From Lacrimispora celerecrescens (GTDB taxonomy: Bacteria > Bacillota > Clostridia > Lachnospirales > Lachnospiraceae), in contig NZ_JPME01000012.1 of the NCBI RefSeq assembly GCF_000732605.1, forward strand, positions 62,001-126,000: DNA of 64,000 bases, given 5' to 3'. Shown here piece after piece: positions 1 through 64,000 of the stretch; position 1 is the first letter of the stretch; every line of letters begins with the position of its first letter. The notes below the pieces were generated by a model. It saw only the letters and a program-made list of their open reading frames with translations. It was not told where the DNA came from and did no database searches. Both the position numbers and the translations under genes were made by a program.

Positions 1-1
1 G

Positions 2-343
2 GTTTGCGATAAAGTGATGGTTACGGTGTTCAATAAGATCGATGCGGCAGAAAGCGACGTGATCCTAAGGGATGTTTCTTCCGACCATCAGGTGAGGATC
101 TCTGCAAAAACCGGAGAAGGCCTTGATGAACTTTCAAATCTTTTAGAAACCATTCTTAGAAACCAGAAGGTATATTTAGAAAAGGTTTATTCCTATAAGG
201 AAGCAGGGAAAATCCAGCTGATCCGCAAATACGGACAGCTGCTAAAGGAAGAGTATCAGGAAGACGGAATTTTGGTGAACGCCTATGTTCCATCGGAGCT
301 GTTTGCCTCTCTGGCAGACAATGCCGATGCTTTTAATGAATAA
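2..343 (+). CDS. hflX: GTPase HflX, C-terminal part (cut by window edge)
   Basis: The reading frame is open from the left edge to a TAA at 341-343, so only about the last 113 residues are present. The fragment carries the G4 motif NKID and the G5-like stretch ISAKTGEGLDEL of a small-GTPase fold, followed by a C-terminal tail (YSYKEAGKIQLIRKYG, then a beta-strand with VNAYVPSEL). This is typical of HflX, a ribosome-associated GTPase that rescues or splits stalled 70S and 50S ribosomes. The P-loop and the glycine-rich N-terminal domain lie outside the window. A strong hairpin follows immediately. Another TRAFAC-class GTPase is possible but the tail argues for HflX. Confidence 0.8.
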   Translation, partial: VCDKVMVTVFNKIDAAESDVILRDVSSDHQVRISAKTGEGLDELSNLLETILRNQKVYLEKVYSYKEAGKIQLIRKYGQLLKEEYQEDGILVNAYVPSELFASLADNADAFNE

Positions 344-400
344 AAAACACAATATGTGGATTGGTGTTAAAAAACTAATCCACATATTGTGTTTTTTCTT
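342..400 (+). terminator. Long inverted repeat after hflX
   Basis: Two perfect 21-nt arms (342-362 and 377-397) separated by 14 nt form an A/T-rich hairpin ending in a T run, overlapping the hflX stop codon. It can act as a terminator in either direction. The same arms contain paired NrdR-like boxes, so termination may not be its only role. Confidence 0.7.
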
Positions 401-415
401 TTCTTCTGGTATAAT
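347..415 (+). promoter_or_regulatory. nrdD promoter with paired NrdR-like boxes
   Basis: A promoter reads TTGTGT (387-392), 17-nt spacer, TATAAT (410-415). Two 16-nt sequences resembling the NrdR consensus (ACACwATATaTwGTGT) lie at 347-362 (starting ACACAATATGTGG) and 377-392 (ending CCACATATTGTGT), 30 bp apart centre to centre; the second covers the -35. NrdR sites are known as tandem 16-bp boxes about three helical turns apart at promoters of ribonucleotide reductase genes. The sequence match and the downstream gene agree; NrdR binding is inferred. The transcript would have a leader of about 140 nt in which I see no known riboswitch. Confidence 0.55.
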
Positions 416-563
416 ATTACTTATCGGAAGTCGCTTTGGGATTACTGATAAAAGGCGGTTTTTTTATTGCCGTCCATTCGATTATGAAACCTTGTTTTCA
501 TAATGTACTAAATGATAAAAATAGGAACATAAGGGGTTTTGCAGAGGAAAGGAGTTTAGTTTT

Positions 564-2930
564 ATGATCCAGGTGGTAAAGAGAGATGGGGAAAGTGCTG
601 AATTCAGTCTGAATAAAATCACGGAAGCGATTAAAAAAGCATTTAAAGCCACTCAGAAAGAGTATAACAATGAAATACTGGAACTGCTGTCTCTTCGGGT
701 GACCGCTGATTTTCAGGGAAAGATGTCAGGCGGCCAGATTGCAGTGGAACAGATTCAAGACAGTGTGGAACATGTTCTTGAGCAGGCGGGATATACCGAT
801 GTGGCGAAGGCTTATATTTTATACAGGAAACAGAGAGAAAAGATAAGGAATATGAAGGATACCATTCTGGATTACAAGGCTGTGGTAAACAGCTACGTAA
901 AGGTAGAGGATTGGCGTGTCAAGGAAAATTCCACTGTTACCTATTCCGTTGGAGGGCTGATATTAAGCAACTCCGGTGCGGTTACGGCGAATTACTGGCT
1001 GTCTGAAATTTATGACCAGGAGATCGCTAATGCGCACAGGAATGCGGATGTCCATATTCATGATTTATCCATGCTCACCGGGTACTGCGCCGGCTGGTCG
1101 TTAAAGCAGCTTCTTCTTGAAGGACTTGGCGGAATACCGGGAAAGATTACTTCCTCCCCTGCAAAGCATTTATCCGTACTTTGCAACCAAATGGTCAATT
1201 TCCTGGGAATCATGCAGAATGAATGGGCAGGAGCCCAGGCATTTTCTTCCTTTGATACATATCTGGCACCTTTTGTAAAGGCGGATCATTTATGCTACCG
1301 GGAAGTGAAGAAATGCATTGAATCCTTTATCTATGGCGTGAATACGCCAAGCCGCTGGGGTACTCAGGCTCCCTTCTCCAATATTACTCTGGACTGGACC
1401 GTTCCTGCTGATATGGCAGAGCTTAACGCGATCATTGGCGGAGAAGAAGCGGACTTTAAGTATAAAGACTGTAAGGCTGAGATGGATATGATCAATAAGG
1501 CCTTTATTGAAACCATGATAGAGGGAGATGCCAATGGGCGAGGCTTCCAGTATCCCATCCCTACTTACTCCATTACCAGGGATTTTGACTGGTCCAATAC
1601 CGAGAATAACCGTCTGCTGTTTGAGATGACCTCCAAATACGGAACCCCTTACTTTTCAAATTATATTAACAGCGATATGGAACCTAGCGATGTCAGGAGT
1701 ATGTGCTGCCGTCTGCGCCTGGATTTAAGAGAGCTTAGAAGAAAAACCGGCGGATTCTTTGGTTCCGGCGAAAGCACCGGTTCTGTGGGCGTTGTAACCA
1801 TCAACATGCCAAGAATTGCTTATCTTTCCCAGAATGAAGCTGATTTTTACAAACGCCTGGATCATATGATGGATCTTTCTGCCCGGTCATTAAAAACCAA
1901 GCGGGAAGTCATAACAAAACTTTTGAATCAGGGACTCTATCCTTATACGAAACGTTATCTGGGCAGTTTTGAAAATCATTTCTCCACCATTGGCCTGATC
2001 GGTATGAACGAAGTTGGCTTAAACGCCAAGTGGCTGGGTCAGGATATGACAAATGAAAAAACCAGACAGTTTACAAAGGATGTGTTAAATCACATGCGGG
2101 AAAGGCTGTCGGATTACCAGGAAACCTACGGAGACTTATACAATCTGGAGGCAACTCCGGCAGAGTCCACCACATATCGTCTGGCAAAACATGATAAGAA
2201 GCATTATCCAGATATCATAACAGCTGGAAACCCGGGAGATACCCCTTATTATACCAATAGCTCCCACCTTCCTGTGGATTATACGGCAGATATTTTTGAC
2301 GCCCTTGATATTCAGGATGAACTGCAGACTCTCTATACCTCAGGAACCGTATTCCATGCATTTCTGGGAGAGAAGCTTCCTGACTGGGAAGCTGCGGCAA
2401 AGCTGGTGCACACCATTGCAGAGAATTACAAGCTGCCTTATTATACATTGTCACCAACCTATTCCATTTGTGCGGAGCACGGATATCTCTCCGGCGAACA
2501 CAATGTATGCCCGATTTGCGGAAAGAAGGCTGAGATATACAGCCGGATCACCGGATACTACCGGCCGGTGCAGAACTGGAATGAAGGAAAAACCCAGGAA
2601 TACAAGAACCGGACAACATACGATCCTGTCCGCTCCGTACTGAAAAAAGGAGCTGCTATGGAAAATCGGGATAAGGCACCGGTGAATAAGGCGGAGATCC
2701 CGGCAGGGACCTATCTCTTTACGACTAAGACCTGCCCGAATTGCCGGATGGCAAAGCAGTTTTTACAAAACATGGATTATGAAGTAGTAGATGCAGAGGA
2801 GAATGTAGAGCTTGCCACAAGGTTTGGGATTATGCAGGCCCCTACTCTTGTGGTTATAAAGAACGATCAGATCCAGAAGATCACAAATGCCTCTGAAATC
2901 AGGAAATTTGCGGAAAGCACGATCTGCTGA
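564..2930 (+). CDS. nrdD: Anaerobic (class III) ribonucleoside-triphosphate reductase with C-terminal redoxin domain
   Basis: Reduces ribonucleoside triphosphates to dNTPs using a glycyl radical, without oxygen. The 788-residue protein starts with an ATP-cone (KRDGESAEF near residue 6), continues with the catalytic ten-stranded barrel and ends the reductase part with a zinc-type CPIC at 649-652 and the glycyl-radical loop RITGYYRP, where Gly664 is the likely radical site. After a linker (about 690-710) there is a glutaredoxin/thioredoxin-like domain with CPNC at 724-727 and a cis-Pro stretch QAPTLVV. Typical NrdD proteins end soon after the glycyl-radical loop, so this is a fusion, presumably supplying electrons in cis. 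AGGAAAGGAG at 545-554 fixes the ATG. No nrdG activase gene is adjacent or elsewhere in the window. Confidence 0.95.
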   Translation: MIQVVKRDGESAEFSLNKITEAIKKAFKATQKEYNNEILELLSLRVTADFQGKMSGGQIAVEQIQDSVEHVLEQAGYTDVAKAYILYRKQREKIRNMKDTILDYKAVVNSYVKVEDWRVKENSTVTYSVGGLILSNSGAVTANYWLSEIYDQEIANAHRNADVHIHDLSMLTGYCAGWSLKQLLLEGLGGIPGKITSSPAKHLSVLCNQMVNFLGIMQNEWAGAQAFSSFDTYLAPFVKADHLCYREVKKCIESFIYGVNTPSRWGTQAPFSNITLDWTVPADMAELNAIIGGEEADFKYKDCKAEMDMINKAFIETMIEGDANGRGFQYPIPTYSITRDFDWSNTENNRLLFEMTSKYGTPYFSNYINSDMEPSDVRSMCCRLRLDLRELRRKTGGFFGSGESTGSVGVVTINMPRIAYLSQNEADFYKRLDHMMDLSARSLKTKREVITKLLNQGLYPYTKRYLGSFENHFSTIGLIGMNEVGLNAKWLGQDMTNEKTRQFTKDVLNHMRERLSDYQETYGDLYNLEATPAESTTYRLAKHDKKHYPDIITAGNPGDTPYYTNSSHLPVDYTADIFDALDIQDELQTLYTSGTVFHAFLGEKLPDWEAAAKLVHTIAENYKLPYYTLSPTYSICAEHGYLSGEHNVCPICGKKAEIYSRITGYYRPVQNWNEGKTQEYKNRTTYDPVRSVLKKGAAMENRDKAPVNKAEIPAGTYLFTTKTCPNCRMAKQFLQNMDYEVVDAEENVELATRFGIMQAPTLVVIKNDQIQKITNASEIRKFAESTIC

Positions 2931-2975
2931 AAGAGATCCCTTCTTCCGCCACCATCATTAAGATAAGGTAGTCAG

Positions 2976-3016
2976 TCAAAAGATTCTATGCTATAATGGC
3001 ATGGAATCTTTTGTCA
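2976..3016 (+). terminator. Hairpin after nrdD
   Basis: Arms 2976-2991 and 2999-3014 pair over about 15 bp with one G-U, followed by a short T-rich stretch. The loop holds a TATAAT (2992-2997), so this region may also serve as the -10 of the next gene, with a poor -35 (TAGTCA, 2969-2974). Confidence 0.55.
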
Positions 3017-3109
3017 TTTCAAGCAGAAGAGGGGCTGAGGGTATATAAGAATAACGGCCCCGTTTGGAAAGATGGCAGAAAAATTATGACTGAAGAGGAG
3101 CTTAGAAAG

Positions 3110-4477
3110 ATGGGTAGAGAAAAATTTTCATCACGTCTGGGATTTATCCTGATCTCAGCGGGATGTGCCATTGGCCTTGGAAACGTCTGGCGTTTTCCTT
3201 ATATTGTGGGGCAGTACGGAGGAGCGGCTTTCGTATTGATTTATGCGGTGTTCCTACTTATTTTGGGGCTGCCTATTGTGGTAATGGAATTTGCCGTTGG
3301 ACGTGCCAGCCAGAAGAGCATTGCGTTATCCTATGATGTTCTGGAGCCAAAGGGAAGCAAATGGCATTATGCCAAGTACTTGGGAATGGCGGGAAATTAC
3401 ATTCTGATGATGTTTTATACCACAGTTTCCGGTTGGATGGTTTTATATTTTTTTAAGATGGCAAAAGGAGATTTTGCAGGTCTTGATGCGGAAGGAGTAG
3501 CCGGGGAGTTTGGAAACATGCTGGCTAATCCTGTTATTATGGGAATATTTATGATCATCATAGTGATAGGCTGCTTTTCTGTTTGTGCCAGAGGGCTTCA
3601 AGGCGGTGTTGAGAAGATCACAAAATGGATGATGTTATGCCTTTTGGGTCTAATGGCCATACTGGCTGTTCATTCGGTGTTTATGGAAAACAGCAGGGCA
3701 GGGCTGGAATTTTATTTAAAGCCTGATTTTAGCAAGATCAGGGAAGCGGGGATCGGCGAAGTCATATTTGCCGCCATGGGACAGGCCTTCTTTACCTTAA
3801 GCATTGGAATCGGGGCGCTTGCCATTTTTGGAAGCTACATCGGCAAGGAGCACAGGCTGGCCGGAGAAGCCATCAGTGTGGCGGTTTTGGATACCTTTGT
3901 AGCTTTTATGGCGGGACTTATTATTTTCCCTGCATGCTTTGCTTTCCAGATCGAGCCAGGCCAGGGGCCAAAGCTGATTTTTGTGACCCTGCCTAACGTA
4001 TTCAACAACATGGCAGGCGGAAGGCTGTTAGGAACCCTATTTTTCCTATTTATGTCATTTGCAGCTATTTCCACGGTAATTGCAGTTTTCCAGAATATCG
4101 TTTCTTTTGCAACAGATTTAACCGGATGCTCTATAAAAAAAGCGGTATGGGTCAATGCGGCTGCCATTATCCTTTTGTCCCTGCCCTGCGTGCTGGGATT
4201 TAATGTGTGGAGCGGTTTTATGCCCTTTGGCGAAGGAAGCAATGTGCTGGACTTAGAAGATTTTATTATCAGTAATAACCTGCTTCCCTTGGGAAGCCTG
4301 ATCTATCTGGCCTTCTGTACCTCAAAATATGGCTGGGGATATGAAAAATTCATGAAGGAAGCCAATGAAGGAAAGGGAATCAGGTTCCCCAAATGGGCAA
4401 GAGCTTATGTGACATTTGTTCTTCCTGTGATTGTTCTGGTGATCTTTATCCAGGGCTATGTGGCTAAATTCTTCTAA
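3110..4477 (+). CDS. Sodium-dependent symporter of the NSS (SNF) family
   Basis: A membrane transporter of about 455 residues that would import an amino acid or similar organic solute with sodium. The first membrane segment carries the NSS signature GLGNVWRFPY with the unwound-helix glycines, and further hydrophobic segments fit the 11-12 helix LeuT fold typical of bacterial members of this length. The start was set at ATG 3110 because AGAGGAG lies 9 nt upstream and family members start just before this point; upstream in-frame ATGs at 2996 and 3086 have no Shine-Dalgarno, and the first lies inside the preceding hairpin. Substrate cannot be read from sequence. It stands alone, closed by a strong terminator. 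Confidence 0.88.
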   Translation: MGREKFSSRLGFILISAGCAIGLGNVWRFPYIVGQYGGAAFVLIYAVFLLILGLPIVVMEFAVGRASQKSIALSYDVLEPKGSKWHYAKYLGMAGNYILMMFYTTVSGWMVLYFFKMAKGDFAGLDAEGVAGEFGNMLANPVIMGIFMIIIVIGCFSVCARGLQGGVEKITKWMMLCLLGLMAILAVHSVFMENSRAGLEFYLKPDFSKIREAGIGEVIFAAMGQAFFTLSIGIGALAIFGSYIGKEHRLAGEAISVAVLDTFVAFMAGLIIFPACFAFQIEPGQGPKLIFVTLPNVFNNMAGGRLLGTLFFLFMSFAAISTVIAVFQNIVSFATDLTGCSIKKAVWVNAAAIILLSLPCVLGFNVWSGFMPFGEGSNVLDLEDFIISNNLLPLGSLIYLAFCTSKYGWGYEKFMKEANEGKGIRFPKWARAYVTFVLPVIVLVIFIQGYVAKFF

Positions 4478-4497
4478 AAGGCAAATGCCATCCGTAT

Positions 4498-4550
4498 AAC
4501 AGCACAGAGGCCCGCAGGCCCAAACCTGCGGGCCTCTGTGCTGTTATCTT
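4498..4550 (+). terminator. Strong GC-rich hairpin after the NSS transporter
   Basis: Perfect 21-bp stem (4498-4518 with 4525-4545) around a 6-nt loop. The T tract is short, but the stem is the most stable one in this part of the window. Confidence 0.75.
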
Positions 4551-4711
4551 GCCTTATGAGATCATAACTAATTATTTTTAATGGCAGGCCAGAAAAAAAT
4601 AGACTTGTAAAAATAAATATGGTATATTATGTCATATCATGCAATATTTTCATGGCAGATTTCATATGCCATGTATCAACGCATCCAATTACATAATAGA
4701 GGACAATACAG

Positions 4712-5533
4712 ATGGATAAGCAGGATTTAAATTATAAAGAGTATGTTGAAATAGCTGAAGGAGTTTACTGGGTTGGATTTTTTGATGAAAGTGCAGGTCT
4801 TCACTGCAATCCCTACTTAATCGTAGACGGTGATGAGGCGGTGCTCATCGACAGCGGCAGCCGGGATGATTTCAGTACCGTTATGTTGAAAGTTATGCGT
4901 ACTGGGATCAGTCCGGGTAAGATCAGCCGGCTGATTTACCAGCACTATGATCCGGATTTATGCGGGAACATTCCCCATATAGAAACGCTCATTAACAGCG
5001 AAGATTTAAAAATCATATCTCATCGTGAAAATAATATTTTCATCAATTATTATTCCATGAACACGCCGAAGCAGTGCATAGAAGAATTGGGGTTTCATTT
5101 TGAATTTGCAAGCGGCAGGCGTCTGGAATTTATAAGGACACCGTATTCCCACTCGCCAGGCAGCTTCATTACTTATGATGTGAAAACAAAAACATTATTC
5201 AGCAGCGATATTTTCGGAAGCTATGATCACAACTGGGACTTATATACACGGATTGGTGCGGAATGCAGAGACTGTACCCCTCAGAAAATCTGTCCTATCA
5301 CCCAAAGAGTATGCCAGATAAAGGGCATCATAAATTTTCATCAGCGAAATATGCCATCGAAAAAAGCACTGCAGTATGCTCTTTTGAGAATCGAGGAACT
5401 GGATATATCCCTGATCGCACCTCAGCATGGCAGCCTCCTCGATACTCCTGCGGCACAGGAAGCTGCAATCAGACAGCTGAAAGAATTGACCAATGTGGGG
5501 ATCGATTTTTTTCTGAAAGAGGAAGCACATTGA
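4712..5533 (+). CDS. ODP-type MBL-fold diiron protein (FprA-like, no flavodoxin domain)
   Basis: A 273-residue metallo-beta-lactamase-fold protein of the oxygen-binding diiron protein group, related to the diiron half of flavodiiron proteins. Candidate iron ligands are His78, Asp80 and Asp82 in QHYDPD, His147 in YSHSPGSF, Asp166 in LFSSDIFG and His239 in PQHGSLLD. The position after Asp82, a His in classical members, is Leu83, so the site is atypical. There is no flavodoxin domain, which favours sensing over O2/NO reduction. A Cys-rich stretch (CRDC, then ICPITQRVC) precedes the conserved NFHQRNMPS. Its stop codon overlaps the TTG start of the HD-GYP gene, so the two are translationally coupled and probably work together: an oxygen or NO signal feeding c-di-GMP turnover (inference). 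Confidence 0.8.
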   Translation: MDKQDLNYKEYVEIAEGVYWVGFFDESAGLHCNPYLIVDGDEAVLIDSGSRDDFSTVMLKVMRTGISPGKISRLIYQHYDPDLCGNIPHIETLINSEDLKIISHRENNIFINYYSMNTPKQCIEELGFHFEFASGRRLEFIRTPYSHSPGSFITYDVKTKTLFSSDIFGSYDHNWDLYTRIGAECRDCTPQKICPITQRVCQIKGIINFHQRNMPSKKALQYALLRIEELDISLIAPQHGSLLDTPAAQEAAIRQLKELTNVGIDFFLKEEAH

Positions 5534-6798
5534 GGCGGGCTGATGAGATCCAGCTGGGACAAAAAATTGTAATGGAACGAACGCGTTCGGATGAATATGT
5601 AAAAGCCATGCTTGATCATTTTGTAAAACAGGCGGATAACCAGATTTATACCGAGCTGGTCTCGGAGATTATAGAACGGTTTGTAGACATTTCAAAACAG
5701 CTGGAAACAAAGAGCAGAGAATTAGAGAAAAGTGACGCCTCCCGCCGGGAAGCCCAGGAGATAGCATTAATAGGAAACTGGGAGCTGAATCTTTGTACAA
5801 AGCAGCTTTGGTGGTCGGACACCATGTATAGAATATTGGAAATAGACCAGTCTGTAGAGCCGGATATTATGATTTATTTCCAAAAGGTTTATCCCGATGA
5901 TAAAAAGCTGGTGAACCAAATTTATTATGATATGCAAAACGGAATGGTGCCCAATGAGTACCGGTACCGGCTGCTGGTGGAGGGAAAACGGATCAAGTGG
6001 GTTCAGCTCCGGTTTGTGGGATCAAAGGATTCTAGTGGAGTGCTTACCAAAGTCCATGGTACAATCCAGGATATCACCAGTACGAAAGCAATTGAGGAAA
6101 AGCTGGAGGAATATAATCATCATTTGGAAGATCTGGTCCGGAAAAAGGTGGCGGAAGTATCTGCTTCTCAGATGGCCACGATCTATGCACTGGTGAAGCT
6201 TTCGGAGTCCAGAGATGATGAGACAGGGGAGCATATTGTCAGAACGTCGCAATATTGCCGCCTCCTTTCGGAAAAACTTTGGGAAATGGGGGCTCATCAG
6301 GGAGAAATAGACTGGTCCTTTATTGACAGCATCACCCAGGCCAGCCCTTTGCATGATATTGGAAAGGTTGGGATTCCGGATGCGGTCCTGTTAAAACCCG
6401 GAAAACTGACGCCTGAGGAATTTGAAATCATGAAAACTCATGCTACCATTGGGTATGAGACCCTGGCCAGCGTTGAAAAGAAGGATACAGGAAGCGCATT
6501 TATCAAAGTTGGGATGGAAATTACGCTTTGTCATCATGAAAAGTGGGATGGGAGCGGATACCCAAAAGGAATAAAAGGAGAGGAAATTCCAATATCAGCA
6601 CGCATCATGGCTTTGGCGGATGTGTATGATGCACTGCGCTCAAAACGCGTGTATAAAGAGAGTTATTCCCATGAGAAGAGTTTAGAGATCATTACCCAGG
6701 GGAGAGGCAGCCATTTTGATCCTTTCCTGGTAGATCTGTTTCTTGAAAATGATTTCGCTTTCCGTGATATATTCGATGGGACTGTGCTGCAAATTTAA
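5530..6798 (+). CDS. PAS/HD-GYP domain protein, probable cyclic-di-GMP phosphodiesterase
   Basis: The start is taken as TTG 5530 because AAAGAGGA (5516-5523) lies 6-7 nt upstream and TTGA overlaps the stop of the ODP gene; ATG 5572 is an alternative with no clear ribosome site. From the TTG the protein is 422 residues, soluble, with an N-terminal helical/coiled-coil region, a PAS domain with PAC tail (about 80-190), a second coiled coil and a complete HD-GYP domain: HDIGK at 275-279, HHEKWDGSGYP at 335-345, and ADVYDAL. All catalytic motifs are present, so hydrolysis of c-di-GMP to pGpG or GMP is expected. No receiver domain is present; the input is likely the PAS domain or its coupled ODP partner. 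Confidence 0.88.
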   Translation: MRRADEIQLGQKIVMERTRSDEYVKAMLDHFVKQADNQIYTELVSEIIERFVDISKQLETKSRELEKSDASRREAQEIALIGNWELNLCTKQLWWSDTMYRILEIDQSVEPDIMIYFQKVYPDDKKLVNQIYYDMQNGMVPNEYRYRLLVEGKRIKWVQLRFVGSKDSSGVLTKVHGTIQDITSTKAIEEKLEEYNHHLEDLVRKKVAEVSASQMATIYALVKLSESRDDETGEHIVRTSQYCRLLSEKLWEMGAHQGEIDWSFIDSITQASPLHDIGKVGIPDAVLLKPGKLTPEEFEIMKTHATIGYETLASVEKKDTGSAFIKVGMEITLCHHEKWDGSGYPKGIKGEEIPISARIMALADVYDALRSKRVYKESYSHEKSLEIITQGRGSHFDPFLVDLFLENDFAFRDIFDGTVLQI

Positions 6799-6842
6799 AA
6801 AGTTCGTGTTCTCCTTTGCCTTGGGAGAACACGAACTTTTAT
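6798..6842. terminator. Bidirectional terminator between HD-GYP gene and rrf2
   Basis: A 17-bp perfect stem (6798-6814 with 6824-6840) has an A run on the left and a T run on the right. It lies between two convergent genes and should stop transcription from both. Confidence 0.85.
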
Positions 6843-6852
6843 ATGCCATTGT

Positions 6853-7293
6853 TTAGATTTCGTAATAGTTGGCCTGGCCATCCAGCCTTTTTTGCTCTTC
6901 TACCAGATCTGCCAGGGTAATGCCGTCTACCACATCGGAGATCGCATGATCAAGCTTCTTCCATACAAGGAGTGTGGCACAATTATTGGAACGGCTGCAT
7001 GGGTTTACTTCTTCTTCCAAACATGTTACGGGAACCAGACTTCCCTCTGCAAGACGCAGGATCATTCCAACGGTATACTCCGAAGGATCCTTTGTCAAAT
7101 AATAACCGCCCTGAGCGCCTCTTCTGCTTTTTACGTATCCAGCCCTGCTTAAAATGGTAACAATCTGTTCCAGATATTTATCCGAAATTTCCTGGCGTTC
7201 TGCCACCTGATTGATTTTTGTGCACTCGCCCGGATGAAGTGCAAATTCAAGCATCATACGTAGGGCATAACGTCCTTTGGTAGAAAATTTCAT
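6853..7293 (-). CDS. Rrf2/IscR-family transcriptional regulator with Fe-S cysteines
   Basis: A 146-residue winged-helix regulator beginning with the family signature MKFSTKGRYALRMM. Three cysteines, Cys91, Cys99 and Cys105, match the Fe-S ligand cysteines of IscR (there 92, 98 and 104), so an iron-sulfur cluster sensing iron, oxygen or NO is likely. It may control Fe-S biogenesis or cysteine genes; no isc or suf genes are in the window. On its strand AAGGAG precedes the ATG. It is divergent from the MATE gene and convergent with the HD-GYP gene. CymR-type members usually lack the three-cysteine cluster, so an IscR-like role fits better. Confidence 0.88.
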   Translation of the reverse strand: MKFSTKGRYALRMMLEFALHPGECTKINQVAERQEISDKYLEQIVTILSRAGYVKSRRGAQGGYYLTKDPSEYTVGMILRLAEGSLVPVTCLEEEVNPCSRSNNCATLLVWKKLDHAISDVVDGITLADLVEEQKRLDGQANYYEI

Positions 7294-7321
7294 GGTTAAA
7301 AATCTCCTTCCTAATTATTCT

Positions 7322-7339
7322 TATCTGTTTAGTAGGATA
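7322..7339. promoter_or_regulatory. Dyad in the rrf2 upstream region, possible autoregulatory site
   Basis: An imperfect palindrome with TATC at the left and GGATA at the right surrounds TGTTTAGTA, 30-45 bp before the rrf2 start codon. IscR-type sites are extended imperfect dyads containing a CTA/ACT centre. The resemblance is partial, so the role is tentative. Confidence 0.3.
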
Positions 7340-7391
7340 TAAAATGATTGTACACGAAACCACCTGAAAAGTAAACCTCAAATTATCCGGC

Positions 7392-7420
7392 TTCCCAATT
7401 TATAAAAATGGATGTATACT
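7392..7420 (+). promoter_or_regulatory. Probable promoter of the MATE gene
   Basis: TTCCCA (7392-7397), 17-nt spacer, TATACT (7415-7420), followed by a short leader to the GTG start at 7461. The -10 is good and the -35 matches four of six positions. Confidence 0.45.
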
Positions 7421-7460
7421 AATACTCATTGGGGAATTGGGAAAAGAAGGGAGGATATTT

Positions 7461-8819
7461 GTGAAAAAAAAGCAAAGTACAAACCAGATCATCATGACGG
7501 AAGGTGAAATCTGGAAACAGCTCCTTGCTTTTTCTGTGCCTCTTCTGGCCGGAAACTTATTTCAGCAGCTTTATAATACCGTGGACTCTGTGGTGGTCGG
7601 CAATTTTATCGGAAGCGATGCCCTGGCTGCCGTAGGCTCAAGCAACTCTTTAATCAATTTAATCATTGGCATGTTTATGGGAATCGGTACAGGTGCAGGA
7701 GTCATAATATCCCAGTATTATGGGGCAAGGGATGAAAAGAAACTTCACTGGGCGGTTCACACCAGCATGGCATTAAGCCTGATCGGAGGCCTGATCCTGA
7801 TCGTTTTAGGGGTGCTTATGTCCCCTTTTATTTTAAACTGGATGGGAACGCCTGAAAAGGTCATGCCCAGTTCTGTAGCGTATTTAAGAATATTTTTCTG
7901 CGGTTCTCTGTTTAATCTTGTATATAATATGGGAGCGGGAATATTAAGGGCGGTAGGAGATTCCAAAAGGCCTCTTTATTATCTTTGCGTGTCTTCTGTG
8001 ATAAATATCGTCCTGGATCTGGTTTTTGTAGTGGTCTTTGGCATGGGAACGGCAGGAGTTGGATATGCAACCGTTATTGCTCAGGCAGTATCTTCTATCC
8101 TGGTCGTATGGGCATTGATTCGAACAGACGATATCTATCAGCTGGTTCCGAGGAAAATCAGGATAGACAAAAGGATGATGGTGCGTATTTTAAAGCTTGG
8201 CATCCCAAGCGGCATCCAGCAGTCTATTATTTCCCTGTCCAATGTCATAGTTCAGGCGAATGTCAATAGCTTTGGCTCTGCCGCTATGGCTGGATTCGGC
8301 GCTTACAGTAAGATTGACGGATTTGCCATGCTTCCCCTTCAAAGCTTCTGTATGGCGGCTACCACCTTTACCGGACAGAATATCGGAGCCAAAAAATCAA
8401 AACGGGTAAAGCAAGGGGTAATTCAGGGCATTGCCATAAGTATGGCGTATACGGCATTCATTTCCGTAATTTTGTATTTTAATGCAGAACATATCCTTAA
8501 AATCTTTTCACCGGATGAAGAAGTGATTGCCTATGGGTATTCCACCATGCTGATTTTGCTTCCCTTTTACTGGACCATAGCCATTCACCAGATTTTAATG
8601 GGCAGCATCCGGGGCAGCGGACGGACAATGGTTTCCATGCTGATCGGCGTGGGAAACATGTGTGTACTGCGTATGATATACATTAATCTGCTGGTGCCAT
8701 TTTTCCCCAGTTTTGGAGCGGTGATGTGGTGTTATCCTATAACATGGATAACAACGATGCTGATGGACTGTGTTTACAGCATAAAGGCCAAATGGATACC
8801 AAATGAAAGCAAAGAATAG
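7461..8819 (+). CDS. MATE-family multidrug/sodium antiporter
   Basis: A 452-residue polytopic membrane protein of the multidrug and toxic compound extrusion family, which exports cationic drugs or metabolites against sodium or protons. The first transmembrane segment holds LLAGNLFQQLYNTVDSVVVG, a family hallmark, with the matching motif of the second half near FGAYSKIDGFAMLP. About 12 membrane helices in two bundles are seen, the usual length. GTG 7461 is preferred because AAGGGAGG precedes it by 6-7 nt; an in-frame TTG at 7437 lacks a ribosome site. nadE follows 16 nt downstream and may share the transcript. The substrate cannot be predicted. Confidence 0.9.
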   Translation: MKKKQSTNQIIMTEGEIWKQLLAFSVPLLAGNLFQQLYNTVDSVVVGNFIGSDALAAVGSSNSLINLIIGMFMGIGTGAGVIISQYYGARDEKKLHWAVHTSMALSLIGGLILIVLGVLMSPFILNWMGTPEKVMPSSVAYLRIFFCGSLFNLVYNMGAGILRAVGDSKRPLYYLCVSSVINIVLDLVFVVVFGMGTAGVGYATVIAQAVSSILVVWALIRTDDIYQLVPRKIRIDKRMMVRILKLGIPSGIQQSIISLSNVIVQANVNSFGSAAMAGFGAYSKIDGFAMLPLQSFCMAATTFTGQNIGAKKSKRVKQGVIQGIAISMAYTAFISVILYFNAEHILKIFSPDEEVIAYGYSTMLILLPFYWTIAIHQILMGSIRGSGRTMVSMLIGVGNMCVLRMIYINLLVPFFPSFGAVMWCYPITWITTMLMDCVYSIKAKWIPNESKE

Positions 8820-8835
8820 ATAGGAGATAAAAGTG

Positions 8836-10746
8836 ATGAAACATGGATATATCCGGGTTGCCGCGGCAACCCCTGACGTAAAGGTAGCAGACCCGGAATT
8901 TAACAGAGAGCGGATTTGTGAGCTGATAAAAGAGGGAATCAAAAGGCATACAAAACTCATGGTGTTTCCGGAACTTTGTCTGACCGCCTATACTTGCGGC
9001 GATTTATTCGGGCAGGATGCTCTGTTAATAAAGACCCAAAAGGAACTTAAAGAGATTTTAAAAGCAACAGAAGGCCACGATCTTTTATGCTTTTTAGGAA
9101 TGCCCTGGGAATGGGGCGGAAAGCTTTATAATACGGCTGTCGCCATTCAAGACGGAAGGATTCTGGGTATCGTTCCAAAGACGAATCTGCCCAATTATTC
9201 AGAGTTTTATGAACTGCGCTATTTCCAGCCTGGAAACGATATACCGGTGATGGTAAAATGGGAAGATGAACAGATTCCCATGGGCACCAATCTGCTTTTT
9301 GCATGTGAGGACAATCCGAAACTTGTGGTGGCAGCGGAAATCTGTGAGGATGCATGGGTTCCAAATCCTCCGTCTATCCGTCATGCAACCGCAGGAGCGA
9401 CAGTGATTGTAAACTGTTCTGCCAGTGATGAGACAACGGGTAAGGATATCTACCGGAGAAGCCTTATTACGGGACGTTCCGCCAGTCTGGTTTGCGGTTT
9501 CATCTATGCCAACGCGGGAGAGGGAGAATCCACTCAGGATCTGGTTTTCGGCGGTCAGAACCTGATAGCAGAAAACGGCGCTCTGCTTGCAGAATCCAAA
9601 CGTTTTGGAAATGAGACCATATACGGGGATATGGACTTAGAGAGGCTGATTCATGAAAGACGCCGAATGACCACGTTTCCTCAGGCCGACCATACGAATT
9701 ATATGGTGGTTCCCTTCAAGATGAAACAGGAGGAGTTGGAATTAAAGAGATATATTGATCCAAGGCCCTTTGTCCCGGATAATGCTAAAGAGCGGAACAG
9801 AAGATGTGAGGAAATTCTCTCCATTCAGGCAATGGGCTTAAAAAAGAGGCTTGCTCATACCGGCTGCAAGCATGGAGTGATAGGAATTTCCGGAGGCTTA
9901 GATTCCACCCTGGCCCTTCTTGTCATAGTCCGCGCCTTTGATATGCTGGAAATTCCCAGAAATCAGATTCATGCGGTGACCATGCCATGTTTTGGAACAA
10001 CGGATCGGACGTATCAGAATGCCTGCACGTTAACAAAGACCCTTGGAGCAGAGCTTATAGAAGTGAATATCAGGGAAGCCGTAAGCCTTCATTTCCGGGA
10101 CATCGGACAAAGGGAAGACGTCCACGATATAACCTATGAAAACTCCCAGGCAAGGGAGAGGACTCAGGTGTTAATGGATATGGCAAACAAATTAAATGGA
10201 ATGGTCATTGGAACGGGGGATATGTCTGAACTGGCTCTTGGATGGGCCACCTATAACGGCGACCATATGTCCATGTACGGAGTCAACGCTTCCGTGCCAA
10301 AGACCCTGGTGCGCCATCTGGTGCGCTACTATGCGGATACCTGCGGGGAGGAGGCTTTAAGCCATGTGCTTCTTGATGTTTTGGACACGCCTGTAAGCCC
10401 GGAGCTTCTTCCGCCTAAGGATGGAGAAATTGCTCAGAAGACAGAGGATCTGGTAGGCCCCTATGAGCTTCACGATTTCTTCCTGTACCAGATCTTAAGG
10501 TTTGGATACCGGCCTGAGAAGGTCTACCGCATGGCAGTCTACGCCTTTACAGGGCTTTATGAGAAGGAAGTCATTTTAAAATGGTTAAAGGTATTTTACC
10601 GCAGATTTTTCAGCCAGCAGTTTAAGCGTTCCTGCATGCCTGACGGCCCTAAGGTGGGTTCTGTGGCAGTATCCCCAAGGGGAGATTTACGCATGCCAAG
10701 TGATGCCGTGAGCCGCCTGTGGCTGGAAGAACTGGAAAATTTATAA
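8836..10746 (+). CDS. nadE: Glutamine-dependent NAD+ synthetase
   Basis: Catalyses the last step of NAD biosynthesis, amidating nicotinic acid adenine dinucleotide with ATP and glutamine-derived ammonia. The roughly 636-residue protein has an N-terminal nitrilase-fold glutaminase (catalytic Glu in MVFPELCLTAY, Lys in VPKTNLPNY, Cys in VAAEICEDAW) and a C-terminal synthetase with the ATP-pyrophosphatase loop GISGGLDSTLAL. GTG 8833 and ATG 8836 are adjacent; AGGAG at 8822-8826 fits either, and ATG is chosen. Length and domain order are those of the two-domain enzyme, so free ammonia from a separate glutaminase is not needed. The methylase gene follows after 14 nt. Confidence 0.95.
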   Translation: MKHGYIRVAAATPDVKVADPEFNRERICELIKEGIKRHTKLMVFPELCLTAYTCGDLFGQDALLIKTQKELKEILKATEGHDLLCFLGMPWEWGGKLYNTAVAIQDGRILGIVPKTNLPNYSEFYELRYFQPGNDIPVMVKWEDEQIPMGTNLLFACEDNPKLVVAAEICEDAWVPNPPSIRHATAGATVIVNCSASDETTGKDIYRRSLITGRSASLVCGFIYANAGEGESTQDLVFGGQNLIAENGALLAESKRFGNETIYGDMDLERLIHERRRMTTFPQADHTNYMVVPFKMKQEELELKRYIDPRPFVPDNAKERNRRCEEILSIQAMGLKKRLAHTGCKHGVIGISGGLDSTLALLVIVRAFDMLEIPRNQIHAVTMPCFGTTDRTYQNACTLTKTLGAELIEVNIREAVSLHFRDIGQREDVHDITYENSQARERTQVLMDMANKLNGMVIGTGDMSELALGWATYNGDHMSMYGVNASVPKTLVRHLVRYYADTCGEEALSHVLLDVLDTPVSPELLPPKDGEIAQKTEDLVGPYELHDFFLYQILRFGYRPEKVYRMAVYAFTGLYEKEVILKWLKVFYRRFFSQQFKRSCMPDGPKVGSVAVSPRGDLRMPSDAVSRLWLEELENL

Positions 10747-10760
10747 AAGAGAGGTACATT

Positions 10761-11540
10761 ATGATAACCAGCAGTGCCAATGCAAGGGTGAAACAGGTGA
10801 TGAATCTAACAAAGAAGGCCAAAGCCAGAAACGTAAACGGCCTCTTTGTAGCGGAAGGCCTTCGCATGTTTAAGGAAATTCCGGCGGACAGGATTGACAG
10901 CGTTTTTGTATCGGAAAGCTTTTTAAAGGATGAGACCCATAAAAAACTTTTGTCGGAAGTGAACTACGAGGTTGTTTCGGATGATGTGTTTAAGGTGATG
11001 TCAGATACCCAGACACCTCAGGGAATACTGGCCATTGTGAGACAGTATGCCTACAAGGAGGAAGATTTGCTGGCTGCACCTGGCCCGTCGTTTTTAATGA
11101 TTTTGGAAAACATTCAGGACCCGGGGAATCTTGGGACGATTTTAAGGGCCGGGGAAGGAGCTGGAATCACCGGCGTGCTCATGAGCGATACCACGGCAGA
11201 TGTTTATAATCCAAAGGTAATCCGCTCTACCATGGGTTCTGTTTTTCGCGTTCCATTTGTTTATACAGAAGACCTTACGGCTTCTTTAAAGGCCCTAAAA
11301 GCCGGCGGAGTCAGATTGTATGCAGCACATTTAGACGGCAGGAATAATTATGAAAAAGAGGATTATACTGTTGATACAGGGTTTTTAGTGGGAAACGAAG
11401 CAAACGGCCTGACGGATGAAACGGCAGCACTGGCGGATGCTTATGTGAAGATTCCTATGAAAGGAAAGGTGGAATCCCTAAACGCGGCGGTTGCGGCCTC
11501 TGTATTGATGTTTGAGGCTGCCAGACAGCGGCGGATGTAA
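10761..11540 (+). CDS. TrmH/SpoU-family RNA 2'-O-methyltransferase
   Basis: A 259-residue SPOUT methyltransferase that transfers a methyl group from SAM to a ribose 2'-OH of rRNA or tRNA. The N-terminal substrate-binding part (RVKQVMNLTKKAKAR, then FVAEGLRMF) precedes the knotted catalytic domain with motif 1 IQDPGNLGTILR, motif 2 VGNEANGL and motif 3 LNAAVAASVLMFEA. ATG 10761 has AGAGAGG upstream; an earlier in-frame ATG at 10719 lies inside nadE. The target nucleoside (for example a 23S rRNA position as in the RlmB group) cannot be read from sequence. It probably shares a transcript with nadE. Confidence 0.9.
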   Translation: MITSSANARVKQVMNLTKKAKARNVNGLFVAEGLRMFKEIPADRIDSVFVSESFLKDETHKKLLSEVNYEVVSDDVFKVMSDTQTPQGILAIVRQYAYKEEDLLAAPGPSFLMILENIQDPGNLGTILRAGEGAGITGVLMSDTTADVYNPKVIRSTMGSVFRVPFVYTEDLTASLKALKAGGVRLYAAHLDGRNNYEKEDYTVDTGFLVGNEANGLTDETAALADAYVKIPMKGKVESLNAAVAASVLMFEAARQRRM

Positions 11541-11578
11541 TTGTCAGAAAATTGTAAGGCTTTTTACAGGCAGAAATA

Positions 11579-11607
11579 TTGAGAAATATTGGAACATATA
11601 GTATGAT
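11579..11607 (+). promoter_or_regulatory. Promoter of the NfeD/SPFH pair
   Basis: TTGAGA (11579-11584), 17-nt spacer, TATGAT (11602-11607), about 100 nt before the NfeD start. Confidence 0.55.
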
Positions 11608-11706
11608 AGTATTAGTTCAGCCATACATGGCTAAACGATAGCGCATGTCCACAGATAGATTTGCCGGGCAGCTTTGCCTACAATGACAGGGAAGGGGAAT
11701 GATAAG

Positions 11707-12147
11707 ATGGCAGCAGTCTATTGGCTTATTGTATTTGTAGTGCTTCTTGGAATTGAAGCGGCCACCATGGCCTTAACGACCGTCTGGTTTGCGGGAGGAG
11801 CATTGGTTGCATTTGTGCTGGCGCTGTTTGGGATAAATATCCAGGTGCAGCTGGCGCTGTTTGTAATTGTATCCTTTATCCTTCTGTTCTTTACCAGGCC
11901 TTTTGCTTTAAAGTATGTAAATCGGAACACGGTTAAAACCAATATGGATAGTCTTGTTGGAAAAAAAGCCAAGGTTACGGCCACGATTAATAATGTGGAG
12001 GGAAAAGGCGCAGCAATCCTAAATGGTCAGGAATGGACAGCCAGAGCGCTGGAGGACGACAGAGTATACCCTGTAGGCGCTATGGTGGAAGTAAAAGAAA
12101 TAAGAGGCGTAAAATTAATTGTGAGTATGAATCAGGAGGAAACATAA
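11707..12147 (+). CDS. NfeD-family membrane protein
   Basis: A 146-residue protein with two to three membrane segments in the first 75 residues and a soluble C-terminal beta-barrel (OB-fold) from about residue 85 (VGKKAKVTATINNVEGKGAA to the end). NfeD proteins pair with SPFH/stomatin proteins in membrane microdomains, and here the SPFH gene begins 1 nt after the stop. ATG 11707 is chosen because AAGGGGA precedes it by 8 nt; the in-frame TTG at 11674 is not supported. It lacks the ClpP-like protease domain of long NfeD, so it is the short form. Confidence 0.88.
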   Translation: MAAVYWLIVFVVLLGIEAATMALTTVWFAGGALVAFVLALFGINIQVQLALFVIVSFILLFFTRPFALKYVNRNTVKTNMDSLVGKKAKVTATINNVEGKGAAILNGQEWTARALEDDRVYPVGAMVEVKEIRGVKLIVSMNQEET

Positions 12148-12148
12148 T

Positions 12149-13087
12149 ATGGGAGCAGTTGGATTTACAGCAGTTATTATTATATTGATAGTTATTCTTG
12201 CGTTATTGTCATCCTGTATCAGGATCGTTCCCCAGGCACAGGCACTGGTTGTAGAGCGTTTGGGTGCATTCTTAGAAACTTGGTCCGTAGGCGTTCATAT
12301 TAAGATGCCTATCCTTGACCGGGTGGCAAAAAGGGTCAATTTAAAAGAGCAGGTGGCGGATTTCCCACCACAGCCGGTTATTACCAAGGATAACGTTACC
12401 ATGAGAATTGATACGGTAGTATTTTTCCAGATTACAGACCCAAAGCTTTATGCATACGGTGTAGAAAATCCGATCATGGCCATTGAGAATCTTACGGCTA
12501 CGACCCTTCGTAACATCATTGGTGATCTGGAACTGGATCAGACATTAACCTCAAGAGAGACGATCAATGCAAAGATGAGAGAAACCCTTGATATTGCTAC
12601 TGATCCGTGGGGAATCAAGGTTAACCGTGTGGAGCTTAAAAATATCATGCCTCCGGCAGCAATTCAGGATGCCATGGAGAAACAGATGAAGGCAGAGCGG
12701 GAACGCCGTGAGGCCATCTTACGTGCGGAAGGAGAGAAGAAATCCACCGTTCTTGTAGCAGAAGGAAAGAAGGAATCTGCGATTCTTGACGCGGAAGCTG
12801 AAAAGCAGGCTGCGATCCTTCGTGCGGAGGCAGAGAAGGAAAAGAGAATCCGTGAGGCTGAAGGCCAGGCGGAGGCAACCCTAAAGATCCAGCAGGCAAA
12901 TGCGGATGGAATCCGTATGGTCAAGGCTGCCGGTGCGGATCAGGCAGTTTTAGTTCTTAAGAGCCTGGAGGCATTTAAGACGATTGCTGACGGTAAGGCG
13001 ACCAAAATCATTATTCCTTCTGAGATTCAGGGCCTGGCTGGGCTGGTTTCTTCCATTACGGAGATTCCTAAGGATCCGGTGGAATAA
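12149..13087 (+). CDS. SPFH/band-7 protein (paraslipin, stomatin-like)
   Basis: A 312-residue protein with one N-terminal membrane anchor (about 5-25), an SPFH domain (about 28-190; VPQAQALVVERLGAF, ETWSVGVHIKMPI) and a long charged Ala/Glu coiled coil (about 180-260) with repeats of AEGEK and AEAEK. Such proteins oligomerise into cage-like membrane assemblies and influence membrane-protein quality control. It is co-transcribed with the NfeD gene, the usual pairing. The GC skew of the coiled-coil codons produces long antisense open frames that are not genes. Confidence 0.92.
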   Translation: MGAVGFTAVIIILIVILALLSSCIRIVPQAQALVVERLGAFLETWSVGVHIKMPILDRVAKRVNLKEQVADFPPQPVITKDNVTMRIDTVVFFQITDPKLYAYGVENPIMAIENLTATTLRNIIGDLELDQTLTSRETINAKMRETLDIATDPWGIKVNRVELKNIMPPAAIQDAMEKQMKAERERREAILRAEGEKKSTVLVAEGKKESAILDAEAEKQAAILRAEAEKEKRIREAEGQAEATLKIQQANADGIRMVKAAGADQAVLVLKSLEAFKTIADGKATKIIIPSEIQGLAGLVSSITEIPKDPVE

Positions 13088-13131
13088 TATCCCGATACCT
13101 GATGGGCAGCCGGACTACCATTTAAATATAC

Positions 13132-13168
13132 CGCAGCAGGGGGCAGATGCCCTCTTGCTGCGTTTTTG
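13132..13168 (+). terminator. Terminator after the SPFH gene
   Basis: CGCAGCA (13132-13138) pairs with TGCTGCG (13156-13162), with an inner GGG/CCC, followed by TTTTT. Confidence 0.75.
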
Positions 13169-13235
13169 GCATAATTAGCCGTTCGACGAGTTAAGGGAGA
13201 ACGGAACTTCTTCAGTTGGTTTGAAAGGAGGGGTT

Positions 13236-14399
13236 ATGGAACTAAAACTTGATTTAAGCAGAGAGTATGGACTGGTGCTTGAAGGAGGAGGGGCCAAGGG
13301 GGCTTACCAGATCGGTGCCTGGAAGGCCCTGCGGGAAGCAGGAGTAAAGATAAAGGGAGTCGCAGGCGTTTCCGTTGGTTCCTTAAACGGAGCTCTCATC
13401 TGCATGGATGATTTGGAACGGGCAGAGGAGATATGGAAAAACATCGAATACTCTCATGTCATGGCGGTAAATAATGAGACCATAAAGGCGTTAAAGGAAA
13501 GAGATTTCAAGAACTTAAATATTCCGGAGCTGTTAAGCAGCGGGTTTCAGATTGTAAAAGATGGGGGATTTGATATCGCTCCGTTAAAAAGCCTTATCGA
13601 GGAAGTGGTGGGAGACGAGGAAAAGTTACGGAACTCTAAAAGGGAGCTTTTCGCCGTAACCTATTCGGTTTCAGATAGGAAAGAACTGGCTGTGGATATC
13701 AGAAACGGCGATGCAGGGTCCATCAAGGATATGTTGTTAGCCAGCGCCTACTTTCTGGCTTTTAAAAATGAGAAGCTGGGCGGGAAACGGTATATGGATG
13801 GCGGAGGAGTCAACAATGTTCCTGTAAATGTGCTTCTTGATCATGGGTATGAAGACATCATCGTGATCCGTATCTATGGCCTGGGGTATGACAAAGAACG
13901 GGTGACGGAGATCCCGGAGGGAAGCCGTGTGTATCATATAGCACCCAGGCAGGATCTTGGGGGAATCCTGGAATTTGATAAGAAGCATACCAGAAAAAAT
14001 ATGACTTTGGGATATTTTGATGCGAAAAGGTTCTTATATGGCCTTTACGGGCGTATTTATTATATTGATGCACCAAATACAGAACCTTATTATTTCGATA
14101 AAATGATGTCGGAAATAGAACTTTTTAAAATATATATGCAGGATACGCTTAATGAGGAAGGGATGGCGGCCCTTACAGGCTACCGTGCATTTACGGAAAC
14201 GTTATTTCCCAAGCTTGCTGAAGAATTTAAACTGAAGGAGGACTGGGATTACAAGGATATGTACCTTGGCCTGTTAGAGGATCTTGCAAAACGTTTGAAG
14301 GTCAGACGTTTTCAGATTTATACGGTGGACCAGTTGGTGGAAGAAATCGGGAAGAAGCTCCGGGCACTTGACAAAGTGAAACAACCCTTTCATGCATGA
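13236..14399 (+). CDS. Patatin-like phospholipase
   Basis: A 387-residue cytoplasmic or membrane-associated lipid acyl hydrolase. It has the oxyanion loop GGGAKG (from residue 17), the nucleophile elbow GVSVGS with Ser46, and DGGGVNN with Asp188 as the second catalytic residue, so the Ser/Asp dyad is intact. The C-terminal 180 residues are a helical extension common in clostridial members. No signal peptide is seen. ATG 13236 follows AAAGGAGG; the TTG at 13221 is in the ribosome site itself. The gene stands alone between a terminator and the argF promoter. The lipid substrate is unknown. Confidence 0.9.
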   Translation: MELKLDLSREYGLVLEGGGAKGAYQIGAWKALREAGVKIKGVAGVSVGSLNGALICMDDLERAEEIWKNIEYSHVMAVNNETIKALKERDFKNLNIPELLSSGFQIVKDGGFDIAPLKSLIEEVVGDEEKLRNSKRELFAVTYSVSDRKELAVDIRNGDAGSIKDMLLASAYFLAFKNEKLGGKRYMDGGGVNNVPVNVLLDHGYEDIIVIRIYGLGYDKERVTEIPEGSRVYHIAPRQDLGGILEFDKKHTRKNMTLGYFDAKRFLYGLYGRIYYIDAPNTEPYYFDKMMSEIELFKIYMQDTLNEEGMAALTGYRAFTETLFPKLAEEFKLKEDWDYKDMYLGLLEDLAKRLKVRRFQIYTVDQLVEEIGKKLRALDKVKQPFHA

Positions 14400-14421
14400 T
14401 TATACAAAAATAAAAAAAGTA

Positions 14422-14466
14422 TTGCATAACTATGCGAAGTATACTATAATAATGTATAAAAATACA
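14422..14466 (+). promoter_or_regulatory. argF promoter with ArgR-type operator
   Basis: TTGCAT (14422-14427), 17-nt spacer, TATAAT (14445-14450). Directly downstream, over the expected transcription start, lies the perfect palindrome TGTATAAAAATACA (14453-14466). An A/T-rich dyad of this form is the shape of an ARG box bound by ArgR/AhrC. A second dyad, GCATAACTATGC, overlaps the -35. Arginine repression is inferred from position, shape and the gene controlled. Confidence 0.6.
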
Positions 14467-14489
14467 GAGAGAAAAGCGGAGGATGCAAT

Positions 14490-15425
14490 ATGAACTTAAA
14501 AGGAAGAAATTTTATCACATTAAAGGATTATTCACCGGAAGAGATTGGATACTTACTGGAATTAGCCTCTGATTTAAAAGCCAAGAAAAAACAGGGAATT
14601 ACGGGAAACTCCCTGAAAGGAAAAAACATTGCCCTTATTTTTGAAAAGCCGTCAACCCGTACCAGATGTTCTTTTGTTGTCGCTGCAGTCGATGAAGGTG
14701 CACACCCGGAGTATTTAGGGAAAGATGATATCCAGCTGGGACATAAGGAAAGCGTAGAAGATACGGCAAGAGTTTTGGGAAGAGTATTTGATGGAATCGA
14801 ATTCCGCGGATTTAAGCATAAGACTGTGGAAGATCTTGCAAAATATGCCGGTGTCCCTGTATGGAACGGACTGACGGATGATTATCATCCCACTCAGATC
14901 CTGGCGGATCTTCTTACAATGAAAGAACATTTCGGATATTTAAAGGGACTCCGTTTTGTATATGCAGGGGATGGACGTAATAACATGGCTAACAGCCTTA
15001 TGATCGGAATGAGCAAGATGGGCGTTCATTTTACCATTCTGGCTCCTGAGAGCCTTTGGCCTAAGAATGAGCTGGTGGAATTATGCCAGGGTTATGCCGC
15101 GGAAAGCGGAAGTACCATCACTCTGACAGAGGATACGGATGCGGTTAAAGATGCAGATACCATTTATACTGACGTATGGTGCTCCATGGGAGAAGAGGAC
15201 AAGGCTGCCCAGCGCATTACTCTTTTAAAGCCATATCAGGTGAATAAGGAACTGATGGAAAAAACAGGGAAAGACACTACCATATTCATGCACTGCCTGC
15301 CGGCTGTCAAAGGAAATGAAGTGACAGAGGAGGTTTTTGAATCCGGCGCATCTGTGGTATTTGATGAAGCAGAAAACAGAATGCACACCATTAAGGCGGT
15401 AATGGTGGCAACATTAGGAGAGTAA
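14490..15425 (+). CDS. argF: Ornithine carbamoyltransferase
   Basis: Condenses ornithine and carbamoyl phosphate to citrulline in arginine biosynthesis. The 311-residue protein has the carbamoyl-phosphate motif [12 protein letters not shown] and the ornithine-binding motif [10 protein letters not shown], both complete, and the usual length. The operator-like palindrome at the promoter supports the biosynthetic role over the catabolic one (arcB). GGAGG precedes the ATG. No other arg gene is adjacent; a small membrane protein gene starts 3 nt after the stop. Confidence 0.95.
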
Positions 15426-15428
15426 AAC

Positions 15429-15737
15429 ATGTATATACAAGAACGAGGAAGAAGTTTGAGAAACGCTTCCATGATTGTGGATGTCCTCCATATTGTAGTA
15501 GGAATCCTGATTGTAACATTGGCCGTCATATCATTTTTAAACCCGGAAGATCACATGTTTCTGTTCCCGGCAATATTTTTTCTGGCCGGTATGCTTAACT
15601 TGGTCAATGGGATTTATAAAATCAGACTGAGCGGCCGGGAGAAAAAGAAGAAAGCGGCAGGTATTGTTGTCCTTCTGTTTGGATTTCTTCTTATCGCCCT
15701 TACTGTAATCAGTGCGGTGAGCATCTGGTGGGGGTGA
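15429..15737 (+). CDS. Small membrane protein of unknown function
   Basis: A 102-residue protein with three hydrophobic segments (about 17-37, 43-63 and 78-98) separated by a basic loop SGREKKKKAAG that should face the cytoplasm. No catalytic motif is seen and I do not recognise a characterised family. AGGAGAG precedes the ATG, and the gene is packed between argF (3-nt gap) and birA (start near its stop), so it is very likely expressed from the argF promoter. Confidence 0.75.
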   Translation: MYIQERGRSLRNASMIVDVLHIVVGILIVTLAVISFLNPEDHMFLFPAIFFLAGMLNLVNGIYKIRLSGREKKKKAAGIVVLLFGFLLIALTVISAVSIWWG

Positions 15738-15742
15738 TATCA

Positions 15743-16720
15743 TTGAAAACTGAGATTCTTAAACTACTAAAGGAAAGTGACGGTTACTTATCCGGGCAGG
15801 AGCTGTGCGGCCGCTTTGGAGTTTCCAGGACGGCCATTTGGAAAGCCATCCGCCAGCTTGAAGAAGAGGGATATCAAATTGAAGCGGTTCGAAATAAAGG
15901 GTATCATTTCATCGGTTCTTGTGATATAATGACGAAAACGGAGATAGAAAGTTGTATTGTAGGGAGATTTGGCCGGGAGGTGGAATACCACGAGGTCATT
16001 GATTCCACTAACATAAGAGCCAGGCGCCTGGCTGAGGAAGGGGCTTCCTCCGGAACCCTTGTTGTATCTGACTGCCAGAGTGCAGGGCGGGGCAGAAGAG
16101 GGCGCGCCTGGGTGTCCCCGTCCGGGAAGAACATATTTATGAGCCTGATCTTAAGGCCGGATATTCTTCCTGCTTCCGCTTCCATGATCACATTGGTGGC
16201 TGCTCTGGCGGTCTATGACGGGATAAAGGACGTTACGGGCCTTAATGCCGGCATTAAGTGGCCCAATGACATTGTGGCAAACGGGAAAAAGCTATGCGGC
16301 ATTTTGACGGAAATGAGCGCCGAGCTGGAAGGAATCCATTATGTCGTGGTGGGGATCGGAATCAACGTTAATATGGATGAATTTCCGGAAGAAGTAAGAC
16401 AGACGGCCACTTCCCTGCTTCTGGAAACAGGGGAAAAGGTGAGAAGAAGCCGGCTTGTTGCCGCTATTATGGAGGCATTTGAACAATATTATGAAGAATT
16501 TATCAGCCAGGGTGATTTATCCGGGCTGATAAGTGTCTATAATAAGCATATGGTCAATACGGGAAAGGAAGTAAAAATTCTGGATCGATCAGGTGATTAT
16601 ATTGGCACGGCACTGGGAATTAATGAAAAGGGTGAGCTTCTTGTGGAAGTTCAGCCGGGAGAGGTAAGACATGTGATCTCCGGAGAGGTATCTGTCCGGG
16701 GAATCTATGGATATGTGTAA
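15743..16720 (+). CDS. birA: Biotin operon repressor / biotin-protein ligase
   Basis: Activates biotin with ATP and attaches it to carrier lysines; the N-terminal helix-turn-helix (about 15-60, LSGQELCGRFGVSRTAIWKA) indicates the bifunctional form that also represses biotin genes. The catalytic domain has the adenylate loop GRGRRGRAW and GIKWPNDI, and a C-terminal SH3-like domain is present. TTG 15743 is preferred because GGGGGTGAT lies about 6 nt upstream and the N-terminus then matches the family; GTG codons at 15728 and 15734 are possible alternatives. The stop overlaps the mutY start (TAATG). Confidence 0.92.
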   Translation: MKTEILKLLKESDGYLSGQELCGRFGVSRTAIWKAIRQLEEEGYQIEAVRNKGYHFIGSCDIMTKTEIESCIVGRFGREVEYHEVIDSTNIRARRLAEEGASSGTLVVSDCQSAGRGRRGRAWVSPSGKNIFMSLILRPDILPASASMITLVAALAVYDGIKDVTGLNAGIKWPNDIVANGKKLCGILTEMSAELEGIHYVVVGIGINVNMDEFPEEVRQTATSLLLETGEKVRRSRLVAAIMEAFEQYYEEFISQGDLSGLISVYNKHMVNTGKEVKILDRSGDYIGTALGINEKGELLVEVQPGEVRHVISGEVSVRGIYGYV

Positions 16721-17817
16721 TGAAGAACCATTCGCTTTATGATCAATTACAAGTTTTAGAACCCCAGGAAAAAGAACTGGACACAAGGGAACGTTTAAAA
16801 GCAATGGAACGCCCGCTTTTGTCCTGGTATAAGGAGCATGCCAGGGCTCTTCCCTGGAGGGACAGGCCGGAACCATACCGGGTATGGATATCGGAAATTA
16901 TGCTCCAGCAGACTAGAGTGGAGGCTGTAAAGCCGTATTTTGAACGTTTTATGGAGGCTTTACCAGGGATCAAGGATTTAGCGTCGGTGCCGGAAGACCG
17001 GTTATTGAAACTCTGGGAAGGCTTAGGCTATTACAGCAGGGCAAAAAATTTGAAGAAAACAGCAGAGCTTCTTGTAGAGCAGCAGGTCGGAGAGCTTCCG
17101 GCCTCCTACGAGGAGCTTAAAAAGCTTCCGGGAATCGGGTCTTATACCGCAGGTGCCATTGCCTCCATAGCCTTTGGCATTCCTGTTCCGGCGGTTGACG
17201 GCAATGTTTTGCGTGTGGTATCCAGGGTGACAGGCAGCAAAGAAGATATTTTAAAACAGTCAGTCAAACGCCGCATGGAAGAGGATTTAAAGGCGGTGAT
17301 GCCGGAACTGGAAGCCAGTTTTTATAATCAGGGTCTCATTGAAATCGGAGCGATTGTCTGTGTGCCAAACGGTTCGCCTCTGTGCGGTCAATGCCCCCTG
17401 GCCTCTATCTGCATTGCCAGGATCAAGGGACTTACCGGGGAGATTCCGGTGAAAACCCCCAAAAAGGCCCGCAGGGCGGAGGATAAGACAGTTATGCTCT
17501 TATGGCAGGATGGACGAATTGCCATCCGAAAGCGGGATGATACAGGGCTTTTGGCTTCTCTTTATGAGTTTCCCAATGTGGAGGGACACTTAGATGAGGA
17601 TGCACTGCTTGCCAGACTGGGAGTAGAGGATGCTAAAATTACTCCTCTTCCTGCTGCAAAGCATGTATTCAGCCATGTGGAATGGCATATGATAGGATTT
17701 CGGATTGAACTTGGAGAACGGCCCAATGGAGATTTTTTATGGGTTACTGCGGAAGATTTAGAAAAAACTTATTCCCTGCCAGGTGCATTTAAGTCGTATA
17801 CAAAATTGATCAGGTGA
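16720..17817 (+). CDS. mutY: A/G-specific adenine DNA glycosylase
   Basis: Removes adenine mispaired with 8-oxoguanine. The 365-residue protein shows the helix-hairpin-helix with LPGIGSYTAGAIAS and the catalytic Asp in PAVDGNVLRV, the 4Fe-4S cysteines (C-x7-C-x2-C-x5-C, in VCVPNGSPLCGQCPLASIC; the first gap is one longer than the classical x6) and a C-terminal NUDIX-like domain for 8-oxoG recognition (AKHVFSHVEWHM). The ATG overlaps the birA stop by one base, so translation is coupled. The lipid kinase gene starts 4 nt after it. Confidence 0.95.
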   Translation: MKNHSLYDQLQVLEPQEKELDTRERLKAMERPLLSWYKEHARALPWRDRPEPYRVWISEIMLQQTRVEAVKPYFERFMEALPGIKDLASVPEDRLLKLWEGLGYYSRAKNLKKTAELLVEQQVGELPASYEELKKLPGIGSYTAGAIASIAFGIPVPAVDGNVLRVVSRVTGSKEDILKQSVKRRMEEDLKAVMPELEASFYNQGLIEIGAIVCVPNGSPLCGQCPLASICIARIKGLTGEIPVKTPKKARRAEDKTVMLLWQDGRIAIRKRDDTGLLASLYEFPNVEGHLDEDALLARLGVEDAKITPLPAAKHVFSHVEWHMIGFRIELGERPNGDFLWVTAEDLEKTYSLPGAFKSYTKLIR

Positions 17818-17821
17818 TATA

Positions 17822-18724
17822 ATGAAAAAGATTCTATTTATATTTAATCCGCGTTCCGGGAAAGCTCAGATCAGAAATAAGCTGATGGATATCCTGGATA
17901 TATTCGCAAAGGCCGGTTATGAATTGTCGGTTCATGTAACACAGCGGACAGGTGATGCAATGGAGGCTGCTGCGGCATATGGGGATCGTGTTGATCTGGT
18001 TGTTTGCAGCGGGGGAGACGGAACTTTGAATGAAACCATAAGCGGTCTCATGAAATTAGATCATATTCCGGACTTGGGGTACATCCCTGCTGGTTCCACC
18101 AATGATTTTGCCTCCAGCTTAAAGATTTCCAAAAGCATGGTAAAAGCGGCGGAAGCGGCGGTTTTTGGCGAACCCTATTCCATTGATATTGGCTGTTTCT
18201 GTGGGGACAGGTACTTTGTTTATATTGCCGCGTTCGGGGCTTTTACAGAGGTTTCTTATTTAACCCCTCAGGATAAGAAGAATGTTCTGGGGCATCAGGC
18301 GTATATGCTGGAAGGCATGAAGAGTCTTGCTTCCATAAAGTCCTATGAGATGCGGATCGAGTGTGACGAGCTGACACTGGAAGGGGAGTTTATTTTCGGC
18401 ATGATAACCAATACGATGAGCGTCGGGGGCTTTAAAGGACTTGTGACACAGGATGTGGCTCTTGACGACGGCGAATTTGAAGTGCTGTTAATTCGAACAC
18501 CCAAAACTCCTCTTGATTTGACCAACATCATTAATTATATGTTTCTGAAGGAAGAACCAAATGAATACGTCCATAAATTTCGGACAAGGTCTTTGAGAAT
18601 TCTATCGGAAGAGCCTATTGACTGGGTATTAGATGGGGAATTCGGCGGGACCAGGAGGGAAGTAAATATCATTAATTTAAAGAAAAGAATCCGAATTATG
18701 AGGAAAACGCCGAAAAAGCAATAA
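17822..18724 (+). CDS. Diacylglycerol/lipid kinase family protein (YegS/DgkB-like)
   Basis: A 300-residue soluble kinase of the DAGK catalytic fold. It carries the nucleotide loop CSGGDGTLNE and the second conserved loop PAGSTNDFASSL. Members phosphorylate diacylglycerol or related lipids, linking lipoteichoic acid or phospholipid turnover to phosphatidic acid; the exact substrate is unknown. GTGATATA before ATG 17822 gives a modest ribosome site at a 4-nt gap from mutY, so it is the last gene of the argF-birA-mutY run. A terminator overlaps its stop codon. Confidence 0.88.
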   Translation: MKKILFIFNPRSGKAQIRNKLMDILDIFAKAGYELSVHVTQRTGDAMEAAAAYGDRVDLVVCSGGDGTLNETISGLMKLDHIPDLGYIPAGSTNDFASSLKISKSMVKAAEAAVFGEPYSIDIGCFCGDRYFVYIAAFGAFTEVSYLTPQDKKNVLGHQAYMLEGMKSLASIKSYEMRIECDELTLEGEFIFGMITNTMSVGGFKGLVTQDVALDDGEFEVLLIRTPKTPLDLTNIINYMFLKEEPNEYVHKFRTRSLRILSEEPIDWVLDGEFGGTRREVNIINLKKRIRIMRKTPKKQ

Positions 18725-18738
18725 AACTGCTTTTTTGG
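18710..18738 (+). terminator. Terminator overlapping the lipid-kinase stop
   Basis: An 11-bp stem (18710-18720 with 18728-18738, one G-U) in which the T run forms part of the right arm. Confidence 0.6.
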
Positions 18739-18748
18739 CAGAAATATG

Positions 18749-18777
18749 TTGAAATATGGATTCCGGTAGTATATAAT
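18749..18777 (+). promoter_or_regulatory. rpoD promoter
   Basis: TTGAAA (18749-18754), 17-nt spacer, TATAAT (18772-18777), about 50 nt before the GTG start. Confidence 0.75.
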
Positions 18778-18828
18778 GAAAAGTTGTGTGGGCTTTATGT
18801 ATACCTCTTAGCGAAAGGACGTTATTAA

Positions 18829-19968
18829 GTGGAAAAGGATAATTTTTTAGATAAGCTTGGAAAACTGGTCGAACTTGCAAAAACGAAGCATAATGCGTTG
18901 GACGTAACGGAGATTAATAACTTCTTTATGGGGGAAGAACTGACAACAGAGCAGATGGATCAGATTTATACGTACCTGGAGAATCGCGGCGTAGACGTGA
19001 TCCCGGTCATTGACGATTCCGTTTTAACTGATGATGTGCTCATGTCAGACGACCTGCTTTTGGATGATGATCTTGATGACGGCTTTAAGGAAATGGATGA
19101 AGAAGATATTGATCTTGATGCCATTGACTTGCTGGAGGGCATCGGAACGGAAGACCCTGTCCGCATGTACCTGAAGGAAATTGGCACGGTACCTCTTTTG
19201 AATGCAGAGGAAGAACTGCGCCTTGCTAAGAGAAAAGCGGATGGCGATGATGATGCCAAAGAGCGCTTGATCGAAGCAAACCTTCGCCTTGTGGTCAGCA
19301 TTGCAAAGCGTTATACAGGTCGTGGAATGAGTTTCCTTGATTTGGTTCAGGAAGGGAATTTAGGCCTTATTAAAGGTGTGGAAAAATTTGATTATACCAA
19401 AGGATATAAATTAAGTACATATGCTACTTGGTGGATACGCCAGTCTGTGACCAGAGCCCTTGCAGACCAGGCCAGAACAATCCGTGTGCCTGTGCATATG
19501 GTAGAGACAATTAATAAAATGTCCAAGATGCAGAGAAAGCTGACTCTTGAGCTTGGATATGAGCCGTCTGTTTCAGAACTGGCGGAAGCTCTTGACATGA
19601 CAGAAGATAAGGTAATGGAGATCATGCAGATCGCCAGAGAACCTGCATCCCTTGAAACTCCTATCGGTGAAGAAGATGATTCAAACCTGGGAGATTTCGT
19701 GGCTGATAATAATGTTGTAACTCCGGAAGGCAATGTAGAATCCGTTATGCTGAGAGAGCACATTGATGCTCTTCTTGGAGATTTAAAGGAGAGAGAGCGC
19801 CAGGTGATCGTACTCAGATTTGGTTTGGAAGATGGCCATCCCCGTACTTTGGAAGAAGTTGGGAAAGAGTTTAATGTTACACGGGAGCGAATTAGGCAGA
19901 TAGAAGCGAAAGCTCTTAGAAAGCTTAGAAATCCTGTTCGAAGTAAAAGGATCAGGGATTTCCTATAG
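18829..19968 (+). CDS. rpoD: Primary RNA polymerase sigma factor (SigA/RpoD)
   Basis: The vegetative sigma-70 factor, 379 residues. It has an acidic N-terminal region 1.1 ([19 protein letters not shown]), region 1.2 ([11 protein letters not shown]), region 2 with [13 protein letters not shown] for -10 melting, region 3, and region 4.2 with [19 protein letters not shown] for the -35. All regions are complete and match clostridial SigA. GTG 18829 has GAAAGGA 9 nt upstream. dnaG, a common upstream neighbour, is absent here; the gene has its own promoter and terminator. Confidence 0.97.
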
Positions 19969-19976
19969 GAAACAAG

Positions 19977-20007
19977 AGGCGTGGCAGGCTACTGCAGACG
20001 CCTTTTT
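19977..20007 (+). terminator. Terminator after rpoD
   Basis: AGGCGT (19977-19982) pairs with ACGCCT (19998-20003), with an inner GCAG/CTGC stem, followed by TTTTT. Confidence 0.8.
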
Positions 20008-20039
20008 GTGCTTTTGAAAACAGCAGGGAAGGAGCTACC

Positions 20040-20675
20040 ATGAACCAGAGGAATTATCAGAAGGAATTGGATCAGGTCATTGCAGGATTGGAGGAGCAGG
20101 GAAAAGTCCCCAGGCTGCTTTTGCACAGTTGTTGTGCGCCGTGCAGCAGTTATGTGCTGGAATATTTATCCCGCTATTTTGAAATAACCGTGTATTTCTA
20201 TAATCCCAATATAGATCAGCCGGAGGAATACAAAAGAAGGGTGAAAGAGCAGCAAAGACTTATTGCATCTATGGATTTTATTCATCCTGTAACTTTGGAA
20301 ACAGGAGCTTATGAACCGGAAGAATTTCACCGGATTGTGAGAGGTCTTGAAAAGGAGCCGGAAGGCGGCGCCAGATGTTTTAAATGCTATGAACTGCGCC
20401 TTCAGGAGGCGGCAAAGGTTGCTCAGGCCGGACGCTTCGACTATTTCACTACCACTCTGTCCATAAGCCCTTTAAAGAATGCGGAAAAGCTCAATGAGAT
20501 CGGTGAGAAGCTTGCAAAGGAGTATCGTGTCCCTTATCTTCCCTCTGATTTCAAGAAAAAAAATGGATATAAGCGGTCTGTAGAGCTTTCTGAGAAGTAT
20601 AATCTATACAGACAGGATTACTGTGGCTGTATCTATTCCCAGAAAGAAAGGCAGAAGCTTTCGGAAATTTCCTAA
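20040..20675 (+). CDS. queH: Epoxyqueuosine reductase QueH
   Basis: Reduces epoxyqueuosine to queuosine in the tRNA wobble base; QueH is the cobalamin-independent alternative to QueG. The 211-residue protein has the two diagnostic Cys-Cys sites: HSCCAPCSSY near the N-terminus, and CFKCYELRL, plus the late YCGCIYS. The remainder is a PP-loop-like fold (ISPLKNAEKLNEIG). All metal-binding cysteines are present. Start ATG 20040 follows GGAAGGAG. It is just downstream of the rpoD terminator; its own promoter is not obvious. Confidence 0.9.
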   Translation: MNQRNYQKELDQVIAGLEEQGKVPRLLLHSCCAPCSSYVLEYLSRYFEITVYFYNPNIDQPEEYKRRVKEQQRLIASMDFIHPVTLETGAYEPEEFHRIVRGLEKEPEGGARCFKCYELRLQEAAKVAQAGRFDYFTTTLSISPLKNAEKLNEIGEKLAKEYRVPYLPSDFKKKNGYKRSVELSEKYNLYRQDYCGCIYSQKERQKLSEIS

Positions 20676-20721
20676 ACAAGAAAATGCTTTGTAAAATATG
20701 TAAAAGACATACGGGTTTGTC

Positions 20722-20750
20722 TTGACACAAATTGGATATTGTAATAAAAT
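20722..20750 (+). promoter_or_regulatory. ptsH promoter
   Basis: Near-consensus TTGACA (20722-20727), 17-nt spacer, TAAAAT (20745-20750), 47 nt before the ATG. Confidence 0.8.
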
Positions 20751-20796
20751 TAACTGCAAGGAGTATAAAAAAATTGAGGATAAAGGAGATTATGAT

Positions 20797-21063
20797 ATGT
20801 TATCAAAAACACTGACCGTAGTAAATCCATCCGGGCTTCATTTAAGACCAGCAGGGGTTCTGTCTCAGACAGCTATGAAATTTAAATCCGATGTAATTAT
20901 CGAATATGGAGAGAAGAGAATCGTTGCTAAGAGCGTGTTAAACGTTATGGCAGCTGGAATTAAGTGCGGAACAGAGATTAAATTGATCTGTGAAGGCGAA
21001 GATGAGGCAGCAGCAATGAAAACCATGACGGAAGCGATTGAAAGCGGCCTTGGAGAAATGTAA
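20797..21063 (+). CDS. ptsH: Phosphocarrier protein HPr
   Basis: An 88-residue HPr-fold protein. His15 in the context NPSGLHLRPAG is the site phosphorylated by enzyme I, and Ser46 in VAKSVLNVM is the HPr-kinase site, so both the transport and the catabolite-control functions look intact. The residue three after Ser46 is Asn where classical HPr has Gly, a small deviation. TAAAGGAGA precedes ATG 20797; the in-frame open stretch upstream contains the promoter and is not coding. It stands alone, without ptsI, between its own promoter and terminator. Confidence 0.93.
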   Translation: MLSKTLTVVNPSGLHLRPAGVLSQTAMKFKSDVIIEYGEKRIVAKSVLNVMAAGIKCGTEIKLICEGEDEAAAMKTMTEAIESGLGEM

Positions 21064-21094
21064 TCCAGTTTTTGTTTTATGAAAAAGTTAGTAT

Positions 21095-21126
21095 AAGCCC
21101 TGGGAAGAGATTCCCGGGGCTTTTTC
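21095..21126 (+). terminator. Terminator after ptsH
   Basis: A 12-bp stem (21095-21106 with 21111-21122, one G-U) with a GAGA loop and a T run. Confidence 0.85.
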
Positions 21127-21462
21127 TGTGTAAAAAAGGGCGGAATATGCAGGGGTATCCATTTGAAGGCTTTGAAAAAGAAGTATAGACTTAATTATTG
21201 AAAGCGCGAGCTTCAAATAATTAGAAATTTTCACCAGAGTTTTAAAAAGGTTTGAGAGTTGTACCATATCAGGAGAAAAAATATCATTGAAAGCTATAAT
21301 TATAAGAATATATCTACATATATATCGAGATTTCAAATTATCTGAAAACTTAAGAATAAAATACGTTTACAAGAGGAAAAAAATGTAGTATTATCAACTA
21401 AAAATTTACTGTTACCCATTGGCACCCAAAAGCATGGGCAGGAAAGAGGAAAGGAAGAGGTT
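21127..21462 (+). promoter_or_regulatory. Long A/T-rich region before gltB with dyads and a candidate promoter
   Basis: No gene is seen in these 336 nt. An imperfect 14-bp dyad (21192-21205 with 21210-21223, TAATTATTGAAAGC / GCTTCAAATAATTA) and a second one (TTTCA-N7-TGAAA, about 21330-21346) could bind a LysR-type regulator such as GltC; this is inference. A candidate promoter is TTGAAA (21287-21292), 16 nt, TATATC (21309-21314). The last 40 nt contain one copy of a short repeat that also occurs twice near 55.6 kb. Confidence 0.4.
21425..21452 (+). repeat. Short dispersed repeat, copy A
   Basis: 28 nt with a CCCAAAAGCATGGG hairpin-like motif followed by CAGGAAAGAGGAAA. It is shared with copies B (55610-55654) and C (55663-55707) and lies directly before the gltB ribosome site. 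Confidence 0.6.
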
Positions 21463-26022
<4,560 letters not shown>

Positions 26023-26035
26023 GGAGGAGCAGATC

Positions 26036-27523
26036 ATGGGAAAGCCAACAGGATTTTTAGAATATAGCAGAAAAACAGGAAAAGCGGTAGAACCCAAGAC
26101 TCGTATTAAGAGTTATAACGAGTTTCACCTGCCTCTTTCTGAGAAAGAACAAAAATGCCAGGGTGCACGCTGCATGGACTGCGGCGTCCCCTTCTGCCAG
26201 TCCGGTGTGATCTTAAAGGGCATGGTTTCCGGCTGCCCACTTAATAACTTGATCCCGGAATGGAATGAGCTTGTATACACAGGGACTTGGCAGCAGGCTT
26301 ATAACAGGCTGAAAAAAACCAACAGCTTTCCGGAATTTACCGCCAGGGTGTGCCCGGCTCCCTGTGAAGCCGCATGTACCTGCGGCTTAAATGGAGATCC
26401 GGTAAGCATCAAGGAAAATGAGTATGCCATCATTGAACGTGCTTATGAAAGCGGCATAGCAGGCCCTGTTCCGCCAAAGATCCGCACCGGGAAAAAAGTA
26501 GCCGTCATCGGTTCCGGTCCGGCAGGTCTTGCAGCGGCAGACCAGCTGAACAAACGAGGGCACAGCGTTACCGTATTGGAAAGAGAGGACCGCATAGGTG
26601 GTCTTCTCATGTATGGGATACCCAACATGAAAATGGAAAAGCAAGTCATAGACCGGAAAGTGGAGATTATGAAGCAGGAAGGTGTGACGTTCTTTACAGG
26701 CTCTGATATCGGAAAAACCCAGAAGGCGAAAGAACTATTAAAGGAGTATGACCGTATCATCCTGGCCTGCGGGGCTTCCAACCCAAGGGATTTAAATGTC
26801 CCGGGAAGAGATGCTGAGGGGATATATTTTGCAGTGGATTTCTTAAAGTCCACCACAAAAAGCCTGCTGAATTCCAACTTGCAGGATAATAGCTATATAT
26901 CAGCAAAAGGAAAGCACGTCATTGTCATCGGCGGCGGCGACACTGGAAATGACTGTGTGGGAACGGTTATCCGCCATGGCTGTGCTTCTGTTACCCAGCT
27001 TGAGATGCTGCCAAAGCTCCCTGATAAAAGAACCCCTGATAATAACTGGCCCGAATGGCCGAAAGTATTGAAAACTGATTACGGCCAGGAAGAATCCATT
27101 GCCGTATTCGGAAAGGATCCCAGGGCATATCAGACCACGGTAAAGGAGTTTATCAAGGATAAGTCCGGCAAAGTAGTGAAAGCTGTGCTGGTGGGATTAG
27201 AACCAAAGACAGACGAAAAAACCGGCCGCACGAACATGGTACCCGTAGCCGGCAGTGAAAAAGAAGTTCCGGCGGATATTGTTTTGATTGCGGCAGGATT
27301 TCTGGGCGCACAGACTTATGTTGCTGATGCTTTTGGCGTGAAGTTAAACGGCAGAAGTAATGTGGAGACGGAAGACGGGAAATATAAAACGAACGTGGAT
27401 AAGGTGTTTGCGGCCGGAGATATGCGCCGTGGACAATCGCTGGTCGTTTGGGCGATCAGAGAGGGCCGGGAAGTGGCTAAGGAAGTAGATATCAGTTTAA
27501 TGGGGTACTCCAACCTGGCATAG
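26036..27523 (+). CDS. gltD: Glutamate synthase (NADPH), small subunit
   Basis: Supplies electrons from NADPH to GltB through FAD and two 4Fe-4S clusters. The 495-residue protein has N-terminal cluster cysteines (CQGARCMDCGVPFC, GCPLNNLIPEW, then VCPAPCEAACTCG), the FAD Rossmann motif GSGPAGLAAA, the NADPH motif GGGDTGNDC and the C-terminal FAD motif AAGDMRRGQSLVVWAI. ATG 26036 has GAGGAGGAG upstream; the in-frame ATG at 25991 lies inside gltB. A strong terminator closes the operon. Confidence 0.96.
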   Translation: MGKPTGFLEYSRKTGKAVEPKTRIKSYNEFHLPLSEKEQKCQGARCMDCGVPFCQSGVILKGMVSGCPLNNLIPEWNELVYTGTWQQAYNRLKKTNSFPEFTARVCPAPCEAACTCGLNGDPVSIKENEYAIIERAYESGIAGPVPPKIRTGKKVAVIGSGPAGLAAADQLNKRGHSVTVLEREDRIGGLLMYGIPNMKMEKQVIDRKVEIMKQEGVTFFTGSDIGKTQKAKELLKEYDRIILACGASNPRDLNVPGRDAEGIYFAVDFLKSTTKSLLNSNLQDNSYISAKGKHVIVIGGGDTGNDCVGTVIRHGCASVTQLEMLPKLPDKRTPDNNWPEWPKVLKTDYGQEESIAVFGKDPRAYQTTVKEFIKDKSGKVVKAVLVGLEPKTDEKTGRTNMVPVAGSEKEVPADIVLIAAGFLGAQTYVADAFGVKLNGRSNVETEDGKYKTNVDKVFAAGDMRRGQSLVVWAIREGREVAKEVDISLMGYSNLA

Positions 27524-27548
27524 TTAGGAAGGAATAAACCAGGAAAGA

Positions 27549-27606
27549 AAAAGGCTTTTGTAATATAGCTGAGCGCTCAGCTATAGAACAAGAGCCTTTT
27601 TTTTCT
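27549..27606 (+). terminator. Terminator after gltBD
   Basis: A long composite hairpin: AAAAGGCTTTTGT pairs imperfectly with the ACAAGAGCC arm, enclosing a perfect ATAGCTGAGC/GCTCAGCTAT palindrome (27564-27583), then eight Ts. Confidence 0.85.
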
Positions 27607-27751
27607 TAATCAACGATCAATTCCAGTAAAACGAAAATATGATGCATCACTAGCGATTATTACAACCTGTGAAAAAACCACATTCCTTATTATAGTATTA
27701 GTGGAAGGTAACAATTGTTTTCTACAGAAGATACGGAGGGAATGGGGAAAT

Positions 27752-27865
27752 ATGAGTAAAAAACTTTTTAAAGGGTGTTTCAGAAATTGCTTTATCGGCT
27801 ACGGAATCAAAGCAACTCTTTTCATATCGGTTCTTGCCGTATATGTCATAGCCAGATGGCTTTGA
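27752..27865 (+). CDS. Possible 37-residue single-helix membrane peptide
   Basis: A short frame starting MSKKLFKG has a basic, Cys-containing N-terminus (two Cys) and one hydrophobic helix (about 20-36) ending IARWL. GGAGGG lies 11 nt upstream and a weak promoter (TGTGAA, then TATAGT at 27691-27696) precedes it. No family is recognised. It sits convergent to the FNT gene, 19 nt from its end. Coding status rests only on the ribosome site and the helix. Confidence 0.4.
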   Translation: MSKKLFKGCFRNCFIGYGIKATLFISVLAVYVIARWL

Positions 27866-27884
27866 ATTAAATGGAAAAAGCATC

Positions 27885-28511
27885 CTAATGGAGGAGGGAA
27901 GCCTCTTCACTAAGATATTTTTTTGCTAAAGGAATGAGGCTTCCCCCTACCAAATTTCCTGCAGAAATAACCATTATATAAAGGAATGCTTTTGCACCCC
28001 AGGCATTTCCCATAGTAAAATAAAACATATCTGCTATGCTATGCTCATATCCGGAAAGGATGAATACCATAACCGGTAAGACCAAAGATAAATATCTTCC
28101 AATACCGTCTTTTATGGTTTGATATCCTACCACTGCGATGCACATCATAATACCGCACATGACTGCCATGATAAACGTGCTGAACAGGGTGTCCGACAGC
28201 TTCATATTCACAAGTTCTCTTGTATGATCTATGAGTTTGGCCAGTTTGGTATGTCTGAATACAATCCCGGCTCCAACCGTTCCCACAAAATTCCCTATGT
28301 ATACAATAAGTATTGTTGATAAATAGGAAGGCTTTTCATTAACAATATAACATACCTTTCCAGTGTACAGATTAAAACCAAAGGAATATATGGTAAATAA
28401 TCCGATTGAAAATAAAAAGGAACCAGCGATGTGGTTTTCGAGAGTTAAATAAATGACTCCGCCCATACTGATGGCAATCCCGGCTATAATCGCGTTAATA
28501 AATGTTTTCAT
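27885..28511 (-). CDS. Formate/nitrite transporter (FNT) family channel, short form
   Basis: A 208-residue polytopic membrane protein with the FNT features: GSFLFSIGLFTIYSFGFNLYTG around the broken second helix, CGIMMCIAVVGYQ, the conserved SGYEHSIADMFYF with the pore histidine, and a GNLVGGSLIPL repeat. FNT channels pass formate, nitrite, lactate or hydrosulfide as pentamers. Usual members are 250-280 residues; this one lacks the N-terminal cytoplasmic helix, but all pore motifs are kept. AAGGGAG precedes the ATG on its strand. The substrate cannot be assigned. It is adjacent to, but transcribed away from, the agr locus. Confidence 0.85.
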   Translation of the reverse strand: MKTFINAIIAGIAISMGGVIYLTLENHIAGSFLFSIGLFTIYSFGFNLYTGKVCYIVNEKPSYLSTILIVYIGNFVGTVGAGIVFRHTKLAKLIDHTRELVNMKLSDTLFSTFIMAVMCGIMMCIAVVGYQTIKDGIGRYLSLVLPVMVFILSGYEHSIADMFYFTMGNAWGAKAFLYIMVISAGNLVGGSLIPLAKKYLSEEASLLH

Positions 28512-28665
28512 TGGTGAATACTCCCTTTTCTTTTTTAGAACGTTTGCCTTGACTGCAAAAAAGGTCTTTGCATGGCCACGTCATATTATAGCATAAGAAA
28601 AGAGGTTTACAAGAAGAATCTTCTTATTGAGATATTTTCCTGGTTCAGAGATAAAATACAAAAAT

Positions 28666-28695
28666 GTTCACACTCGCACAATGACTAAAATTGTG
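28666..28695 (+). promoter_or_regulatory. Element upstream of agrA shared with the agrD promoter
   Basis: GTTCACACTCGCACAAT repeats the GTTCAC and ACTCGCACAAT words found before agrD (30813-30839), and CACAAT-N7-ATTGTG forms a dyad (28677-28695). A TAAAAT at 28652-28657 could be a -10 with TTGAGA 19 nt upstream. This suggests autoregulation by the agr response regulator. Confidence 0.4.
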
Positions 28696-28738
28696 GGAAT
28701 CTAACAAAGGGTGAATTGGATGAAAAAAAGGTGGGCAT

Positions 28739-29467
28739 ATGCTGAAAATAGCGATTTGTGATGATGAACAAATAGTTTGTGCTGATATAGAAAAAATTAT
28801 TTTGGATTTTAAAAAAGAATCCGGTCTGGATTTGGAGGTCGAGGTATTTAATTCAGGGACTGATTTATTTAAATTTATAGAAAATGAAAATACATTTGAT
28901 TTAATATTTTTAGATATTGAAATGCAGGATTTAAATGGTATTCAAATTGGGATCAAACTTCGAAACGAACTGGAAGATTATGTTACAAAGATAGTGTACA
29001 TATCTTCAAAAGATAACTATGACCGTCAACTGTTCGAAGTGCAGCCCATGCACTTTTTATCCAAACCGATAGATAAAGAGAAAATTATTGCTGATATTAA
29101 ATTAGCATTAAAAATTCTGGGGAAGAGCGGTGGTGTATTTTCGTACAAAATAGGGCATAGCGTTCACAAGATTCCTATAAAAGATATCTTATATTTTGAA
29201 AGTATGGACAGGGAAATAAAATTAGTTTCAATAAAAGGTACAGTTTATTTTTATGATACGATAGAAGCGGTTTTATCGCAGGTTTCCAGCTTTCAATTTA
29301 TTCAAATTCATAGATCCTTCATCATAAACTATGCTTATGTATCTAAATTTAGATATGAGGAAGTTATAATGCAGAATGGTGAGTGCCTGCTTATAAGCCA
29401 GCGTAGAAGGAAAGATGTCAGAGATCTGCTTATATCATATGAGAAGGAGGAAACTCAGTGCAACTAA
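28739..29467 (+). CDS. agrA: AgrA-type LytTR response regulator
   Basis: A 242-residue regulator with a receiver domain (acidic pocket CDDE near 7-10, phospho-acceptor Asp59 in IFLDIEM, Lys near SKPIDKE) and a LytTR DNA-binding domain (about 135-235, with HSVHKIPIKDILYFES and FIQIHRSFIINYAYV). LytTR regulators bind short direct repeats about 21-22 bp apart, and such repeats lie before agrD. ATG 28739 follows AAAAAGGTGG. The 3' end overlaps the agrC start by 10 nt, so the two are coupled. The assignment to agr rather than a generic LytTR pair rests on agrC, agrD and agrB next to it. Confidence 0.9.
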   Translation: MLKIAICDDEQIVCADIEKIILDFKKESGLDLEVEVFNSGTDLFKFIENENTFDLIFLDIEMQDLNGIQIGIKLRNELEDYVTKIVYISSKDNYDRQLFEVQPMHFLSKPIDKEKIIADIKLALKILGKSGGVFSYKIGHSVHKIPIKDILYFESMDREIKLVSIKGTVYFYDTIEAVLSQVSSFQFIQIHRSFIINYAYVSKFRYEEVIMQNGECLLISQRRRKDVRDLLISYEKEETQCN

Positions 29468-30744
29468 GCATGTATGATTTAATTTATCTTATCTCTAATC
29501 TCTTTAGAACATATGTTATTTATAAGTTTATGATGGTGTTATTTGACCGCAACCAGTTACAGGTAGAGGGAAAATGGGAGTTTGCATCTTATGCATCCTG
29601 TTATGCATTTATTTCAATCATTTACTTATTGACAAAGATTTCAATGGTAATGCTGGTTTCCAATATCTGCTTTCTTTTTCTGCTGACATTTAATTATAAA
29701 GGATCAATTAAAAAACGGGTGTTTTCGGCCATGGCAATTTATCTGACCCTTATGTGTATAGAGGTATTGTTAGTTCTGTTCATAGGATATTTTAAACTTC
29801 CTCTTCTAAAACAAAACAATTTTGACTCTGTCTTCGGTATTGTTGTAATGCAGATTATCTCTTACGCAGTGGTTTTAATTTTATCTAAGTATAAGCATAT
29901 TAAAAAAGGAATAAGTATCCCCTCAACTTATTGGATGTGCATTTCGTTTATTCCTTTCGCATCAATATATTTAATGCTGTTGCTGCTTTCAACCGGCAAT
30001 TTGAAGGTTTCATATGTTGTAGTCGGGATAATATTGATTTTGGTGACAAACTTTTCAGTGTTTTATCTTTATGATAAGTTATCTGAAATGTTTTTAGAAC
30101 AAAGCCAGAAACTTTTATTTGCGGAGCAAAATAAATATTATGAAAAGCAGCTGGATATTATGAAATCTTCTTTGGAAGCAACCCAATCCATCAGGCATGA
30201 TATGAAGAACCATTTGTTAACATTACAGTCTCTCGCACAAAACCATTGTTATAATGAGCTGATGCAATGTTTAAATGACATTATCAGTGCCTGTGAAGAT
30301 CAAACAGTATTTTCACATTCAGGTAATGTCGTTGTCGATAGCATATTAAATTTTAAATTACAAGTTGCTACCAAACTTGATGCGGAAGTTTTTCTGGATA
30401 TCAATTTGCCAAAGGATTTACAAATACCTGCTTTTGATATGGCAACTATCTTAGGAAATTTACTTGATAACGCCATTGATGCACTTGAGGCAATCGAAGA
30501 TAAGCGCATGGTTTCAGTAAAAATCAAACTTAGCAGAGGACAATTTATAATTAAAGTTTCAAACACTTTTAATGGAATTGTCATAGAACGAGCCAATAAT
30601 TTGATTACCAAAAAGAAGGATGACAGCAGTCATGGTTTGGGCATCAAAAACATTAAAAAGGTTTTAGAAAAATATAACGGTTCTATGGATATAGAGTATA
30701 ATGCAACGACTTTTACTTCTATTTTACTGATGTATGTTGATTAA
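29458..30744 (+). CDS. agrC: AgrC-type peptide-sensing histidine kinase
   Basis: A 428-residue membrane kinase: six or seven hydrophobic helices in the first 200 residues form the sensor, followed by a GHKL-type kinase with His247 in IRHDMKNH, the N-box LLDNAIDALEA and the G-box HGLGIKNIKK. This is the HPK10 class that senses cyclic thiolactone peptides. GTG 29458 has GAAGGAGG 9-10 nt upstream, inside agrA. A hairpin terminator follows, so agrD-agrB is a separate transcription unit. Confidence 0.9.
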   Translation: MQLSMYDLIYLISNLFRTYVIYKFMMVLFDRNQLQVEGKWEFASYASCYAFISIIYLLTKISMVMLVSNICFLFLLTFNYKGSIKKRVFSAMAIYLTLMCIEVLLVLFIGYFKLPLLKQNNFDSVFGIVVMQIISYAVVLILSKYKHIKKGISIPSTYWMCISFIPFASIYLMLLLLSTGNLKVSYVVVGIILILVTNFSVFYLYDKLSEMFLEQSQKLLFAEQNKYYEKQLDIMKSSLEATQSIRHDMKNHLLTLQSLAQNHCYNELMQCLNDIISACEDQTVFSHSGNVVVDSILNFKLQVATKLDAEVFLDINLPKDLQIPAFDMATILGNLLDNAIDALEAIEDKRMVSVKIKLSRGQFIIKVSNTFNGIVIERANNLITKKKDDSSHGLGIKNIKKVLEKYNGSMDIEYNATTFTSILLMYVD

Positions 30745-30779
30745 GAGCAGGGGATTTTTACCCCTGCTCCTTCTCTTTC
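30745..30779 (+). terminator. Terminator between agrC and agrD
   Basis: Nine-bp GC-rich stem (30745-30753 with 30761-30769) and a pyrimidine-rich tail. Confidence 0.75.
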
Positions 30780-30790
30780 TTAATTCTTCT

Positions 30791-30858
30791 ATCGTTCACT
30801 ACAAAAACATATATCGTTCACATCAAAAACTCGCACAATAAAATATTTATGTTATAAT
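30791..30858 (+). promoter_or_regulatory. agrD promoter with paired AgrA/LytTR-type direct repeats
   Basis: Two near-identical 18-nt words, ATCGTTCACTACAAAAAC (30791-30808) and ATCGTTCACATCAAAAAC (30813-30830), are 22 bp apart, placing them on one face of the helix just upstream of the -35 position. TATAAT lies at 30853-30858, and no good -35 is present, as expected for an activator-dependent promoter. LytTR regulators are known to bind such direct repeats. AgrA as the ligand is inferred. Confidence 0.65.
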
Positions 30859-30887
30859 CAAATAAAATACAAAGGAGGTAACGATTT

Positions 30888-31031
30888 ATGAGGAATTGGA
30901 TTATTAAATTTGGTGGGGTAATTTCTGCGCTGGCTCTTATGATAACAACCTTAAATGTTAATGCAGCTTGTACCTTTTACGCACACCAGCCCAAACTCCC
31001 GGATGGTGCTGAGAAACTTCGTAAGTTTTAA
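30888..31031 (+). CDS. agrD: Cyclic lactone autoinducer peptide precursor AgrD
   Basis: A 47-residue peptide starting MRNWIIKFGG, with an amphipathic N-terminal helix (1-22), then NAACTFYA at 25-32 and a charged tail beginning HQPKLPDG. This is the clostridial AgrD plan: membrane-binding leader, core with one Cys (Cys28), and the conserved QPK.P recognition tail removed by AgrB. By analogy the mature signal would be a thiolactone ring of Cys28 to Ala32 with a few residues before it; the exact ends are inferred. A strong AAAGGAGG lies 7-8 nt before the ATG. agrB starts 2 nt after the stop. Confidence 0.92.
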   Translation: MRNWIIKFGGVISALALMITTLNVNAACTFYAHQPKLPDGAEKLRKF

Positions 31032-31033
31032 CA

Positions 31034-31624
31034 ATGACTGTTTTAGCAGAACGAGTGGCTGCTATATTGCAAGAAAACGGATTCATTAGAGAAGAAGACA
31101 AAGAACTGTATATTTATGGGTTGCAGCAGGGGAAGAGCATGATATTGAATATATTGACCACCATAGCTATTGGCATTATCTTTGGTCAGGTTTGGGCATG
31201 CATATTATTTATGTGTGCCTACTTTCCACTTAGATCCTGTGCCGGAGGATATCATGCGAGAACCCCTTTGAGATGTTATCTGTTTTCGATTATGATGGTA
31301 ATAGCAGCACTTTCATTCATGAGATTACCTGTATGGAACAATGTCATTAGTTTTATTTTGGTGATAGTATCCAGCATGGTGATTATGTTTTTGGCACCGG
31401 TGGAAGATAGTAACAAACCATTGGATGAAAAGGAAACTATTGTTTTTAAAAAGCGGTCCAGAGTTATATTGTGCGTTTTGGTTGGTATGATATTGATATT
31501 TCGAGTTATGGGGCTGCTTGAAATTTCAATCTGTATCATGATAGCATTAATTATGCTGTCTATTATGCTAGTATTAGGTAAACTTAAAAATTTGAGTAAT
31601 AAAATATGGAAGACTCAGAACTAA
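31034..31624 (+). CDS. agrB: AgrB accessory-gene-regulator protease
   Basis: A 196-residue membrane cysteine endopeptidase that cuts the AgrD tail and closes the thiolactone. The catalytic pair is His74 and Cys81 in SCAGGYHARTPLRCYLF, with the same spacing of seven as His77 and Cys84 of S. aureus AgrB. Several membrane helices follow, and the conserved APVEDSNKPLDEKE loop is present. The ATG at 31034 has no strong ribosome site, so it probably depends on translation of agrD just upstream. A DUF2087 gene follows after 28 nt. Confidence 0.93.
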   Translation: MTVLAERVAAILQENGFIREEDKELYIYGLQQGKSMILNILTTIAIGIIFGQVWACILFMCAYFPLRSCAGGYHARTPLRCYLFSIMMVIAALSFMRLPVWNNVISFILVIVSSMVIMFLAPVEDSNKPLDEKETIVFKKRSRVILCVLVGMILIFRVMGLLEISICIMIALIMLSIMLVLGKLKNLSNKIWKTQN

Positions 31625-31652
31625 CGAGCCAATTGAAAAGGTAAAGGTTCAA

Positions 31653-31949
31653 ATGAAAAAGAATGACCGATACGATGATATTACAATTGAAGAACAGAAA
31701 AAAACAATTGCAAAATATTTTGATCAATTCGGGAATTTAAAGCAATTTCCGGCAAAAGAAAAAGAGAAAATTATAATTTTGGGAGAAATTGCAAAAAATT
31801 TTCCAAGCGGAGTACATTATAATGAAACCGAAATAAATTGTATTTTGAAAATAATTTATTATGATTATTCATATATCCGGCGCTTATTAATCGATTATGG
31901 TTTTTTAGAACGTTCGGATTCTGGTTCTGAATATTGGATTAAGGAGTAA
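31653..31949 (+). CDS. DUF2087-domain protein
   Basis: A 98-residue soluble protein. The stretch FPAKEKEKIIILGEIAKNF, then YNETEINCILK, then YIRRLLIDYGFLER fits DUF2087, a small winged-helix-like domain often found alone or at the end of ArsR/MarR-type regulators. It is the last gene of the agrD-agrB unit, before a terminator, so its dosage should follow the agr state. Whether it binds DNA or acts on the signalling cascade is unknown. AAAGGT is a modest ribosome site. Confidence 0.75.
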   Translation: MKKNDRYDDITIEEQKKTIAKYFDQFGNLKQFPAKEKEKIIILGEIAKNFPSGVHYNETEINCILKIIYYDYSYIRRLLIDYGFLERSDSGSEYWIKE

Positions 31950-32030
31950 CCAGCCTGTTGATTCTGTAAGTAATTCTTTACTCTGGCGTTGTTTCGACAG
32001 GTAGGGGCAGATGTTACTTATATAAATAAA

Positions 32031-32068
32031 AACAGGAACTTAACTGATGTGTCAGGTTCCTGTCTTTA
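32031..32068. terminator. Bidirectional terminator between the agr unit and ychF
   Basis: ACAGGAAC (32032-32039) pairs with GTTCCTGT (32056-32063), with an inner CTGA/TCAG stem, an A-rich left flank and a TCTTTAT right flank. It lies between convergent genes. Confidence 0.7.
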
Positions 32069-32092
32069 TCCTATATGCGTTCATAATACGTT

Positions 32093-33190
32093 TTATACAT
32101 TAAAGCGGAATAGGACAACATCGCCATCCTTAACCACATATTCCTTGCCTTCCAGACGAACCAAGCCTTTTTCTTTTGCCGCGTTGTAGGTTTTGCAATC
32201 CAGAAGATCCTGGTAATTCACAACCTCTGCGCGGATAAAGCCCCGCTCAAAATCAGAGTGGATCTTACCGGCAGCCTGGGGCGCTTTGGTACCTTCTTTG
32301 ATGGTCCATGCTCTTGTTTCAGTAGGACCGGCAGTTAAGTAGCTGATAAGCCCCAATAAATGATAACTGGCAGCGATCAGTTTTTCCAGACCGGATTCTG
32401 TAAGACCCAGATCTTCTAAGAACATCTTTTTCTCGTCTTCTTCTAATTCTGCGATTTCCTGTTCAATCTGTGCGCAGATAACAAAAACTTCACTGTTGTT
32501 TTCTTCTGCAAATTTGCGGACCTTTCCCACGTAATCATTAGAAGCACCATCATCAGCTAAGTCATCCTCACAGACATTGGCAGCGAAAATCACAGGTTTA
32601 AAGGTGAGAAGATTAAGAGTGGAAATAAATTCTCTTTCATCCTCATCCTCAATTTCCAAGCTTCTTGCCAGATTCCCATCCTCTAAGTGAGCTTTGATCT
32701 TCTTTAAAATCCCCAGTTCCTTTGCAAGAGACTTATCATTCATAGCGCCCTTGGCGGACTTGGAGATGCGGCGGTCTAAGATTTCCAAATCGGAAAAGAT
32801 CAGTTCCAAATCTATGGTTTCAATATCACGCAGAGGATCCACACTTCCATCCACATGGATTACATTGGTATCCTCAAAGCAGCGTACCACGTGGACGATG
32901 GCATCCACTTCGCGGATATTGGAAAGAAACTGATTGCCCAGACCCTCTCCTTTGGAAGCTCCTTTTACAAGTCCTGCAATATCGACAAATTCGATTACGG
33001 CAGGGGTAATTTTTGCGGAATCATAAAGGGCGGCCAGCTGACCTAAGCGCACATCCGGAACAGGAACTACTCCTACATTGGGATCAATGGTACAAAATGG
33101 ATAGTTCGCAGATTCCGCACCGGCTTTTGTAAGAGAATTGAACAAGGTGCTTTTACCTACGTTTGGCAATCCGACAATACCTAATTTCAT
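32093..33190 (-). CDS. ychF: Redox-regulated ATPase YchF (Obg-family)
   Basis: A 365-residue ribosome- and translation-associated P-loop protein that hydrolyses ATP in preference to GTP. It starts [15 protein letters not shown] (P-loop), has the switch motif [20 protein letters not shown], the altered base-recognition motif NVCE in place of NKxD (the basis of ATP preference) and a C-terminal TGS domain. The start at 33190 has AGGAAGG upstream on its strand; the in-frame ATG 11 codons earlier is not supported. It converges with the agr unit and diverges from lgt. Confidence 0.96.
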
Positions 33191-33339
33191 AGCAATTACC
33201 TTCCTAATATTGTTTATATTCATAGTTGATTTTTATCTGCAACTAATATAGAATAGCATATTATCCGCAAAAATAAAAGAGAAAAACACAAGAATCAACG
33301 CTTTGTCGAATTATAGTTGAATATGTCGGGCGAATCTGT

Positions 33340-33368
33340 TTGATTTTTGTGTTTTCCCGGGGTAAAAT
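33340..33368 (+). promoter_or_regulatory. lgt promoter
   Basis: TTGATT (33340-33345), 17-nt spacer, TAAAAT (33363-33368), 28 nt before the start codon. Confidence 0.65.
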
Positions 33369-33395
33369 AAAGAAAACATCGAAAGGAGAAGACGA

Positions 33396-34280
33396 ATGGC
33401 AAATACGGCAGATATTAGTTTTGTTCATTTGGGAATTACGATAGACCATTTGCAAAACAGTATCTCAATATTTGGATTCCGCATTGCATTTTACGGGATT
33501 ATCATTGGGTTTGGAATATTAGCAGGTCTCTGGGTTGCGACAAGGGATGCAAAACGCAGGGGGCAGGACCCGGATATTTATCTGGATTTTGTTCTGTATG
33601 CAATCATAATTTCTATCATGGGAGCCCGAATCTATTATGTTTTGTTTGATTGGGACAATTATAAAGATGATCTGCTTCAAATTTTAAATCTCAGGGCGGG
33701 AGGACTGGCCATTTATGGAGGTGTCATAGGGGCCGTCATAACTCTAACTGTTTATGCCAGGGTGAAGAAATTATCCTTCTTTTCCTTGGCTGACACCGGA
33801 TGCCTTGGATTGATAACCGGGCAGATTATAGGAAGATGGGGAAACTTCTTTAATTGCGAGGCGTTTGGCGGATATACCGACAGCCTGTTTGCTATGAGAA
33901 TCAGAAGAGCGCTGGTTAATGAGAATATGATATCGAGAGAGCTTTTGAACCATTTAATTGTAAAGGACGGAGTAGAATTTATACAGGTGCATCCTACCTT
34001 CCTTTATGAATCAGTCTGGAACCTCTGCGTACTGGCATTCATGCTTTGGTACAGGAAACGTAAGAGATTTGATGGGGAGATGCTTTTTATATACCTGCTT
34101 GGCTATGGTTTGGGACGAGTGTGGATAGAAGGACTCCGCACGGACCAGCTAATATTCTTTAGTACTGGCATTCCGGTGTCTCAGGCACTGTCATTAATTC
34201 TGGTAGTGATATCTACTCTTGTGCTCTTCTGCAAACACAGACAGATACGAAAAAAGAGCAAAGGAGAAGTAATGATATGA
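33396..34280 (+). CDS. lgt: Prolipoprotein diacylglyceryl transferase
   Basis: Transfers diacylglycerol from phosphatidylglycerol to the lipobox cysteine of prelipoproteins. The 294-residue, seven-helix membrane protein contains RAGGLAIYGGVIG and the Lgt signature GRWGNFFNCEAFGG, with the conserved VHPTFLYES. GAAAGGAG precedes the ATG. The last codons overlap the start of a Spo0E-like gene. A substrate of this enzyme, the BMP lipoprotein, is encoded 3 kb downstream. Confidence 0.95.
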   Translation: MANTADISFVHLGITIDHLQNSISIFGFRIAFYGIIIGFGILAGLWVATRDAKRRGQDPDIYLDFVLYAIIISIMGARIYYVLFDWDNYKDDLLQILNLRAGGLAIYGGVIGAVITLTVYARVKKLSFFSLADTGCLGLITGQIIGRWGNFFNCEAFGGYTDSLFAMRIRRALVNENMISRELLNHLIVKDGVEFIQVHPTFLYESVWNLCVLAFMLWYRKRKRFDGEMLFIYLLGYGLGRVWIEGLRTDQLIFFSTGIPVSQALSLILVVISTLVLFCKHRQIRKKSKGEVMI

Positions 34281-34429
34281 TGATGTCAAAAGAAGAGTTA
34301 ATACATGATATTGAAGAAGCTAGAGAAAGATTGAATAAAAGCATTGAGCATGACGATGAAGATGTTATTTATCACAGGAGTGTGGAACTGGATAAATTGA
34401 TTGAACAATATATTGCTGCAGGCTACTGA
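34277..34429 (+). CDS. Spo0E-like sporulation regulatory phosphatase
   Basis: A 50-residue peptide, mostly two helices, with an IEEARERLN helix and the family signature S-x3-D in RSVELDKLIEQY. Spo0E-like proteins dephosphorylate Spo0A~P and delay sporulation. The start ATG overlaps the lgt stop (ATGA), with AAGGAG at 34261-34266, so the two are translationally coupled; two further ATGs follow in tandem. It is too short for usual gene finders. The length fits the compact Spo0E family (50-85 residues). Confidence 0.85.
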   Translation: MMMSKEELIHDIEEARERLNKSIEHDDEDVIYHRSVELDKLIEQYIAAGY

Positions 34430-34468
34430 CACCGTAGACCTGTTATGTGTTATACGCAAATTTAAGTT

Positions 34469-34508
34469 AAACGCGGAAAGAGAAGGAGCTCTTTCTGCGT
34501 TTTTTTTA
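34469..34508 (+). terminator. Terminator after lgt and the Spo0E-like gene
   Basis: AAACGCGGAAAGAG pairs with CTCTTTCTGCGTTT with one mismatch, followed by a run of eight or more Ts. Confidence 0.85.
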
Positions 34509-34536
34509 ATGGATCAACAATTATCGCAAAAGTAAT

Positions 34537-34565
34537 TTGACACAATTCACAGTGGGAGGTAATAT
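34537..34565 (+). promoter_or_regulatory. Promoter of the two-component system
   Basis: TTGACA (34537-34542), 17-nt spacer, TAATAT (34560-34565). Confidence 0.7.
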
Positions 34566-34624
34566 TTATCTATGATTTGTAGAAAACTGTTACAAAGACG
34601 GTAACTTTGTCCGGAGGTGGGGAA

Positions 34625-36442
34625 ATGAAGCATTTGTCGTTTCGAATGAAATTGACTCTGGTGTTTATTATAACAGCCATGATCGAAGGGGCTATTATAG
34701 GGAGTCTCTCCTTTTCCCATAGCAAGGCGATTGTTGTAAAGAATAAAAAACAGGAAATGTCGGATACCATTAACCGCATTGATATCAATATCAATGTTAA
34801 GGTCCGCTATATCATGGAAATTCTTGACAATGCGGTGACCAGCCAGCTTGTACGTGATGCATGTACCCCCGGCTGGGACAATGGGGATAAGGGAGTCAGC
34901 CGTACTTATCTAGATGATTACTGCAGAAGTCTCATCAAATCAGTAGGGGAACAGATGGATATTTCCATCATCAACGCCTCCCGTGTAATGTATACAACGG
35001 TCAATTCCAATGGACTCGATACCGGAACTATTTCGGGAGAAACATTTAAAAGTTATGAAGATGCCATAGGCGGCAGAACCAATAAGACTGTCTGGCTGGG
35101 TATTATGCCAAAGCTTTTTTCTCCCGGAGAAGAGCATCAGGCGGTTACCGTGGTCAGGGCCATTAAGGACAGGGATGAAGAGAAGAGTCTGGGAATTATG
35201 GTGATTGAGCTGGATCCGGACATGTTCAGCAATCTGCTTTTAGGAAATCAGGGGCTGTTTCAGTATCAGTACTTGTTTATCTTAGACCAGAAGGGACAGA
35301 TAATCTGCAGCAATCCCAAAATAAACAATGGATGGCAGGAAGAAATTAATGACCGGTTCGAGCGGGGGATCCGTCGCTTTGAGTTGGTATGGAACGATAA
35401 GAGGTATTATGTCTGTGGACAATATAACGGCATAACCGGCTGGAGATCTTATTCGGCCATACCATTTGAAGGGCTGTTTCCCCAGGCGGGAGATTTGTAT
35501 AAAGCCATTTGGCTGGTAGGAGTGGTGAGTACCCTTGGCATTGCAGGGGTCATCGTTCTTTTGGTTTATACCATGGCGAGGCCGATCAAGCGTCTTTCAA
35601 AGGCAATGGGACAGGTACAGAAAGGGGATTTTGCTGTCCGGGTTCCCAATAAAAGAAAAGATGAAATTGGCGAGCTGACAGAATCCTTTAATTACATGCT
35701 GGAAGAGATTAATACCCTGATCAAGCAGGTTTATCAGGAAAAGATCGCCCAGAAGAATGCGGAGGTCCAGGCGCTCCAGGCGCAGATTAATCCTCATTTT
35801 CTCTACAACACCCTGGATTCTGTCAACTGGATGCTGATTGACCGGGAAGAATATGATATCAGTGACATCATCCTTTCGCTGGCAGGCCTGATGCGCTACA
35901 GCATCGAAGATGAGAATGCCTTTGTGCCCCTTGAAAAGGAAGTTGGATATGTGCTGTGCTATCTAAAAATTCAAAAGAACCGTCTGGAAGAGCGGTTGGA
36001 ATATTCTGTGGAGACAGAGGAATCTCTGGAGGCTGAACGGGTTCCAAAGCTTATCCTGCAGCCCATTGTGGAAAATGCAATCACTCATGGAATCGAGCCG
36101 AGAAACCGAAAGGGAAGGATCCGAATCATTTTAAAAGATCTTGGAGATGAAATGCTTATATCGGTTGAAGACAATGGAATCGGCATGACTCCGAAACAGC
36201 TTAATCATCTAAGGGAAGAAGTGCCTGATATAGAGAAGGAAGGTCATACCGGAATCGGAGTCAGGAACGTGGACCGGCGGATCCGGCTCCATTACGGAGA
36301 AGCCTATGGAATCTTTATAGAAAGCACATACGGAGAAGGAACGATTGTAAGCCTGCGCATACCCAAAGACCATGAAGCTGTTACGGAGGGCGAAGGAAAG
36401 AAAGGAGAAAGCGTAAGGAATGAAGCTGATCATCGTGGATGA
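34625..36442 (+). CDS. YesM-type sensor histidine kinase
   Basis: A 605-residue kinase: transmembrane helix near 8-30, an extracytoplasmic ligand domain of about 260 residues (Cache-like), a second helix (VVSTLGIAGVIVLLVYTMA), a HAMP domain, the His_kinase domain with His391 in QINPHFLYNTLDS and a HATPase domain (IVENAITHGI, DNGIGM, GIGVRNVDRRI). This class usually senses sugars or other nutrients outside the cell together with an AraC-type regulator. ATG 34625 follows GGAGGTGGGG. It overlaps the regulator gene by 23 nt. The neighbouring nucleoside ABC importer is the likely target. Confidence 0.93.
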   Translation: MKHLSFRMKLTLVFIITAMIEGAIIGSLSFSHSKAIVVKNKKQEMSDTINRIDININVKVRYIMEILDNAVTSQLVRDACTPGWDNGDKGVSRTYLDDYCRSLIKSVGEQMDISIINASRVMYTTVNSNGLDTGTISGETFKSYEDAIGGRTNKTVWLGIMPKLFSPGEEHQAVTVVRAIKDRDEEKSLGIMVIELDPDMFSNLLLGNQGLFQYQYLFILDQKGQIICSNPKINNGWQEEINDRFERGIRRFELVWNDKRYYVCGQYNGITGWRSYSAIPFEGLFPQAGDLYKAIWLVGVVSTLGIAGVIVLLVYTMARPIKRLSKAMGQVQKGDFAVRVPNKRKDEIGELTESFNYMLEEINTLIKQVYQEKIAQKNAEVQALQAQINPHFLYNTLDSVNWMLIDREEYDISDIILSLAGLMRYSIEDENAFVPLEKEVGYVLCYLKIQKNRLEERLEYSVETEESLEAERVPKLILQPIVENAITHGIEPRNRKGRIRIILKDLGDEMLISVEDNGIGMTPKQLNHLREEVPDIEKEGHTGIGVRNVDRRIRLHYGEAYGIFIESTYGEGTIVSLRIPKDHEAVTEGEGKKGESVRNEADHRG

Positions 36443-37178
36443 CGAACCGAAAATCAGAAAAGGACTTTTTAAGCTGTTGGAAGCCCAGGAAGGCTTTCAA
36501 GTTACCGGTGTATTTGAAGACGTCCGTACGGCTCTTAAAGCCTTATATGAATTGGAAGCCGACGTGATCATTACAGATATAAAAATGCCGGAAGTATCAG
36601 GTCTTGAGCTGATCCGCCAGATCAGGGAGAGGAACTTAAATATCCGCATCATTATTTTAAGTGGGTACAGTAACTTTTCCTATGCCCAGAAAGCCATTGA
36701 ACTGGGAGTAACCAGATATTTATTAAAGCCCACGGACCCGAGGGAACTTTTATCTGTATTAAGAGAATTGGAACAAGAGCTTTTTCCGGAATCTCATGAA
36801 AAAGAAGAAATGCAGGCCCACTCTGCGGAAGGGGAAAATGAGGTTGGAAATTTATTGGTTTTAAAAGCAATTCAATATATTGCAGTTCACTATGGAGGCA
36901 GGATTACGTTAAAGGATATGGCAGAGGAGCTTCATCTGTCCCCCAATTATCTTTGTGAGCTTTTTAAGCGTCATACAGGAAAAAATCTTATGGAATACGT
37001 CACCGAATACCGGATGCAAAAGGCGAAGTCATATTTAAACCATGTGGAATATAAAGTGGCAGATGTAGCGGAAATGGTAGGTTATAAAGAGGCGAAATAT
37101 TTCAGCAGCGCATTTAAAAAAGAATATGGGATCACGCCCCTGGAGTATAGGAACAGGCGGCAGAGCCATCTGATATAA
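36420..37178 (+). CDS. YesN-type response regulator, AraC-family output
   Basis: A 252-residue regulator with a receiver domain (acidic pair in VDDEPK, Asp53 in ITDIKMP, Lys in LLKPTDP) and a C-terminal AraC-type pair of helix-turn-helices (about 150-250; LKDMAEELHLSPNYLCELFK and VADVAEMVGYKEAKYFSSAF). It overlaps the kinase gene and so is co-translated. Such regulators activate adjacent transporter operons, here the BMP/ABC genes 235 nt downstream. AAGGAGAAAG precedes the start. Confidence 0.93.
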   Translation: MKLIIVDDEPKIRKGLFKLLEAQEGFQVTGVFEDVRTALKALYELEADVIITDIKMPEVSGLELIRQIRERNLNIRIIILSGYSNFSYAQKAIELGVTRYLLKPTDPRELLSVLRELEQELFPESHEKEEMQAHSAEGENEVGNLLVLKAIQYIAVHYGGRITLKDMAEELHLSPNYLCELFKRHTGKNLMEYVTEYRMQKAKSYLNHVEYKVADVAEMVGYKEAKYFSSAFKKEYGITPLEYRNRRQSHLI

Positions 37179-37184
37179 TTCAAA

Positions 37185-37226
37185 AAAGACGGGAAAATGA
37201 CTAAAAAGTTTCTCCTGTCTTTCTTT
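37185..37226 (+). terminator. Weak terminator-like hairpin after the response regulator
   Basis: AAAGACGGGAAA pairs imperfectly with TTTCTCCTGTCTTT; a T-rich tail follows. Confidence 0.4.
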
Positions 37227-37304
37227 TATTTGGTCATAATAACAAAAAACATAATATTTTGGTGTAAATAGTAATCTGATAGAATTGCGAGGATTGTCGA
37301 GAAA

Positions 37305-37320
37305 TGATAATCTATTATCA
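37305..37320. promoter_or_regulatory. Perfect palindrome upstream of the BMP lipoprotein gene
   Basis: TGATAATCTATTATCA is a 16-nt dyad with a 2-nt centre, 20 nt after a possible -10 (TAGAAT, 37280-37285). It is a candidate operator; the protein that would bind it is unknown. Confidence 0.35.
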
Positions 37321-37412
37321 CAAACAACTTACAAACGTCTGTGAATCGAGATGTATGCTCGGAAACTGTCAGATATTATCGCGATTGGACGAAAAAAAAG
37401 GAGGAACTTGGT

Positions 37413-38456
37413 ATGAAGAAAAGATTTGGTGCATTACTCATGGCAGCAGTAACGGCAGCAGCACTCGTACTTAGTGGCTGCAGTACTGGTGGAAAAACAG
37501 AGGGTGCAGCTGAAACAAAGGCTCAGGCAGGAGGGAAAAGCGCGGCGGATTATAAAATTGTCCTTATCCTTCCAGGGCCGATCAATGACCAGAGCTGGAA
37601 CGCCACAAACTATGCAGGTCTTACCGCTTGTAACGAAAAGCTGGGTACCAAAATGGAATATGTGGAAAACGTGCAGGCATCTGACTATGAGTCAACCTTC
37701 CGTGAATATGCGGAACGAGGCTATGACCTCATTATGGCAGCTGGTTCCCAGTTCGATGAAGCGGTAGCAGCAGTAGCCCCCAATTATAAGGACACTACTT
37801 TTTGTGCGGTAAATGGCTCCAAATGTGACGGAGTCAATGTGGCTCCCATTTTCCCAAAAGAATATGAAGCCAGTTATATTGCTTCCATTCTTGCAGGAAA
37901 TGTGACAAAGAACGGAAACTTTGCAACCATCGGAGGTTTCCCCAATGAGCCGATGGAACATTTAATGGATGTATATGAAAAGAATTCTGTTAAGATCGCA
38001 GAAAGCCGGGGCATTACCGGTGCAAAGGCGACCAGAGCATATGCCAACAGCTGGAATGACGTAGCCCTTGGCAAACAGATGGCAGAGCAGATGATCGATA
38101 ACGGAGCAGATACCATGTTTGTATACGCCAATGAAGTAGGTCTTGGAAGCATTGAAGCAGCTAAGGCAAAAGGCGCTAAATTTATCGGCTTTTCCAGTGA
38201 CCAGACAACCATCGATCCAAATACCGTTGTAGCTTCTGTAAATTTTGATTTCAAGAATTTCTATATCTGGGCTCTGGGCCTTTATATGGACGGCAAACTT
38301 TCCGGAAATATGGTTCATGAAGCTGGTATTAATGAAGATATCTTTGTACCGGTATATACCGATAATATTTCCCAGGAAGTAAAGGATGCAGTAGACCAGG
38401 GAATCAAGGATTTTAAGGACGGCAAGGTAGATTTACAGGCGATGTTTGAGAAGTAA
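37413..38456 (+). CDS. BMP-family nucleoside-binding lipoprotein of an ABC importer
   Basis: A 347-residue extracytoplasmic solute-binding protein. A signal peptide with lipobox LSGC directs lipid anchoring by Lgt. The mature part begins with a low-complexity Lys/Ala/Gly linker and then the BMP (PnrA/Med) fold: VLILPGPINDQSWNATNY, a central GSQFDEAVAAVAP, and FIGFSSDQTTIDPNTVVASV. BMP proteins bind purine nucleosides, or occasionally autoinducers, and here ATPase and two permease genes follow. ATG 37413 has AAAGGAGG upstream; the in-frame frame to 37341 is leader. Likely under YesM/YesN control. Confidence 0.92.
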   Translation: MKKRFGALLMAAVTAAALVLSGCSTGGKTEGAAETKAQAGGKSAADYKIVLILPGPINDQSWNATNYAGLTACNEKLGTKMEYVENVQASDYESTFREYAERGYDLIMAAGSQFDEAVAAVAPNYKDTTFCAVNGSKCDGVNVAPIFPKEYEASYIASILAGNVTKNGNFATIGGFPNEPMEHLMDVYEKNSVKIAESRGITGAKATRAYANSWNDVALGKQMAEQMIDNGADTMFVYANEVGLGSIEAAKAKGAKFIGFSSDQTTIDPNTVVASVNFDFKNFYIWALGLYMDGKLSGNMVHEAGINEDIFVPVYTDNISQEVKDAVDQGIKDFKDGKVDLQAMFEK

Positions 38457-38468
38457 GATATAACCGGA

Positions 38469-38516
38469 GGGCTGACGCAGGAGAAAAACAGGATTGTTTG
38501 AACTGCGTAGCCCTTA
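38469..38516 (+). terminator. Intercistronic hairpin after the BMP gene
   Basis: GGGCT/AGCCC and CGCAG/CTGCG form a two-part stem (38469-38480 with 38503-38513) around an AAACA/TGTTT inner hairpin. With no T run it more likely attenuates transcription or protects the upstream mRNA, giving more binding protein than ATPase. Confidence 0.5.
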
Positions 38517-38523
38517 TCGTATG

Positions 38524-38615
38524 CGCGAGCAATGAGCTGGACGAATATGCTTGCATATTCATTCGACGAATGCCGCGACAACTAAGAAAAACCCGCAAAG
38601 CGTGTTTTTCTTAGT
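38524..38615 (+). repeat. Structured intergenic element R1 (divergent copy)
   Basis: Order of parts: AGCAATGAG (38528-38536), hairpin 1 (GAATATG 38543-38549 with CATATTC 38554-38560), core word CGAATGCC (38567-38574), hairpin 2 (12 bp, 38581-38592 with 38604-38615, inner CGC/GCG). The order matches R2 and R3, but the 7-bp outer stem and the GGGC/GCCC core stem are missing. Confidence 0.5.
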
Positions 38616-38633
38616 ATGAAGAGGAGGAGCTTC

Positions 38634-40154
38634 GTGAATACACCATTTTTTGAATTAAAGAATGTATCAAAATATTTTGCCAGGGTCGTGGCAAACAAGG
38701 ACATTTCTTTTTCTGTAAATAGGGGAGAGGTGCTGGCACTATTGGGAGAAAACGGGGCAGGAAAAAGCACGGTTATGAAAATCCTCTATGGCCTTTATAA
38801 GGCGGATGAGGGGCAGATCCTGATGGATGGAAAAGAACAGAAGATCACATCCCCAAAAGATGCCATGGCTTTGGGAATTTCCATGATTCAGCAGCACTTT
38901 TCTCTGGTGTCCGCCCATACGGTTACGGAAAATATTATTTTAGGCAATGTAAACGGCGTGATTGATTACGAGAAATGCAAAAAGGAAGTAGAAGAGCTTT
39001 CTTCCCAGTACGGGTTTCAAATTCCTGTGGATGCAAAAGTGGAGGAGCTTGCTGTGGGAGTGCAGCAGAAGGTGGAAATCCTTAAGGCCCTTTATTTAAA
39101 GACAAGCCTGTTAATTATGGATGAGCCTACGGCAGTGCTGACGCCCCAGGAAGCGGAAACGCTGATGGAATTTGTTAAAGAGTATACCTCCAGAGGAAAT
39201 TCAGTCATTTTCATTACCCATAAGATGAAGGAAGTCATGGAGGTGGCGGACCGGATCATCGTTATGCGAAACGGAAGGATTACGGGAGACCTTTCTGCAA
39301 AGGAAACCAATGAGGTGGAGCTGACAAGACTCATGATGGGGAAAGAAATGGTGCCCCCAAAGCGGGAGCAGGCAGAAGAACAAAAAGAAAAAAAGGTATG
39401 TCTGGAGCTGTCTTCTGTTACGGTACAGCGCAAAGGAGAACCACCACTTTTAAGTGATTTGTCATTTCAGATCATGGAGGGTGAAGTCTTCGGAGTAGCA
39501 GGCGTGAGCGGAAACGGGCAGGAGGAGCTTTGTGAGGTAGTTTGCGGGGCACTGCCTGTGACCTCGGGAAAGGTGCTTTTAAATGGTACGGATATTACTT
39601 CCACTTCCATAAGAGAACGCATCGATCAGGGAATCGGATACGTTCCGGTAGATCGTTACCGGGATGCCATGGTAGGAGAGATGACCCTGGCTGAAAATAT
39701 GATGCTAAAAACAAGCTTTGATAAGAAGTGGATCTCACATGGCTTTTTAAATAAGAAGAAACTTCAAAATGATACACAAAAAGCCATTGATGAATTTGAT
39801 ATCAAGGCGCCGGGACCAGATGCCCAGATCAAGGGATTATCAGGAGGCAACCAGCAGAAGGTCATTCTTGCCAGAGAAGTGGGAAACGCAGGGAAGGTAT
39901 TGATCATGGACCAGCCTACCAGGGGATTGGATCTGGGAGCTATCAATAACATTCATAACAACATCCTGGCAGAGCGGAAGAATGGAAAGGGGATTCTTCT
40001 GGTATCCACCGAATTGTCGGAAATTTTCCAGTTATGTGACAGGATTGCCGTTATCTACAAGGGATCTTTTATGGGAATCTACGACCATGACCAACTTAAC
40101 ACAGAACGGATCGGTCTATTAATGGCCGGCTACAAAGAGGAGAAGGAGGCGTAA
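38634..40154 (+). CDS. Nucleoside ABC importer, ATP-binding protein with two ABC domains
   Basis: A 506-residue fused ABC ATPase of the RbsA/NupO type. Domain 1 has Walker A GENGAGKST, a degenerate signature VGVQQKVE and Walker B LLIMDEPTAV; domain 2 has a degenerate Walker A (GVSGNGQEEL), a good signature LSGGNQQKV and LIMDQPTRGLD. Asymmetric sites like these are normal for this class. GTG 38634 follows GAGGAGGAG; the ATG at 38616 is inside that site. It is preceded by element R1 and followed after 3 nt by the permease gene. Confidence 0.93.
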   Translation: MNTPFFELKNVSKYFARVVANKDISFSVNRGEVLALLGENGAGKSTVMKILYGLYKADEGQILMDGKEQKITSPKDAMALGISMIQQHFSLVSAHTVTENIILGNVNGVIDYEKCKKEVEELSSQYGFQIPVDAKVEELAVGVQQKVEILKALYLKTSLLIMDEPTAVLTPQEAETLMEFVKEYTSRGNSVIFITHKMKEVMEVADRIIVMRNGRITGDLSAKETNEVELTRLMMGKEMVPPKREQAEEQKEKKVCLELSSVTVQRKGEPPLLSDLSFQIMEGEVFGVAGVSGNGQEELCEVVCGALPVTSGKVLLNGTDITSTSIRERIDQGIGYVPVDRYRDAMVGEMTLAENMMLKTSFDKKWISHGFLNKKKLQNDTQKAIDEFDIKAPGPDAQIKGLSGGNQQKVILAREVGNAGKVLIMDQPTRGLDLGAINNIHNNILAERKNGKGILLVSTELSEIFQLCDRIAVIYKGSFMGIYDHDQLNTERIGLLMAGYKEEKEA

Positions 40155-40157
40155 AGC

Positions 40158-41221
40158 ATGAATACAAAAGTCAGGGACTTAATTGTGACAAATGCTGCTG
40201 CCATCATTGCCGGCTTGCTCTTAAGCGGCCTCATGCTTTTGCTGCTTCATATCAACCCGGTCGAAGTATTTGTATATTCCATCAATACCATGTTTTCGGA
40301 TAAATATACCATGGGGGAAGTGTTTTTAAAGGCGACACCCCTTATATTTACAGCGCTGGCCTTCGCGTTTACGTTTAAGGCAAATCTGTTTAATATCGGC
40401 GCACAAGGACAGTTTTATATGGGTTCCATTGCTGCCATTGCCTTATCTTTGCAGCTTGACGGAAAGGTTCCCACAGCGGTACTTTTAATTCTTGTGTGCC
40501 TGACTGCGGCACTGGCAGGCGGGCTTATGGGTGCTTTGATCGGATTTTTAAAGGCACGCTTTAAAGCCAATGAATTCCTTGTCAGCATGATGTCCACTTA
40601 CGTTGCTTTGGCTGTCATGAATTATCTGCTGCGCACATTTTTAAAAGAGTCCAAAGGAGAGTATCCCCAGACCGATGCCATATCAAGGTCAGCATGGCTT
40701 CCTGTTATCGTAAAGGGGACCAGGCTGCATATCGGATTTGTGCTGGCGGTTCTGGCGGCCGTGGGCATCTGGGTTCTGCTTTATAAAACGCCTCTGGGAT
40801 ACCGGATCCGGGCAGTGGGAAGCAATGCTTCTGCATCCAGGATGTCAGGAATTGATTCCAATAAGATCTTTGTGGCTGCATTTTTTATCAGCGGCGCCTG
40901 GCGGGAGCAGCAGGATTTACGGAAGTAAACGGTGTTCAGCATATGTTGATCCAGGACTTTAACAGCGGAGTGGGCTCCGCAGGCCTGGGAATTGCAATTC
41001 TTGCCAATGCCAATCCCATCGGAATCATATTCGCCTCGCTTCTGTTCGGCGCTTTAAATGTTATGGGAAATTTAATGGGACGCATGCCGGGAGTCAATGT
41101 TCCCGCAAGCATTGTTGATCTGATGCAGGGGTTTGTTATGCTGTTCGTTATCATATCCTATTTCTTCCGGCATTATCTGGAAAACAGGAGAGAGAAGCGC
41201 AGACTGCAGAAAGGAGCGTGA
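40158..41221 (+). pseudogene. Nucleoside ABC importer permease 1, broken by a 1-nt frameshift
   Basis: The first frame (40158 to a stop at 40928) reads a BPD-type permease (NIGAQGQFYMGSIAAI, FKANEFLVSMM, YRIRAVGSNASASRMSG) up to FFISGA, then runs into WREQQDLRK and stops. The -1 frame continues the protein as AGAAGFTEVNGVQHML to the stop at 41219-41221. One base appears missing in the run GGCGCCTGGCGGG at about 40892-40904; restoring it gives about 354 residues with the normal C-terminus. No slippery heptamer is seen, so a mutation or a sequencing error is likelier than programmed shifting. GAAGGAGG precedes the ATG. Confidence 0.85.
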
Positions 41222-41229
41222 AACAGGTT

Positions 41230-42147
41230 ATGATCATAAGCTTATTAAAACGTGCACTGATGATGAGTACGCCCTTGCTGTTTGGCTCCATTGCAGAAGT
41301 CATAGCAGAGCGTTCGGGTATGATGGTTACCGCAATCGAAGGGATCTTCCTTATGGGAGCCTGGGGCGGATTCGTAGGAACCTATTTGACCGGCAGTGCA
41401 TTCATTGGAATTCTTGCCGCCATTCTTTCCGGGCTTGTTGCGGCAGCCGTGTATGGAGTGGTATGTATTTATTTAAAACAGCACCAGGTAGTCACAGGTA
41501 CGGCCATTAATGTACTGGCAGCCGGAATCTGCACTTACCTTCAACGGGTATTGTTCGGAGTTCCCACCGCACCCCTTAAAATCAGTCCTCTGCCTGAGAT
41601 CGCGATTCCCGTTCTCAGTAAGATTCCAGTTATGGGTCCGGTATTTTTCCAGCAGAATATATTGACCTATGTGGTTTATTTACTCATTCCTGCATCCTAT
41701 TTTCTCTTATTTAAGACATCCTTTGGACTTACCATTCGTTCCACAGGGGAAAACCCGGAGGCAGTGGATGTGGCCGGTATCAATGTTAATGCAGTCCGGT
41801 TCTTTACGGTTCTTTTAGCCGGAGTGATGGGTGGCATTGCAGGCGCATTTTATTCCGTAGGATATTTGGGAATGTTCACCACAAATATCATTGGCGGACG
41901 TGGCTGGATCGCATTTGCCATCTGCTTTTTGGGCAACTGGAATCCAAAAGGAGCTGTTTTGGGAACCGTGGTATTCGGACTTACGGAGGCCATTGCGATT
42001 TATATGCAGTCGGTGGGAGGAGGAAGCTACTTCCCCAATGAATTGTTCATTGCCCTGCCTTATCTGCTGACTATTATATTGACCGTATCCAGAAGAAACT
42101 TCAATGTACCCGCTAAGCTGGGTGTCGCATACAGCAAAGAAAATTAA
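41230..42147 (+). CDS. Nucleoside ABC importer permease 2
   Basis: A 305-residue polytopic permease of the RbsC/NupQ type, with STPLLFGSIAEVIAERSGMM at the N-terminus, RSTGENPEAVDVAGINV in the coupling loop and GRGWIAFAICFLGNWNP near the end. It forms the heterodimeric channel with permease 1, so loss of permease 1 would disable the importer unless the frameshift is an artefact. The start is uncertain: ATG 41230 is chosen (AAGGAG 13 nt upstream), while GTG 41218 overlaps the preceding stop but sits only 1 nt from the Shine-Dalgarno. Confidence 0.9.
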   Translation: MIISLLKRALMMSTPLLFGSIAEVIAERSGMMVTAIEGIFLMGAWGGFVGTYLTGSAFIGILAAILSGLVAAAVYGVVCIYLKQHQVVTGTAINVLAAGICTYLQRVLFGVPTAPLKISPLPEIAIPVLSKIPVMGPVFFQQNILTYVVYLLIPASYFLLFKTSFGLTIRSTGENPEAVDVAGINVNAVRFFTVLLAGVMGGIAGAFYSVGYLGMFTTNIIGGRGWIAFAICFLGNWNPKGAVLGTVVFGLTEAIAIYMQSVGGGSYFPNELFIALPYLLTIILTVSRRNFNVPAKLGVAYSKEN

Positions 42148-42155
42148 GAATGAAA

Positions 42156-42213
42156 AAGACAGGCATTCCAGGTCAGTGTGTTCCAATTCACTGCCCAAGG
42201 GAATGCCTTTTTT
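42156..42213 (+). terminator. Terminator after the nucleoside importer
   Basis: AGGCATTCC (42161-42169) pairs with GGAATGCCT (42200-42208), with an inner CAGTG/CACTG stem, followed by TTTTT. Confidence 0.8.
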
Positions 42214-42295
42214 CCATTATATGGAAATCCTGTCAGGACAACTGTTCCCAGTTACATGAAAGCAAAATGAAAATAAAAATTCATAGAAATTGTTC

Positions 42296-42380
42296 TTGCT
42301 ATTTCACGGTAAATGTACTAGAATTAAACCATAAGTGGTGGAAAGTGGTGCAAAGTGGTAGAAAATGGTGGGATAGTGGT
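42296..42380 (+). promoter_or_regulatory. dcw promoter and five MraZ boxes
   Basis: TTGCTA (42296-42301), 17-nt spacer, TAGAAT (42319-42324). From 42331 to 42380 the motif AAAGTGGTG (with small changes: TAAGTGGTG, AAAGTGGTG, AAAGTGGTA, AAAATGGTG, ATAGTGGT) is repeated five times with an exact 10-bp period, on one helix face and covering the transcription start. MraZ binds repeated GTGG-type boxes before its own operon, so this is its autoregulatory site. Confidence 0.85.
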
Positions 42381-42415
42381 CCAAAACCCTACCGATGTAC
42401 AAGCAGGTGATTGGT

Positions 42416-42841
42416 ATGTTCATGGGTGAATACAATCATACAGTCGATGCAAAGGGACGTCTTATTGTCCCGTCGAAGTTCAGAGAGCAGCTGGGAGAAG
42501 AATTCGTCGTTACGAAGGGTTTGGATGGCTGTTTATTTGTGTATGATAATGATGAGTGGACTGCCCTGGAAAATAAATTAAAAAGCCTGCCGCTGACCAA
42601 CACCAATGCCAGAAAGTTTTCCAGATTCTTTCTGGCCGGAGCCAGTACCTGCGAAGTGGACAAGCAGGGAAGAATCCTGCTTCCTTCCGTTTTAAGGGAA
42701 CATGCAGGAATCGAAAAGGACGCAGTTCTAGTAGGAGTGGGAAGCCGTATCGAAATCTGGAACAAGGATGCATGGATCGCAGCCAATACCTATGAAGATA
42801 TGGAAGAAATCGCGGAAGCTATGGAAGGACTTGGTATATGA
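42416..42841 (+). CDS. mraZ: Transcriptional regulator MraZ
   Basis: A 141-residue protein of two AbrB-like swapped-hairpin domains ([14 protein letters not shown], then [15 protein letters not shown]), which forms ring oligomers and represses the division/wall operon through the boxes just upstream. ATG 42416 has AGGTGA at 42404-42409; the upstream in-frame ATG at 42395 would add MYKQVIG and is not supported. The stop overlaps the rsmH start (ATGA). Confidence 0.95.
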
Positions 42842-43776
42842 TGTTTGAACACAAGTCAGTGCTGCTATATGAAACCATTGACAGCCTGAATGTAAAACCA
42901 GACGGAATCTATGTAGATGGAACGCTGGGAGGAGGCGGACACGCGTTAGAAGTGTGCAAACGCCTTGGAACTTACGGAAGATTAATCGGAATTGATCAGG
43001 ATGGGGATGCCATTAAGGCAGCCACAGAACGGCTGAAGGCTTATGAAGATAAAGTGACGGTTGTAAGAAGCAATTACGAAAATATAAAGACAGTATTAGA
43101 GGATTTAGGAATCGAAGGAGTGGACGGAATTTACTTGGACTTAGGGGTATCTTCTTATCAGCTTGACATAGCGGAAAGAGGGTTTACCTACAGGGAAGAC
43201 GATGCGCCTTTGGACATGCGTATGGATCAGAGGAATGAACAGACGGCAGCCGATATCATCAATACCTACAGTGAATTTGACTTATACCGGATCATAAGGG
43301 ATTACGGAGAAGATAAGTTTGCAAAGAATATTGCAAAGCACATTGTAAGGGAAAGGCAGATAAAGCCCATTGAGACAACAGGAGAGTTGTCGGAGATCAT
43401 CAAAGGGGCGATTCCTGCGAAGGTAAGGGCAGTGGGAGGACATCCTTCCAAACGGACATTCCAGGCGATACGGATCGAGCTGAATAAGGAACTGGAGGTT
43501 TTAATAAATTCCATTGATACCATGATTGACCTGTTAAATCCTGGTGGACGGTTATCCATTATCACCTTTCACTCTCTGGAAGACCGGATTGTGAAGACGA
43601 GATTTAAAACCAATGAAGACCCTTGTATTTGCCCGTCGAATTTTCCGGTCTGCGTTTGCGGAAAAAAGAGCAAAGGCAAGGTGATTACAAGAAAACCCAT
43701 TGTACCGTCGGAAGAAGAGATTGAAGAAAACAAACGTTCAAAGAGTTCAAAGCTTCGGGTATTTGAACGAATTTAA
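42838..43776 (+). CDS. rsmH: 16S rRNA m4C1402 methyltransferase
   Basis: Methylates N4 of C1402 of 16S rRNA with SAM. The 312-residue protein has the SAM motif [34 protein letters not shown], the helical insert ([18 protein letters not shown]), [18 protein letters not shown] and [15 protein letters not shown]-like ending. It overlaps mraZ by 4 nt, with two tandem ATGs at 42838 and 42841. A normal second gene of the dcw cluster. Confidence 0.96.
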
Positions 43777-43792
43777 AAGGGAGGAAGAGAGA

Positions 43793-44275
43793 GTGGCTGC
43801 AAGAAAGAATGTGCGTTCCTATGGGAGCTCTACTTACGTACAGGGCAATACTGTCCGTAAAACCATGCCGGTTCCAATGCCGGTTCATACACCAGAAGAA
43901 ATCCGTCGTCCATCAGTAAACCATCAGGTCAGAAGAAATCGTGAAAAAGCTTTGCAGATGGATTTGCCATATGTGGTCATGCTGACCATTGCCGCAGTCT
44001 GCACCCTCTGCCTGTGCGTGAATTATCTGCATTTGCAATCCTCTATTACAGCCAGTATTCATGGCGTTGAGCTTTTAGAAGCAGAGTTAGAACATTTGAA
44101 AACTGAAAATAATGCATTGGAAATGAACATCAACACTTCTGTCGATTTGGATCATGTGTATAAAGTGGCTACTGAGGAACTTGGAATGGTCTATGCGAAT
44201 AAGGACCAGATCCTTCACTATGACAAGACGGAAAGTGAGTATGTAAGACAGAATGAGGATATCCCGAAGCACTAA
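43793..44275 (+). CDS. ftsL: Cell division protein FtsL-like
   Basis: A 160-residue bitopic protein: basic cytoplasmic N-terminus of about 60 residues, one membrane helix (LPYVVMLTIAAVCTLCLCV) and a periplasm-side coiled coil (VELLEAELEHLKTENNALEM). FtsL joins FtsB/DivIC and FtsQ/DivIB in the divisome core. Sequence identity in this family is low, so the call leans on topology and position between rsmH and the PBP gene. GTG 43793 follows AGGGAGG by 8 nt. Its end overlaps the next gene by 23 nt. Confidence 0.85.
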   Translation: MAARKNVRSYGSSTYVQGNTVRKTMPVPMPVHTPEEIRRPSVNHQVRRNREKALQMDLPYVVMLTIAAVCTLCLCVNYLHLQSSITASIHGVELLEAELEHLKTENNALEMNINTSVDLDHVYKVATEELGMVYANKDQILHYDKTESEYVRQNEDIPKH

Positions 44276-46472
44276 TAAAAACAGGAATAAGAAGAGTAAG
44301 GTATTTCCCCGTTATATGCAGGAAAAGCTGGCGATTACCGTCCTGGTAATTACGCTGGCTTTGTTTGCATTAGTTATGACCTTGTATAACTTAATGACGA
44401 ATAAAAAGGAAGATTACAATCAGATTGTGCTGTCCCAGCAGGAATATGACAGCCGTATCATTCCCTTTAAGCGAGGGGATATCATGGACCGTAACGGAAC
44501 TTATCTGGCAACCAGTGAAAAGGTATACAACTTGATCCTGGATCCCAAACAGATCATGTCGGACCAGGATTCCTATCTGGAACCGAGTGTAACGGCCCTG
44601 ACCGAATGCTTTGGCTATGACCGGACGGAAATCATGAATCTGATACAGGAAAAGAAAGATAAGCAGTATGTACGGTATGCAAAGCAGCTTACATATGACG
44701 ATAAACAAAAATATGATAAATATAAGGCAGACCAATCCGATGCGCTGAAAAAAAGCGGGAAGGCCATTAAAGGAATCTGGTTTGAAGATGAGTATAAAAG
44801 GGTGTATCCCTATAACTCCATGGGCTGCAATCTCATTGGCTTTGCCAACGGGGACGGCATGGATGGGACCGGAGGAATCGAGCAGTTCTATAATACGACC
44901 CTTATGGGAATCAACGGAAGGGAATACGGATACTTAAATGATGACTCCAACTTAGAGAGAGTTATAAAACCCGCATCCAATGGCAACACCGTGGTTTCCA
45001 CCATGGATGTGAATATCCAGAAGATTGTTGAAAAATATATCAATGAGTGGGAACAGAATACAGGAAGCAAACGGGTAGGCGTAATCGTTATGGATCCCAA
45101 TAACGGCGAGGTCCTGGCCATGGCAAACGACAAGGCATTTGATTTAAACAATCCAAGAGCCTTAAGGTCTGAGTACACCGATGATGTACTGCGGCAGCTT
45201 GGAATCAAAGAAGCCATGGACGATTACAAGAGAAAGAATAAGGATGCCCAGCCCTTAACGGAGGCAAACGTTACAGAGCATTATTCGAGTGAAGAGATCA
45301 AATCCCTGGGAACCCAGGTGGCATGGAACCAGACCTGGCGTAATTTCTGCATCAGTGACGGATTTGAACCGGGGTCTACAGAAAAGATTTTTACCGTATC
45401 TGCCGCCATGGAAGAAGGGGCTATTACCGGTAAGGAAACATATGAGTGCAACAAGTTCCTTGAAGTGGGAGGGCATAAGATCAACTGCGTCAGCAGATAC
45501 GGGCATGGCCTGATTACCGTTGAGGAAGGCTTGATGAAGTCCTGCAACGTAGTCATGATGCGGATTGCTCAGCAGATGGGAAAAGAAAAATTCTATAAGT
45601 ATCAGCAGATTTTCGGCTTCGGCTCCAAGACCGGGATCGACCTGCCTGGAGAAGCAGATAATAAGACTCTTGTTTATACCCAGAATACGGCGGGGCCTAC
45701 GGATCTTGCAACCAACTCCTTTGGACAGAACTTCAGCACGACCATGATCCAGATGGCCGCTGCCTATAGCTCCGTGATCAATGGAGGTTCCTATTATGAA
45801 CCTCATGTGGTGAAGCAGGTTCTGAACGAGCAGGGTTCTGTTATTAAAAAGGTAGAACCGGTTCTTGTCAGGGAAACGGTATCGGAATCAACGACCAAAT
45901 TCATCAATGAAGCCCTGTTTAAGACCGTTAATGCAGTAGGAGGAACGGGAGGAGCTGCAAGAGTTGTTGGATATAAGGTTGCCGGTAAGACCGGTACTGC
46001 GGAGAAGATTCCCCGTGATAAGACCAATTATGTGGTATCCTTCTGCGGTTATGCTCCGGCGGACAATCCTCAGGTTTTAGTATACGTTGTGGTTGATGAG
46101 CCTCATGTGGAGGATCAGCCTCACAGTACCTATGCCAGCCAGATTTTCCAGAAGATTATGACGGAGATTCTTCCTTATATAAATGTATTTCCGGATACAG
46201 ATGCGGAGACCTCACCATTGCCTGATGAGGCAGCTAAGCTTCCTGAGCAGGAAGGGATAACCAGTGAAACAGAAAGCGCATCCCAGGGAGAAACTGCAGC
46301 CGATGAATCAAGTGCAGAAGAAACCACTGAACAGGCTCCTACCATGGAAAACGGAAACCCGATTCCAGATGAGTATTTAAACCCTTCGGAAGAATACGTC
46401 AACAGAGAGGAAGGGGATGACGGTTCCAATCTCCCGGCAGCACTTCCCTCAGAAGAGACAACGGCCCAATAA
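44253..46472 (+). CDS. Class B penicillin-binding protein (FtsI/PBP2-type)
   Basis: A division transpeptidase of 739 residues: one N-terminal membrane helix (about 27-48), a PBP dimer domain (IPFKRGDIMDRNG) and a transpeptidase domain with Ser375 in PGSTEK (S-x2-K), SCN at 430-432 and KTGT from Lys579. All catalytic motifs are intact. After about residue 645 there is a Glu/Ser/Thr/Pro-rich, acidic tail of roughly 95 residues, unlike the PASTA domains of many Gram-positive relatives. The ATG overlaps ftsL and has only a weak ribosome site; ATG 44316 is a less likely start that would remove the basic N-terminus. Confidence 0.93.
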   Translation: MRISRSTNKNRNKKSKVFPRYMQEKLAITVLVITLALFALVMTLYNLMTNKKEDYNQIVLSQQEYDSRIIPFKRGDIMDRNGTYLATSEKVYNLILDPKQIMSDQDSYLEPSVTALTECFGYDRTEIMNLIQEKKDKQYVRYAKQLTYDDKQKYDKYKADQSDALKKSGKAIKGIWFEDEYKRVYPYNSMGCNLIGFANGDGMDGTGGIEQFYNTTLMGINGREYGYLNDDSNLERVIKPASNGNTVVSTMDVNIQKIVEKYINEWEQNTGSKRVGVIVMDPNNGEVLAMANDKAFDLNNPRALRSEYTDDVLRQLGIKEAMDDYKRKNKDAQPLTEANVTEHYSSEEIKSLGTQVAWNQTWRNFCISDGFEPGSTEKIFTVSAAMEEGAITGKETYECNKFLEVGGHKINCVSRYGHGLITVEEGLMKSCNVVMMRIAQQMGKEKFYKYQQIFGFGSKTGIDLPGEADNKTLVYTQNTAGPTDLATNSFGQNFSTTMIQMAAAYSSVINGGSYYEPHVVKQVLNEQGSVIKKVEPVLVRETVSESTTKFINEALFKTVNAVGGTGGAARVVGYKVAGKTGTAEKIPRDKTNYVVSFCGYAPADNPQVLVYVVVDEPHVEDQPHSTYASQIFQKIMTEILPYINVFPDTDAETSPLPDEAAKLPEQEGITSETESASQGETAADESSAEETTEQAPTMENGNPIPDEYLNPSEEYVNREEGDDGSNLPAALPSEETTAQ

Positions 46473-46490
46473 GGAACTTTTTTAAAGAAC

Positions 46491-46518
46491 TCATAAAAAG
46501 TCCTGAAAATCATATACT
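46491..46518 (+). promoter_or_regulatory. Possible sigma-E-type promoter before spoVD
   Basis: TCATAAA (46491-46497), 13-nt spacer, CATATACT (46511-46518). Bacillus sigma-E promoters read KMATATT, 13-14 nt, CATACAHT; the -35 matches five of seven and the -10 seven of eight positions. The position directly before a sporulation-type PBP supports mother-cell expression. Confidence 0.4.
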
Positions 46519-46545
46519 GTAGAAATAATGGTGATGGAGCAGTGC

Positions 46546-48306
46546 ATGAGTTCAAATAAGACACATCACAGAGAAAAAATAGCCATCCTGTTTTTCCTGT
46601 TATTTCTTGCCATGACAGGGCTAATGGGGCGGCTTATTTTTCTAATGGTCTTTCGTTCTGAACATTACAGTGCCATGGCATTGGACCTTCATGAACGGGA
46701 AAGGACCATAAAAGCCGCCAGAGGAAATATTATTGATGCCAATGGAACCGTCATTGCCACCAATCGGACGGTGTGTACCATATCGGTCATACATAACCAG
46801 ATCAGAAAAGCGGATGAGGTTGTGGCAGTCCTTTCCAAGGAGCTGGGGCTCCAGGAGGAAGACGTTCGGAAAAAGGTAGAAAAGTACAGTTCAAGGGAAA
46901 TTATTAAAACCAATGTAGACAAGGCTATGGGAGATTTGATCCGGTCCTACCATTTGGACGGTGTAAAAGTGGATGAGGATTACAAGCGTTATTATCCCTA
47001 TGATACCCTTGCCTCCACGGTTCTTGGTTTTACGGGAGGAGATAATCAGGGGATCATCGGCCTGGAGGTAAAATACGAACAATATTTAAAAGGCCTGAAC
47101 GGAAAAATCCTGACCATGTCCGATGCAGCAGGAATAGAGATAGAAAATGCGGCAGAGGATCGGATTGAGCCTGTGGCAGGGCAGGATTTATATATCAGCC
47201 TGGATGTCAATATCCAGCGGTATTGCGAGCAGGCAGCTTATCAGGTTATGGAGAAAAAAGGCGCAAAAAGAGTGTCAATTATTGTTATGAATCCTCAGAA
47301 TGGGGAAATTATGGCAATGGTAAATGCGCCTGAATTTAATTTAAATGATCCGTTTACACTAAATGCAGACGCCGGAGTTCCTGCATCTGACAAGGAAAAA
47401 CAGGATCTGCTAAACAAGATGTGGAGAAATCCCTGTATTAACGACACGTATGAACCAGGGTCAACCTTTAAGATTGTTACTGCAGCCGCAGGGCTGGAAG
47501 CCGGAGTGGTAAAGCTTGATGACCATTTCTCGTGTCCAGGTTTTCGGGTGGTAGAGGACCGGAAAATCAGGTGTCACAAAGTGGGAGGCCATGGATCCGA
47601 AACATTTCTCCAGGGCATGATGAATTCCTGCAACCCTGTTCTGATCGATGTAGGGCAGCGCCTTGGCGTTGATAATTATTATAAATATTTTGAACAATTC
47701 GGTTTAAAGGGAAAGACCGGAATCGATCTTCCCGGCGAGGCAGCCACCATTATGCATAAAAAGGATAATATGGGGCTTGTGGAGCTGGCAACCGTTTCGT
47801 TCGGCCAGTCTTTCCAGATTACGCCGCTGCAGCTGATTACGACCGCTTCTGCTATCGTTAACGGCGGAAACCGTGTAACGCCTCATTTTGGGGTGAAGTC
47901 AGTGAGCACCGACGGAACTTCGGTCCAACCGTTTACTTATCCGGTAAGCGAAGGGATCATATCTCCCCAGACCAGCGAAACCATGCGCTATATCCTGGAA
48001 CAAGTTGTGGCGGAGGGAAGCGGAAAAAGAGGGCAAGTCGACGGCTATCGGGTTGGCGGAAAAACAGCAACTTCCGAAAAACTTCCAAGAAGTTTAAAAA
48101 AGTACATTTCCTCCTTTATAGGCTTTGCACCGGCGGATAATCCACAGGTGATTGCACTCATAACCATCGATGAACCGGAGGGGATTTATTACGGCGGAAC
48201 CATTGCTGCACCGGTGATTGCCGACATTTTTAAGAATATTCTTCCATATCTGGGAATAGAGCCAACCGAGGAAAAAACTGCTTCGGCGTTTCGAATCTAT
48301 GGTTGA
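46546..48306 (+). CDS. spoVD: SpoVD-type class B penicillin-binding protein
   Basis: A 586-residue transpeptidase with one N-terminal helix, a dimer domain (KAARGNIIDANG) and a transpeptidase domain with Ser306 in PGSTFK and SCN at 361-363. The third motif is KTA (506-508) where KTG is usual; the DNA reads AAA ACA GCA, so it is a real substitution as given. The tandem order PBP then SpoVD-like PBP matches pbpB-spoVD of Bacillus, where SpoVD builds the spore cortex. There is no PASTA domain. ATG 46546 has GGAG 6 nt upstream; ATG 46528 has none. Confidence 0.88.
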   Translation: MSSNKTHHREKIAILFFLLFLAMTGLMGRLIFLMVFRSEHYSAMALDLHERERTIKAARGNIIDANGTVIATNRTVCTISVIHNQIRKADEVVAVLSKELGLQEEDVRKKVEKYSSREIIKTNVDKAMGDLIRSYHLDGVKVDEDYKRYYPYDTLASTVLGFTGGDNQGIIGLEVKYEQYLKGLNGKILTMSDAAGIEIENAAEDRIEPVAGQDLYISLDVNIQRYCEQAAYQVMEKKGAKRVSIIVMNPQNGEIMAMVNAPEFNLNDPFTLNADAGVPASDKEKQDLLNKMWRNPCINDTYEPGSTFKIVTAAAGLEAGVVKLDDHFSCPGFRVVEDRKIRCHKVGGHGSETFLQGMMNSCNPVLIDVGQRLGVDNYYKYFEQFGLKGKTGIDLPGEAATIMHKKDNMGLVELATVSFGQSFQITPLQLITTASAIVNGGNRVTPHFGVKSVSTDGTSVQPFTYPVSEGIISPQTSETMRYILEQVVAEGSGKRGQVDGYRVGGKTATSEKLPRSLKKYISSFIGFAPADNPQVIALITIDEPEGIYYGGTIAAPVIADIFKNILPYLGIEPTEEKTASAFRIYG

Positions 48307-48381
48307 TTATTCAGGCAAAAAGACGTATACTACTTACTGTGTACTTTTGAAATACAAATACATAAAATATTGAGGTGTGAC

Positions 48382-49350
48382 ATGATTAACGAAACGATTC
48401 TGGCAATCATCATAGCATTTGCAATCAGCGCCATGCTGTGTCCCATTGTAATACCATTTCTTCACAGGTTAAAATTTGGCCAGGAGGTCCGCAAGGAAGG
48501 GCCTGAAAGCCATTTGAAAAAGCAGGGTACTCCGACCATGGGAGGACTGATCATATTGACCAGCATCATCATTACATCGCTGTTCTATGTGAGGGAATAT
48601 CCCAAGATCATTCCTGTGCTTTTTGTGACAGTTGGATTTGGTATCGTTGGGTTCCTTGATGATTACATTAAGATCGTAATGAAGCGGTCAGAGGGGCTTA
48701 CGCCTGTTCAAAAGATGGCGGGGCAGTTAATCATTACAGGCATTTTTGCCTATTATCTGCTTCATTCAAAGGATGTGGGAACGGGAATGTTGATTCCCTT
48801 TACCGGAGGCTTTGAAAAAGGGCTGTATCTGAATTTAGGAATACTCTTCGTACCGGCGGTATTTTTTCTCGTAATAGGAACCGATAATGGTGTGAATTTT
48901 ACCGATGGCTTAGATGGACTTTGTACCAGCGTGACCATTCTGGTGGCGACCTTCTTAACCGTGGTTTCTATTGGGGAAAATACCGGCATCAGTCCCATTA
49001 CCGGTGCGGTTGTGGGAAGTCTTTTGGGATTTCTGCTGTTTAACGTGTATCCTGCCAGGGTGTTCATGGGAGACACCGGTTCCCTTGGGCTTGGAGGATT
49101 TGTTGCTTCCAGCGCCTTTATGATGCAGATTCCTATCTTCCTTGCCATTATCGGTTTTATTTATATGATGGAAGTATTATCCGTCATCATTCAGGTGACA
49201 TATTTTAAAAGAACAGGCGGAAAAAGGATTTTTAAAATGGCCCCCATCCACCATCACTTTGAGTTAAGCGGCTGGTCGGAAACACGGGTGGTAGCTGTGT
49301 TTGCTATCGTGACTGCGGTTCTTTGCATGCTTGCATACCTTGGATTATAG
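48382..49350 (+). CDS. mraY: Phospho-N-acetylmuramoyl-pentapeptide transferase
   Basis: Forms lipid I from UDP-MurNAc-pentapeptide and undecaprenyl phosphate. The 322-residue protein has about ten membrane helices, the Asp pair in FLDDYIKIV, TDNGVNFTDGLDGLC and the C-terminal HHHFELSGWSE. All signature residues are present. ATG 48382 follows GAGGTG; an in-frame TTG at 48370 is not needed. murD follows 12 nt later. Confidence 0.96.
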   Translation: MINETILAIIIAFAISAMLCPIVIPFLHRLKFGQEVRKEGPESHLKKQGTPTMGGLIILTSIIITSLFYVREYPKIIPVLFVTVGFGIVGFLDDYIKIVMKRSEGLTPVQKMAGQLIITGIFAYYLLHSKDVGTGMLIPFTGGFEKGLYLNLGILFVPAVFFLVIGTDNGVNFTDGLDGLCTSVTILVATFLTVVSIGENTGISPITGAVVGSLLGFLLFNVYPARVFMGDTGSLGLGGFVASSAFMMQIPIFLAIIGFIYMMEVLSVIIQVTYFKRTGGKRIFKMAPIHHHFELSGWSETRVVAVFAIVTAVLCMLAYLGL

Positions 49351-49362
49351 GAGAGAAACCAT

Positions 49363-50709
49363 ATGAATCAGAAAATATTAGTTGCCGGCAGTGGAAAAAG
49401 CGGCATTGCCGCTGTGGGACTGATCCTTAAAACAGGAGATGAAGTAATTCTTTACGACAGCAATGATGCCCTCAATAAGGATGAGCTGCTTCATCAGTTT
49501 GGAGAAGAAGGAAGGATTTCAGTTTTACTGGGAGAGCTTAAAAAGGAAGATCTTTCAGGGGTAAGCTTATGTGTCATAAGCCCCGGTATTTCATTAGAAG
49601 CCCCCTTTGTAGCTGTCCTTAAAGAAGCGGATATCCCGGTTTGGAGTGAGATTCAGCTTGCTTACCACCATGCCAAGGGAAAGCTGGCGGCAATTACGGG
49701 AACCAATGGTAAGACAACCACTACGGCCCTTATCGGGGAAATCATGAAAGCATATTATGAGCATGTGTTTGTGGTAGGCAATATTGGGGTCCCATATACA
49801 GAGGAAGCGTTAAAAACGACTGAGGATTCGGTAACAGTAGCAGAGGTCAGCAGCTTTCAGCTGGAGACGATCACCGACTTCCGTCCGGATGTGAGCGCGA
49901 TCTTAAACATAACACCAGATCACTTAGATCGTCATAAAACCATGGAATGCTACATAGAAGTAAAGGAACGAATCACATCAAACCAAAGGTCCCAGGATTT
50001 TTGTATCTTAAACTACGACGATCCTGTTTTACGTGAATTTGGAAAGACCATCAAACCCCAGGTTGTCTATTTTAGCAGCCGTCAGTTTTTAGAAGAAGGC
50101 TACTGCATGGATGGGGACAGGATTATCCGGAACCATAATGGGGAGAGGACAGAGATCGCGGACATTCACGGGGTACAGCTCTTGGGCCGTCATAACCATG
50201 AGAACATCATGGCCGCAGCCGCTGTAGCCGCTGAAATGGGAGTACCCATGGAGATCATCAGCCAGGCGGTCAGGGAGTTCAAGGCAGTAGAGCATCGGAT
50301 TGAATTTGTTGCGGAAAAGGCGGGAGTAAAATATTACAATGATTCCAAAGGAACCAACCCGGACGCAGCAATCCAGGCGATAAAAGCCATGCCAGGGCCT
50401 ACGCTGCTCATTGCAGGAGGTTATGATAAGAACTCCCAGTATGACGAGTGGATCGAATCATTTGATGGTAAGGTAAAATACATGGTACTTCTGGGCCAGA
50501 CCAGAGAAAAAATCGCCGAGTGCGCAGCCAGACATGGTTTTACAAACGTAATGTACGCGGAAGATATGCAGGAAGCCGTAAAGGTATGCGCTTCTTATGC
50601 CAATAGAGGAGATCATGTGCTCTTATCTCCAGCCTGTGCAAGCTGGGGAATGTTTAAGTGCTATGAAGAACGCGGCGAAATCTTCAAGGAATCCGTCCGA
50701 AATTTGTAA
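49363..50709 (+). CDS. murD: UDP-N-acetylmuramoylalanine-D-glutamate ligase
   Basis: Adds D-glutamate to UDP-MurNAc-L-Ala with ATP. The 448-residue protein has an N-terminal Rossmann-like domain (VAGSGKSGIAAVGL), the Mur ligase ATP loop ITGTNGKTTTTALI, NITPDHLDRH and the C-terminal DSKGTNPDAAIQAI. AGGAGAG precedes the ATG. murE and murF, often near, are absent. It is followed by the structured element R2 and ftsW. Confidence 0.96.
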   Translation: MNQKILVAGSGKSGIAAVGLILKTGDEVILYDSNDALNKDELLHQFGEEGRISVLLGELKKEDLSGVSLCVISPGISLEAPFVAVLKEADIPVWSEIQLAYHHAKGKLAAITGTNGKTTTTALIGEIMKAYYEHVFVVGNIGVPYTEEALKTTEDSVTVAEVSSFQLETITDFRPDVSAILNITPDHLDRHKTMECYIEVKERITSNQRSQDFCILNYDDPVLREFGKTIKPQVVYFSSRQFLEEGYCMDGDRIIRNHNGERTEIADIHGVQLLGRHNHENIMAAAAVAAEMGVPMEIISQAVREFKAVEHRIEFVAEKAGVKYYNDSKGTNPDAAIQAIKAMPGPTLLIAGGYDKNSQYDEWIESFDGKVKYMVLLGQTREKIAECAARHGFTNVMYAEDMQEAVKVCASYANRGDHVLLSPACASWGMFKCYEERGEIFKESVRNL

Positions 50710-50858
50710 AAGCAATGAACCATGCGGAAATATATGTGAAGTTTATGCGTGTGAGCTCGCTCACTAAGCATAAATTTTACATATATTTCTATAGGGCGAA
50801 TGCCCGTCATTCATAATTTGGCGGCGCCCTTCCGCCAAATTATGAATGCATGGTGGAT
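50709..50858 (+). repeat. Structured intergenic element R2
   Basis: Between murD and ftsW. Parts: AAAGCAATGA at about 50709-50718; outer stem ACCATGC (50719-50725) with GCATGGT (50848-50854); hairpin 1 of about 28 bp (50726-50756 with 50759-50789; GTTTATGC/GCATAAA and GTGAGC/GCTCAC near the tip); core TATAGGGCGAATGCCCGT (50790-50807) with a GGGC/GCCC stem; hairpin 2, a perfect 17-bp stem (50808-50824 with 50832-50848). The base at 50848 could belong to hairpin 2 or the outer stem. No open frame or protein match is apparent. Same plan as R3 with unrelated arm sequences. Confidence 0.8.
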
Positions 50859-50893
50859 GACATAAACGAATAAACTTGGCGAGGAGGAATAAT

Positions 50894-52045
50894 ATGGCAG
50901 AAAAAGGGCCAGTGAAGAAAAAAAACAAACCGCGCCGTTTTTACGATTACAGCCTGCTGTTTACTGTAATATTTCTGTCTGTTTTTGGTTTGGTCATGAT
51001 TTACAGCGCCAGCTCATACGCAGCCCAGCTTAAATACCATGACGCCGCTTATTTCATGATGAGGCAGGCTAAGATCGCCCTGGCAGGCTTTATTATCATG
51101 ATTGTAATATCCAAACTGGATTACCACTGGTACGCCAAATTCGCTGTATTTGCTTACATACTTTCCTATGTCTTAATGATTACCGTATCCTTAGTTGGGC
51201 GTAAAGTAAACGGTAAGAGAAGATGGCTGGGAGTGGGAAGCCTTTCTTTCCAGCCTACGGAATTTGTAAAAATTGCTCTGATTGTAATGCTTGCTGTTTT
51301 AATCGTTCAGATGGGAAGGAATATTAACACGAGAAATGGCGTGCTTTTGGTAATTGTAACAACACTCCCCATAGCTGGAATCGTAGCGGCAAATAACTTA
51401 AGCTCCGGAATCATCATCATTGGGATCGCTTTTGTCATGCTGTTTGTGGCATGTAAAAAGAAATGGCCGTTTTTTGCCTGCGGTCTTGCAGGCGTAGGAG
51501 CGCTGGCTTTTGCCGGGCCAATGGCTGCTGTTCTGGAAAAACTTAATATTCTTCATGATTACCAGCTGGGCCGTATCCTGGTATGGCTGGAGCCGGAGGC
51601 TTATCCCTCTACCGGCGGCTATCAGGTGCTTCAGGGACTTTATGCCATAGGTTCCGGCGGTCTGGTAGGCAGGGGTCTGGGAGAGAGCATACAGAAGATG
51701 GGGTTTGTACCGGAAGCACAAAACGATATGATTTTTTCCATCATCTGTGAAGAACTTGGGCTTTTTGGAGCGGTTTCCGTGATTTTGATATTTCTTTTCA
51801 TGATATACCGGTTCATGCTCATTGCAGATAATGCACCGGATCTATTTGGGGCGTTGCTTGTTGTAGGCGTTATGGGACATATTGCCATACAGGTTATCTT
51901 AAATATAGCGGTTGTAACCAATACCATACCAAATACCGGTATAACCCTTCCTTTTATTAGCTACGGAGGCACCTCAGTTCTTTTTCTGATGATGGAAATG
52001 GGCATGGTCTTAAGCGTTTCCAACCAGATAAAGCTTGAAAAATAA
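50894..52045 (+). CDS. ftsW: SEDS glycosyltransferase FtsW
   Basis: Polymerises septal peptidoglycan from lipid II together with the class B PBP. The 383-residue protein has a basic N-terminus (KKKNKPRRFYDYS), ten membrane helices, the conserved GRKVNGKRRWLGVG loop with QPTEFVKIA, and the catalytic-loop region PEAQNDMIFSIICEELG and PFISYGGTS. ATG 50894 follows GAGGAGG by 6-7 nt. Rod-type RodA is excluded by position in the dcw cluster. Confidence 0.95.
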   Translation: MAEKGPVKKKNKPRRFYDYSLLFTVIFLSVFGLVMIYSASSYAAQLKYHDAAYFMMRQAKIALAGFIIMIVISKLDYHWYAKFAVFAYILSYVLMITVSLVGRKVNGKRRWLGVGSLSFQPTEFVKIALIVMLAVLIVQMGRNINTRNGVLLVIVTTLPIAGIVAANNLSSGIIIIGIAFVMLFVACKKKWPFFACGLAGVGALAFAGPMAAVLEKLNILHDYQLGRILVWLEPEAYPSTGGYQVLQGLYAIGSGGLVGRGLGESIQKMGFVPEAQNDMIFSIICEELGLFGAVSVILIFLFMIYRFMLIADNAPDLFGALLVVGVMGHIAIQVILNIAVVTNTIPNTGITLPFISYGGTSVLFLMMEMGMVLSVSNQIKLEK

Positions 52046-52113
52046 TGGGATGTGAAAACATTCTCTCACTTTTAACATAGGATAGTATATAAGAAGCCAT
52101 GGGAGGTACCGGA

Positions 52114-53364
52114 TTGTCAGTCATACAGGTCCAGGGGTTACGATCCTTAAAAGGTGAGATAAAAATTCAGGGTTCCAAGAATGCTGTTCTGCCCATGATG
52201 GCAGCAGCGGTTCTCCATAAAGGTACAACAGTGATTCATAATGTCCCCAGGATACAGGATGTGTTCTGTATGCTGGGGATACTTGAGCATATTGGCTGTA
52301 TATGCCGCTTTGATGGCCATACCTTGACAATTGATGCGCGGGATTTGACACAGGCGGAGATACCGGAGGAGTATATAAAAAGCATGCGTTCTTCTATTAT
52401 GCTCTCTGGTTCTTTGCTTGGAAGGACTGGCAATGCGGTCACCAGCTTCCCTGGAGGGTGTTCCATAGGAGAGCGTCCCATAGACTTGCACTTGTCTGCC
52501 TTTCGTGAACTCGGTGCAATCATTGAGGAGCAGGGTGATAAGCTTATGGTGTCCGCAAATCGATTAATGGGCAGCCATATTTATTTTCCCTTCCCCAGCG
52601 TGGGAGCTACGGAAAATGCCCTGATGGCAGCTGTGTATGCCCAGGGGATAACCGTGATACATGGAGCGGCAAAGGAGCCGGAGATCATCACCCTATGTGA
52701 ATTTTTAAACAATATGGGGGCTAACATACATGGAACCGGTACTTCCAGGCTGACGGTCACAGGCGTAAGGGAGCTTTGTGATTCTGAATTTACTGTAGCA
52801 GGAGACAGGATTGTCGCAGGAACCTATTTGATGGCCGTCATGGCTGCTGAGGGAGATATCGTACTACAGGGAATACAACCCGGACATATGGCTTCTGCCA
52901 TCTCTCTTGCTGATAGAATGGGTGCGGAGCTGAAACGGTATGAAAACTGCCTGGAAGTATCCATGAGCGGACGCCCCGATTGTATAGATGTCATAACAGA
53001 ACCCTATCCAGGCTTTCCCACGGATCTTCAGTCACAGTTAATGGCGGTCATGGCATCAGCAAAAGGCACCGGCAGAATTAAAGAAACGATCTTTGAAGGC
53101 AGGTTTGGGACTGCAAAAGAGTTGCATAAGCTTGGCGCAGATATTATAATAGAAGGGAAGCAGGCTGTCATACATGGGCTTTTTCCTTTAAAAGGAAACC
53201 GGGTAACGGCTACGGACCTGCGGGGAGGCGCGGCTCTTGTGGTTGCCGGGCTTGCATGTGAGGGTGTGACTGAGATTCATGAGTGCCATCATATTGAACG
53301 GGGATATGAAGACATCTGCCGTGACTTGAGCAGTCTTGGTGCAGCGATCAGAGGGATGGAATGA
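52114..53364 (+). CDS. murA: UDP-N-acetylglucosamine 1-carboxyvinyltransferase
   Basis: First committed step of peptidoglycan synthesis, adding enolpyruvate from PEP. The 416-residue protein has Lys22 in GSKNAVLPMMAA and the fosfomycin-target Cys116 in PGGCSIGERPIDLH. TTG 52114 is preferred because GGGAGG lies 7 nt upstream; ATG 52099 overlaps that site. It occupies the position where murG is found in many dcw clusters; murG is absent from the window. The stop overlaps the ftsQ start. Confidence 0.94.
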   Translation: MSVIQVQGLRSLKGEIKIQGSKNAVLPMMAAAVLHKGTTVIHNVPRIQDVFCMLGILEHIGCICRFDGHTLTIDARDLTQAEIPEEYIKSMRSSIMLSGSLLGRTGNAVTSFPGGCSIGERPIDLHLSAFRELGAIIEEQGDKLMVSANRLMGSHIYFPFPSVGATENALMAAVYAQGITVIHGAAKEPEIITLCEFLNNMGANIHGTGTSRLTVTGVRELCDSEFTVAGDRIVAGTYLMAVMAAEGDIVLQGIQPGHMASAISLADRMGAELKRYENCLEVSMSGRPDCIDVITEPYPGFPTDLQSQLMAVMASAKGTGRIKETIFEGRFGTAKELHKLGADIIIEGKQAVIHGLFPLKGNRVTATDLRGGAALVVAGLACEGVTEIHECHHIERGYEDICRDLSSLGAAIRGME

Positions 53365-54086
53365 ATGATTTAAAAAAAAGCAGAAGAAGAATTAAATTTG
53401 GAATAACTGCCGCCGTGATCTTTTTGGGAATTGTCATTTTTATGTCGCTGCAGATCAGAGTTATTACAGTGAGCGGTAATAAAAAATACACATCGGAGCA
53501 GATTGTTGATATTTTATTCAAGGAAGGCTGGGATCGGAATGCGGTTTTTTGTCTCTACAAGGATCGTTTTAAAAAACATGAACAGATCCCTTTTGTGGAA
53601 GATTACAAAATCGTATTCCTAAGCCCTGTTAGAGTGGAAGTGATCGTTTATGAGAAATCGGTGGTAGGCTATGTTTCCTATATGGGAAGCTATATGTATT
53701 TTGATAAGGACGGGATCGTTGTAGAAAGCTCCAGCGGAAAGCTGGATGGAGTTCCATGGGTCACGGGGCTGCAGTTCGGTCATATTGCCCTGCACCAACC
53801 CCTTCCGGTGGAAAAGGGAAAGATTTTTAGTGAAATTTTAAACCTGACCCAGCTTTTATCAACGAAGGCAATACCTGTTGATCAGATCCGGTATGACTCC
53901 CGGGGAGATGCCACTCTTGTCATGGGAGATATCCGTGTTTTTCTTGGAAGCAATGATCAGATGAATGGAAAAATCTCTGAGCTTAAGGACCAGCTTCCTG
54001 TTTTAAGCGGATTATCGGGGACCTTATATCTGGATACTTATGATGAGGCGGAAACAGTCACATCTTACCGTTTTGTGAAGAATTAA
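53361..54086 (+). CDS. ftsQ: Cell division protein FtsQ/DivIB
   Basis: A 241-residue bitopic protein: short basic cytoplasmic tail (KKSRRRIKFG), membrane helix (about 13-32), a POTRA domain beginning IRVITVSGNKKYTSEQIVD and a beta domain (VVGYVSYMGSYMYFDKDG). It scaffolds FtsL and the PBP in the divisome. ATGA overlaps the murA stop. About 120 nt separate it from ftsZ, which has its own promoter. Confidence 0.92.
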   Translation: MNDLKKSRRRIKFGITAAVIFLGIVIFMSLQIRVITVSGNKKYTSEQIVDILFKEGWDRNAVFCLYKDRFKKHEQIPFVEDYKIVFLSPVRVEVIVYEKSVVGYVSYMGSYMYFDKDGIVVESSSGKLDGVPWVTGLQFGHIALHQPLPVEKGKIFSEILNLTQLLSTKAIPVDQIRYDSRGDATLVMGDIRVFLGSNDQMNGKISELKDQLPVLSGLSGTLYLDTYDEAETVTSYRFVKN

Positions 54087-54127
54087 TGAATTTACATATT
54101 TTGCTTGGAATTTTGTTTAAAAAGTGG

Positions 54128-54156
54128 TTGATATTTTTGGTAAAATCAAATATTAT
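54128..54156 (+). promoter_or_regulatory. ftsZ promoter
   Basis: TTGATA (54128-54133), 17-nt spacer, TATTAT (54151-54156), 52 nt before the start. Confidence 0.55.
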
Positions 54157-54207
54157 ATTAATTAGGTTTATAGAGTAAGCTGTTTATGGTTAAAGGAGGA
54201 TATAATC

Positions 54208-55548
54208 TTGTTAGAGATTAAGATAAATGAGGCGGACAATGCCGCAAGAATTCTGGTAATCGGAGTAGGCGGTGCCGGAAATAATGCGGTCAACCGCATG
54301 ATTGATGAGAATATAGCTGGTGTGGAATTTCTTGGGATCAACACGGACAAGCAGGCTTTGCAGTTTTGTAAGGCTCCTACAGCCATGCAGATCGGAGAGA
54401 AGCTGACCAAAGGTCTTGGTGCAGGTGCCAAGCCTGAGATTGGTGAAAAAGCGGCAGAGGAGAATGCGGACGAGCTGGCTCAGACCATGAAGGGCGCGGA
54501 TATGGTATTCGTTACTTGCGGAATGGGCGGCGGTACCGGTACCGGAGCGGCTCCAGTCGTTGCTAAGATTGCAAAAGACATGGGAATTCTTACTGTTGGT
54601 GTTGTAACAAAGCCTTTCCGCTTTGAAGCAAGAACACGTATGAGCAATGCCGTTAACGGTATTGAACGTTTAAAAGAGAGCGTAGATACATTAATCGTAA
54701 TCCCTAATGACCGTCTTCTGGAAATCGTGGACAGACGTACTACCATGCCGGATGCCTTAAAGAAAGCAGATGAAGTCCTTCAGCAGGCCGTACAGGGTAT
54801 TACGGATTTAATTAACGTACCCGGACTTATTAACCTGGACTTTGCAGATGTTCAGACTGTCATGACCGATAAGGGTATTGCCCACATCGGTATCGGCAGG
54901 GCAAAGGGCGATGAGAAGGCATTAGAAGCCGTGAAGCAGGCGGTATCCAGTCCATTGCTTGAAACTACCATTGAGGGCGCTTCTCACGTCATCATCAACA
55001 TTTCCGGTGATATCAGCCTGGTTGAGGCCAATGAGGCAGCCAGCTACGTTCAGGAGATGGCAGGAGATGATGCGAATATCATCTTTGGTGCCATGTATGA
55101 TGAGAATGCTCATGATGAAGCCAGCATTACCGTGATTGCCACAGGTCTGGACATGCTGTCTGAGACTCCGGTATCCAAGGTAATGACGAATTTTTCCAAC
55201 CCTAACTATAAACAGCCGAAAGCAGCAGCTCAGACCCAGGCTATGAATCAGGAGGCAGCCGCCACTGCAGCAACGCCTGGATATAACCAGAATTATAATC
55301 CCAATTACGGGAACGCAAATTATTCCAATCCAGCTTACAGCAATCAGAACTATCCAAATAATAACAACAACTATAATAACCAGAATTATGGAAACCAGAA
55401 CAGTGGTGCAGGAAACTATCAGAAGCCGAATTATGCTGGGCAGAATAACCCTCAGGGTGCTACCCAGGGAGGCGGACAGCCATATCGCCCGACTGTGAAT
55501 AAAGAAGTTCAGATCAACATTCCTGACTTTTTAAGAAATAAACGATAA
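54208..55548 (+). CDS. ftsZ: Cell division GTPase FtsZ
   Basis: The tubulin-like division ring protein, 446 residues. The GTPase domain has [13 protein letters not shown], the tubulin signature [12 protein letters not shown] and the T7 loop [11 protein letters not shown]. From about residue 328 to 430 the linker is rich in Asn, Tyr, Gln and Pro (units such as [16 protein letters not shown]), longer and more biased than usual. The C-terminal peptide [15 protein letters not shown], which docks FtsA/SepF/ZapA-type partners, is intact. TTG 54208 follows AAAGGAGG by 8 nt. ftsA is not adjacent. Confidence 0.97.
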
Positions 55549-55568
55549 AATTTATCAGACTACATAAT

Positions 55569-55599
55569 CAGGCAGGTTCCGATGAACCTGCCTGTTTTT
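55569..55599 (+). terminator. Terminator after ftsZ
   Basis: Perfect 11-bp stem (55569-55579 with 55584-55594), CGAT loop, then TTTTT. Confidence 0.9.
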
Positions 55600-55609
55600 G
55601 AAACATTGA

Positions 55610-55707
55610 GGGTATCCCTTTATGCCCAAAAAAGCATGGGCAGGAAAGAGGAAACACCCTGCGGGTATCCCTTTATGCCCAAAAAGCATGGGCAAGATAA
55701 ATGAAAG
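55610..55707 (+). repeat. Short dispersed repeat, copies B and C in tandem
   Basis: Copy B (55610-55654) and copy C (55663-55707) share GGGTATCCCTTTATGCCC, a run of 5-6 A, and GCATGGGCA, with a period of 53 bp. TGCCCA and TGGGCA can pair as a small hairpin. The 3' half of copy B also matches copy A before gltB. Copy C runs into the ribosome site of the next gene. Confidence 0.7.
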
Positions 55708-55717
55708 GAGTGGCAAA

Positions 55718-56044
55718 ATGTCAGAGAAAGAACAGGATTGGGAAATTTCCGAGGATTATTACAACAGCAGAGAAGATAAAAAAAGCCTGTCTCTGGAAGA
55801 TTTTATCTCGGAGTCAGATAAACATGCGGCTGGCCTTGAGCCTTTCGGTCAATCGGATGAATTGTTGAGAAAGACAATAGCAGATGTCCATCAAGTGCTG
55901 GCACTGTCTCAGGAAGGAAAGAATAATGCGGAGATCGCTTCCATTACGGGCCTTCAGGAGAAGTATGTTTATGATATACAGGTATGTGCCCAGGGATTCA
56001 GGGAGGATGACGAGATTGCCGTAGCTCATCTGGTACTGGGATAA
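55718..56044 (+). CDS. Hypothetical protein with a helix-turn-helix-like C-terminus
   Basis: A 108-residue acidic soluble protein (SEKEQDWEISEDYYN at the start). The C-terminal half, LALSQEGKNNAEIASITGLQ then KYVYDIQVCAQGF, looks like a small helix-turn-helix in which NAEIASITGL is the first helix and turn. I do not recognise the family. ATG 55718 has AAAGGAG upstream; the in-frame open stretch back to 55622 is repeat sequence. It is 15 nt from the next gene and probably co-transcribed. Confidence 0.7.
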   Translation: MSEKEQDWEISEDYYNSREDKKSLSLEDFISESDKHAAGLEPFGQSDELLRKTIADVHQVLALSQEGKNNAEIASITGLQEKYVYDIQVCAQGFREDDEIAVAHLVLG

Positions 56045-56059
56045 AGGAGGGATTTTGGG

Positions 56060-57121
56060 ATGACGAAAAAGATTTGTCCGATTTGTGATCTTCCGGTAAA
56101 TGAGGCGAATTACTGTCCGCGGTGCAGGAAGATAGTTCGACAGCCTATTTTGTGGAAGGCAGATTATTATCTTAATGAGAGACGCCCGGATTATAACAGC
56201 CATAATACTCATAAGGCAGCTGAAGCGGGAAATTCTCAGAAAAAGAATGTGCAGGGACCGGTAGGGCGAAAAAGTACGGCTGGTAGGCCGGTAATTCCAA
56301 GGCAAAATGTGGGGAGACCTTCTCCTATGCCTGCCGACGGCCATAATCCGCCACAGCCTTCCCGGCCGGGCCAGGAAAAAGGAAGGAAGAATTCCACTGT
56401 GCCTGTGGTGATATCCATTGCTCTGTTTGTACTTATAAATGCAGTACCAAGGATCATTGGATCGGTAAACAGAGTCGTAACGGATGAAAAGAGTAGCTAT
56501 GAGACAGCGGTTCCCTATGATGATTCCGGTTTTGTTGAGCTTGAAGAAGAGGACGTAAAGGCAGCTGGGGTATCCTGTACCGGCTATGACCACTTTCCCC
56601 TTGACGGAAGGCAGGTTGCTGCTTCTATGGGGCAGTTTTTTAACGAAACCAACTATGGTTATGAGATAGAAGAGGGGGTTGTTTATTCGGATAATTATCA
56701 GTTTGAAGAGGAGGGTGGCCCGATCTCCTATTATGAGACCGTGGAAAGCTACTCTTTTGAGGATGAGACAACCAGCCAGCTGGATCCGGACGATGAAAAT
56801 TACGTATACCAGTATGTAGATATTAATTATGATACTGCTACCGGAGAACTTCATGATTATATTTCTTCCCTGAAAGATCGGGAAAATTCCCTTGTCTTTT
56901 TGGAAGAGTTTTTAAGGCTTGTAGAAACAGAGGCAGGTATTCCTCAGGAAGAAAGCAGCATTCCTGCTATTATGGAACAGGCTGGAGCAAGAGAATGGCC
57001 GGAAGATGGTACATTCATTACAGAGGGGCTGTTTGACATTAACCTTTATCTTACAAAGGATGGGGTCAGGATTTACGTTTCTTACAGCAATCCTAAAGTG
57101 ATGGAAAGTCAGGAAACGTAA
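56060..57121 (+). CDS. Zinc-ribbon membrane protein of unknown function
   Basis: A 353-residue protein: N-terminal zinc ribbon (CPICDLPVNEANYCPRC, two CxxC knuckles, residues 6-22), a basic, Pro/Gly/Asn-rich linker, one membrane helix (about 114-131, VPVVISIALFVLINAVP) and an acidic exterior domain of about 210 residues rich in Tyr, Glu and Asp. Zinc-ribbon plus single helix is common among Gram-positive envelope proteins whose function is unknown. GGAGGG precedes the ATG. Pairing with the helix-turn-helix-like gene suggests a common role, which cannot be named. Confidence 0.75.
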   Translation: MTKKICPICDLPVNEANYCPRCRKIVRQPILWKADYYLNERRPDYNSHNTHKAAEAGNSQKKNVQGPVGRKSTAGRPVIPRQNVGRPSPMPADGHNPPQPSRPGQEKGRKNSTVPVVISIALFVLINAVPRIIGSVNRVVTDEKSSYETAVPYDDSGFVELEEEDVKAAGVSCTGYDHFPLDGRQVAASMGQFFNETNYGYEIEEGVVYSDNYQFEEEGGPISYYETVESYSFEDETTSQLDPDDENYVYQYVDINYDTATGELHDYISSLKDRENSLVFLEEFLRLVETEAGIPQEESSIPAIMEQAGAREWPEDGTFITEGLFDINLYLTKDGVRIYVSYSNPKVMESQET

Positions 57122-57215
57122 GCAGGATCTCTTGCGGGATACAATTTTTTATGATAAAGTGTTAAATAAAAAAAGTGCATGGGCAATTTGAAACAAAAGA
57201 TAGGAGACAGACAGC

Positions 57216-58073
57216 ATGAAGATTAAAGATATATTGAGTCAGGGAAAGCCAACCCTATCCTTTGAAGTGTTTCCTCCCAAAACAGAAGATAAATATGAGT
57301 CGGTGGAACTGGCTGCGTCAGAGATCGCAAAGCTGAAACCGGCTTTTATGAGCGTCACTTACGGAGCAGGCGGAGGAACCAGCCAATATACCGTTGATAT
57401 CGCCTCTGCTCTCCATCACCAGCATCATGTGACGGCTCTGGCTCATTTAACCTGTGTATCCTCCACCAAAGAAAAGGTACACCAGGTTCTTGGTGAACTG
57501 AAAGAGGCTGGAATTGAAAATGTACTTGCTCTCAGAGGAGATATGCCTACCAATGCTCCTGCGAAAAAGGAATACCATTACGCTTCTGAGCTGATCAGGG
57601 AGATAAAGGAAGCCGGGGATTTCTGCATAGGCGCGGCCTGCTATCCGGAAGGCCATGTGGAATCAGCCAACAAGATCATTGATATGGATTATTTAAAACA
57701 AAAGGTGGAAGCAGGATGTGATTTCGTTACCACCCAGATGTTTTTTGACAATAACATTTTATACAATTATTTATACCGCATCCGGGAAAAAGGAATCACG
57801 GTTCCGGTCGTTGCGGGAATTATGCCTGTCACCAATGTTAAGCAGATTATCCGAAGCTGCCAGCTGTCAGGTACCTATCTGCCTTCCCGTTTTAAGGCCA
57901 TCGTGGACAGGTTCGGAGACAATCCGGCAGCTATGAAACAGGCGGGAATCGCTTATGCCACAGAACAGATCATTGACCTTATCGCCAACGGAGTGAATGC
58001 CATCCATGTTTATTCCATGAATAAGCTGGATGTGGCGTTAAAAATCAAGGAGAACCTTTCCGAGATATTGTGA
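57216..58073 (+). CDS. metF: Methylenetetrahydrofolate reductase
   Basis: Reduces 5,10-methylene-THF to 5-methyl-THF, the methyl donor for MetH. The 285-residue TIM-barrel flavoprotein has FEVFPPKTEDKYE (catalytic Glu), MSVTYGAGGGTS, ALRGDMP and CDFVTTQMFFDN. All features are of the bacterial MetF form. TAGGAG precedes the ATG. It leads the folate/methionine group metF, activation domain, metH. No SAM riboswitch was seen in the 94 nt before it. Confidence 0.95.
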   Translation: MKIKDILSQGKPTLSFEVFPPKTEDKYESVELAASEIAKLKPAFMSVTYGAGGGTSQYTVDIASALHHQHHVTALAHLTCVSSTKEKVHQVLGELKEAGIENVLALRGDMPTNAPAKKEYHYASELIREIKEAGDFCIGAACYPEGHVESANKIIDMDYLKQKVEAGCDFVTTQMFFDNNILYNYLYRIREKGITVPVVAGIMPVTNVKQIIRSCQLSGTYLPSRFKAIVDRFGDNPAAMKQAGIAYATEQIIDLIANGVNAIHVYSMNKLDVALKIKENLSEIL

Positions 58074-58085
58074 TTCTTTTAACCA

Positions 58086-58119
58086 GGGTCCGGCTCCTTT
58101 ATATAAAAGGTCCGGACCC
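58086..58119 (+). terminator. Hairpin between metF and the activation-domain gene
   Basis: GGGTCCGG (58086-58093) pairs with CCGGACCC (58112-58119), with an inner CCTTT/AAAGG. No T run follows, so it is probably an mRNA-stabilising or attenuating hairpin rather than a full stop. Confidence 0.5.
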
Positions 58120-58149
58120 ATTTAACTTGATAAAAACGGAGGTACAGCA

Positions 58150-58794
58150 ATGGAAATCAGCCGAGGGGAGATCCGGCGGTATTTAGGATACGGGAAAAAT
58201 GAAGGCGATGAAGCTGTAAATAACCTGATTGAGGAATGTATCGGGGAACTAGTGGCGGCAGCATCTCCCAAAAGCATAAGCCGGGTATATCCCCTTAAGC
58301 TGCTTTCTGATGACTGGATCAATTTTACAGTATTTAAGACTAGAAGCCGAAATTTAAGCCGGAATTTACAGGATTGTGAACAGGTGATCCTATTTGCCGC
58401 TACATTAGGCGCAGGGGTGGATGTGCTGTTGCATAAATATACAAAACTGCAGATGAGCAAGGCGGTCACCATGCAGGCGGCAGCCACCGCCATGATTGAG
58501 GAATATTGCGATGAAGAGAACCGGAAACTGAAGGAGGAATATGAGGACAGGGAACTGTACTTAAGGCCCAGGTTCAGCCCGGGCTACGGAGATTTTCCTT
58601 TGGAGTGCCAGAAGGATATTACGACAGTTTTGGAAACACCCAAAAGGATTGGTATCATGTTGACGGACAGCCTTCTCATGACTCCTTCCAAGTCCGTCAC
58701 TGCGGTGATGGGAATCAGCGGAAAGCCTTACCGCTGTGAGATAAAGGGATGTGAATCTTGCGGAAAAGCGGACTGTGCATACCGGAGAGATTAG
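58150..58794 (+). CDS. Stand-alone methionine synthase activation-domain protein
   Basis: A 214-residue protein matching the C-terminal SAM-binding reactivation domain of MetH, with VTMQAAATAMIEEYCDE and the signature RPRFSPGYGDFPL. In E. coli this domain is part of MetH and re-methylates oxidised cob(II)alamin with SAM; here it is a separate gene directly before a MetH that lacks it, so it should act in trans. The C-terminus has four extra cysteines (CEIKGCESCGKADC), a possible metal or Fe-S site not typical of the E. coli domain. CGGAGG precedes the ATG. Confidence 0.9.
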   Translation: MEISRGEIRRYLGYGKNEGDEAVNNLIEECIGELVAAASPKSISRVYPLKLLSDDWINFTVFKTRSRNLSRNLQDCEQVILFAATLGAGVDVLLHKYTKLQMSKAVTMQAAATAMIEEYCDEENRKLKEEYEDRELYLRPRFSPGYGDFPLECQKDITTVLETPKRIGIMLTDSLLMTPSKSVTAVMGISGKPYRCEIKGCESCGKADCAYRRD

Positions 58795-58821
58795 AAGATA
58801 CGAACGCAGATGGAGGAATGT

Positions 58822-61263
58822 ATGGCAGTGATTTTAGAAGAGATAAATAAGAGGAAGGTATTTTTTGACGGCGGAACAGGAAGCCTTTTACAGGCAAATG
58901 GCCTTGAACCGGGAGAACTGCCGGAAACATGGAATGTAAAGCATCCGGATATTATTACGAAGCTTCACCGTGATTATCTGGAAGCAGGTGCGGACATCAT
59001 AAAGACAAATACCTTTGGAGCCAATGGGTTGAAATTTTATAAAGGTGCGGAGTTCGATTTAGAAGAGGTAGTGACTGCAGCATTAAAAAATGCCAGGAAT
59101 GCAGTGGAAACAGCTTCTTATCCGGCCGGAAAGAAAAAGGGTTACATTGCCCTTGATTTAGGCCCTACAGGAAAGCTTTTAAAGCCTTTAGGAGATCTGG
59201 CCTTTGAGGAGGCCTACAAGATGTTTTCCCAGGTAGTTAAAATCGGAGAACGAGAGGGAGCGGACCTGGTTCTCATAGAGACTATGAGCGACAGCTACGA
59301 GACTAAGGCGGCTGTGCTGGCTGCAAAGGAAAACTCCAGTCTTCCCGTATTCGTAACTACGATTTTCGATGAGAAAGGAAAGCTTTTAACCGGAGGAAAT
59401 GTGGAATCTACCGTTGCCCTTTTAGAAGGCCTGGGGGTTGATGCTCTGGGAATCAACTGCGGCCTGGGCCCGATTCAGATGAAGGGCATTTTAAAGGATA
59501 TCATGAAGGTGGTTTCCATACCGGTCATCGTTAATCCAAATGCAGGGCTTCCAAGAAGTGAAGGCGGTAAAACGGTATATGATATCGATGCAGCTGAGTT
59601 TGCGGCTGCCATGAAGGAAATTGCAGAGGAAGGGGCCTGTGTGATCGGCGGCTGCTGCGGAACCACGCCGGAACATATTGAGAAAACAGTGGCTCTTTGC
59701 AAAGACCTTCCTGTGAGACTGCCGGATAAGAAAAACCGCACCGTGATCTCTTCCTATGCACAGGCGGTTGTGATTGATAACGATCCAATTCTCATTGGGG
59801 AGAGGATCAATCCAACGGGGAAATCGAAATTCAAGCAGGCTCTTCGTGATCATAACCTGGAATATATTCTCCGTGAGGGAGTGGCTCAGCAGGATAATGG
59901 AGCACATGTCCTGGATGTGAATGTAGGACTTCCGGAAATTGATGAGCCATCCATGATGGCGGAAGTGATCGGGGAGCTCCAGAGCATCATCGATCTGCCT
60001 CTTCAGATCGATACCTCCAATATAGAGGCAATGGAACGGGCAATGAGGGTTTATAATGGTAAGCCTCTTATTAATTCCGTAAATGGAAAAAAAGAAGTGA
60101 TGGAAGCAATTTTTCCTCTGGTAAAACAGTACGGAGGCGTTGTGGTCGCTCTTGCCTTAGATGAAGACGGAATTCCGGAAACAGCAGATGGCAGGATTGC
60201 TGTTGCAAAGAAAATCTACGATAAAGCCGCGGAATATGGAATTGAAAAGAAAGACATTATTATAGATGCCCTTTGCATGACTGTCAGTTCTGACAGCCGG
60301 GGTGCTCTGACGACCCTTGAAACCTTAAGGCGGGTCCGGGATGAGCTTGGTGGAAGAACCATACTGGGCGTTTCCAACATTTCCTTTGGGCTCCCACAGA
60401 GAGAAATTATCAATGCCGCCTTTTTCACAATGGCCCTTCAAAACGGCCTAAGTGCGGCTATCATAAACCCCAATTCAGAAGCAATGATGCGTTCCTATTA
60501 CAGTTTCCGGACTCTTGCGGACCTGGATCCTCAGTGCAGCGGTTACATCTCAGTGTACAGCGGCCAGGTGGCTACCCTTGGTGAGACAGTGAGACAGGGA
60601 ACCTCTTCTTTATCTGGAGGCATTTCCGGAGGGGAGATGTCTCTGTCAGAAAGCATTGCCAAAGGCCTTAAGGACCGGGCATATGCCGCAGTGACAGAGC
60701 TTTTAAGGGAGCAGGAGCCTTTAACCATTATCAATGGACAAATGATCCCAGCACTGGACCGGGTAGGGAAAGGCTTTGAAAATGGAACCGTATTCCTTCC
60801 GCAGCTTCTGATGAGTGCGGAAGCGGCCAAGGCAGCCTTTGAGGTCATAAAAGAGAAGATGGCTGAAGGCGGCGTGGCACAAGAGAAAAAAGGGACGATT
60901 ATCCTGGCTACGGTCAAAGGTGATATTCACGATATCGGAAAAAATATCGTCAAGGTACTCCTGGAAAACTACGGCTATGACGTCATTGACTTAGGAAAAG
61001 ACGTACCACCGGAAAAGATCGTGGAAACCGCAGTGAAAGATGAAGTGAAGCTGGTAGGTTTAAGCGCACTCATGACCACCACCGTTCCAAGTATGGAAGA
61101 GACCATTAAGCAGCTTAGAGAGGCTGCCCCTTATGTGAAGGTAATGGTAGGAGGCGCAGTGCTTACAGAAGGGTATGCAAAGACTATTGGTGCGGATCAG
61201 TACTGTAGGGATGCTATGGCTTCTGTGAATTATGCAGAGGGAATATTTCAGGCGTTAGATTGA
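58822..61263 (+). CDS. metH: Cobalamin-dependent methionine synthase without activation domain
   Basis: Transfers the methyl group of 5-methyl-THF to homocysteine via cobalamin. The 813-residue protein has the homocysteine domain (FFDGGTGSLLQANG, zinc ligands in GINCGLGP and GGCCGTTPEH), the pterin domain (GERINPTGKSKFKQAL) and the cobalamin cap and Rossmann domain with DIHDIGKNIVKVLLENYG (the cobalt-ligating His of DxHxxG). It ends there, about 330 residues shorter than E. coli MetH; the missing activation domain is encoded just upstream. ATG 58822 has GGAGG 5 nt upstream; ATG 58810 overlaps it. Confidence 0.95.
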   Translation: MAVILEEINKRKVFFDGGTGSLLQANGLEPGELPETWNVKHPDIITKLHRDYLEAGADIIKTNTFGANGLKFYKGAEFDLEEVVTAALKNARNAVETASYPAGKKKGYIALDLGPTGKLLKPLGDLAFEEAYKMFSQVVKIGEREGADLVLIETMSDSYETKAAVLAAKENSSLPVFVTTIFDEKGKLLTGGNVESTVALLEGLGVDALGINCGLGPIQMKGILKDIMKVVSIPVIVNPNAGLPRSEGGKTVYDIDAAEFAAAMKEIAEEGACVIGGCCGTTPEHIEKTVALCKDLPVRLPDKKNRTVISSYAQAVVIDNDPILIGERINPTGKSKFKQALRDHNLEYILREGVAQQDNGAHVLDVNVGLPEIDEPSMMAEVIGELQSIIDLPLQIDTSNIEAMERAMRVYNGKPLINSVNGKKEVMEAIFPLVKQYGGVVVALALDEDGIPETADGRIAVAKKIYDKAAEYGIEKKDIIIDALCMTVSSDSRGALTTLETLRRVRDELGGRTILGVSNISFGLPQREIINAAFFTMALQNGLSAAIINPNSEAMMRSYYSFRTLADLDPQCSGYISVYSGQVATLGETVRQGTSSLSGGISGGEMSLSESIAKGLKDRAYAAVTELLREQEPLTIINGQMIPALDRVGKGFENGTVFLPQLLMSAEAAKAAFEVIKEKMAEGGVAQEKKGTIILATVKGDIHDIGKNIVKVLLENYGYDVIDLGKDVPPEKIVETAVKDEVKLVGLSALMTTTVPSMEETIKQLREAAPYVKVMVGGAVLTEGYAKTIGADQYCRDAMASVNYAEGIFQALD

Positions 61264-61287
61264 CAAAAATGGTACGAATGGTATAAT
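61260..61287 (+). promoter_or_regulatory. trpS promoter
   Basis: TTGACA (61260-61265), 16-nt spacer, TATAAT (61282-61287), overlapping the metH stop. It places element R3 in the trpS 5' leader. Confidence 0.75.
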
Positions 61288-61294
61288 ATCCACG

Positions 61295-61434
61295 AAAGCA
61301 ATGAGTAGTGCGAAACAGGGCATGAAAAGATTTTCGTTGTGCTTGCACATAAGAAAATCTTTTCATGGCTTGTTTCATAGGGCGAATGCCCGTGAGCGAA
61401 CGAATCCTACGGATTCGTTCGCTGCACTACGGAT
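61295..61434 (+). repeat. Structured intergenic element R3
   Basis: Parts: AAAGCAATGA (61295-61304); outer stem GTAGTGC (61305-61311) with GCACTAC (61424-61430); hairpin 1 of about 24 bp (61312-61335 with 61353-61376, inner GTGC/GCAC); core ATAGGGCGAATGCCCGT (61377-61393), identical to R2; hairpin 2, a perfect 13-bp stem (61395-61407 with 61411-61423). The arms share no sequence with R2. No T-box features (specifier loop, TGGNACCGCG bulge) are present, although it precedes a tRNA-synthetase gene. Confidence 0.8.
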
Positions 61435-61463
61435 TTACGATACAAAACATCTGGAGGTACAAA

Positions 61464-62555
61464 ATGGGAAAGATTATTTTAACAGGAGACCGGCCCACCG
61501 GGAAGCTCCATATCGGCCACTACGTTGGTTCATTAAAACGCAGGGTAGAGCTGCAGAATTCCGGTGAATTTGACGAGATATTCATCATGATAGCGGATGC
61601 CCAGGCTCTCACGGACAATTCCGATAATCCCGAAAAAGTCCGTCAAAATATCATTGAGGTTGCGCTGGATTACCTTTCCTGCGGTCTGGACCCGAAGAAA
61701 TGCACCCTTTTCATCCAGTCTCAGATCCCAGAGCTTACGGAACTATCCTTTTACTATATGAACCTGGTAACCGTATCCAGGCTGCAGCGGAATCCTACGG
61801 TAAAATCTGAGATCGCCATGAGAAACTTTGAAACCAGCATTCCAGTAGGCTTCTTCACCTATCCGATCAGCCAGGCAGCTGACATTACAGCGTTCCAGGC
61901 CACCACAGTGCCCGTAGGCGAGGACCAGGAGCCCATGATCGAGCAGACAAGGGAAATAGTGCGTAAGTTTAATTCTGTCTACGGCGAAGCTCTTGTAGAA
62001 CCAGAAATTCTGCTTCCTAACAATAAAGCCTGCTTACGTCTTCCAGGAACCGACGGAAAAGCCAAGATGAGTAAATCCCTTGGAAACTGCATCTATTTAT
62101 CCGATCCGGAAGATGAAGTAAAGAAAAAGGTCATGAGCATGTATACAGACCCGAACCACATCCAGGTTTCCGACCCAGGAGAGGTGGAAGGAAACACAGT
62201 GTTCACCTACCTTGATGCGTTCTGCAAAGACGAAGATTTTGAAAAGTATCTGCCAGATTATAAAAATCTTGACGAGCTTAAAGACCACTACAGGCGAGGC
62301 GGTTTAGGCGATGTAAAAGTAAAGCGGTTCTTAAACAGCATCCTTCAGGAAGAATTAGAGCCGATCCGCAGAAGAAGAAAAGAATACGAAGCCAACATTC
62401 CTTACGTATACCAGATATTAAAAGAAGGAAGCGATAAGGCAGAGGCAATGGCAGCCCGGACCCTAAAGGGCGTAAAAGAAGCCATGAAGATCAATTATTT
62501 TGATGATCTGGAGTACATTGAAGAGCAGGCAAGGAAGTATAAGAGCCAGGAATAG
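61464..62555 (+). CDS. trpS: Tryptophanyl-tRNA synthetase
   Basis: Charges tRNA-Trp. The 363-residue class I synthetase has the HIGH motif in [10 protein letters not shown] near residue 13 and KMSKS in [11 protein letters not shown]. The N-terminal [13 protein letters not shown] is that of the family. ATG 61464 has TGGAGG 6-7 nt upstream; the in-frame stretch back to 61365 runs through element R3 and is not coding. The leader carries R3 instead of a T-box. Confidence 0.95.
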
Positions 62556-62563
62556 GGGCATAT

Positions 62564-62806
62564 ATGAAGATTATTTCTATCACCGAGATCTTACAATGCA
62601 ACGAATTGATTAAAAGCAAGGGCCTGGAATTCAAGATCCATTTAAGGGACGCCTGCGGGAAACAGTCCTGTTGGATCGAAGCATTCCATGAACCAACCAG
62701 CAGCGCACAATGGGAGGAGCTTTACAAGGCTCTGGAGGAGTTTTTTAGCAACCTCCGATTCAAGCTGGAATATGGAGAAAATAAAACAGACTTCTGGCTA
62801 TTATGA
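62564..62806 (+). CDS. Small RDAC-motif protein
   Basis: An 80-residue soluble protein with the stretch RDACGKQSCWIEAF. A small family in Firmicutes is known by its RDAC motif; function is unknown. Two cysteines five residues apart (in ACGKQSC) could be redox-active or bind metal, which is only a guess. It starts 8 nt after trpS and is closed by a terminator, so it is the last gene of that unit. Confidence 0.7.
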   Translation: MKIISITEILQCNELIKSKGLEFKIHLRDACGKQSCWIEAFHEPTSSAQWEELYKALEEFFSNLRFKLEYGENKTDFWLL

Positions 62807-62819
62807 AGTCTGACATAAC

Positions 62820-62883
62820 GCCGGTAAAGTACAAAATAAAGCTAATTCTCTGCTTATTCATTGTACCTTACCGGCTTTTTCTC
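62820..62883 (+). terminator. Terminator after trpS and the RDAC gene
   Basis: GCCGGTAAAGTACAA (62820-62834) pairs with TTGTACCTTACCGGC (62861-62875, one mismatch), then TTTTTCT. Confidence 0.85.
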
Positions 62884-63041
62884 CCCCCAAAACAAGACTC
62901 CCCAAATAAGCCAATAAATTTTTTGGTCAACTCCCACACAAAATAAGTAAAATTAATTACTTGCCTTTAATATATTAACTACACTAATAAATAAAATTAA
63001 AATAAATAATGAATAAACCATTAAAATTCTATTAAATTTTC

Positions 63042-63070
63042 TTGAAGAAATATAAAGAACCAGTTATAAT
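63042..63070 (+). promoter_or_regulatory. Promoter of the purine permease gene
   Basis: TTGAAG (63042-63047), 17-nt spacer, TATAAT (63065-63070). The 150 nt before it (62885-63040) are very A/T-rich and hold nothing I recognise. The leader of about 50 nt has a small GAAAC/GTTTC hairpin but no purine-riboswitch core. Confidence 0.7.
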
Positions 63071-63126
63071 GAAGTGGTAGCTAAGAAACGAGTTTCTCTC
63101 AAAAAAATTTGAAAAGGAGTTTTACC

Positions 63127-64000
63127 ATGGAGCAGTTTTTTAAACTCAAGGAAAATGGAACGAATATTACTACTGAGATTATTGCTGGAATCACCACATT
63201 TTTTGCCATGGCGTACATAATCATTGTGAACCCGAATACCTTAAGCCAGGCAGGCATGGAGTGGGGAGCAGTATTTTTAGCAACCATCATTTCCGCGATC
63301 ATAGGGACTTTAATTATGGGGCTTGTAGCCAATGTGCCCTATGCTCAGGCACCAGGTATGGGTTTGAATGCATTTTTTGTTTACACGGTTTGTTTTGGAC
63401 TGAAATTTACATGGCAGCAAGCTTTGTCAATGGTTTTCGTCTGTGGACTCCTTAACATTTTCATCACGGTAACCAGGATACGTAAGTATATCATTAAGGC
63501 CATTCCAGTCAGTCTGCAGAATGCCATCGGCGGAGGCATTGGTATCTTTATTGCATACATAGGTCTTCTCAATGCAGGTGCCATCAATTTTGCAGCAGGT
63601 GTTCCCGCTATGTCCGTGATTTCAACAAAAGCTCTTATTTTGTTTATTATTGGTCTTGTATTAATTGTAATATTAACTGTTATGGAGGTTAAAGGCGGTA
63701 TATTAATCGGTATTATTTTAACAACTTTGATCGGTATTCCAATGGGTATTACAAAGACAGGAGATACCGTGAATTTTGCAGAAGCTTTATCAGCACTTCC
63801 AACGACATTCGGGGTAATTTTCACAGCAGAAGGACTTCCCGCTTTATTTAGCGATGCAGCTAAACTCCCTCTTGTGTTAATTACGATTTTCTCATTCAGC
63901 TTATCCGATACCTTTGATACCATCGGAACATTTATCGGAACAGGCCGCAGAAGCGGTATCTTTAGTGCGGAAGATGAAGCTTCCTTAGAGTCAGGAAAAG
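63127..64000 (+). CDS. NCS2-family (AzgA-like) purine permease, N-terminal part
   Basis: The frame is open to the right edge, so about 291 residues are present. The protein starts MEQFFKLKENGTNITTE and has the AzgA-type first helices (IIAGITTFFAMAYIIIVNP), the motif APGMGLNAFF, and SLQNAIGGGIGIFIAYIG in the substrate region. This subgroup imports adenine, guanine or hypoxanthine with protons. GAAAAGGAG precedes ATG 63127. About 150-180 C-terminal residues are missing by window cut, not by mutation. The well-positioned ribosome site and promoter leave little doubt. Confidence 0.92.
   Translation, partial: MEQFFKLKENGTNITTEIIAGITTFFAMAYIIIVNPNTLSQAGMEWGAVFLATIISAIIGTLIMGLVANVPYAQAPGMGLNAFFVYTVCFGLKFTWQQALSMVFVCGLLNIFITVTRIRKYIIKAIPVSLQNAIGGGIGIFIAYIGLLNAGAINFAAGVPAMSVISTKALILFIIGLVLIVILTVMEVKGGILIGIILTTLIGIPMGITKTGDTVNFAEALSALPTTFGVIFTAEGLPALFSDAAKLPLVLITIFSFSLSDTFDTIGTFIGTGRRSGIFSAEDEASLESGK

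Follow-up and report, generated by a model that had tools for sequence, protein, structure and literature searches.

The window analysed here is a stretch of 64,000 nucleotides of the Lacrimispora celerecrescens genome, and two of its intergenic regions carry structured elements of about 150 nt (Table 1). The first, R2, separates murD from ftsW; it shares its first base with the end of the murD stop codon and stops short of the ftsW ribosome-binding site. The second, R3, is flanked by a gene with methyltransferase and B12-binding domains on one side and by trpS on the other.

Table 1. Coordinates of R2, R3, their parts and their neighbours in the window.
Feature	Position	Strand	Remarks
Reduced relative	38523..38633	+	21.9 bits, E 1e-4; fold z -4.0
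murD (Mur ligase domains), gene upstream of R2	49363..50709	+	
R2, full cloverleaf element	50709..50858	+	Covariance-model match 50706-50854, 88.5 bits
R2 P1 outer stem, 5′ strand ACCATGC	50719..50725	+	
R2 P2, long hairpin	50727..50789	+	Tip GTGTGAGCTCGCTCACTAA; usual tip GTTGTGCTTGCACATAA
R2 P3, GGGC-GAAT-GCCC	50794..50805	+	Among the most conserved stretches of the subfamily
R2 P4, 17-bp perfect hairpin with 7-nt loop	50808..50848	+	Arms 50808-50824 and 50832-50848
R2 P1 outer stem, 3′ strand CATGGT	50849..50854	+	
ftsW (FTSW_RODA_SPOVE), gene downstream of R2	50894..52045	+	
-35-like TTGACA upstream of trpS	61260..61265	+	Found in element-free genomes too
-10-like TATAAT directly upstream of R3	61282..61287	+	TACAAT in empty-site genomes
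R3, typical copy upstream of trpS	61292..61441	+	168.7 bits
trpS (tRNA-synt_1b, classes W and Y), gene downstream of R3	61464..62555	+	

R2 and R3 follow one four-way cloverleaf plan, in which P1 closes P2, P3 and P4; they have AAAGCAATGA and ATAGGGCGAATGCCCGT in common, in the same order, and differ in most arm columns. A first-pass annotation of this DNA had described R2 as a 17-bp hairpin (P4), a long hairpin (P2), a GGGC/GCCC stem (P3) and an outer stem (P1), with R3 built from the same parts in the same order around the same start and core. We confirmed this observation as real and found every named part in place, although the outer stem, given as 7 bp, is 6–7 bp because G50848 would have to serve both P4 and the seventh P1 pair. 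The accompanying statement that none of the arm sequences match is mainly true of R2 against R3, but the outer AAA and the inner ATTTTCG..CGAAAAT of P2 are mostly common across the family. The P2 arms of R2 (50727–50748 and 50768–50789) are 91% complementary and carry a capped tip, in which the tip stem is swapped, the GU/UAA internal loop is retained and GCTCGC stands at the end. For 50700–50870 the minimum free energy is -76 kcal/mol, where shuffled sequences average -37.9 (z -9.5, 0/200 shuffles), and R3 gives -75.1 (z -10.1, 0/200 shuffles). These z scores, together with the family covariation described below, exclude chance hairpins. R2 is a divergent family member.

The reduced relative elsewhere in the window has a AGCAATGAGC start, a short P2 with a GCTTGC tip, a CGACGAATGCCGCG core and a long P4. 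At 4496–4547 there is a 23-bp perfect inverted repeat with a 6-nt spacer, which has a weak score of 16.8 bits against the P2 part of our model and is probably just a strong hairpin. Direct repeats with GGGTATCCCTTTATGCCCAAAAAGCATGGGCAGGAAAGAGGAAA, spaced 52–53 bp, occupy 55607–55709, with a third partial match at 21425; in several genomes, words resembling it also precede the M18 peptidase gene.

Scanning the genome of origin with the core word returned 17 copies at 0–2 mismatches, all with the cloverleaf fold. At up to 3 mismatches the scan was at control level (30 matches versus 35 for the reversed word), and the 13 matches with 3 mismatches were left out; one such match, L019, looks like half a copy. 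A covariance model of the 17 copies, R2 and R3 included, found 34 matches in the same genome: 20 full-length sense copies, 11 antisense matches to palindromic parts of the element and three shorter ones. When 61 genomes including this one were searched, 36 had matches, among them all 25 of the genus. Eighteen of these 25 have one to four matches each, among the matches listed, and the other seven, the genome of origin included, are copy-rich, with at least 27 to 43 raw matches each, antisense counted; copy numbers and shared sites in the other genomes are lower bounds, as the best matches were listed. The copy-rich genomes fit a single clade as judged by ftsW, which in the six others is 96–99% identical to that of the genome of origin, against 89–91% in the rest (in G023 the match is in two pieces, 95 and 84). 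In a sample of 160 genomes of the bacterial family, 65 match at E<=1e-10, bearing out the suggestion that such a search would uncover a structured family with covarying arms. The exact core was also present in 32 stretches, with records titled Lachnospiraceae bacterium, Clostridium sp., Hungatella sp., Parablautia sp., Candidatus Lachnoclostridium, Candidatus Onthocola and Eubacteriales bacterium.

Several loci show local arrangements of their own. In Parablautia sp. Marseille-Q6255 (L119, 4443–5025) four similar copies stand in tandem with a 147-bp period, directly upstream of a gene resembling mutS2. In G011 (L239, 2001–3129) four copies, three of them low-scoring, lie within about 1.1 kb, and in G002 (L137) a subtilase-family protease gene lies between two copies 1.5 kb apart. 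L009 and L014 carry, downstream of P4, local tandem repeats of ~20 bp that consist of P4/P1 3′-strand sequence and look like a duplication of the element's end through hairpin slippage. A more divergent copy occupies a site common to G000, G014, G001 and G007 (L049, L235, L250, L138), upstream of an ftsE-like ABC ATPase gene; similar sequences from other genomes of the genus (L075, L077, L079 and L081) have almost identical P2 arms. The site may have become fixed long ago and may behave differently from the amplified copies.

To score covariation we used 97 copies and one antisense match from G002, G006, G008, G013 and G014, giving 98 distinct rows. Pairing holds in 96.1% of cells, and 752 cells covary versus 196 in shuffles; sliding the partners by one column lowers the covariation score from 0.400 to about 0.07. 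The element is thus neither confined to R2 and R3, with 20 full-length copies in the genome of origin, nor does it lose its pairing elsewhere, both sides having changed in 41 of the 52 pairs. Outside the variable arms, the conserved stretches are AAAGCAATGAGCAGTGCG, the P2 tip CGTTGTGCTTGCACATAAG, ATAGGGCGAATGCCCGTGAGC and GCACTGCGGAC.

We compared orthologous copies with the fourfold sites of ftsW and trpS. At fourfold-site divergences of 0.21–0.43, P1, the tip and the P3 region diverge by 0.01–0.15 and the tail by 0.21–0.39; in the three closest pairs (fourfold 0.06–0.12) the same core parts differ by 0.01–0.06. Over all pairs compared, tail divergence is 0.07–0.39 and fourfold divergence 0.06–0.43. 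The core evolves more slowly than synonymous sites, and gene conversion between copies could have contributed further to its conservation. Flank clustering of the listed copies, which as best matches are biased towards well-kept ones, gave 36 clusters, or 37 sites once one double cluster was split. At least 23 of the 36 clusters hold two or more genomes and at least 21 hold three or more, and one-genome clusters are overcounted for the same reason; R2 was one of these, and three more intact orthologs of it were found on further reading. Mean identity is 0.87–0.97 between orthologous copies (four pairs measured) and 0.71–0.81 between paralogs, the closest paralog pair among the fetched genus copies listed being 0.95 identical (L140 and L141, at 1.00, are one copy taken twice and were not counted).

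Placement was analysed in a set of 133 copies from eight genomes, 113 of them listed matches from the seven genomes other than that of origin, with mechanical ORFs taken as neighbouring genes. Among these 133 copies, 127 have a next gene in the same orientation; both flanking genes are in sense with the element in 93 and both antisense in one. Counted per flank cluster (n = 36), orientations are 21 (+,+), 13 (-,+), 2 (+,-) and 0 (-,-), and 27 loci from other genera give 16 (+,+), 7 (-,+), 2 (-,-), 1 (+,-) and one without a left gene. Of 37 sites, 27 have an upstream -10 hexamer matching in at least 5 of 6 positions, whereas background windows give 5.2 of 37; at the 10 others, R2 included, none of that quality is present (3/6 at best for R2). 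With a threshold of at least 4/6 the count rises to 33 sites, in 14 of which the hexamer begins 10 nt upstream of the first base of the model. In other genera, TGGTATAAT-like words stand to the left of the copies, and we read them as a target preference. On the sequence evidence, then, this is a multi-copy family placed in sense and associated with -10 boxes.

The conserved loops and junction and the leader position would suit a ligand- or protein-responsive switch for each downstream gene. Pfam scans of 30 downstream proteins from the 37 representative sites, which also took in ftsW, trpS and four other window proteins, gave a match for 28 of the 30, with unrelated functions. A metabolite regulon was rejected on this result, and since no pathway is common to the downstream genes we consider such a switch very unlikely. 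A family of trans-acting small RNA genes released from the leader would agree with the -10 hexamer at a preferred distance and with the classification of the related Clostridiales-1 RNA (RF01699), which Rfam types as 'Gene; sRNA' and for which the table passage of Weinberg 2010 gives RNA as probable and a cis-regulatory role as probably not. Against it, only 1 of 37 sites and 2 of 133 copies have a run of at least 5 T within 25 nt after the element, which therefore lacks a built-in terminator of this type; at 25 of 34 representative sites the distance to the start of the next co-oriented gene is 17–103 nt; and the variable arms leave little room for a common pairing target. We regard released small RNAs as improbable.

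Comparison of genomes reveals filled and empty sites at four loci. Of 23 genomes read at trpS, 7 carry the element and 16 have an empty site (leaving aside G005, with unreadable offsets, and G010, an incomplete genome with a weak protein match only), and the empty genomes have the same promoter, TTGACA and TGGTACAAT. Among 24 genomes, the murD–ftsW site holds an intact element in 4 and truncated remnants with deletions in 3, and is empty in 17; R2 is therefore truncated in 3 of the 7 genomes that carry any part of it. The DnaB_2 and M18 loci, read in ten genomes each, are both empty in G001, G007 and G024; at DnaB_2 the copy is truncated in G013 and decayed in G011, and at M18 it is truncated in G014 and G011. 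As clean empty sites are the more numerous, these patterns indicate insertion rather than loss at the four loci. Precise excision was rejected, the losses that we read being internal deletions or decay.

The -10 box immediately 5′ of the element at trpS, DnaB_2 and M18 is present in the empty genomes too, and a promoter borne by the element is not needed at these loci, the -10 (and at trpS the -35) being already in place; elsewhere the element may bring a promoter of its own. No target duplication was seen by eye at the four loci compared, where boundaries were judged by eye and the right junction is not exactly placed; judged in this way, three empty sites are compatible with entry 3′ of a fixed word without duplication, and the R2 site does not fit such entry. 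A Y1 transposase as the present-day mobiliser is not supported, because it does not track copy number: a Y1_Tnp match occurs in 20 of the 25 genus genomes but is absent from the copy-rich G008 and G014. The enzyme may have been lost from copy-rich genomes.

The same data could describe a purely selfish miniature element whose sites and sense placement follow from the way it inserts, such as by invading the open promoter strand beside a -10 box, with no benefit to the host. Its position directly 3′ of -10 boxes that are present in empty genomes too, downstream genes without an evident common function in the Pfam scans, truncated copies at murD–ftsW, DnaB_2 and M18, and the clustered or tandem copies of L119 and L239 (G011) all agree with this. 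A core that changes more slowly than fourfold sites in orthologous copies, at least 21 of 36 flank clusters spanning three or more genomes, and a closest paralog pair of only 0.95 identity among the fetched genus copies listed speak against it. We hold this alternative to be rather unlikely.

We then considered what keeps the arms complementary. From 204 model matches 16 were dropped as antisense or lacking P1 letters (two being sense copies of L239), identical rows were removed, and eight divergent genus copies including R2 were set apart by hand, the counts being made both with and without these divergent copies (134 and 125 rows). Over all four stems, the 125 amplified-type copies have 98 G.T and 93 A.C mispairs, and all 134 genus rows have 117 and 107. 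In 35 tRNAs of the same genome the corresponding numbers are 51 and 0 among 752 pairs, a control that counts only pairs drawn by ARAGORN, so that mismatches may be left out. In the two closest genomes (666 pairs), one-sided changes comprise 9 G.T, 9 A.C and 14 others, with 5 double changes; G000 and G002 (518 pairs) give 16 G.T, 9 A.C and 8 others, with 42 double changes. Loops have also been inverted: among 18 copies common to G006 and G013, three of six changed P4 loops are the exact reverse complement, and visual inspection suggests that the ortholog tips of L232, L174 and L227 were copied or inverted. Such double changes, loop inversions and arm copying are described as footprints of replication template switching in Monttinen and Loytynoja 2022 (PMC8794818). 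Because G.T and A.C are about equally frequent in genus copies and loops have been flipped or copied between arms, the data point to repair of the palindromes by template switching more than to selection acting on individual RNA pairs.

Selection on RNA pairing alone would explain the very strong covariation. Between G013 and G014, the R2 orthologs show three double changes in their P2 arms and not one single change (gapped columns omitted; outside these columns, the P4 5′ arm reads TTC in G014 and GAA in G013 with the partner unchanged), and outside the amplified copies G.T exceeds A.C by 69 to 33 in 56 rows that are not independent. One-sided changes in seven overlapping ortholog comparisons sum to 80 G.T versus 58 A.C, and R2 itself has 3 G.T and 2 A.C in 40 counted pairs, too few to judge. 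As R2 stands outside the 125-copy count and the smaller sets lean towards G.T, we weighted this alternative up and our main reading slightly down. The lack of a G.T preference in genus copies, against 51 to 0 in tRNAs, and the loop inversions and arm-to-arm copying nevertheless make pairing selection as the sole cause unlikely. The first-pass annotation had taken retained pairing as a mark of selection, naming a palindrome-making copying process in parentheses. Here arm covariation alone does not amount to such a mark, selection being clearer in the slow core, and the parenthetical process gains support from the 117 to 107 count and the flipped or copied loops. As far as sequence comparison goes, the genus set combines a slow core with wobble-blind arms.

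Taken together, we favour, with a probability of about 0.48, the reading that the element is a leader derived from a mobile element, with a core bound by a host factor and a P2 double helix that acts in mRNA processing or protection. It would be a dispersed DNA element, formerly and perhaps still occasionally mobile, whose predicted transcript is a four-way-junction RNA. Its proposed points of entry are intergenic, in many cases immediately 3′ of the -10 box of a promoter, which would place the element at the start of the following gene's mRNA or between cistrons within it; in this leader model transcripts of trpS and others would begin within a few bases of CACGAAAGC. A host factor may bind the conserved tip (the GU/UAA loop plus CUUG) and the P3/junction region. 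The long P2 would work as a plain double helix, most likely for RNase III-type cleavage or for shielding of the mRNA 5′ end, which would leave its letters free to drift. Template switching during replication would copy arm onto arm, which would largely keep complementarity and invert loops. A bolder extension, speculative and in our view unlikely, would make the family a bacterial counterpart of SINEs: by sense entry 3′ of -10 boxes it would have given dozens of unrelated genes one cloverleaf leader, with template-switched arms and a retained protein-binding core, and hence a shared post-transcriptional control point.

Covariation is usually taken as proof of RNA selection, and the element bears on the calling of structured RNAs in that way: the genus copies are a natural case of strong covariation without wobble preference and with visible template-switch footprints. 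As a sister subfamily of Clostridiales-1 RNA that stands beside promoters, in sense, with empty sites for comparison, it also makes a role of the Clostridiales-1 type testable.

The first-pass annotation knew of no named element with this plan, and here it was mistaken: Clostridiales-1 RNA has it, although our copies fall below its curated score. Both have the same P1-P2-P3-P4 four-way junction with a long P2 capped by GCUUGC, both are multi-copy, RF01699 sometimes in tandem and in other genera of the same family and order, and one RF01699 member (L316) carries the 19-nt tip CGTTGTGCTTGCACATAAG of the element exactly. The RF01699 model matches 4 of 17 copies in the genome of origin (E 1e-5 to 1e-3), all below its gathering score of 48 (best of 17 loci, 41.2 bits), and in the window it has no match, nor does any known Rfam family at its curated cut-off. 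Nine of the 61 genomes pass the RF01699 cut-off, none of them among the 25 of the genus, two of which have sub-threshold matches; conversely, 3 of 18 RF01699 loci have a P2 that the R2 model recognises (E 1e-6 to 7e-5). The P3 of the element is short (GGGCGAAUGCCC, 4 bp GGGC/GCCC), whereas that of RF01699 is long with UGAG..CGAA motifs; its P4 is a plain hairpin without the bulged GGGAG/CGgAg motif; and RF01699 is antisense to both neighbours at 3 of 13 loci, against 1 of 133 for the element. Because P3 and P4 differ and the scores lie under the gathering score, we call the element, from its sequence, a putative sister subfamily of Clostridiales-1 RNA rather than a member. In titles and abstract openings we found no published description of this subfamily, and in table passages no role proposed for Clostridiales-1 RNA.

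The P1 strands form 6–7 bp inverted repeats near the element ends. Correia/NEMIS elements have terminal inverted repeats and insertion duplications. These Neisseria elements are small, dispersed and gene-adjacent and can bear on promoters and be cleaved by RNase III (PMC2649163). Ours, known here from its sequence, is likewise small, dispersed and beside genes, but it forms one four-way junction, is nearly always in sense and shows no duplication by eye. Elements of the IS200/IS605 type insert beside a fixed target word without duplication, and ours would resemble them if entry of that kind holds. REP/REPIN and IS200/IS605-type palindromic elements (PMC3116915, PMC2817692, PMC3733652) have in common with ours that they are dispersed palindromes; REPs are palindromes of 20–40 bp with a GTAG or CGTC tag at one end (PMC3733652), and a cloverleaf of about 150 nt exceeds that size. 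The template-switch hairpins of PMC8794818 share with the element the footprint of double changes, inverted loops and copied arms. Those hairpins lie in rRNA and microRNA genes and involve G-U or U-G pairs in 78.5% of two-step changes, whereas the genus copies of the element have longer arms and about as many G.T as A.C mispairs.
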